34,092 nucleotides of DNA from an uncultured Saprospiraceae bacterium. Lineage in GTDB: Bacteria; Bacteroidota; Bacteroidia; Chitinophagales; Saprospiraceae. Positions 1 through 34,092 of the stretch are shown in pieces; the stretch's first letter is position 1; every line of letters begins with the position of its first letter. Where the stretch lies: NCBI GenBank assembly GCA_937929885.1, contig CALFUQ010000065.1:1-34092 (forward strand). The letters run 5' to 3'. The translations under genes were made by a program, and so were the position numbers. The notes beneath the pieces are model-generated. The model worked only from the letters and a program-made list of their open reading frames with translations, was not told where the DNA came from and ran no database searches.

Positions 1-153
1 ATGGTCATCGATGGTGAGATTGTAGCTCGACCCATGATGTACTTAGCATTATCCTATGATCATAGAGTTATAGATGGTAGTACTTCCGTAACATTCTTGG
101 TAAGAGTTAAAAATCTATTGGAAGATCCGATGGAGCTTATGATGGGATTGTAG
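1..153 (+). CDS. 2-oxoacid dehydrogenase E2 component (dihydrolipoamide acyl/succinyltransferase), C-terminal fragment
   Basis: Frame 1 reads [50 protein letters not shown]; the [13 protein letters not shown] catalytic motif is typical of E2 acyltransferases. 5' truncated by the window edge. Confidence 0.9.
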
Positions 154-186
154 AAGAATTATCTAACCACTTAGTATCTTAAAACT

Positions 187-708
187 ATGACGCTTCAAGA
201 TTTTTTTGATCTACTTTCTGCTAGTCCCTCGATTATCATATTCTATTTTGTGGCGCTGCCATTGACTGCATTCTTAGCTTGTGTATTTGGAAGGAATGAA
301 GGTCATCTTTCCCCTTGGAAGTATCTTTACTCTTTCTTGATTTATGCCGCTTGTTTACCAGGGATCTTCTCTATTTCTCTTAATGTTTACTTATTTCTAT
401 TCGAGCGACAGAGTATTTTAGATGCTAACTTATATACTCAGATTCTTCCCATAATAGTAATGGGTTTCACCCTTTGGTTTATTAGTAAAAATGTGGATCT
501 TGACAGGATACCTGGCTTTGATAAGGTAGGTGGTTTAATGATGATGATAGCAGGTATACTTGCTTTGATGTGGATGCTAGATAAGACTAGAATATTTGCT
601 ATTACAATTCTTCCATTCTGGGTAGTAATCTTAATAGTGGTCGGTCTTTTGATTGTGGCAAGAGTAGGATTTAAAGGTTTCTTTGCTTCTAATACTAAAA
701 CTAATTAA
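187..708 (+). CDS. Small multi-pass membrane protein, function unknown
   Basis: 173-aa ORF with several hydrophobic segments; overlaps the convergent ORF by 8 bp. Confidence 0.75.
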   Translation: MTLQDFFDLLSASPSIIIFYFVALPLTAFLACVFGRNEGHLSPWKYLYSFLIYAACLPGIFSISLNVYLFLFERQSILDANLYTQILPIIVMGFTLWFISKNVDLDRIPGFDKVGGLMMMIAGILALMWMLDKTRIFAITILPFWVVILIVVGLLIVARVGFKGFFASNTKTN

Positions 709-1645
709 TCGACCACATCCCAAATTCTTGGATCTGAGTAAATTGACTAAACCCATCATTCCAAACTCTTAATATTGGTTCTTTATAGGCAGGGAACGAA
801 TGCATAAATTCTTCATTAACAAAAACAGTAGTAGTTCCATTTAACTGTCGTATCGTTAGTTTATTCTCAGCCATATTTTCAAATGGAATTCTGAGACAGC
901 CTCTTAAATCATTCCCGATAAACACATCATTGTTATCATGATTAAATTGAACAATATTATACTCAAGAGAACCACTTCCACCATAGAGTAAACTAGTAAA
1001 GGCCCCAGCACGGGTTCTAGTATGAGTAAATTCTATTTCAAAATTCTCTATACCCGCAGCTAAAAACTTATTGAAAGATTCTGTTTCTGGATCTAAAGTA
1101 AGGATCTCTTCTCCTCTTATAGGTTTATCATTGTAATCAAAAGTCTTAGATACCCAATCAGGAGCAACAGTATTCTCATCAAATAGCTCATCGATAAAAT
1201 ACTGGTCTCTATCCCAGATGTAGCACAATGGTATTCTGTTTTGGTTTCCAGTCAAATCACCACGCATCAAGCTCTTCCACATACCATTTTCGAATTGGTC
1301 ATTGCGGTGCGATCTGTCAAGGACACAATGTCCTAGCTCGTGATAGACCAGCCATTCTTTTCTTGATTCTGTACTTTGATCCCATTGCTCTTTATCTATA
1401 CCAATTTCATTAGCGCCAAGCCTATATCGACATATACCTGCATAGTCTGGTGTGGAAATATCTTCCTCAAAAAACATATCAAGACCCGACTCTGTAAGAT
1501 CTATATCCACCCCACGCTTAGATCCCTCAGCAAGAAATCGATCTACATAAGGTTGTAGTTCAGGATCGATGACTACATCATTAGCAGTCTCAGAGCAAGA
1601 AAATAAAATGAAGAAAACTAGAGAAAGGATATATACTCGACTCAT
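701..1645 (-). CDS. Predicted secreted lipoprotein metalloprotease (HELGHCVLDRSH) with C-terminal beta-sandwich-like domain
   Basis: Signal/lipobox MSRVYILSLVFFILFSC; zinc-binding HExxHxxxxxxH motif at 1307-1342 (complement). Confidence 0.75.
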   Translation of the reverse strand: MSRVYILSLVFFILFSCSETANDVVIDPELQPYVDRFLAEGSKRGVDIDLTESGLDMFFEEDISTPDYAGICRYRLGANEIGIDKEQWDQSTESRKEWLVYHELGHCVLDRSHRNDQFENGMWKSLMRGDLTGNQNRIPLCYIWDRDQYFIDELFDENTVAPDWVSKTFDYNDKPIRGEEILTLDPETESFNKFLAAGIENFEIEFTHTRTRAGAFTSLLYGGSGSLEYNIVQFNHDNNDVFIGNDLRGCLRIPFENMAENKLTIRQLNGTTTVFVNEEFMHSFPAYKEPILRVWNDGFSQFTQIQEFGMWSIN

Positions 1646-1660
1646 AATATCCCGATGTAA

Positions 1661-2185
1661 TTATTTTACAAGTACAGCATCTTCTAGAAGATACATTAGT
1701 CTGTTTATGTCATCACTGTTTAATACCAATTTACCTTTGAGAACAACTTGTTCAGCAGAATATTTAACTGGTTCTTTTGATAAGACTTCCATCACTGTTT
1801 CAGGTCCTGCCCCACCACAGAAAAAACACATGTTATATGGATAAGCTGAGAAAATAAACTCTGTATGACTCTTATATCCCTCTACTGGGATGATATATCC
1901 TTTTACGGTTACTTCTTCTTCTGCGAGTTCTTTGACCTTATCACTAAAAACTGGCTTGTCAATTTTGAAACCCATGATCTCATCATACTCTTTGACATAG
2001 GTAATCTTTGCTAAAGTTTTCCACGTGTTTTCTTTCTTTAGTGTTGCCGTCGCAGCAGCTGGTTCTACGTCAGCTGCTTTTCTAGCTACTTCGATCGCTT
2101 CTTCTTTAGTGGTTGGTCTAGCATCTTGTGCATAGCTTACATTAAAAAACAATAAACCTGCGATGATGATATATATATGCTTCAT
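1661..2185 (-). CDS. DUF3299-like exported protein with CFFC motif (copy 2)
   Basis: Signal peptide; VKGYIIPVEGYKSHTEFIFS...NMCFFCGGAGPETVMEV; paralogous to the 2205-2648 product. Confidence 0.7.
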   Translation of the reverse strand: MKHIYIIIAGLLFFNVSYAQDARPTTKEEAIEVARKAADVEPAAATATLKKENTWKTLAKITYVKEYDEIMGFKIDKPVFSDKVKELAEEEVTVKGYIIPVEGYKSHTEFIFSAYPYNMCFFCGGAGPETVMEVLSKEPVKYSAEQVVLKGKLVLNSDDINRLMYLLEDAVLVK

Positions 2186-2204
2186 TTTTCTTTTTTGTCT
2201 GATT

Positions 2205-2648
2205 TTACAAAATTACGGCTTCTTCCAAGGTATAAAGTAAACCATTTGAATTTTGTTCATTTATTCTTAGGACTCCCTTGAGCCTTATTTTGTTATCTGA
2301 GTACTTTACTTTTTTGTCATTTGACATGAATACTTGCATAGCTGTCTCTGGTCCCGCCGCTCCACAAAAGAAACACATATTAGCAGGAAATAGCGAGAGC
2401 ATAAAGTGGCTCTGGCTTACTTTGCCAGTAAGTGGGATGATATATCCATCTATCTCTATCTCTTGTCCTTGATAGGACTTAGCCATGAATCCTACAGTGA
2501 TCTTATCTATTGTCATACCAAGTGATTCGTCGTAGGTCGACTCTTTCTCCACTGTACCTAAGGTTTGCCACATAGGCGAACCTTGTGCTAAGCAATTGGT
2601 ACTAATTCCAATGAAAAGAAACAGAATGATTAATCTCATCAAGTACAT
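2205..2648 (-). CDS. DUF3299-like exported protein with CFFC motif (copy 1)
   Basis: Signal peptide; IDGYIIPLTGKVSQSHFMLSLFPANMCFFCGAAGPETAMQV; same architecture as the neighbouring ORF. Confidence 0.7.
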   Translation of the reverse strand: MYLMRLIILFLFIGISTNCLAQGSPMWQTLGTVEKESTYDESLGMTIDKITVGFMAKSYQGQEIEIDGYIIPLTGKVSQSHFMLSLFPANMCFFCGAAGPETAMQVFMSNDKKVKYSDNKIRLKGVLRINEQNSNGLLYTLEEAVIL

Positions 2649-2705
2649 GACCCTAAATTTCGTATTAATCTGGTTAAAATGCGGTTAAGACTTTATTAAA
2701 AAGGT

Positions 2706-3956
2706 CTACTTGCTAAGTGTATTGTGGATGTCAGTTTTATAAGCCTGAATAGCTGGAATAATTGCAGCTACAAATCCAATAGCCAAAGAAGCCAATAGCA
2801 CCCACCATTCTGTCGCTAAGAAGGTCTTACCTGTAAAACTGTATCGATAACTCGATTTGGCATATGACGCTAGGACTTCCATCCCAATATGGCTAATCAG
2901 TAAACCCACCAAGAATCCGAATAATGCCAAAACCATCCCTTCTAATATGATAAGAAAGAAAAGCTTGCCAGGCGATGCCCCCATAACTCTCATCAGCGCT
3001 AGCTCATACTTACGCTCTCTAAGTGATGTAAACAGTGAAATGAAAATACTGAAGGCGGAAACTAATGCAATAATGATGGCAAGATTCCTAAGCGCATCTA
3101 CGCCTATACCGATCATGCTGTATAATCGGTTAATCTCAATCGCAGGAGAAGCAGCTTGCATATCTGTATTCTCATTGATATTTCGCGGCATGTTTAGTGC
3201 TTGGAAGTTAGTTCGATTTTTAAACTGTACTAGGATAGAGGTAATATCCTTATCTGGATAATCTAACAAATTAAAATTACTTACTGCATGATCGCTATGG
3301 TCGTGCCCTTCATGATCTTCGTGACCTCCTCCATCATGATCATGGTTTTCCCATATAGTTGCTAGATTACTAAGTATTAACTGATCCAGTACAGATCCTG
3401 TGGGTTCTAATATGCCTACAACTTTAAATAACCCATCATGCTCCATGTCTTCGGCATCATCAAACCCATGTGAACTCTGAAAAGTATCGCCCAACTCTAA
3501 GCCAATATCAAGGGCTGCAGACTTACCTAGAGTAACTTCAAAATCATTTTCCCATAACTCACCTGATTCTATCTTCCCATCATAGAGATTTAAGATATCA
3601 TGATTAGTACCGACTATCCTGTGCGATTTATAGCTATCGCCTAAAGATAATGGGACATTAGTTTTGATTAGTGGGTGTTCCTTTCTCAAAAATGGCTTTG
3701 CCTCTTCCACATTAATATTTCCTGTAGGATTATCGATGTGATACATACTACACAAGATCATCTGGAGCGGACTCCCCTTTGCGCCAATGACCATATCTAT
3801 ATCCGCTAGATTACGATCAAAATTATTTTTCATTTGACTATTGAGAAGGAGTAATAGAATTATCAATCCTACTCCTAATCCAAACAACACCATACTCAAT
3901 ACCAAATTGAGTGGCCTATGGGTGATATTCTTCCATGCTAGTTTTAACAGATTCAT
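2706..3956 (-). CDS. FtsX/MacB-type ABC transporter permease with His-rich periplasmic insert
   Basis: N-terminal TM, large extracytoplasmic domain, three C-terminal TMs with the FtsX-like pattern (SLRERKYELALMRVMGAS); 4-nt ATGA overlap with the ATPase gene. Confidence 0.9.
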   Translation of the reverse strand: MNLLKLAWKNITHRPLNLVLSMVLFGLGVGLIILLLLLNSQMKNNFDRNLADIDMVIGAKGSPLQMILCSMYHIDNPTGNINVEEAKPFLRKEHPLIKTNVPLSLGDSYKSHRIVGTNHDILNLYDGKIESGELWENDFEVTLGKSAALDIGLELGDTFQSSHGFDDAEDMEHDGLFKVVGILEPTGSVLDQLILSNLATIWENHDHDGGGHEDHEGHDHSDHAVSNFNLLDYPDKDITSILVQFKNRTNFQALNMPRNINENTDMQAASPAIEINRLYSMIGIGVDALRNLAIIIALVSAFSIFISLFTSLRERKYELALMRVMGASPGKLFFLIILEGMVLALFGFLVGLLISHIGMEVLASYAKSSYRYSFTGKTFLATEWWVLLASLAIGFVAAIIPAIQAYKTDIHNTLSK

Positions 3957-4582
3957 GATATCACGATTTGATTTTTGAATCTAGTTTTTAGTCTGTTGTC
4001 ATGAGTGACGATCATCAGGATCGAATTAGCATCCTTTGCCGTTTGTTCTAGTAAGTCAAGCACTTCATCGCAATTCTTGTCATCGAGTGCAGAGGTAGGT
4101 TCGTCAGCAAGTAGGATTGCAGGTTTATTAATGACAGCTCTTGCAATGGCTACTCTTTGCTTTTCTCCTACACTTAGGTCTTTTGTCAGGGCACTTTCTT
4201 TATGTCCCAAATTAAGTGTCTGCAATAAACTTTTGATACGCCCATCATCAACCGGATGACCAGACAGCTTTTGTGCTAACCGCAGGTTATCCATCACTTT
4301 CAAGGAAGAGATAAAATGTGCTGATTGAAAGACTACACCAATACTCTGACCTCTAAATTTATCAAGTTGACCTCCTGTGAGTTTGGAAAGTGATTTTCCT
4401 CCGATCGTTATGTCACCTTTCATTGGCTTAAGCAGACCACTCAGTAAGTGTAAAAAAGTAGTTTTACCTGTACCAGATTGACCTAGGATTAAGTAACTAT
4501 CCCCTGCACTGCAAGACATATCTGGAAATGTAATCCAGTTTGTTTTATCATAGGAATATGCTAGGTCTTTGGTTTCAAGCAT
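3953..4582 (-). CDS. ABC transporter ATP-binding protein (LolD/MacB-like); proposed ATG start at 4582 rather than TTG at 4606
   Basis: Walker A GQSGTGKTT, signature LSVGEKQR, Walker B ILLADEPTSALD. The ORF-track TTG at 4606 falls within a TAAATTTG promoter-like element. Confidence 0.9.
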   Translation of the reverse strand: MLETKDLAYSYDKTNWITFPDMSCSAGDSYLILGQSGTGKTTFLHLLSGLLKPMKGDITIGGKSLSKLTGGQLDKFRGQSIGVVFQSAHFISSLKVMDNLRLAQKLSGHPVDDGRIKSLLQTLNLGHKESALTKDLSVGEKQRVAIARAVINKPAILLADEPTSALDDKNCDEVLDLLEQTAKDANSILMIVTHDNRLKTRFKNQIVIS

Positions 4583-4603
4583 TGATTTCACTTTAGCGTC
4601 GCT

Positions 4604-4611
4604 CAAATTTA
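4604..4611 (-). promoter_or_regulatory. Putative Bacteroidota -7 element TAAATTTG for the ABC/DUF3299 cluster
   Basis: Complement of CAAATTTA matches TAnnTTTG, about 22 nt upstream of the ATG at 4582; no well-spaced -33 TTTG found. Confidence 0.45.
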
Positions 4612-4662
4612 TAATAACTGGGTCAATTTTATTAACTCAATTCTTTAATATGAATATAAAAC

Positions 4663-5568
4663 TTATAACAACGCAGCGCCAAACACTCCTGCACTATCGC
4701 CAAGCTTTGGTTTTATAAATAACGTCTCTACTTTTTTACTGTTAAATATGTGCTCCTTGACTTGCTCAACTCCATGAGTATATATCTCATCAATATTACC
4801 TAACCCCCCTCCGATCACTACCACTTCAGGATCTAGTACATTAAGGATTTGAGAGATTGCTTTTCCAAACATAGAGAACAGTCTTTCCATAGTCTTAATT
4901 GCAAATGGATCATTACCTGCTCGATAGGCAATCACTATATCTTTCATCTTCATATCCTTACCACTCACAGATTTATAATATCGCTGAAGTGCAGGACCTG
5001 AAAAAACAGTCTCATTACACCCTACTTTACCACAATAACAATCTTCACCATTATCATCGATGAAGTTATGCCCCCACTCACCACCTATGCCGTGACGACC
5101 GCTAATCACCTTGCCATTTACCACTACTCCACCTCCTACTCCAGTACCCATAATCACTCCAAACACTACTTCTGGTTTGGGTTCTATATCTCGCACTGCT
5201 CCAAACATGTTCTCTGCTAGGGCAAAACAATTCGCATCATTAGCCATCTTAATTGGTAAGCCTAATATATTTTCTACATCTTGTTTAAATCGCTGACCAT
5301 TCATGCAAGTGGTGTTACTATTCTTTAAAGTCTGAGTAGTTGGATCCAATGCACCTGGAGTAGAAAATCCGATCGTCGCAGGTTGTAATTGTGTTTTTTC
5401 TTTTAAGAGATCAACCAGCTTTTTGATTTGCTTTAAAATATGCTTATAGCCCTGATCAGCTTCTGTAGGAACTCTTAATCTCTCAACCACCTTAAAGTCT
5501 TTGTCATATTCCAAGACAGCGCCTTCGATTTTCGTGCCTCCTAAATCTATCCCCCATAAAATTTTCAT
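4663..5568 (-). CDS. ROK-family sugar kinase
   Basis: WGIDLGGTKIEGAVL N-terminus; GTGVGGGVVVNG; ROK zinc-site pattern GEWGHNFIDDNGEDCYCGKVGCNETVFSGPALQ. Confidence 0.93.
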   Translation of the reverse strand: MKILWGIDLGGTKIEGAVLEYDKDFKVVERLRVPTEADQGYKHILKQIKKLVDLLKEKTQLQPATIGFSTPGALDPTTQTLKNSNTTCMNGQRFKQDVENILGLPIKMANDANCFALAENMFGAVRDIEPKPEVVFGVIMGTGVGGGVVVNGKVISGRHGIGGEWGHNFIDDNGEDCYCGKVGCNETVFSGPALQRYYKSVSGKDMKMKDIVIAYRAGNDPFAIKTMERLFSMFGKAISQILNVLDPEVVVIGGGLGNIDEIYTHGVEQVKEHIFNSKKVETLFIKPKLGDSAGVFGAALL

Positions 5569-5571
5569 AGT

Positions 5572-6123
5572 CTAATAAGTTTCTACAATCAATTCAATTT
5601 CAACGCAAATATTTCTTGGTAAAGAACCCATGCCTACTGCAGCACGAGCATGCTTACCTTTCTCCCCAAACACTTCTACCATAAGATCAGAAAACCCATT
5701 GATTACTTCTGGTTGGTTTGTGAAATCAGGTACTGCGTTTACCATACCTGTTACTTTAAGTATCCTTTTAACTTTATTGAGGTCGCCTAAGTGATCTTTA
5801 AGAACTGCGAGTTGATTTATTGCTGTGAGCTTTGCTGCTTCATATCCTTGTTCTTGGGTTACGTCTGCACCTATCTTGCCGGTAATGTATGTACCATCTA
5901 ATTTGCGAGGTCCCTTCCCTGCTAAGAACAAAATCTTGCCTGATTGAGTGATGTTTACATAATTAGCTTGAGGTGGTGATACTGGCGGTAGTTCTATTCC
6001 TAGTTCCTCTAATTTTTCATCAAAATCTACCTGATCCACCTGCGCTTTAAGTACCTCTACATTTGGTTTAGTATCACAAGAAAAAAGTAACAAGCCGACG
6101 AATAAAATACTTAGTATTCTCAT
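5572..6123 (-). CDS. RidA/YjgF family protein with lipoprotein signal
   Basis: C-terminal RidA-fold pattern (LFLAGKGPR...GKIGADVTQEQGYEAA...HARAAVGMGSLPRNICVEIELIVE); N-terminal MRILSILFVGLLLFSC lipobox. Confidence 0.85.
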   Translation of the reverse strand: MRILSILFVGLLLFSCDTKPNVEVLKAQVDQVDFDEKLEELGIELPPVSPPQANYVNITQSGKILFLAGKGPRKLDGTYITGKIGADVTQEQGYEAAKLTAINQLAVLKDHLGDLNKVKRILKVTGMVNAVPDFTNQPEVINGFSDLMVEVFGEKGKHARAAVGMGSLPRNICVEIELIVETY

Positions 6124-6158
6124 AGGTTCTTTTTTGATTTGAATATACAGTCTTTAGA

Positions 6159-7403
6159 TCAATTTATTTGGTGAACAAATAAACCACTTCTAAGCTTAGG
6201 TTCAAACCAGGTAGATTTTGGAGGCATTACCTTACCAGAATCCGCTACATCAAATAACTCTATAATACTAACTGGGTGTATAGCAAAGGCAATTTTCATC
6301 TCTCCATTATCGACTCTTTTTTGTAACTCTCCAAGACCTCTTATTCCTCCTACAAAATCTATACGCTTATCTGTCCGCTGATCTTGTATATCTAGCAAGG
6401 CTTTTAAAACATACTTGTCCAACAGAGAAATATCGAGTTTTTCAACAGGATCATCCTGCATATCATAGGCCTCTCTAAGTTTTAATTCATACCATGATCC
6501 ATCTAAGTACATACCATATGATCGAGTTCGAGTTGGTTTAAAAACCTCTCTGCCTTTTTCTACTACTTCAAAAATTTGACTTAGAGCAGTAATAAATTCT
6601 TCTTTGGTATGCCCATTTAAATCCTTGATTAATCTATTGTAATCTAGGATGCTTAGCTGATCATGAGGAAAAATAACTGAGAGAAAATAATTATAAGGTG
6701 CATCCTCATTCAAACCTTTTTCTTCTCTCAACTCTAACCCAACTTTAGAACCACTTGCAGCTCTATGATGTCCATCTGCGATGTATATTTCTGGCACATC
6801 TTTTAAAATACTTTCTAATTTTTTGACCTTCTCATTTTCTGAAACTACCCATACCTGATGTAAGACTTTATCCTCAGACTCAAAGTCATATACTGGAGAA
6901 TTTTCTTTTCTATAGGTCTCTACAAACTCATCGACATCTTCTCTATTCTTATAAGCACTAAAAACAGGACCTGGTTGGATACCGCTAACTTTTATATTTG
7001 TGATACGATCTTTCTCTTTGAGAGGGCGCGTGTATTCATGCTTTTTAATTACTCCATTCCAATAATCATCAATTCCACATACGCAAACAATACCCGTCTG
7101 ATCGACCTCTCCCATTACTAATCTATAGATATAAAAACACGCTGCTTCGTCTTGCACTAGAGCTCCATCGTTTGCAAATTTTTGAAAGTTCTCTTTTGCT
7201 CGCTGATAAATCTCTGGTGCGTAAGCAGAAACCGAATCATCAAATTCTAGTTCAGGCCGAGTAATCCGTAAAAACGAAATTTCATTACCTGCAGCCATTT
7301 CTTTTGCTTCTGCACGATTCATCACATCATATGGTTTAGATGCGATCTTTTCTACTAGATTGCCAGGTGGTCTATATCCTTTGAATGGTTTAATGATAGC
7401 CAT
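6159..7403 (-). CDS. DUF1015 family protein
   Basis: MAIIKPFKGYRP...ASKPYDVM N-terminus and IADGHHRAAS motif are characteristic. Confidence 0.9.
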   Translation of the reverse strand: MAIIKPFKGYRPPGNLVEKIASKPYDVMNRAEAKEMAAGNEISFLRITRPELEFDDSVSAYAPEIYQRAKENFQKFANDGALVQDEAACFYIYRLVMGEVDQTGIVCVCGIDDYWNGVIKKHEYTRPLKEKDRITNIKVSGIQPGPVFSAYKNREDVDEFVETYRKENSPVYDFESEDKVLHQVWVVSENEKVKKLESILKDVPEIYIADGHHRAASGSKVGLELREEKGLNEDAPYNYFLSVIFPHDQLSILDYNRLIKDLNGHTKEEFITALSQIFEVVEKGREVFKPTRTRSYGMYLDGSWYELKLREAYDMQDDPVEKLDISLLDKYVLKALLDIQDQRTDKRIDFVGGIRGLGELQKRVDNGEMKIAFAIHPVSIIELFDVADSGKVMPPKSTWFEPKLRSGLFVHQIN

Positions 7404-7460
7404 GTGTTATTGTTACAGTATGAAATAAAGCCTAAAGTTAGTCCATGGCTGCACCTTTAT

Positions 7461-7468
7461 TAATTTTG
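7461..7468 (+). promoter_or_regulatory. Putative promoter: TTAG(7438-7441)-N19-TAATTTTG upstream of the MATE gene
   Basis: TAATTTTG matches TAnnTTTG; TTAG lies 19 nt upstream, near TTTG consensus. Confidence 0.5.
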
Positions 7469-7514
7469 CACGCACATTTAATTTCAATTGAATAAGTTTT
7501 TCAAATATTTCTTA

Positions 7515-8876
7515 ATGGCCATAAAAGGTGAAGTTGAATCCTTCACCGAAGGCAGTATTAATAGTGCGTTATTTTTACTAGCGATACCTATGATTCTAGA
7601 GATGATGATGGAAGCCACTTTTGCACTTGCAGATGCCTACTTCATTTCGAGGTTGGGTAGTGATGATGCTCTGGCTACTATTGGGCTTACAGAAACCTTC
7701 ATGTTCATAGTCATGTCAGTTGCTCTAGGGATTAGTAGCGCTGCGACTGCTATGGTCTCTAGACGGATAGGGGAAAACAATGTAGATGAAGCCACCTTTG
7801 CAGGAGTACAGTCTATTTTTTTAGCAATCTTCACTTCTTTTGCTCTTGGTCTTGTAGGGTTTATATATGCCCCAGACTTGTTGCGATTAATGGGAGGAAG
7901 CGAAAGCCTTATCACAGAAGGCACCTCCTATTGCAGGATTATGCTCAGCTTTAATATAGTGTTGGTATTGCTATTTGTAATCAATGCCGTATTTAGAGGT
8001 GCTGGAAATGCATCTATTGCAATGCAAACCTTAATACTAGCTAACGGGATAAACATAATTCTAGATCCTTGTCTCATTTTTGGTCTTGGGCCATTTCCTG
8101 AACTTGGTTTAAAAGGCGCTGCTATCGCAACTTGTATTGGTAGAGGAATCGGAGTATTATACCAGTTATACTATTTGATAAATGGGAAATCATTAATCAA
8201 AGTAAGTGTCAGACACATCACTATCGTTAAGGACATGCTATTGAGACAAATCAAAGTAGCCATCGGTGGGGCAGGTCAATATCTACTAACAACGATAAGT
8301 TGGATCTTAGTGATTAGGATTATAGCGGTGTTTGGTAGTGACGCATTAGCTGGTTATACGGTGGCGATGAGAGTGATTATGTTTACCATTCTTCCATCAT
8401 GGGGTTTATCCATGGCTGCTTCAACTTTAGTAGGTCAAAACTTAGGCGCTGGTAAAGCCGATCGAGCAGAGCAGTCTGCATGGAAGGCAGCTTACTATAA
8501 TATGCTGTTCTTAGCATCAGTTTCTGTAGTTGCATTTTTCGTAGCTCCCCCAGTGATTAGTATATTCAGTGATAACCCAGATGTAATATTGAATGGAGTA
8601 CTTGCATTAAGAATCATTTGTGCTGGTTATATTTTTTATGCTTACGAAATGGTACTGGGTCAATCATTTAATGGGGCTGGTGATACCTACACGCCGACAT
8701 TACTTAACTTCATAGCATTTGTACTTATACAAGTACCACTTGCTTATGTACTAGCGATTAGTGCTGGGCTCGGGCCGATGGGAGTTTATATTAGTATAGC
8801 ACTCAGTAGCGCTATTCTTGCAATCATGGCCATTGTTGTGTTTAGAAAGGGAAAGTGGAAGCATATAGACATTTAG
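7515..8876 (+). CDS. MATE family efflux transporter (ATG start at 7515; the ORF track uses TTG at 7488)
   Basis: Twelve hydrophobic segments, MATE N-half pattern (IPMILEMMMEATFALADAYFISRLG), FRGAGNA and FNGAGDTYTPT repeats. Confidence 0.92.
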   Translation: MAIKGEVESFTEGSINSALFLLAIPMILEMMMEATFALADAYFISRLGSDDALATIGLTETFMFIVMSVALGISSAATAMVSRRIGENNVDEATFAGVQSIFLAIFTSFALGLVGFIYAPDLLRLMGGSESLITEGTSYCRIMLSFNIVLVLLFVINAVFRGAGNASIAMQTLILANGINIILDPCLIFGLGPFPELGLKGAAIATCIGRGIGVLYQLYYLINGKSLIKVSVRHITIVKDMLLRQIKVAIGGAGQYLLTTISWILVIRIIAVFGSDALAGYTVAMRVIMFTILPSWGLSMAASTLVGQNLGAGKADRAEQSAWKAAYYNMLFLASVSVVAFFVAPPVISIFSDNPDVILNGVLALRIICAGYIFYAYEMVLGQSFNGAGDTYTPTLLNFIAFVLIQVPLAYVLAISAGLGPMGVYISIALSSAILAIMAIVVFRKGKWKHIDI

Positions 8877-8885
8877 AATTATGGC

Positions 8886-8915
8886 ATAAAAAAAAGCGGC
8901 TGTGTGGGCCGCTTT
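8886..8915 (-). terminator. GC-rich hairpin with T-run only on the minus strand
   Basis: AAAGCGGC (8893-8900) / GCCGCTTT (8908-8915) with 7-nt loop; flanked on the left by an A-run, giving a T8 tract on the minus strand. Confidence 0.6.
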
Positions 8916-9196
8916 AAAACTTTACTAGTGTAAGTGTTTTTAAATATTAAAAGTGTGTGTGTATCTTATAAATATATTTCAGTGTTCTTATTAACAAGCA
9001 ATGGATAGTTGCTTTGTTCTCTTTTGACTCTAGTTACGTACAAAGCCACATTATTTACATGATAATCCATTGAATCTGTAAGGCAGTTGTCATACTTAGA
9101 CTGATTTTAACAATTAAACTCATCAAACACTAACTCTAAAGGTGTGACTTAAGATAATCAAGAACTAACTAATCACCAAAAGCAAATCGATTTAGG

Positions 9197-9204
9197 TATT
9201 TTTG
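9197..9204 (+). promoter_or_regulatory. Putative -7 element TATTTTTG upstream of ileS
   Basis: Matches TAnnTTTG 26 nt before the ATG; no clear -33 partner. Confidence 0.35.
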
Positions 9205-9230
9205 CTGCTTGCAAAATAGAAACTGTTTAC

Positions 9231-12200
9231 ATGGCTAAGTATAGAGAATTTAAGGGATTAGATCTACCAGCAATAGATAAAGAAATCCTCGCATTCTGGG
9301 AGGAGCATCAGACTTTTCAGAAGAGTATAGAAGAGCGTCCTGCCGATAATACTTTCGTCTTTTACGAAGGGCCGCCTTCTGCGAATGGAAAGCCAGGTAT
9401 ACATCATGTCATGGCAAGGACTGTCAAAGATCTTTTCTGTAGGTATCATACTATGAAAGGTCAGCGAGTAGACAGAAAAGGTGGATGGGATACCCACGGC
9501 CTACCTGTCGAGCTAAAAGTAGAATCAGAGTTAGGAATCACTAAAGAAGATATAGGAAAAAGTATAACCGTAGAAGAGTACAATCAAAAGTGCAAAGAGA
9601 CTGTCATGCGCTTTAAGGATATGTGGGATGACATCACTGTCAAGATGGGCTACTGGGTAGATCTAGATAATCCATATATCACTTTTAAAAATGAATACAT
9701 AGAATCTGTATGGTGGTTGTTAAAGCAATTGTATGACAAAGATTTAATTTATAAAGGATATACAGTACAACCATATTCCCCAGCAGCGGGAACAGGATTA
9801 AGCACACACGAACTTAACATGCCAGGCGCATATCAAGACGTGAAAGACACTTCAGCAGTAGCACAATTTAAAGTAGTCCAGAACGAAAAGTCAGATTTCC
9901 TCTTTGAAGGAAAAGGGGAAGGAGATGTCTACTTTATAGCATGGACGACTACTCCTTGGACGCTACCATCAAATGTAGGATTAGCAGTAGGTAAAAAAAT
10001 AGAGTACGTAAGAGTCAGAACTTTTAACCCTTACACTAAAATTCCTGTCAATGTAATTTTAGCAAAAGACTTAGTCTCTAAGTGGTTTAAACCTGAAAAT
10101 GCAGATTTAAGTTTTGAAGAATTTAAACCGGAGGATAAAAATATACCTTTTGAGATAACAGGGACTTATAAAGGCAACGAGCTAGAGATGATAAGTTATG
10201 AGCAACTTCTACCTTATGTACAGCCTGACAATGGTGATGCATTCAAAGTAGTACTCGGCAATTTCGTTTCTACAGAAGATGGAACAGGGATTGTTCATAT
10301 TGCTCCTTCTTTTGGTGCAGATGATATGTTTGTCGGAAAGGAGAATGGTTTGGGTTCACTTACGCTTGTAGATAAACAAGGAAAATTTGTGGACGAGGTA
10401 ACTGACTTTGCTGGTAGATATGTAAAGGATTATAAGGACGAACCGGATTATAAAAATGTAGATATAGACATCAGCATTAAACTTAAGGAAGAGAACAAAG
10501 CCTTTAACGTGCAGAAGTATCAGCACAATTATCCGCATTGCTGGAGAACTGACAAACCTATCCTTTACTATCCCCTTGATAGTTGGTTTGTTAAGAACTC
10601 TTCTCAACGAGAGCATATGTCTAAACTCAATAAGACGATCAACTGGAAACCATCTCACACAGGAGAGAAGCGATTTGGTAATTGGTTAGAGAATATGCAA
10701 GATTGGAATTTATCAAGATCCCGCTACTGGGGTATCCCGCTTCCGATCTGGAGAACTGAAGATGGCGAGCAAGCCAAGTGTATCGGCTCAATGGAAGAGT
10801 TAGACCAAGAAATTTCTGCAGCAAATGCTGCTTTAGGGTTAGAACAGAAAATGCCTAAGGATTTGCATAGACCATACATAGATGGTGTCACCTTGGTCTC
10901 AGAAGACGGTAAAGCAATGACAAGAGAGTTAGACTTGATTGATGTCTGGTTTGATTCTGGCGCAATGCCATTTGCTCAGCTTCACTATCCATTTGAAAAT
11001 AAAGAAATGGTAGACTCTGGATCTTTTTATCCTGCGGATTTTATTTGTGAAGGAGTGGATCAAACTCGTGGGTGGTTCTACACTTTACACAGTATCTCAT
11101 CTATGGTCAAGGACAGTGTAGCCTTTAAAAACGTAGTGTCCACAGGCCTTGTACTAGATAAGAATGGAGTCAAAATGTCTAAACGATTAGGCAATGTGAT
11201 TGACCCATTTGAGACAATTGATAATCATGGAGCTGATGCACCAAGATGGTACATGATGTCTAACTCGCAACCATGGGACAATCTTAAGTTTGATCTAGCA
11301 GGTGTAGAAGAGGTAAAAAGAAAATTCTTCGGCACACTTTATAACACCTATTCTTTCTTTGCCCTTTACGCAAATATCGATGGGTTCGCTTATGAAGAAG
11401 ACACTATCCCATTAGCAGATAGAACAGAAATAGATCGATGGGTAATCTCTCTACTTAATACGCTAGTAAAAGAAGTGGATGCCGAGTATGCTAATTACGA
11501 ACCTACTAATGTCTGCAGGAAGATCATGTCTTTTGTAGATGATCATTTGAGTAATTGGTATGTAAGACTTTGCAGAAGAAGATTTTGGAAAGGAGAATAC
11601 ACAGCAGATAAAATAGCTGCTTATCAGACTTTATATGATTGCCTATTGACTATCTCTAAGTTGATGGCTTCTATAGCACCTTTCTTTTCTGACTGGTTAT
11701 ATCAAAATCTTAATAATGCTTCTAGCAAAGAAGCAGAGAAAAGTGTACATCTTACACTCATCCCTACCCCAGACCAAAGTGCAATCGATAAAGCATTAGA
11801 AGAAAGGATGGATTACGCTCAGCGCATTTCATCTCTTGTACTATCACTTAGAAAGAAGGAAAGCTTAAGGGTTCGCCAACCTTTGCAAAAAATAATGCTG
11901 CCAATCTTAGATAACAAATTCCAAGATCAAGTAGAAGCAGTGAAAGAACTAATCCTCTCAGAAGTAAATATCAAAGAGATAGAATACATCACCGACACTG
12001 CTGGCGTAATCAAGAAGAAAGTAAAACCAAACTTCAAGACACTAGGACGAAAGTTGGGTAAGCAAATGAAGGATGGAGCAAATATAATATCTGGGCTTGA
12101 TCAAGATGCAATTGCTGCCATCGAAAAATCAAATAGTTACAAGCTCGAAGTAAATGGAGAAACATTTAATCTATCTCTTGAGGATTTTGAGATAGTATCA

Positions 12201-12533
12201 GAAGATATCCCAGGATGGCAGGTAGCTACAGACAAGGATATCACTATTGCACTTGATATAAGCTTGACAGATACGCTTAAAGCTGAAGGACTTGCTCGAG
12301 AAATCGTTAATAGGATACAGAATATCCGTAAGACGCAGGACTTTAATGTTACAGATAAGATAGTAGTTACAATCGAAGCACACGAAAGTCTTAAGCCAGT
12401 GTTAAGTGAGTTTTCTGATTATATTTCTAATGAGGTATTAGCTACTGGATTAAGTTTAAGTGACAATGTAGCTGGCGATAAGATTGATCTAGTTGATGAG
12501 ATTGCTGTAGCGATTCAAGTAAAGAAAGCTTAA
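9231..12533 (+). CDS. ileS: Isoleucine--tRNA ligase, IleRS2/eukaryote-like form with GIHH in place of HIGH
   Basis: PPSANGKPGIHHVMARTVKDLFCRY, GWDTHGLPVE, WTTTPWTLPSN editing motif, KMSKR loop; 1100 aa. Confidence 0.95.
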   Translation: MAKYREFKGLDLPAIDKEILAFWEEHQTFQKSIEERPADNTFVFYEGPPSANGKPGIHHVMARTVKDLFCRYHTMKGQRVDRKGGWDTHGLPVELKVESELGITKEDIGKSITVEEYNQKCKETVMRFKDMWDDITVKMGYWVDLDNPYITFKNEYIESVWWLLKQLYDKDLIYKGYTVQPYSPAAGTGLSTHELNMPGAYQDVKDTSAVAQFKVVQNEKSDFLFEGKGEGDVYFIAWTTTPWTLPSNVGLAVGKKIEYVRVRTFNPYTKIPVNVILAKDLVSKWFKPENADLSFEEFKPEDKNIPFEITGTYKGNELEMISYEQLLPYVQPDNGDAFKVVLGNFVSTEDGTGIVHIAPSFGADDMFVGKENGLGSLTLVDKQGKFVDEVTDFAGRYVKDYKDEPDYKNVDIDISIKLKEENKAFNVQKYQHNYPHCWRTDKPILYYPLDSWFVKNSSQREHMSKLNKTINWKPSHTGEKRFGNWLENMQDWNLSRSRYWGIPLPIWRTEDGEQAKCIGSMEELDQEISAANAALGLEQKMPKDLHRPYIDGVTLVSEDGKAMTRELDLIDVWFDSGAMPFAQLHYPFENKEMVDSGSFYPADFICEGVDQTRGWFYTLHSISSMVKDSVAFKNVVSTGLVLDKNGVKMSKRLGNVIDPFETIDNHGADAPRWYMMSNSQPWDNLKFDLAGVEEVKRKFFGTLYNTYSFFALYANIDGFAYEEDTIPLADRTEIDRWVISLLNTLVKEVDAEYANYEPTNVCRKIMSFVDDHLSNWYVRLCRRRFWKGEYTADKIAAYQTLYDCLLTISKLMASIAPFFSDWLYQNLNNASSKEAEKSVHLTLIPTPDQSAIDKALEERMDYAQRISSLVLSLRKKESLRVRQPLQKIMLPILDNKFQDQVEAVKELILSEVNIKEIEYITDTAGVIKKKVKPNFKTLGRKLGKQMKDGANIISGLDQDAIAAIEKSNSYKLEVNGETFNLSLEDFEIVSEDIPGWQVATDKDITIALDISLTDTLKAEGLAREIVNRIQNIRKTQDFNVTDKIVVTIEAHESLKPVLSEFSDYISNEVLATGLSLSDNVAGDKIDLVDEIAVAIQVKKA

Positions 12534-12663
12534 CCTGTATTTTATTCTGAGTATAAGTTTTACTATTTGCTAATTGTCGTATTTACAATAAGTTGACATC
12601 CTTATGTTTGAAGGTAAAATCATATAGCCTTTACAATATTTAGCTTCGTAGAATTGGGTATCT

Positions 12664-12689
12664 TAATTTCTGTTCGCTTTCAGAAATTA
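12664..12689 (+). repeat. Hairpin TAATTTCTG-N8-CAGAAATTA immediately upstream of the DUF819-like gene
   Basis: Perfect 9-bp stem at 12664-12672/12681-12689, ending 10 nt before the ATG at 12700. Confidence 0.6.
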
Positions 12690-12699
12690 GGTTAGATCT

Positions 12700-13839
12700 A
12701 TGGAATTACTTAGTGTCATATTAGTCGTGCTCACCGTCATAAGTGTTCTCATCATAGATCAGAGTAAAGCGCCAGCAATTAGGAAAGTATTGAATTGGAT
12801 TCCTGCTATCCTGTTTGCATATATCATTCCTGCAATTGTTACTCATTGCTTTAGTTTAGACCTCTCATCAGTTAAACTCCATTCGTTTAGCAAAAACTTC
12901 ATTATGCCTCTTGCAATAGTTGTTCTCATGAGTGCTCTGTCATTCAGACAACTAAAGTCTGTAGGTCTACGTCCAATTTTAGTTTTTGTTAGTGGATCAT
13001 TTGCTATCGCTACTCTTCCTTTGCTATTATTGGGCCTTTTCAGCTTGTTTACCGATGTATTCTACAATTCTATTATTGGCGAAGACTATTGGCAGGGAAT
13101 GGTAACCATAGTCGGAAGCTGGATCGGAGGAAGTACTAGCCAGTTAATCTTGAAAGAGATTTCTGGGTGTTCAGAATCTGTATTTCTTGTAATACTAGTT
13201 ATGGATAATGTACTTATCAATATCTGGACTATCCTAATGTTTCAAAAAATAAAAAAGAGTGAAGCCATCAATAATCGTTTGAAAATTAATGATACTAAAA
13301 TTGATTTTATTCCAGATGAAATACTAATAACTGATGACTTCAATAAAAACATTCTACTTACTGTCAGTATCTGTCTATTGCTGGTAATTCTAAGTTATTT
13401 CTTTGTAGAACAATTTCTTAACAAGATAATTGTCCTTTCAATTGTTGGACTGGTTTTAGGTAATTCTTTTAAGTTTTGGAATCATAGTTTTATGATCAAA
13501 TGTGGTGGATACTTAATTATTTCAATAATGGCAATTCTCGGTTTGAAGCTTAATTTTTCAAATTTTAGTCTACCAGCATCTATCATTATCTTTTCTATTA
13601 TTTGGCTTATTCTACATTATGTAGTCATGATGGTCGTCGCATACTTATGTAAATTAAATTTCGCTTGGGTCCCGATTGCTAGTATGGCAAATGTAGGTGG
13701 TATATCTACTGCGCCAGCAGTAACGAAAGCCTACAATGAAGAATGGATGCCGCATGCTATTTTACTATCTATACTAAGTATGGTCACAGGGACTTACTGG
13801 GGGATGCTAGCTATATACTTATTTAGAACTTTTTACTAG
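12700..13839 (+). CDS. DUF819-like multi-pass membrane protein
   Basis: 379 aa, about 11 hydrophobic segments; GSWIGGSTSQ and MANVGGISTAPAVTKAYNEEWMPHAIL motifs. Confidence 0.8.
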   Translation: MELLSVILVVLTVISVLIIDQSKAPAIRKVLNWIPAILFAYIIPAIVTHCFSLDLSSVKLHSFSKNFIMPLAIVVLMSALSFRQLKSVGLRPILVFVSGSFAIATLPLLLLGLFSLFTDVFYNSIIGEDYWQGMVTIVGSWIGGSTSQLILKEISGCSESVFLVILVMDNVLINIWTILMFQKIKKSEAINNRLKINDTKIDFIPDEILITDDFNKNILLTVSICLLLVILSYFFVEQFLNKIIVLSIVGLVLGNSFKFWNHSFMIKCGGYLIISIMAILGLKLNFSNFSLPASIIIFSIIWLILHYVVMMVVAYLCKLNFAWVPIASMANVGGISTAPAVTKAYNEEWMPHAILLSILSMVTGTYWGMLAIYLFRTFY

Positions 13840-13856
13840 ATGATTCTTAGAATCAT
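13840..13856. terminator. Short perfect palindrome between convergent genes, possible bidirectional terminator
   Basis: ATGATTC-TTA-GAATCAT fills nearly the whole 19-bp gap; no U-tract. Confidence 0.35.
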
Positions 13857-13858
13857 AC

Positions 13859-14218
13859 TTAATTGGCCAGCTTGAGTCCTAACCAAATGCATATCAAACA
13901 AACTATGATACTCACTCCAATGTATAACATTGCAGTTCCGATATTTCCATTTTGTAAAAGCTGAAAACTTTCAGCACTGAAAGTAGAGAAGGTAGAAAAG
14001 CCACCACAGAACCCTGTCATCAGTAGCAGCCTCATGTTCTCAGAGAGACCATCTTTGAGTGTTAATCCTACAAGATATCCTAAGATGATACAACTTATCA
14101 CATTTGCAATAAAAGTGGCTAGCGGGAAATCCATTTCGTAATTAGCCATCAATCTGGAAATGCTATACCTGCATAAACTGCCTAATCCGCCGCCAACAAA
14201 AACCCAAACTAGGTTCAT
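13859..14218 (-). CDS. crcB: Fluoride exporter CrcB/Fluc
   Basis: GGGLGSLCRYSISR, TFIANVISCIILGYLVG, GFCGGFSTFSTFSAE motifs. Confidence 0.95.
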   Translation of the reverse strand: MNLVWVFVGGGLGSLCRYSISRLMANYEMDFPLATFIANVISCIILGYLVGLTLKDGLSENMRLLLMTGFCGGFSTFSTFSAESFQLLQNGNIGTAMLYIGVSIIVCLICIWLGLKLAN

Positions 14219-15276
14219 GCTTTGGGAGATTTAACCTTACGTTTATTAGAAGCTATTATACTGAGCATCGTGGAAAGCAAGACCGCTATTCCTATGATTA
14301 AGATTAGAAGATTAAGTGTACCAATATTTTGCATCATGACAGCTATAAAGATGAAAAATACGTTGACCAAGATGAGCGTAAATGTAGCTTGCATATGAGA
14401 CATCCCAGCATCTAGTAATAGGTGATGTATATGCGTCCTATCCGGTTGAAAGGGTGACTTACCTTTGATTATTCTACCTACAAATACTCGTAAAGTATCA
14501 AAAAGAGGCAAAATCAGAATCCCAAATGCAACTGAGGGGGCAGACTTAACAGCCCAATAGGAATCTCCAATGGTATTTTGTGATTCTATGAATAATATGG
14601 CTAGTATAGAGCAGACGGTTCCCAGTAATAGTGACCCCGTATCCCCCATGAAAATCTTCGCTGGAGTGATGTTGTATCTCAAAAATGCTATTGTAGATCC
14701 AGCAAGACTAAATGCGACACAAGCAATCTCTAATCTATCAATATTAAAAAACCACAGACCCAATGTAACCGATATCAAAGTCCCTACACTACCAGACAAA
14801 CCATTGATACCATCTATTAGGTTGAAGGCATTAATGATAACAATTATCGTAAAAACTGAAAGTATGATACTAAGCCAATCAGGAATTTGATAAACCCCCA
14901 TTATTCCATAGAGAGAAGAGATTTTCACATCTGCTTTGAAGACTAAAATAAAAGCTGCGAATACTTGCCCTAAAAATTTCTTGCCTGGTCCTGTTGGGTC
15001 GATATCATCTTTAGCACCTATCAAGAAAATGATAATGAAAGCACAAAGGATATACTGTAAAGGTCCGAAATACTCAAATGGCGTCCATAGAACGATAGAG
15101 AAAATAGTCCCTGCAAATATCGCAATGCCTCCAAGTGATGGCGTGCTTACTGTGTGAGATCTCCTTTCTCCAGGTTCGTCAAATAGGCCTTTCTTCTCTG
15201 ATACCTTTATGATCGATGGTATCGCAAAATAAGTCAAGAAAAAAGCAGTAATAAATGCTAGTATTATATCAAACAT
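14215..15276 (-). CDS. WecA/TagO/MraY-family undecaprenyl-phosphate glycosyl-1-phosphate transferase
   Basis: RRSHTVSTPSLGGIAIF, AKDDIDPTGPGKKFLGQ, NAFNLIDGINGLSG, KIFMGDTGSLLLG, HIHHLLLDAG. Confidence 0.93.
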   Translation of the reverse strand: MFDIILAFITAFFLTYFAIPSIIKVSEKKGLFDEPGERRSHTVSTPSLGGIAIFAGTIFSIVLWTPFEYFGPLQYILCAFIIIFLIGAKDDIDPTGPGKKFLGQVFAAFILVFKADVKISSLYGIMGVYQIPDWLSIILSVFTIIVIINAFNLIDGINGLSGSVGTLISVTLGLWFFNIDRLEIACVAFSLAGSTIAFLRYNITPAKIFMGDTGSLLLGTVCSILAILFIESQNTIGDSYWAVKSAPSVAFGILILPLFDTLRVFVGRIIKGKSPFQPDRTHIHHLLLDAGMSHMQATFTLILVNVFFIFIAVMMQNIGTLNLLILIIGIAVLLSTMLSIIASNKRKVKSPKA

Positions 15277-15333
15277 CGATGTATACCCAGTTCATAATCA
15301 GCCACTAAGATACAAACTATATCATGTATGATT

Positions 15334-16008
15334 TTACTTATTTTCTGCTGCCTCTTCTAATGCTTCCTTTAATTTTTCGCCAACACCTTCTAGATTCTTA
15401 CCCAACTCCTCAAATGTCTTCTTCAAGTCATCTTGAAATTCATCATCAAAGATGTCTTCGATCTTATTCTTGAATTCATCATCAAATAGATCTTCCATCT
15501 TATTCTTAAAATCCTCATCGAAGATGTCTTCTACTTTATTTTTAAAATCTTCATCAAAGAGATTTTCCATTTCCTTTCCTAAGCCCTCCATGTCTTTTCC
15601 AAACCCCTCCATACTCTTACCTAAATCTTCACCCATTTTTTCCATAGACTCTTCAAAATCCTCATCAAATACTTTCCCAATATTATTAGCTAAGCCATCT
15701 AAAGAAAACCCAATACTGTTATGAACTCTCTTAGCCAGATACTTAGCAGAGTTAGTCGCGATTTCTTCTTTCTCATTCTTAGAAAGGTCGTCCTCTAATC
15801 CTTCGAAGCAACTATCCATAAGCTTCTCAAATTCTTTGTCTTTTTCCTTCCAATCGTTCTCTGATAAGTCATCCGCCTTATCTATAGTTGAGGATACAAA
15901 GTTAGCATGTGCCTTTACGAAAGCATCAGGAGAGCTGCATGGATCAAGCGTCCCACAAGCAATAGTAGAAAACAAAGCCGTTGCAAATAATAGCATTACA
16001 TATTTCAT
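15334..16008 (-). CDS. Acidic repeat-containing lipoprotein, function unknown
   Basis: Lipobox MKYVMLLFATALFSTIAC; C-terminal tandem 7- and 12-residue charged repeats. Confidence 0.8.
   Translation of the reverse strand: MKYVMLLFATALFSTIACGTLDPCSSPDAFVKAHANFVSSTIDKADDLSENDWKEKDKEFEKLMDSCFEGLEDDLSKNEKEEIATNSAKYLAKRVHNSIGFSLDGLANNIGKVFDEDFEESMEKMGEDLGKSMEGFGKDMEGLGKEMENLFDEDFKNKVEDIFDEDFKNKMEDLFDDEFKNKIEDIFDDEFQDDLKKTFEELGKNLEGVGEKLKEALEEAAENK
15424..15567 (-). repeat. Four tandem 36-bp (12-aa) repeats, consensus E(D/N)(I/L)FD(E/D)(D/E)FKNK(M/I/V)
   Basis: ENLFDEDFKNKV / EDIFDEDFKNKM / EDLFDDEFKNKI / EDIFDDEFQDDL in exact 36-nt register. Confidence 0.9.
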
Positions 16009-16163
16009 AATTGGTATGTTTAGTTTTTAGAAGTCAATTATATAATTCGAATATGCTAAGAAACATTCCATAATAGGCCATTTATTCGATATATCCTTGG
16101 ATTTTTCAGCCCAAAGCATGTGTTTTTTCAGTAACTTCGCGCTCCAATTGACAGGCTTTTCTA

Positions 16164-16907
16164 GTGTCCGAACTTATTTCTAAAATAGATGAAACAAAAT
16201 TGCCTAAACACCTAGCAGTGATTATGGATGGCAATGGGCGTTGGGCAAAGCAGCAAGGAATGGCAAGAGTCTTCGGTCATCGTAATGGTGTGAAGGCTGT
16301 TAGGGAGACAGCAGAAGCTTCAGCAGAGTTAGGAATTGAGTATTTGACTCTCTTTGCATTTTCTACAGAAAACTGGAATCGACCAGCGATGGAGGTAAAT
16401 GCTTTGATGAAGTTATTAGTAGACACGCTATCTAAAGAGGTAGAGACTTTGAATGAAAATGATATCAGATTAGAAGCAATCGGTGACTTAGATAAATTGC
16501 CAGCAAAAAGTCATAAAGCTTTGCTCAAAGGAATAGAGGATACTAAGACTAACTCTAGAATGACTATGATACTCGCATTAAATTATAGTGCAAGATGGGA
16601 GATTGTAGAAGCAGCTAGAAAAATGGCAATAGAAGTAAAAGAGGGAAAGCTTGACGCAAGACAAATTGAGGACAAAACATTTGAAAATTATCTCACCACT
16701 AAAAATTATCCTGATCCTGAATTGATGATTAGGACAAGTGGAGAGCAAAGAATAAGCAACTACCTACTTTGGCAATTAGCATATACAGAATTATACTTTA
16801 CAGATGTGCTTTGGCCAGATTTTAGAAAACAACACCTCTATGAGGCATTGATAGATTTTCAGAGTAGAGAGCGTAGATTTGGTAAAACTAGTGAGCAGCT
16901 AGCATAA
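16164..16907 (+). CDS. uppS: Isoprenyl transferase (undecaprenyl diphosphate synthase)
   Basis: HLAVIMDGNGRWAKQQGMARVFGHRNGVKAVRE, FAFSTENWNRP, PDPELMIRTSGEQRISNYLLWQ; begins at an alternative start codon. Confidence 0.95.
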   Translation: MSELISKIDETKLPKHLAVIMDGNGRWAKQQGMARVFGHRNGVKAVRETAEASAELGIEYLTLFAFSTENWNRPAMEVNALMKLLVDTLSKEVETLNENDIRLEAIGDLDKLPAKSHKALLKGIEDTKTNSRMTMILALNYSARWEIVEAARKMAIEVKEGKLDARQIEDKTFENYLTTKNYPDPELMIRTSGEQRISNYLLWQLAYTELYFTDVLWPDFRKQHLYEALIDFQSRERRFGKTSEQLA

Positions 16908-17004
16908 GCTTAAGACAACGTTAAATAATCTATCAAGTAGCAGCAGTAAAAGAGGCTATTCGTTTCTTGTAAAGTGTTGATAATTAAAGAAATAAGAAAA
17001 TACA

Positions 17005-19602
17005 ATGCAGTTCAATAAGGCATTCTTGATTATAATTTTTTCATCCTTGTTTTTTGTCTCAGAGCAGTATGCTCAAGACAGGAATTACATAGACTATGGC
17101 ATAGAGGTCAAATCATATGAGCTCGGAGGAATAGAGATAGAAGGAGGAGGACAACGAGATGCCAATGCTATAAAATCTGTAGCTGGTCTCAGAGAAGGTA
17201 ACAAAATCGAAATCCCAGGAACTGATATTTCGAAAGGTGTGAAAGCGCTCTATCGTCTTGGTATCTTTTCTAACATAGAAGTGATACAGGACAGAGTGGA
17301 AGAAGACGTTTTATTCCTCAAAATAATTCTCACAGAACGCCCTACCCTTTCTAGGTTAAAATTTAGTGGTATCAAGAAATCTCACGAAGATGACCTTACT
17401 GAGATTGTACAAGATATTGTTACTCGAGGAAAAATAATATCAGATAATGACAAAGAGCTTGCTATCAAAAAGCTCAAACAATTTTACATCGATAGAGGAA
17501 ACTTGGATGCTACTGTAACGCTAGCAGAGGAGAAAGATACCGTAAGAGCAAACTCTATTGTACTAGCGTTCGATGTAGATCCACGCGAAAGAGTAAAAAT
17601 ATCTGACATCACGTTCACTGGAAACGATAACCTAAAAGATAAAAAGGTTAGAAAACTGATTAAGGAGACAAAGAGAAAAGGAACATTCTTTCGTAAGTCA
17701 AAATTTATAAAAGAAAACTTTGAAGAAGATAAAAAGAAACTAATCGCTCACTATAACAAGAATGGCTTTAGGGATGTAAAAATTACGAATGACAGTATCT
17801 GGCGTGATGCAGAAGGTTTAGTGAGAATCCATTTTGATATTGATGAAGGTGATAGATATTACTTTAGAAACATAACATGGAAAGGAAACTCTATCTACAC
17901 TGATGAGCAGTTAAGCCTTGTGTTAGGTATCGAACCAGGAGAAATTTATAATGAAGAATTACTGGAGAAGAGAATGAGCTTTAGTCTTGATGGTAGAGAT
18001 ATCAGTTCGCTCTATCTAGATCAAGGATACTTATTCTTTGATGTCAAGCCTACTGAGATATCTGTAGATAGAGATTCGATAGACTTAGAGATGCGTATCA
18101 GTGAAGGACCACAGGCGACGATTGATCGAGTAATCATAAAAGGAAATGACAGAACCAAAGAGCATGTAGTAAGAAGAGAAATTTACACTAGGCCTGGAGA
18201 AAAATTTAGTAGATCAGACATTGTCAGATCTCAAAGACAGATAATTAATCTCGGATACTTTAATCCTGAAACACTAGATATACAGACTCCAGTAAATCAA
18301 GCAAAGGGTACTGTTGATATAGAATACACGGTGGAAGAAACTCCGTCGGATCAGCTAGAGCTTTCTGCAGGATACGGAGGGTTTAATGGTCTGATCGGAA
18401 CTTTAGGGGTGACATTTAATAACTTCTCTATTCAGAATATTGGAAAGAAAGAATCTTGGAGTCCTTTACCTCAAGGTGATGGGCAAAAATTTTCTGTTAG
18501 GTTACAATCTAACAGTAGATTTTTTAGATCCTATAATGCTTCCTTTACAGAGCCATGGTTAGGTGGTAAGAAGGCTAATTCTTTTACGATTGGAATGGCG
18601 CATACTACTTACGACCAGTCATCATTTAATCAAGGACTCCTTAAGATTACTAGAGGGTTTATTGGTTTGGGTACACAGTTAAGATGGCCTGATGATTTCT
18701 TTGTATCAAATACAATTCTAAATCTAGAGAATATCTTCTTAGATAAATTCCGAACTAGATTCCCAGTAAACTCTGGTTCGTTTAAAAATTTCAACATAAG
18801 ACAAACTATCTCTCGTAGTAGTGTCAATGAACCCATTTTCCCTAAGAGAGGTTCGAAGGTTTCACTTTCTCTACAGTTGACTCCACCGTACTCCTTGTTT
18901 AGAGGCACGGACTACTGGCCGATGACAGATGCCGAAAAAGAAACTGCAATATTTGAAGAAAATCTTACTAGAGGATCGGAAAATGCTTTATCAGAATTCG
19001 AAGAGGTTGCACTTATAAATGAAAGAGAAACAGCAAGAAAATTTGACTACTTAGAATATCACAAGTGGAGATTTGACGCAGAATGGTATTTCCCTGTATT
19101 AGGAAATTTAGTCATGATGACTTCTATTAAAATGGGATACCTAGGATCGTATAATAAAGAGATAGGCAGTGTACCTTTTGAGCGATATGAGTTTGGAGGT
19201 GATGGATTATCAAATCAAAATAGTGGAATCACAGGTACAGATATCATCTCCGCTCGTGGCTATGAGACAACTGACTTTCCTGCTAACCTAACAGATGATC
19301 GTACCAGTACAGATGGAGGTACTGTATTTAACAAGTACACAGTAGAGTTAAGATATCCATTGAGTACTAATCCAAATAGTACAATCTATGTGCATTCCTT
19401 CTTACAGGCAGGTAATGTTTGGGATGATTTTGGACAGTTTAATCCTTTTGAGCTACAACGATCAGCAGGGGCAGGATTGAGAGTATTCCTCCCAATGTTT
19501 GGACTCTTAGGCTTTGATTATGGATTTGGTATAGATAAGATAGTAGGTGAGAATAATGGATATGGTAAATTTAGTATCGTTCTAGGCTTTGAGCCAGACT
19601 AA
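17005..19602 (+). CDS. bamA: Outer membrane protein assembly factor BamA
   Basis: Signal peptide, five POTRA-like units, C-terminal surface-antigen barrel; located between uppS and skp/ompH. Confidence 0.93.
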   Translation: MQFNKAFLIIIFSSLFFVSEQYAQDRNYIDYGIEVKSYELGGIEIEGGGQRDANAIKSVAGLREGNKIEIPGTDISKGVKALYRLGIFSNIEVIQDRVEEDVLFLKIILTERPTLSRLKFSGIKKSHEDDLTEIVQDIVTRGKIISDNDKELAIKKLKQFYIDRGNLDATVTLAEEKDTVRANSIVLAFDVDPRERVKISDITFTGNDNLKDKKVRKLIKETKRKGTFFRKSKFIKENFEEDKKKLIAHYNKNGFRDVKITNDSIWRDAEGLVRIHFDIDEGDRYYFRNITWKGNSIYTDEQLSLVLGIEPGEIYNEELLEKRMSFSLDGRDISSLYLDQGYLFFDVKPTEISVDRDSIDLEMRISEGPQATIDRVIIKGNDRTKEHVVRREIYTRPGEKFSRSDIVRSQRQIINLGYFNPETLDIQTPVNQAKGTVDIEYTVEETPSDQLELSAGYGGFNGLIGTLGVTFNNFSIQNIGKKESWSPLPQGDGQKFSVRLQSNSRFFRSYNASFTEPWLGGKKANSFTIGMAHTTYDQSSFNQGLLKITRGFIGLGTQLRWPDDFFVSNTILNLENIFLDKFRTRFPVNSGSFKNFNIRQTISRSSVNEPIFPKRGSKVSLSLQLTPPYSLFRGTDYWPMTDAEKETAIFEENLTRGSENALSEFEEVALINERETARKFDYLEYHKWRFDAEWYFPVLGNLVMMTSIKMGYLGSYNKEIGSVPFERYEFGGDGLSNQNSGITGTDIISARGYETTDFPANLTDDRTSTDGGTVFNKYTVELRYPLSTNPNSTIYVHSFLQAGNVWDDFGQFNPFELQRSAGAGLRVFLPMFGLLGFDYGFGIDKIVGENNGYGKFSIVLGFEPD

Positions 19603-19654
19603 TATATCTTTCTTAATCTTACGTTAAAATAACTCAAAAATATTCTAAAGCTGA

Positions 19655-19662
19655 TACATTTG
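19655..19662 (+). promoter_or_regulatory. Putative -7 element TACATTTG for skp/ompH
   Basis: Exact TAnnTTTG match 25 nt before the ATG at 19687; contains the ORF-track TTG start. Confidence 0.5.
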
Positions 19663-19686
19663 CGTCTCATTAGTAAAAACAGCATA

Positions 19687-20199
19687 ATGATAAATTCGAT
19701 TACAAAATTCTTATTTATAGCAGCATTTTTGACTGCAAGTACTTCTATGTTTGCTCAGAAGTACGGATACATTAACTCAGCAGAATTATTGGTAGGCTTA
19801 TCAGAAGTTAAGGCAGCTGATACTTCATTAGAGACTTACCAAAAGCAACTCCTAACTAAGGGTGAGCAAATGGTACAGACTTTCCAAAAGAAATATGAAA
19901 GTGTTGCAGCAGAAGTACAGCAAGGCACATTATCTCAAATCCAAATACAACAAAAAGAAGCTGAATTACAAACTGAGCAGCAGACAATCCAAAAGTATGA
20001 AGTAGAGGTACAGCAAAAGCTAGCTACTAAGCGAGAAGAGCTTTATAAGCCAATACTTGACAAAGTAAAAGATGTAATCATTGCCCATGGTAAAGCTGAA
20101 GGGTACACAATGATATTTGATACGAGTACTGGTGGCTTACTCCATGCATCAGATAGCGATAACCTTATGTCAGTAATAAAAGGAAAGCTAGGTCAATAA
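19687..20199 (+). CDS. OmpH/Skp family periplasmic chaperone (ATG at 19687)
   Basis: Signal peptide MINSITKFLFIAAFLTASTSMFAQ, KYGYINSAELL, coiled-coil, C-terminal YTMIFDTSTGGLLHASDSDNLM. Confidence 0.9.
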   Translation: MINSITKFLFIAAFLTASTSMFAQKYGYINSAELLVGLSEVKAADTSLETYQKQLLTKGEQMVQTFQKKYESVAAEVQQGTLSQIQIQQKEAELQTEQQTIQKYEVEVQQKLATKREELYKPILDKVKDVIIAHGKAEGYTMIFDTSTGGLLHASDSDNLMSVIKGKLGQ

Positions 20200-20203
20200 G
20201 ACT

Positions 20204-21274
20204 TTAAGACTTAATAAAATCTAAAATAATGTTACGGTCAACTGCTCCATGTAGTTGGCCGTTTTTTGTTACTGCTATTACACTAAGTCCTTCCGCTTGC
20301 ATTAGTTCTTTAGCAGATTCTACTGATTGATTTTCATCTACATATCTAATTTTAGGAGAGGCTAGCTGGCCAACCTGCATATCATCAGATAGATTCTCTT
20401 GGGCATCTTCTATAAAGTGAATTGGTAATGAGCCAATAGGATAGCCAGATTCATTAACTACAATATGGCTCTTCAATGGCCCATCTGCAGGTACATCTAC
20501 AATCAAGCTATCCGTCTTTAATGGTTGGAAATTTGTAACTGCTAATTCTCCGATGGTCGTAGCTTTTAATTTATCTAACAACTTAATCTGCTTGTACTCT
20601 GCATGTGCCATTAAAAAAATAAACACTCCAATAAATCCTAAAATCAAATGTTGATTTAAAAAAGCTGCTATTACAAACCCGACTGCTAACATCTTTCCTA
20701 TAGATGAAGCAATCAAAGTTGCTTTTACTCTTGTCATCTTTAGCGCCAGTAATGATCTTAAAACTCGCCCCCCATCCATGGGAAAAGCAGGGATTAAATT
20801 AAAAACAAACAGTGCAACATTGGTCAGAAAAACCATCTTAAGAAATTCTGAGAAAACATGTATCTGGCTAAAATTTTCAGAAATATCTAGTGGATTCTGA
20901 GTAAGGCCAAAGACGATAACTAACCCAAGCACAGTTGCGATGACTACATTGACCAGTGGACCAGCAATAGCAATGAAAAATTCCTGTAGCGGCTTATCAG
21001 GCAAACTCTTAAGTCTTGCCAAGCCACCTATCGGAGAGATGATAATATCTAAAGTTTCTACTTTATACTTCTTTGCAGCTAGGGCGTGTCCATATTCGTG
21101 TAAAATTACACAGAAGAATAAAACCAAGATATAAATGGCAAACCATACCATACGCTCAGCATTAAGGCCTATCGCTTGCCCTAAGAATAGGACATAGAAT
21201 AACATAAACCCAAAGCTCCAGTGAACCTTGACTGGGATCCCTGCGAATACTCCTATCTGAAATGATCTACCCAA
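20204..21274 (-). CDS. Site-2 protease (M50) family metalloprotease with C-terminal CBS domains
   Basis: HEYGHALAAKKY zinc motif, NLIPAFPMDGGRVLRSLLAL, C-terminal CBS-like segment. Confidence 0.92.
   Translation of the reverse strand: MGRSFQIGVFAGIPVKVHWSFGFMLFYVLFLGQAIGLNAERMVWFAIYILVLFFCVILHEYGHALAAKKYKVETLDIIISPIGGLARLKSLPDKPLQEFFIAIAGPLVNVVIATVLGLVIVFGLTQNPLDISENFSQIHVFSEFLKMVFLTNVALFVFNLIPAFPMDGGRVLRSLLALKMTRVKATLIASSIGKMLAVGFVIAAFLNQHLILGFIGVFIFLMAHAEYKQIKLLDKLKATTIGELAVTNFQPLKTDSLIVDVPADGPLKSHIVVNESGYPIGSLPIHFIEDAQENLSDDMQVGQLASPKIRYVDENQSVESAKELMQAEGLSVIAVTKNGQLHGAVDRNIILDFIKS
20234..20267 (+). terminator. Intrinsic terminator for the bamA/skp transcript, inside the S2P gene on the opposite strand
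   Basis: ACGGTCAACT (20234-20243), 9-nt loop, AGTTGGCCGT (20253-20262; one G-U pair), followed by a T-run. Confidence 0.75.
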
Positions 21275-21294
21275 ATGTTATTTAAAGCTTTACC

Positions 21295-22443
21295 CTAAAG
21301 TAAGTCTTTTTGAATCTGTCTTGCTAGTACTAACTTTTGAATTTCTGAGGTGCCTTCATAGATCTGAGTGATCTTTGCATCTCTCATCAGTCGCTCGACA
21401 TGATACTCTTTTACAAATCCATACCCTCCATGAACCTGCACTGCCTCTACAGTTTGACGCATAGCCACATCTGAGGCATATAGTTTTGCCATACTACCTG
21501 CTGTCACATAATCTAGCCCTTGATCTTTACACCATGCTGATTTATATACTAAGTTTCTTGCAGCTTCTATCTCGGTTGCCATTACAGCTAACTTAAATCC
21601 AACTGCCTGATGCTGATTAATTTTTTTGCCGAATGCTTCTCTTTCGTCTGCATATGCTTTTGCTAGTTCATACCCACCTGCCGCTATCCCTAATGCTTGA
21701 GCCGCTATTCCTATCCTACCACCACCAAGGGTCTTCATGGCAAACTTAAATCCGAACCCATCTTCCCCTATTCTATTTTCTTTGGGTACCTTGACATCAG
21801 TATACATGATAGTATGCGTATCAGATGATCTGATCCCTAGCTTGTCTTCTTTAGCTCCTATGCTTACTCCATCCCATGCAGTCTCTACGATAAACACATT
21901 GATCCCCTTATGCCCCTTCTCAGCATCTGTCTGTGCAACTACCAGATGGATCTTAGATGTCCCACCACTAGTGATCCAGTTTTTAGTGCCATTTAATAGA
22001 TAGTGATCTCCTTTGTCAATTGCAGTCGTACGTTGGCTAGTAGCATCGCTACCTGCTTCTGGTTCTGACAAGCAAAAAGCTCCGATCGTCTCACCAGTAA
22101 CTATTTTGGGAATATATTTTTTCTTTTGTTCCTCATTAGCAAAAGTCTCAAGACCCCATAAAACCAGAGAATTGTTAACCGACATGATTACCGAACAAGA
22201 ATTATCAATCTTAGATATCTCCTCCATAGCTAGCACGTATGACAAGGTATCCATTCCCCCGCCACCATATTCTGGTGATGTCATCATACCCAAAAATCCT
22301 AGCTCTCCCATCTGCTTTACTTCTTCAGTAGGATACTTCATTTTAGAGTCTCGATCTATAACACCAGGCTTCAATACATTTTGGGCAAATTCTCTTGCTG
22401 CTTCCTTGACTGCTAGTTGCTCTTCTGATAATTCAAAATTCAT
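21295..22443 (-). CDS. Acyl-CoA dehydrogenase
   Basis: GAFCLSEPEAGSDATSQRTTA, NGTKNWITSGG, VHGGYGFVKEYHVERLMRDAKITQIYEGTSEIQKLVLAR. Confidence 0.95.
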   Translation of the reverse strand: MNFELSEEQLAVKEAAREFAQNVLKPGVIDRDSKMKYPTEEVKQMGELGFLGMMTSPEYGGGGMDTLSYVLAMEEISKIDNSCSVIMSVNNSLVLWGLETFANEEQKKKYIPKIVTGETIGAFCLSEPEAGSDATSQRTTAIDKGDHYLLNGTKNWITSGGTSKIHLVVAQTDAEKGHKGINVFIVETAWDGVSIGAKEDKLGIRSSDTHTIMYTDVKVPKENRIGEDGFGFKFAMKTLGGGRIGIAAQALGIAAGGYELAKAYADEREAFGKKINQHQAVGFKLAVMATEIEAARNLVYKSAWCKDQGLDYVTAGSMAKLYASDVAMRQTVEAVQVHGGYGFVKEYHVERLMRDAKITQIYEGTSEIQKLVLARQIQKDLL

Positions 22444-22464
22444 ACTATGGGTAATTTAGACTTA

Positions 22465-22472
22465 CAAAGTTA
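22465..22472 (-). promoter_or_regulatory. Putative promoter TAACTTTG with ATTG 21 nt upstream (22494-22497) for the acyl-CoA dehydrogenase gene
   Basis: Complement of CAAAGTTA matches TAnnTTTG, 21 nt from the ATG. Confidence 0.5.
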
Positions 22473-22519
22473 ATAGGAGTAAGTAGGGAGTTTCAATAAT
22501 TAAAAATGATTGGTATCAA

Positions 22520-24319
22520 TTAAATATCATCACCACGGAGCAATCGATATCTTTTACGAGCTTGAATGGCAAGTGTACTATTAGAATACTCTACAAACAA
22601 CTTTTCGTATAATTCTGATGCTCGCTGAGGTTCGTCTAGTTGCTCTTCATAAATTCTAGCAAGTTCATAGATCGAGTTGTCACATCGTATCTCCTCTGGA
22701 TGATTAGCAATTACTTTTTCATACAAAGGTATAGCACTTACATAGTCTCTTTGCTTGACATAAATCTTTGCCTTTGCATAAAGGATATCATCTAGCAAGG
22801 TATGATCAGGATATGTTTTAGTAATATCATCTAACATCACAAATGCTTCGTCATACTTATTCTGAAAACTAAGTAACTCAGACTGTGCATACATCTTTAG
22901 TGGCACATCCGTAGTATCGAGGCCCATATTATCCATGATAAAAACAGATAAATCTATGGCATCATTAGAGATAAGTTTAGAGGTAGATGATTTAAGAATA
23001 TCAAATTGGGATTGAGCCCACTCAAAATCTCCGATGTAATATGACAACTTAGCATTTTTAAATCTTGCCATCTCTCCTAAGTAGGCTTCCCTAAACGTCT
23101 TATCTACCTGAGAGTAAAGTAGCGTAGCCTCCCACACATCTCCATCGATTACGTATAGATCTGCAAGACTTATCTTGCCCCTAGCTGCTATGGTTTTATT
23201 GACACCAGGCAGTGTGATCATCTCATTTAATAATTCGATTGCGCCATCAACATTGTCTAGGTAGTATGCTTCTAGATTAGCCAACTCTGATATCACATAG
23301 GCAGATTGATTATTCTTTCCTATTTCAGAAATAAAGGATTTATAATTTTCTCTGAGCTCAACTAACTCCTCCCTTGATAAACCTTTATTGGTAAGAATTC
23401 TTTTTTTCATCACCGAGAGGAGTTCCGTCCTAGAACTCATGTAGTATGTAGAGTTAGTCCCTTTATCTTGGATGATATAATTGTAAGCAGCAATAGACGT
23501 CTCAAAATCAAAATCATTAGCTGCAATCTGTGCTAAATCATAAATTCTAAACCCGTTCTCTCCTAGTCGCTTGTCGAGTGCTTTAGATTGTCTTAGAGCT
23601 TTGCTATAATCTTTGTCTTGTATGAATACCCACTCGAGCATTTCTGGGTAATCTATGTTATCTGGCTCTTCTTGTATCCGCTCATAAAGTTGAGCTTTGA
23701 GTTCTGCAAAGTCTTCTTTCTGCAGTGTCTGCATAAAGTAGGTCTTTAAAGAATTGACTCGCGATGGATTACTCTTAATGCTGATCAGATAATACTTGAT
23801 CATATTATTGACATCTCCTTTACGCTTATAGATATCAGCTAAGCTATATGCGAAGGTGCCTTGATTTTCTAATAAAGATTCCCCGAGGTGGAAGGTCTTA
23901 AGCGCAAGATCGTACTTAGCTAATCTTGTAAATGCGTTGCCAAGATTACTTACGACAACTTTATCGGGCCTTAAGTTTTTAATGGCTTTGGCGTATTGGG
24001 CATCTGCTTGAACTTGGTCACCTAGTCTTTCGTAGATATTGCCATAGGTGACGTAGAGTTGTACATTTTGAGGAAATCGCTTTATCTGCTTTTTGATTAC
24101 CTCTTCACTCTGCTCATACTCTTCTAGTGCTAATAATGACTCTACATATCTATTAAAATAAAAGTCATTGTAATTAGTCTTCTCTGATAGCATCTTATAC
24201 ATCTGAGCAGATTTCTCGTATTCTCCAGTACGGTAGTATTCATTAGCGAGCTTAGAGTCTTGACCGACTAGTAAGCTTACTTGAACTAATAAAAACACCG
24301 AGAATATAAATCTGAACAT
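22520..24319 (-). CDS. Secreted tetratricopeptide-repeat protein
   Basis: Signal peptide plus many TPR-like helices (EYYRTGEYEKSAQMYKMLSE, YVTYGNIYERLGDQVQADAQYAKAI). Confidence 0.85.
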   Translation of the reverse strand: MFRFIFSVFLLVQVSLLVGQDSKLANEYYRTGEYEKSAQMYKMLSEKTNYNDFYFNRYVESLLALEEYEQSEEVIKKQIKRFPQNVQLYVTYGNIYERLGDQVQADAQYAKAIKNLRPDKVVVSNLGNAFTRLAKYDLALKTFHLGESLLENQGTFAYSLADIYKRKGDVNNMIKYYLISIKSNPSRVNSLKTYFMQTLQKEDFAELKAQLYERIQEEPDNIDYPEMLEWVFIQDKDYSKALRQSKALDKRLGENGFRIYDLAQIAANDFDFETSIAAYNYIIQDKGTNSTYYMSSRTELLSVMKKRILTNKGLSREELVELRENYKSFISEIGKNNQSAYVISELANLEAYYLDNVDGAIELLNEMITLPGVNKTIAARGKISLADLYVIDGDVWEATLLYSQVDKTFREAYLGEMARFKNAKLSYYIGDFEWAQSQFDILKSSTSKLISNDAIDLSVFIMDNMGLDTTDVPLKMYAQSELLSFQNKYDEAFVMLDDITKTYPDHTLLDDILYAKAKIYVKQRDYVSAIPLYEKVIANHPEEIRCDNSIYELARIYEEQLDEPQRASELYEKLFVEYSNSTLAIQARKRYRLLRGDDI

Positions 24320-24387
24320 CTGTAGTCTACTTATGTATGTCCTTATAACGGAAATATAGAAATAAGAGTTGCATTTCTAAAAACAAA

Positions 24388-24416
24388 AAAGGCTGCTCAA
24401 AATGTGAGCAGCCTTT
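24388..24416 (-). terminator. Intrinsic terminator downstream of the tonB paralog
   Basis: Perfect 12-bp stem AAAGGCTGCTCA/TGAGCAGCCTTT with 5-nt loop; minus-strand T-tract. Confidence 0.85.
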
Positions 24417-24448
24417 CAAATCTTAATTTTATTTTCTTTATCGAAGTG

Positions 24449-25375
24449 TTATCCTTCTAACTTAAATCTAACTGGTAAGGTGTAAAGTACCTTTACATTT
24501 CTACCTCTCTGCTTTCCAGGAGTCCACTTCTGCGGTAGATTGTTCATGTCTTTTACCACTTTTAGAGCAGCAGCTCCACAACCAGCACCGATATCTCTTA
24601 CAAGATTTGCTTCGGTAACAGATCCGTTTTTATCTACTACGAACTGTATTACACATGACCCCTCCACACCATTTTCTCTGGCGATTGCAGGATAGTTTAG
24701 ATTTTTATAGATGTACTGAAGCATTTTCTTTTTAGCACATTCCTCTTTAGCCTTGTTATCACCTGCTTCATTTTCACAACCAGGGAATCTTGGCATCTGC
24801 TCCACTACTTTGAATATCTCTTCTACTTCTGGCTCTGGTGGTGGTGGTGGTGGAGGCGGTGGTGGCGGTGCTTCTTCTTCTACCGCTACAGGTGCGTCTT
24901 CTACGACTGTCTCTTCCTCTACATCTTGATCTACGAACTCAGGCTCTTCTTCTTCTATAATTTCTTCCTCTGGCACTTCCTCTATCACTGGTGGAGGTGG
25001 TGGAGGCGGTGGAGGAGGTGGCTCTGCAGTTCTTGGAGGCTCAATCTCGATTTCCTCATCAAGCTCCAATGCATCATCTGGTATAAATATGTCATCCTCA
25101 TAAGTCGTCCAACTAAAACCGAGAAGCACTAACGCAAGCGCAGCTGCTAAACCAAATCTTAGAAAAGAACCACTCATACCGAATGCATTTACATCAGGAT
25201 ACTTGTTACGAGCTTTAAGAACAGATCCCCATTCCTTGTCTCGATACTTTTCTGTGAGATCACTACTCCCACTACTCTTAAATTGATTTCTCAAAAAGAG
25301 AATAATGCCTATCACAAGTAATACTAGCACGAGTGCTAGGATTGCTGTCATCTGCCCATTAAATTCTATATCCAT
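24449..25375 (-). CDS. TonB-family energy transducer, two-TM form, copy A (ATG at 25375)
   Basis: TM1, TM2 (LALVLLGFSWTTYED), two poly-Pro tracts, TonB C-terminal domain NYPAIARENGVEGSCVIQFVVDKNGSVTEANLVR. Confidence 0.9.
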   Translation of the reverse strand: MDIEFNGQMTAILALVLVLLVIGIILFLRNQFKSSGSSDLTEKYRDKEWGSVLKARNKYPDVNAFGMSGSFLRFGLAAALALVLLGFSWTTYEDDIFIPDDALELDEEIEIEPPRTAEPPPPPPPPPPPVIEEVPEEEIIEEEEPEFVDQDVEEETVVEDAPVAVEEEAPPPPPPPPPPPEPEVEEIFKVVEQMPRFPGCENEAGDNKAKEECAKKKMLQYIYKNLNYPAIARENGVEGSCVIQFVVDKNGSVTEANLVRDIGAGCGAAALKVVKDMNNLPQKWTPGKQRGRNVKVLYTLPVRFKLEG

Positions 25376-25393
25376 ATTCAAATAATTTTAAAT

Positions 25394-25421
25394 ACCTATT
25401 AAAAATAGGTCATTTAGACCT
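25394..25421 (-). promoter_or_regulatory. Overlapping alternative hairpins in the leader of tonB copy A
   Basis: AGGTC-ATTTA-GACCT (25407-25421) and ACCTATT-AAA-AATAGGT (25394-25410) share AGGT. Confidence 0.5.
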
Positions 25422-25567
25422 TATAATATTAACAATTAAATCTAAAAACTCATAATCACTTTGCCCATTTCCACATTATTCATCCCTATTGTTTAAAACT
25501 TATCTCAAAACCCTCACATGATGGTTTACATCAGCTTTTATTTAATGTGTAAACTACCTAAATAGCT

Positions 25568-26476
25568 CTATTTCAAGAGTTTAAATTTGATTGGTAGTGT
25601 ATACATCACTTTTACATTTCTGCCTCTTTGCTTGCCTGGTGTCCACCTTTGTGGAAGCTCATTCATATCACTGATAACTTTCGCTGCTGCTTCATCACAT
25701 CCTGCACCTACTTTTCTAACCACATTTATATCTTTTACTTTTCCTTCTTTGTCTATTACAAATTGTAAGACTACTGTACCCTCAATCCCATTACTCTGTG
25801 CCATCTGCGGGTAGTCAAGTTTACTGTAGATATACTCCAGCATCTTCTTATCGGCACATGCTCTTTTTTCTTTCTTTGTGCCTGAGATATCCTCACAGCC
25901 TGGAAACCTAGGCATACTATCTGGAATAAAAACTATTTCGTCAATTGGTTCTTCGATAACTGGGGCTGGAATTGGAATTGGTGCAACATCCTTTTCTTCA
26001 GCAATAGGTCCAGGTTCTTCTATTACCTCATCGTCTTCTATATCCTGATCTACAAAGTCTGGTATATCTTCTTCTATGACTTCTTCATCTGGTATCGGCT
26101 CGATTACTGGTGGAGGTGGAGGAGGCGGTGGTGGCGGTGTAAAAGGTAGTGTCCTTGGAATTACCAACAACTCAGTATCATCAATATCAGGAATCTCAAA
26201 ATAACTCACCTCATCATAAGTGGTCCAACTAAAACTTAGTAACACTACTGCCAGAGAACACATAACTCCGATTTTAAAATTAAACCCTATGTTCTTTAGG
26301 ATATCTACGCCTCCATACTTGTTTCTGCTTGCAAGCGAATTGCCTTCTTCTGTAGTATCTAGATTTTCTTTTCGTAAAAGGAAAAGTGCTCTCACAGAGA
26401 TTATAAATGCAATGATACAAATGGAGAGTAAACATATCGAGATCAATACATTTGTCCCACTAAGCTCGATGTCCAT
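25568..26476 (-). CDS. TonB-family energy transducer, two-TM form, copy B (start aligned to MDIELSG, ATG at 26476)
   Basis: Paralog of copy A: VVLLSFSWTTYDE TM2, poly-Pro tract, MPRFPGCED...YPQMAQSNGIEGTVVLQFVIDKEGKVKDINVVRK. Confidence 0.9.
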   Translation of the reverse strand: MDIELSGTNVLISICLLSICIIAFIISVRALFLLRKENLDTTEEGNSLASRNKYGGVDILKNIGFNFKIGVMCSLAVVLLSFSWTTYDEVSYFEIPDIDDTELLVIPRTLPFTPPPPPPPPPPVIEPIPDEEVIEEDIPDFVDQDIEDDEVIEEPGPIAEEKDVAPIPIPAPVIEEPIDEIVFIPDSMPRFPGCEDISGTKKEKRACADKKMLEYIYSKLDYPQMAQSNGIEGTVVLQFVIDKEGKVKDINVVRKVGAGCDEAAAKVISDMNELPQRWTPGKQRGRNVKVMYTLPIKFKLLK

Positions 26477-26536
26477 ACTAAGTTTTGTTTGATTACTACT
26501 ACTTAGATGTGTGGACAAGTTTTTTTGGTGTGTGCC

Positions 26537-26920
26537 TTATAAGTTTTTAAATCTAGGCTGAAGGATCTTGCTGAAAATAAATGCTCCTGAGAGAGCACCA
26601 ATCAGATTAGCTATCATATCAGAATATTCTAGATAGCGATCTGGATAAAAATTATACTGCAGAAACTCCATAATAACTCCATAGACAAACACAATTGCTA
26701 TAGAAAGAATTAATCGAGGATTTAGCTTATCCATTTTATAAAATGCAAAACAAAGCAAACAGCAAAAAATAGCGTAAAAGACCAAGTGTCCTACTTTATC
26801 AATTCCTATGAAATCATACCAATCATCAGGACCCACTTCTAGAGGGGAGTTTGTAGAAAGCATAAAAATAACTGCTGCCCAGAATGCAGCAACAAGAAAG
26901 TACTTGTAGGATTTAACCAC
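26537..26920 (-). CDS. VanZ family membrane protein
   Basis: Four TMs; GIDKVGHLVFYAIFCCLL and YGVIMEFLQYNFYPDRYLEYSDMIANLIGALSG. Confidence 0.9.
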   Translation of the reverse strand: MVKSYKYFLVAAFWAAVIFMLSTNSPLEVGPDDWYDFIGIDKVGHLVFYAIFCCLLCFAFYKMDKLNPRLILSIAIVFVYGVIMEFLQYNFYPDRYLEYSDMIANLIGALSGAFIFSKILQPRFKNL

Positions 26921-26952
26921 TAAAATATTTTATGATACAGGTGGATTTCTAA

Positions 26953-27432
26953 TTACAAATTCTTTTGCCAAAAGATTGCCTTACCCATCTCAGGGTTAAG
27001 CTCATAGCCTTCGAATCCGAATGTTTGATAAACCTTTTTCGCTCGATGATTATTATCCAAAACCTCTAGCGTAATCTTACAGCAGTCGTTTTCTTTAGCT
27101 AATTCTTCGACTTTGTCAAGTAGGTGCTTAGATAAACCTTGACCTCTAAACTTAGGCAAGATTGCAAAGTCATGTATGTTTATCAGTGGTTTAGCTTTGA
27201 AAGAAGAAAATCCAAAAAAGCAATTAGCTATCCCTGCTATCTCCTCATTGACATAGCAAAGCACCACTGTGTTATTTAACTGTTTCTTGAGTGCTTCTAC
27301 TAGATTATCTTGCGTATATGCAGAAAGGGGTCCGCCTCCACCCATAGGATCTTCGGCGTATGATGATAACACCTTCATGAAATCTGCAGCATCAGATCTA
27401 TCACTGAGGTCTGCGATTTTAATAGTGCTCAT
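26953..27432 (-). CDS. GNAT family N-acetyltransferase
   Basis: IHDFAILPKFRGQGLSKHLLDKVEELAKE acetyl-CoA motif; ITLEVLDNNHRAKKVYQTFGFEGYE. Confidence 0.9.
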   Translation of the reverse strand: MSTIKIADLSDRSDAADFMKVLSSYAEDPMGGGGPLSAYTQDNLVEALKKQLNNTVVLCYVNEEIAGIANCFFGFSSFKAKPLINIHDFAILPKFRGQGLSKHLLDKVEELAKENDCCKITLEVLDNNHRAKKVYQTFGFEGYELNPEMGKAIFWQKNL

Positions 27433-27441
27433 CTAAAAAGA

Positions 27442-27831
27442 TTATGCTATTAATTCTAAATAAGCATTGTTATCTAGTAACTCTGCTAGCTCTGTCTCAT
27501 CTTGAATTTCCACTTTCACTATCCAACCTTTGCCGTATGGATCTTCATTGATAATACCTGGATTGTCTCCATCCGTCTCCGAGATTTCGCTATTAAACTC
27601 TATGACCTTACCAGTGAGTGGCATAAAAAGATCGGAAGTAGTCTTAACCGCTTCAGCAGTGCCAAACACCTCATCCTTAGCTACAACCTCACCTACCGTT
27701 TCTACTTCTATGTAGACTAACTCACCTAACTCGCCTTGTGCAAAATCGGTAATTCCTATCGTAGCAATATTTCCTTCTACTCTTACCCACTCGTGCTCTT
27801 TAGTGTATTTTAGTTCTTCAGGTAAATTCAT
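27442..27831 (-). CDS. gcvH: Glycine cleavage system protein H
   Basis: KYTKEHEWVRVEGNIATIGITDFAQGELGELVYIE; lipoyl-lysine segment FGTAEAVKTTSDLFMPLTG. Confidence 0.97.
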   Translation of the reverse strand: MNLPEELKYTKEHEWVRVEGNIATIGITDFAQGELGELVYIEVETVGEVVAKDEVFGTAEAVKTTSDLFMPLTGKVIEFNSEISETDGDNPGIINEDPYGKGWIVKVEIQDETELAELLDNNAYLELIA

Positions 27832-27840
27832 GACTTTTCT

Positions 27841-29148
27841 TTATGCAGATTTAATTATTGATCTCATCCAATCAGTATTGACAGACTTAGGTCGCTCAAG
27901 TGGGAATCCCATTGCTCTAGACCAGCAAGCTGATGCTAATACTCCTAATGCTCTTGATACTCCGAATAAAACTGTATAGTATTGATACTCTTTTAATCCA
28001 TAATGTACGAGTATCGCACCAGAGTGTGCATCTACATTTGGCCATGGGTTTTTCACCTTACCTAATCCTTGCAGTACTGGAGGTACAACTTCGAATAGTT
28101 GCCATACTAATTTTACAATGTTAGAGTCTTTGATATACTCCTCTGCAAATAATCGTTGCGCAGTAAATCTAGGATCTGGTTGTCTTAATACCGCGTGTCC
28201 ATATCCTGGAATCACTCTTCCAGATGCAAGGGTATCTTCTACGAATTTTTTTACTTGATCATTAGTCAGCTCATCACCACCACTCTTCTCTATCATCTCG
28301 AAGATGAATTTTATTACTTCTTGGTTAGCTAGTCCATGTAGTGGCCCTGCTAAAGAATCCATTGCCCCTGAGTAAGATAGATACACATCACTCAGCGTAC
28401 TACCGATCAGATGCGCCGTATGTGCAGAAGCATTACCCCCTTCATGATCAGCATGGATCGTCAGGTATAGCCTCATAAGACTTTTAAAATCTGGATCATC
28501 TATACCTAACATGTGAGCGTAATTACCTGCCCAGTCTAGACTCTTGTCTGCTTTGATATGATCACCATTATGGAAATTTCTTCTGTAGATATAAGCTGCA
28601 ACTGCTGGCAATTTCGCAATTAGATTCATAGCATCCTCATATGTAGGATCCCAGTAATCATTTTTACTCATTCCTGCTGCGTATCGTTTTACAAATTCAC
28701 TTTCAGAATTCATAGAAGCGATCGCCATCACGAACTGTGTCATCGGGTGAGCATCTTTAGGTAATGCCTCAAGTACCTTGAAGGTATGCTCTGGAATAGC
28801 ACTCCTGCGCTCCCACTCATCACTTAACCAGTTTACCTCTTCCTGCGAAGGCACCTCTCCCACTAGCATCAACCAAAACAATGCTTCTGGCAATGGCTCT
28901 GTACAACCATCTCTAGTAGGTAATTGCTTTCTTAATTCAGGGATACTTAATCCTCTAAATCTAATTCCCTCTTCTGAGTCAAGCTTAGAAGTCTCCCATA
29001 CTAAACTAGGTACTCCTCTCATCCCTCCGAATACTTGACTTAACTTAACATCCCCTACAATCTTACCACCATGTTCTTTGAGCTCAGATTTTACTTCTGC
29101 TTTAAGCTTGGACGATTTCTCAAAAAACTTCTCTTTTAAATTACTCAT
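27841..29148 (-). CDS. gltA: Citrate (Si)-synthase, eukaryotic/mitochondrial-like type
   Basis: GMRGVPSLVWETSKLDSEEGIRFRGLSIPE, HADHEGGNASAHTAHLIGSTLSD, GPLHGLANQEVI, VIPGYGHAVLRQPDPRFTAQRLFA. Confidence 0.95.
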   Translation of the reverse strand: MSNLKEKFFEKSSKLKAEVKSELKEHGGKIVGDVKLSQVFGGMRGVPSLVWETSKLDSEEGIRFRGLSIPELRKQLPTRDGCTEPLPEALFWLMLVGEVPSQEEVNWLSDEWERRSAIPEHTFKVLEALPKDAHPMTQFVMAIASMNSESEFVKRYAAGMSKNDYWDPTYEDAMNLIAKLPAVAAYIYRRNFHNGDHIKADKSLDWAGNYAHMLGIDDPDFKSLMRLYLTIHADHEGGNASAHTAHLIGSTLSDVYLSYSGAMDSLAGPLHGLANQEVIKFIFEMIEKSGGDELTNDQVKKFVEDTLASGRVIPGYGHAVLRQPDPRFTAQRLFAEEYIKDSNIVKLVWQLFEVVPPVLQGLGKVKNPWPNVDAHSGAILVHYGLKEYQYYTVLFGVSRALGVLASACWSRAMGFPLERPKSVNTDWMRSIIKSA

Positions 29149-29163
29149 GGACGTTAATGGATT

Positions 29164-29568
29164 TTATTTATGATCTAATTGTTTTAATATTTCAGCTTGG
29201 GTGTAGCCTTTCTTTTTTAAAAGCTCAATCGCTGCGATTCTTTTTTTTCTATTTTCAATAGTTTCTAACTGGGTAATTAGCTTTTGATCGTCATTAAGCA
29301 ATAGATTGATCGAACCATCAAAGCCTCTTGTAATAGAAGAACGTTTTATCTGCTTCTGCAGTTCATCTAATTCTTGATTAGAATCTACACCACTCAATTC
29401 AATATTCCTCTTTATAATTAACTGCTCAGCTTGAGCTTTTTGTACTTGAGTGAGTTGAAATTTAGAGGCAATTGTTTTTAGCTCTGCAGATTCATGAGTT
29501 GTGGCGGATTGAGCAACAAGACTACCTGTTAAAATGAAAAAGAAACTTATAGCTAATAGTCTGATCAT
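29164..29568 (-). CDS. Small exported helical protein, function unknown (weakly Spy/CpxP-like)
   Basis: Signal peptide MIRLLAISFFFILTGSLVAQ; LTQVQKAQAEQ and LLNDDQKLI resemble LTxxQ motifs. Confidence 0.65.
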   Translation of the reverse strand: MIRLLAISFFFILTGSLVAQSATTHESAELKTIASKFQLTQVQKAQAEQLIIKRNIELSGVDSNQELDELQKQIKRSSITRGFDGSINLLLNDDQKLITQLETIENRKKRIAAIELLKKKGYTQAEILKQLDHK

Positions 29569-29596
29569 GAAGAAGATAACGCAGGATTAATATCTT

Positions 29597-29604
29597 CAAA
29601 TTTA
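29597..29604 (-). promoter_or_regulatory. Putative -7 element TAAATTTG for the exported protein/gltA/gcvH gene string
   Basis: Complement of CAAATTTA matches TAnnTTTG; a TTG (29621-29623) lies 16 nt upstream. Confidence 0.45.
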
Positions 29605-29661
29605 CAATATAATCATTGAACAATTGATTAATAATGCTTCCTTTGTTAGGCAAATAACAAG

Positions 29662-30246
29662 ATGATTCTAATCGATAACATAATTGTATCTGATGAAGTC
29701 GTAGAGGAAGACTTTGTATGCAACATTAGCAAGTGTAAAGGTGCATGCTGTTGGGAAGGAGACTACGGTGCACCACTAGAAGATGAAGAGAAAGAGATAT
29801 TGGTAGAAATCTATGATAAGGTAGAACCATATCTCCATCAGGAGAATAAAAATGTTATTGCTGAAGAAGGACTTTACAAATACTATGATGAGCCCAAAGA
29901 ATATGGAACAGCTCTGATGCCTGACGGATCTTGTGTGTTTTTAGTTAAGAATGAAATCGGTATAGCTTCTTGTGGCATAGAGCTAGCTCATAAAGACAAA
30001 AAAATCAATTACAAGAAGCCCATATCTTGTGAATTATATCCGATAAGAATAGACAATAATGCACAAAATGGATTCATAAATCTCATCTATGACAAGTGGG
30101 AGATTTGTAGCAATCTGTGTAAAAATGATAAGTCAGTTAAAATCCCTCTTTACAAGTTTGTCAAGAATGCGCTAATCCGAAAATTTGGTCAAGCATTCTT
30201 TGATCAGCTAGATGGTGCTGCAAACCACTCAAAATCAACAAAATAA
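29662..30246 (+). CDS. DUF3109 family protein (Cys-rich)
   Basis: CNISKCKGACCWEGDYGAPLEDEE, ASCGIELAHKDKKINYKKPISCELYPIRI; characteristic Cys cluster. Confidence 0.88.
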   Translation: MILIDNIIVSDEVVEEDFVCNISKCKGACCWEGDYGAPLEDEEKEILVEIYDKVEPYLHQENKNVIAEEGLYKYYDEPKEYGTALMPDGSCVFLVKNEIGIASCGIELAHKDKKINYKKPISCELYPIRIDNNAQNGFINLIYDKWEICSNLCKNDKSVKIPLYKFVKNALIRKFGQAFFDQLDGAANHSKSTK

Positions 30247-30271
30247 GGCAATATCATAAGCCTTCCGATTG

Positions 30272-30302
30272 TTTGAAAATATAGCGAAAGGGCTTACCTT
30301 TG
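30272..30302 (+). promoter_or_regulatory. Promoter TTTG-N19-TACCTTTG upstream of the SurA/PpiD-like gene
   Basis: TTTG at 30272-30275 and TACCTTTG at 30295-30302: exact matches to both consensus elements with 19-nt spacing. Confidence 0.7.
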
Positions 30303-30372
30303 CAACTCTTTACTCAAAATCCTAAAATCTGGGATAAAATGAGTCAATTATTAAAGAATACAATAGCATAAG

Positions 30373-32505
30373 ATGGCATTAATAGGTACTATTAGAAAGA
30401 ATTTTTGGTTTGTCTTAATCCTATTGGGATTAGCATTGGCAGCATTCATTATGATGGATATGACTTCCGCGCCTAGTTTAGGTGGTGGAGCCCCAGGTCA
30501 GATGGTGATGGGAGAAGTCAATGGAGAGAAGTTAGACTACAGAGAATTCCAAACAACAGAAAGTGTATTATTCAATGGTGCAGGTGATGTTTTCGACAAG
30601 AGAAATTCGCTTTGGAATTATATGATTGACAAAGCGATCGTATCTCAGGAATCTAAAGCCCTAGGAATGGGAGTGAGTGAGCAAGAGATTATGGATTTAG
30701 AGTTTGGTGCTAATATGAGTCCTATCATTCAGCAGAACTGGAGAAACCCTAACACAGGACAAATCGATGTAGCTCAGCTACAGCAAATGAAAAATGATAT
30801 AGAGACTGGTGCTGAGATAGATGAAAATCTAAGACAGTTTTGGATAGAGCAGAGAAAACAAATTATAACAACTCAACTACAAGAAAAACTTAATAGCCTT
30901 ACTACAAAGGCGATGTTTACTCCTACGTGGATGGCTGAGATGGCACACAGCGAGCAAAATGCAACAGTAGATTTTGAATTTGTGAAAATTCCTTTTTCTC
31001 AAATCAATGATCCATCTATAACTGTTACTGATGATGATTACAAATCTTATATCAGTAATCACGCGACTACTTATACTAATGATGAAGAAACTAGAGCACT
31101 TAATTTCGCAGTATTTAATGTCTACCCTACTGCAGAAGATTCTGCTACATGGCGATCAGAAGTAGCAGCTCTAGCGCAAGATTTTAGGACTACAACTGAT
31201 GATTCACTATTTCTTATTAGTAATGAGAGTGGGTATCAAAATGCATACTTCGATTTAGAGCAGCTTGGTGGAGCTAGCCCAATAATTAGAGATTTAGCGC
31301 CTACTTATGCAGTAGGTCAAGTATCTGAGCCTTTCATTGAAAATGGGAGATATAACTCTTTCAAAGTAATAGATAAGAAAATAGTCCCTGATTCAGTAAG
31401 GGCAAGACATATCCTAAAGTCAGCGGTACAAGGCAATGCATTAAGCATTTCTAATGCTGAGAAGGTGATAGATAGTTTAATAACGGTATTAAATAATAGA
31501 ACTGGAAACTTTGATGACCTAGCTGCAGAATTTAGTGATGATTCTTCTAGTAAAGAAGATGGAGGTGATTTAAACTACTTTGGTCAAGGTAGAATGTTAC
31601 CAGAGTTTAATGCTGTTTGCTTTTTTGATGGTCAACCAAGAAACTATTATAAAGTTAAAACTCAGGTGGGTGTACATCTCGTAGAGATCCTAGATCAGAA
31701 ATACTTAAACAGAGATCCTAAATATAAAATCGGAATAGTAGGTAAAACGATCATACCATCTACAGATACACAGGATGCAGCATATGAAGAGGTTGCAGAG
31801 GTTATCGGAGCAAATGTTTACTGGGATGGCTTATCAGCTCAACTTGCAAACATGCCCAACGTACAAATAGATGAAGTTAGAAATGTCAAAATGAATGACT
31901 ATAGTATTGCAGCTTTAGGTACTGGTGGCACATCAAGAGATATCATCAGATGGGCGTATGAGTCAACTACGGATATTAATGATGTTGCACCAAACGTATT
32001 CACTTATACAGATGAAATTAACTACTACAATAATAAATATGTAGTTGCTTCATTAAAAAGTATATCGGCAGCTGGACTTATGTCAGTAGAAGACGCTAGA
32101 GCTGATTTAGAATTTTTAGTGCTAAACCAGAAGAAAGGAAAATTCTTGGCAGACAAAATAGGAACATCGGATATCAGCTCAGTAGCTAGCCAAAATGGTA
32201 GCTCAATAGAAACTGCATCAAGTGTGGCTTTTGGTTCTTCTTCTGTACCTGTATTAGGTAGAGAGCCAGAAGTAGTAGCACAAGCATTTAAGACACCACT
32301 TAATCAGTCATCAACAGCAATAGTTGGTAATGACGGTGTATACGTAGTAAAACCTACTAACAAAACAGCAGCTACTGCGGCAACAAATATTGTAACATTA
32401 AGGTCAGCTAATACTGCTACTAGCAGAACAGCAGCAGGATTTAAACTATTTGATGGTTTAAGAAAATCTGCAGATGTAGATGATAAGAGATTTACCTTTT
32501 TCTAA
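30373..32505 (+). CDS. SurA/PpiD-like peptidylprolyl isomerase
   Basis: N-terminal TM, SurA_N-like region, parvulin motif RARHILKSAVQ...FDDLAAEFSDDSSSKEDGGDLNYFGQGRMLPEF. Confidence 0.92.
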   Translation: MALIGTIRKNFWFVLILLGLALAAFIMMDMTSAPSLGGGAPGQMVMGEVNGEKLDYREFQTTESVLFNGAGDVFDKRNSLWNYMIDKAIVSQESKALGMGVSEQEIMDLEFGANMSPIIQQNWRNPNTGQIDVAQLQQMKNDIETGAEIDENLRQFWIEQRKQIITTQLQEKLNSLTTKAMFTPTWMAEMAHSEQNATVDFEFVKIPFSQINDPSITVTDDDYKSYISNHATTYTNDEETRALNFAVFNVYPTAEDSATWRSEVAALAQDFRTTTDDSLFLISNESGYQNAYFDLEQLGGASPIIRDLAPTYAVGQVSEPFIENGRYNSFKVIDKKIVPDSVRARHILKSAVQGNALSISNAEKVIDSLITVLNNRTGNFDDLAAEFSDDSSSKEDGGDLNYFGQGRMLPEFNAVCFFDGQPRNYYKVKTQVGVHLVEILDQKYLNRDPKYKIGIVGKTIIPSTDTQDAAYEEVAEVIGANVYWDGLSAQLANMPNVQIDEVRNVKMNDYSIAALGTGGTSRDIIRWAYESTTDINDVAPNVFTYTDEINYYNNKYVVASLKSISAAGLMSVEDARADLEFLVLNQKKGKFLADKIGTSDISSVASQNGSSIETASSVAFGSSSVPVLGREPEVVAQAFKTPLNQSSTAIVGNDGVYVVKPTNKTAATAATNIVTLRSANTATSRTAAGFKLFDGLRKSADVDDKRFTFF

Positions 32506-32528
32506 GGGAAAGATATTTAGATAAATAA

Positions 32529-32558
32529 AAAGCCGAGCAATTTTGCTTGGCTTTTTTT
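32529..32558 (+). terminator. Intrinsic terminator downstream of the SurA/PpiD-like gene
   Basis: AAAGCCGAGCAA/TTGCTTGGCTTT (one G-U pair) followed by a T-run. Confidence 0.85.
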
Positions 32559-32632
32559 GTTTGAGGTGGTTTTGAGTATTTAAATTAACGATCAATTACA
32601 ATCACAAATATTGACCTATCGTTTCTTAGTAT

Positions 32633-33253
32633 ATGAGCCAATACAAATTCTATTTAGCTAGTATTATTTTTTATGTTAGTTGTAGTCAATCAACTAAAAC
32701 CATAGAAGTAAAAAATGATGCAGGAGTTGTGACAGAGCAATATCAAATAAACGCTGATAGCTTGAAGACAGGAGAGGCTAAGGTTTTTGATGATGAAGGA
32801 AAGCTATTTGATTTATCAAATTATGTTGATGGCAAACTCAATGGAAAGCGCACTATCTTTTACCAAGACGGATCAATAGATACAGAAGAGCATTATGTTA
32901 ATGATGTCTTAGTCGGCGATTACAAGCAGTTTTATAAAAATGGCCAATTAATGCAGACAGGTAGCTATACAGAGGGTGTGCTCGAAGGACAAGTGGTAAG
33001 TTATTTTGACAATGGCGCAATGAGAGAGTCGGTCACCTTTGCCGAAAATATAGAAAACGGTCCATTTATAGAATACTACGAAAACGGCAAAAAACATTGG
33101 GAAGGAACGTACAGAAATGGGGATAATGAATTTGGACTGCTAATGGAATACGATTCACTAGAGAATGTCATCAAGAAGATGGACTGTGATACTTTAGGAA
33201 TGTGCAGAACCATTTGGACAAAAGAAAAAGGCGATATTACCCCAAGCTTTTAA
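32633..33253 (+). CDS. YwqK-type MORN_2-repeat lipoprotein
   Basis: LNGKRTIFYQDGSIDTEEHY / LVGDYKQFYKNGQLMQTGSY / LEGQVVSYFDNGAMRESVTF / ENGPFIEYYENGKKHWEGTY repeats; lipobox FYVSC. Confidence 0.85.
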   Translation: MSQYKFYLASIIFYVSCSQSTKTIEVKNDAGVVTEQYQINADSLKTGEAKVFDDEGKLFDLSNYVDGKLNGKRTIFYQDGSIDTEEHYVNDVLVGDYKQFYKNGQLMQTGSYTEGVLEGQVVSYFDNGAMRESVTFAENIENGPFIEYYENGKKHWEGTYRNGDNEFGLLMEYDSLENVIKKMDCDTLGMCRTIWTKEKGDITPSF

Positions 33254-33260
33254 TTGATCA

Positions 33261-34092
33261 GTGATTTATCAGTTTTTCATATTCGGAATATTTGTTCTGT
33301 GCGCAATTTCTACAGATGCACAATCTGGTGGTAATCATGTATTTGAATTTCTAAACCTCACCCACTCCGCACGATCTACTGCCCTGTCAGGCGGCATGGT
33401 CTCCGTGATAGACGATGATATCGCCTTAGCGTATGCTAATCCTGGATTGCTTAACGAGAGTATGCATAGACACCTTTCTATCAATCAGAATTTTCACTTT
33501 GCTGGTATCAAGCATGGATTCTTTAGTTACGGCCATCATCTTACTAGCCTAAATGCGACTGCTCATGTCGGTGTAAATTATATTGACTATGGCACCTTTG
33601 ATAGAATTGATGAATTTGAGAATCGGCAAGATCAATTTAATGCTAGAGGTATTGCATTAACACTAGGCGCTGGAAAACAAATCAATGAACGCTTAAGCCT
33701 AGGAGCAAATTTAAAATTCATCAATTCCACTTTGGAAGCCTACTCATCTTTTGGCGTAGGCGTTGATCTGGGTGCTACATTTAATAACCCTGAGAATCTA
33801 ATGACTTTTGGGTTTGTAATCAAAAATGTTGGCGTTCAGCTCAACAGCTTTACTGATAGTAGAGAATCGTTGCCAGTTGATATTCAGCTTGGCTTATCGA
33901 AGCGGTTTGAGCATTTGCCATTTAGATTTTCGATAGTGGCACACAGACTCGATGACTGGAATCTCAGTTACGATGATCCAACTCAGGTTACAAACGATCT
34001 TTTTGGTGAGCCTATAAATGAAGAGGGAGGTATATCTAAGTTTACCAATAACTTCTTTAGGCACTTTATCTTCAATGGTGAATTTCTAATTG
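33261..34092 (+). CDS. porQ: Type IX secretion system protein PorQ, N-terminal part (GTG start, truncated by window end)
   Basis: Not in the ORF track. Reads VIYQFFIFGIFVLCAISTDAQSGGNHVFEFLNLTHSARSTALSGGMVSVIDDDIALAYANPGLL..., typical of PorQ; upstream in-frame stop TGA at 33255. Confidence 0.88.
   Translation, partial: MIYQFFIFGIFVLCAISTDAQSGGNHVFEFLNLTHSARSTALSGGMVSVIDDDIALAYANPGLLNESMHRHLSINQNFHFAGIKHGFFSYGHHLTSLNATAHVGVNYIDYGTFDRIDEFENRQDQFNARGIALTLGAGKQINERLSLGANLKFINSTLEAYSSFGVGVDLGATFNNPENLMTFGFVIKNVGVQLNSFTDSRESLPVDIQLGLSKRFEHLPFRFSIVAHRLDDWNLSYDDPTQVTNDLFGEPINEEGGISKFTNNFFRHFIFNGEFLI

Follow-up and report, generated by a model that had tools for sequence, protein, structure and literature searches.

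We analysed a 34,092-nucleotide stretch of DNA from an uncultured Saprospiraceae bacterium (contig CALFUQ010000065.1 of assembly GCA_937929885.1), hereafter the window. It carries an intact ileS gene for an isoleucyl-tRNA synthetase of type 2 (IleRS2), in which the HIGH signature of class I enzymes is replaced by Gly-Ile-His-His (Table 1). The ORF translation has no internal stop. The protein scored 995.6 bits against the TIGR00392 ileS profile (cut-off 621.4) and contains the Pfam domains tRNA-synt_1 (class I catalytic core), Anticodon_1 (anticodon-binding) and a C-terminal DUF5915.

Table 1 Features of the window, with coordinates counted from its first nucleotide
Feature	Position	Strand	Basis or remark
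ileS, intact housekeeping IleRS2, 1,100 aa	9231-12533	+	TIGR00392, Pfam and PDB matches
GIHH, non-canonical class I signature at the HIGH position, residues 56-59	9396-9407	+	Codons and alignment
MWD codons around Trp132, the counterpart of Trp130 in P. megaterium IleRS2	9621-9629	+	phmmer alignments
WTTTPWTLPSN, threonine-rich editing-site motif, residues 238-248	9942-9974	+	Conserved in PDB alignments
HYPFE, IleRS2/eukaryote-like marker, residues 585-589	10983-10997	+	Marker defined in PMC4861432
KMSKR, second class I signature, Arg replacing the last Ser, residues 648-652	11172-11186	+	Sequence
MATE transporter	7488-8876	Same as ileS	~350 bp from ileS
TonB-type proteins, adjacent pair	24449-25381 and 25568-26518	-	Tandem duplication
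Small proteins, adjacent pair	1661-2185 and 2205-2648	-	Signal-peptide-like starts

The neighbours of ileS that we checked encode a DUF1015 protein, the MATE transporter, a DUF819 membrane protein, CrcB and a glycosyltransferase-4 family enzyme, and no sign of a resistance or antibiotic-producing cluster was seen among them. The MATE transporter family includes drug exporters. Comparison of the entire window with Rfam gave no T-box or other known regulatory RNA. Elsewhere in it, the two TonB-type proteins contain long proline runs and are 49% identical to each other, while the two small proteins share 43% identity over 121 amino acids and an NMCFFCG(G/A)AGPET motif, and neither protein matched a Pfam family.

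The signature codons read GGTATACATCAT (GGT ATA CAT CAT) and are set in GPPSANGKP-GIHH-VMARTVK. This agrees with a previous, sequence-only reading of the window, which had reported the same codons in the context PPSANG-KP-GIHH-VMAR and had described the motif as HIGH with its first and third positions exchanged. In phmmer alignments, GIHH falls without gaps under HVGH of both Priestia megaterium IleRS2 (entries including 8c8u) and the Thermus thermophilus IleRS 1ile, and under GVHH of the engineered P. megaterium mutant 8c8w, which bears out the exchange. A failure of GIHH to align with HIGH, named by that reading as evidence against itself, was thus examined against solved structures, and a location of GIHH elsewhere than at the HIGH position is ruled out. 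Its description of canonical IleRS2 as TGLP-HYGH held in part only: HYGH was found only in the actinobacterial Tsukamurella enzyme, whereas other canonical IleRS2 read ANGxP-H(V/I/T)GH. With Gly at the first position and His at the third and fourth, the window motif has the composition of the G/AXHH signature (G or A at 1, His at 3 and 4).

The features used to tell the two types, IleRS1 and IleRS2, apart are those given in PMC4861432. The IleRS2 marker HYPFE is present in the window protein, and the IleRS1 mark Tyr59 (GPPYANG) is absent, Ser occupying the corresponding position in GPPSANG. NKIL, a further IleRS1 mark, was sought in the protein and not found, nor was a C-terminal four-Cys zinc cluster, no Cys following residue 861; controls from E. 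coli and Bacillus showed both GPPYANG and NKIL. A single SSL lies at residue 867, on the C-terminal side of KMSKR; judged by chain position only, this would differ from the place of the IleRS1 mark 572-SSL. The best PDB matches were structures of P. megaterium IleRS2 (795-808 bits), headed by 8c8w, and no IleRS1 structure exceeded 336 bits. IleRS1 was also set apart, with a support of 100, in a maximum-likelihood tree of 54 sequences, 45 of them from Bacteroidota. By motifs, score and phylogeny, the window enzyme is an IleRS2. An equivalent of Trp130, the residue replaced in the W130Q mutant of P. megaterium IleRS2 (8c9d), is present too. Both WTTTPWTLPSN and the second editing motif, GTGIVHIAPSFGADD, are intact, which suggests, on established knowledge of IleRS, that the editing domain is intact and could function. 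An editing-competent housekeeping enzyme is therefore the natural reading.

One ileS above the cut-off was found in the host genome, an assembly of 4.13 Mb in 421 contigs with a completeness of 89.5%. Neither the assembly nor 31 genomes of the order yielded a second ileS or a resistance paralogue, and 30 relatives of the same family or order have one IleRS2 each, except for one (G009) with only weak matches. IleRS1-like scores were absent from the 31 order genomes, where other matches reached at most ~110 bits compared with ~330 expected of IleRS1. Given the 89.5% completeness, a second ileS could be missing from the assembly, though the relatives argue against this. We also considered that GIHH might lie off the HIGH position with catalysis taken over by another segment, or that the gene might be a degenerate or resistance-only paralogue. 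No point in favour of this was found. It is contradicted by the gap-free alignment to solved IleRS2, by the strict conservation of the motif, and by a gene that is the sole ileS found and encodes a full-length protein in which the editing and anticodon domains are present. The proposal is barely credible.

A scan of viral contigs revealed no virus-borne relatives of the gene, and matches in phage collections were unverified scaffolds or bacterial-type genes. Separately, a full-length Bacteroidota-type ileS is annotated in the Riemerella anatipestifer record NZ_CP072187.1 (95915-99307) and in three similar plasmid-collection records of ~102-105 kb; these may be genuine plasmid-borne copies, or else contigs of chromosomal origin that were mislabelled. 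Another side observation concerns the order-level relative G145, in which two matches to the GXHH pattern lie on different contigs (C1:44012-44050, L120, and C10:603-641), possibly because ileS is present twice or because of an artefact of assembly.

The swapped signature extends well beyond the window. GIHH was present in 109 of 109 relatives covering the site (the window's own sequence counted); 80 of these loci had record titles, and the organisms named in them were Bacteroidota. Across 297 near-complete genomes of the phylum, a DNA pattern for GPP[ST]ANGxP[GA]xHH matched 193. We opened 28 of the 104 non-matching genomes, and all that covered the site read G[I/V/M/L]HH in the context GPPTVNG; a second pattern, GPPTVNGxPGxHH, then matched 104 genomes. 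Together the two patterns account for all 297 genomes (193 + 104), and wherever their rows were compared, the two sets of hits complemented each other. The canonical pattern ANGxxHxGH, which detects ileS of E. coli, Bacillus, Paenibacillus and two faecal scaffolds and misses HTGH and HYGH variants, matched none of the 297. The swap holds even in phylum sequences of just 42-49% identity, and record titles place its bearers in gut, rumen, marine, freshwater and groundwater habitats. With the swap conserved in all phylum homologues examined, chance is no concern for GIHH. The second signature is more variable: among 107 Bacteroidota relatives it reads KMSKR in 93, KMSKS in 9 and KMSKH in 5. KMSKR prevails in the closer relatives and KMSKS in most divergent members of the phylum, and the five KMSKH sequences are Prevotella-like or from Bacteroidales.

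The sequence-only reading had proposed phylogenetic placement as a check, and the tree puts the window enzyme among IleRS2, inside a single group of all 45 Bacteroidota sequences (SH-aLRT 99), every one of them GXHH. There it adjoins Saprospiraceae MAGs (72-73% identity). GXHH enzymes of the Clostridial Acetoanaerobium and the actinobacterial Nonomuraea fall outside the group; the placement of the actinobacterial outgroup is unreliable and the deeper order unsafe because the actinobacterial branches are long. On the sequences compared, GXHH is an ancestral trait fixed across the phylum and not peculiar to the window organism.

This distribution bears directly on the suggestion, made in the sequence-only reading, that the organism or its lineage may have faced pseudomonic-acid-like antibiotics. 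With GXHH in 297 of 297 genomes and the canonical form in none, that suggestion is not supported: a motif fixed phylum-wide, down to 42-49% identity, is uninformative on whether this organism or its recent forebears met pseudomonic acids. The corresponding explanation, that GIHH is a lineage-specific adaptation of the organism or its close relatives to antibiotics of this type, can draw on the hyper-resistance that GXHH confers on the IleRS2 enzymes tested in PMC10485003. Set against the phylum-wide fixation and the one all-GXHH group in the tree, it is highly improbable, and we reject it on the distribution.

The published enzymology provides a basis for predicting the behaviour of the window enzyme. 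Brkic et al. 2023 (PMC10485003) reported G/AXHH in 86 of 379 sampled IleRSs and a shifted tip of the HIGH helix in IleRS2, by which the third His can reach the catalytic position with the adenine undisturbed; this His also clashes with mupirocin. In that study, the natural IleRS2 of Deinococcus radiodurans (DrIleRS2, ALHH) had a mupirocin Ki of 6.6 mM, which fell 823-fold with the canonical motif, and GVHH raised the Ki of two canonical IleRS2 enzymes ~200-fold or more. For Streptomyces griseus IleRS2 (SgIleRS2), the Ki is 10 mM (PMC4861432). Motif swaps thus shift the Ki ~200-800-fold, and DrIleRS2 and SgIleRS2 are the two natural G/AXHH enzymes measured to combine activity with millimolar Ki (PMC10485003, PMC4861432), in line with the earlier statement that a GXHH subset of IleRS2 stays active and extremely resistant. 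The kinetics in these papers are for enzymes of Deinococcus, Streptomyces, Thermus and Priestia, and Bacteroidota are not represented. In the window enzyme, a shifted helix tip would let the third-position His stand in catalytically for the first His of HIGH and leave the ATP adenine in place, and the same bulky His would clash with mupirocin and bring the Ki into the millimolar range. Because IleRS2 type and motif both match the published enzymes, we strongly infer hyper-resistance of the window enzyme, a target-level prediction well supported by analogy.

For the organism itself, natural resistance had also been predicted. At the level of the target, this remains the best prediction from published GXHH enzymology, even though the exposure history attached to it is not supported. 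Resistance could plausibly extend to whole cells. The isolation of a Bacteroides strain in the presence of mupirocin at 50 mg/L (PMC9022498) fits target resistance, with the outer membrane as a confounder, and no mupirocin MIC figures for Bacteroidota were found in the literature searched.

Together, these results very probably mean that the gene encodes the one housekeeping IleRS2 of a Saprospiraceae-like member of Bacteroidota, that the whole phylum inherited GXHH from an ancestor, and that the takeover by His and the clash with mupirocin proceed as in published IleRS2. The motif, its alignment, the IleRS2 type, the lack of a second ileS in the assembly and the phylum-wide fixation are observations; an active and hyper-resistant enzyme would be expected from the characterised homologues. 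Compatible with this explanation, the ancestral swap, once fixed, may now be kept by drift, or by having become epistatically entrenched in the active site of IleRS2, and not by mupirocin, with resistance as a by-product. We give this an even chance. Constant exposure of hundreds of genomes from varied habitats to one Pseudomonas product is unlikely, and DrIleRS2 with the canonical motif keeps its kcat within ~2-fold (PMC10485003, Table 1). However, selection could come from other natural IleRS inhibitors, and a natural reversion of the motif in Deinococcus-Thermus (PMC10485003) shows that reversal is possible. In its broadest form, the inherited-trait explanation would have the swap fixed once, in or before the ancestor of Bacteroidota (GTDB), and never reverted, giving target-level mupirocin hyper-resistance throughout the phylum independently of the outer membrane and of recent exposure; we regard this as somewhat favoured.

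If the swap was fixed once and not reverted, Bacteroidota would amount to a natural experiment, on a very large scale, with a changed class I signature that is often accompanied by KMSKR. Target-level resistance across the phylum, if it holds, would help explain the recovery of Bacteroidota on mupirocin media and would offer many natural variants for testing how class I synthetases tolerate a rearranged HIGH. The distribution also guards against mistaking an ordinary ancestral trait for an adaptation to antibiotics: where automated annotation lists a Bacteroidota ileS under mupirocin (for example, PMC10835994), the gene is the native one. G/AXHH IleRS2 and its millimolar Ki were already published in 2023 (PMC10485003). 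The main texts of PMC10485003 and PMC4861432, figures and source data apart, do not name Bacteroidota, and the explicit phylum-wide fixation may therefore be a small addition.

Among known systems, MupA has an IleRS2 fold like that of the window enzyme (~39.5% identity), but it carries a canonical-type HTGH and is acquired and plasmid-borne. Membership in MupA or MupB was rejected, with 784.4 and 767 bits against curated cut-offs of 1900. The best-scoring solved homologue, P. megaterium IleRS2 (8c8u, 8c8v), matches at ~800 bits over nearly the full length and shares the Trp130 equivalent; its wild type is HVGH, with GVHH in the engineered mutant only, and it coexists with an IleRS1, whereas no IleRS1 was found in the host genome of the window. 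The closest known systems are the G/AXHH IleRS2 enzymes of PMC10485003 (D. radiodurans ALHH, S. griseus). From their characterised members the window enzyme differs as a Bacteroidota sequence with GIHH and KMSKR, whose millimolar Ki is a prediction only, and with them it shares the IleRS2 type, the swapped residues 1 and 3, the housekeeping role and the range of Ki predicted for it.
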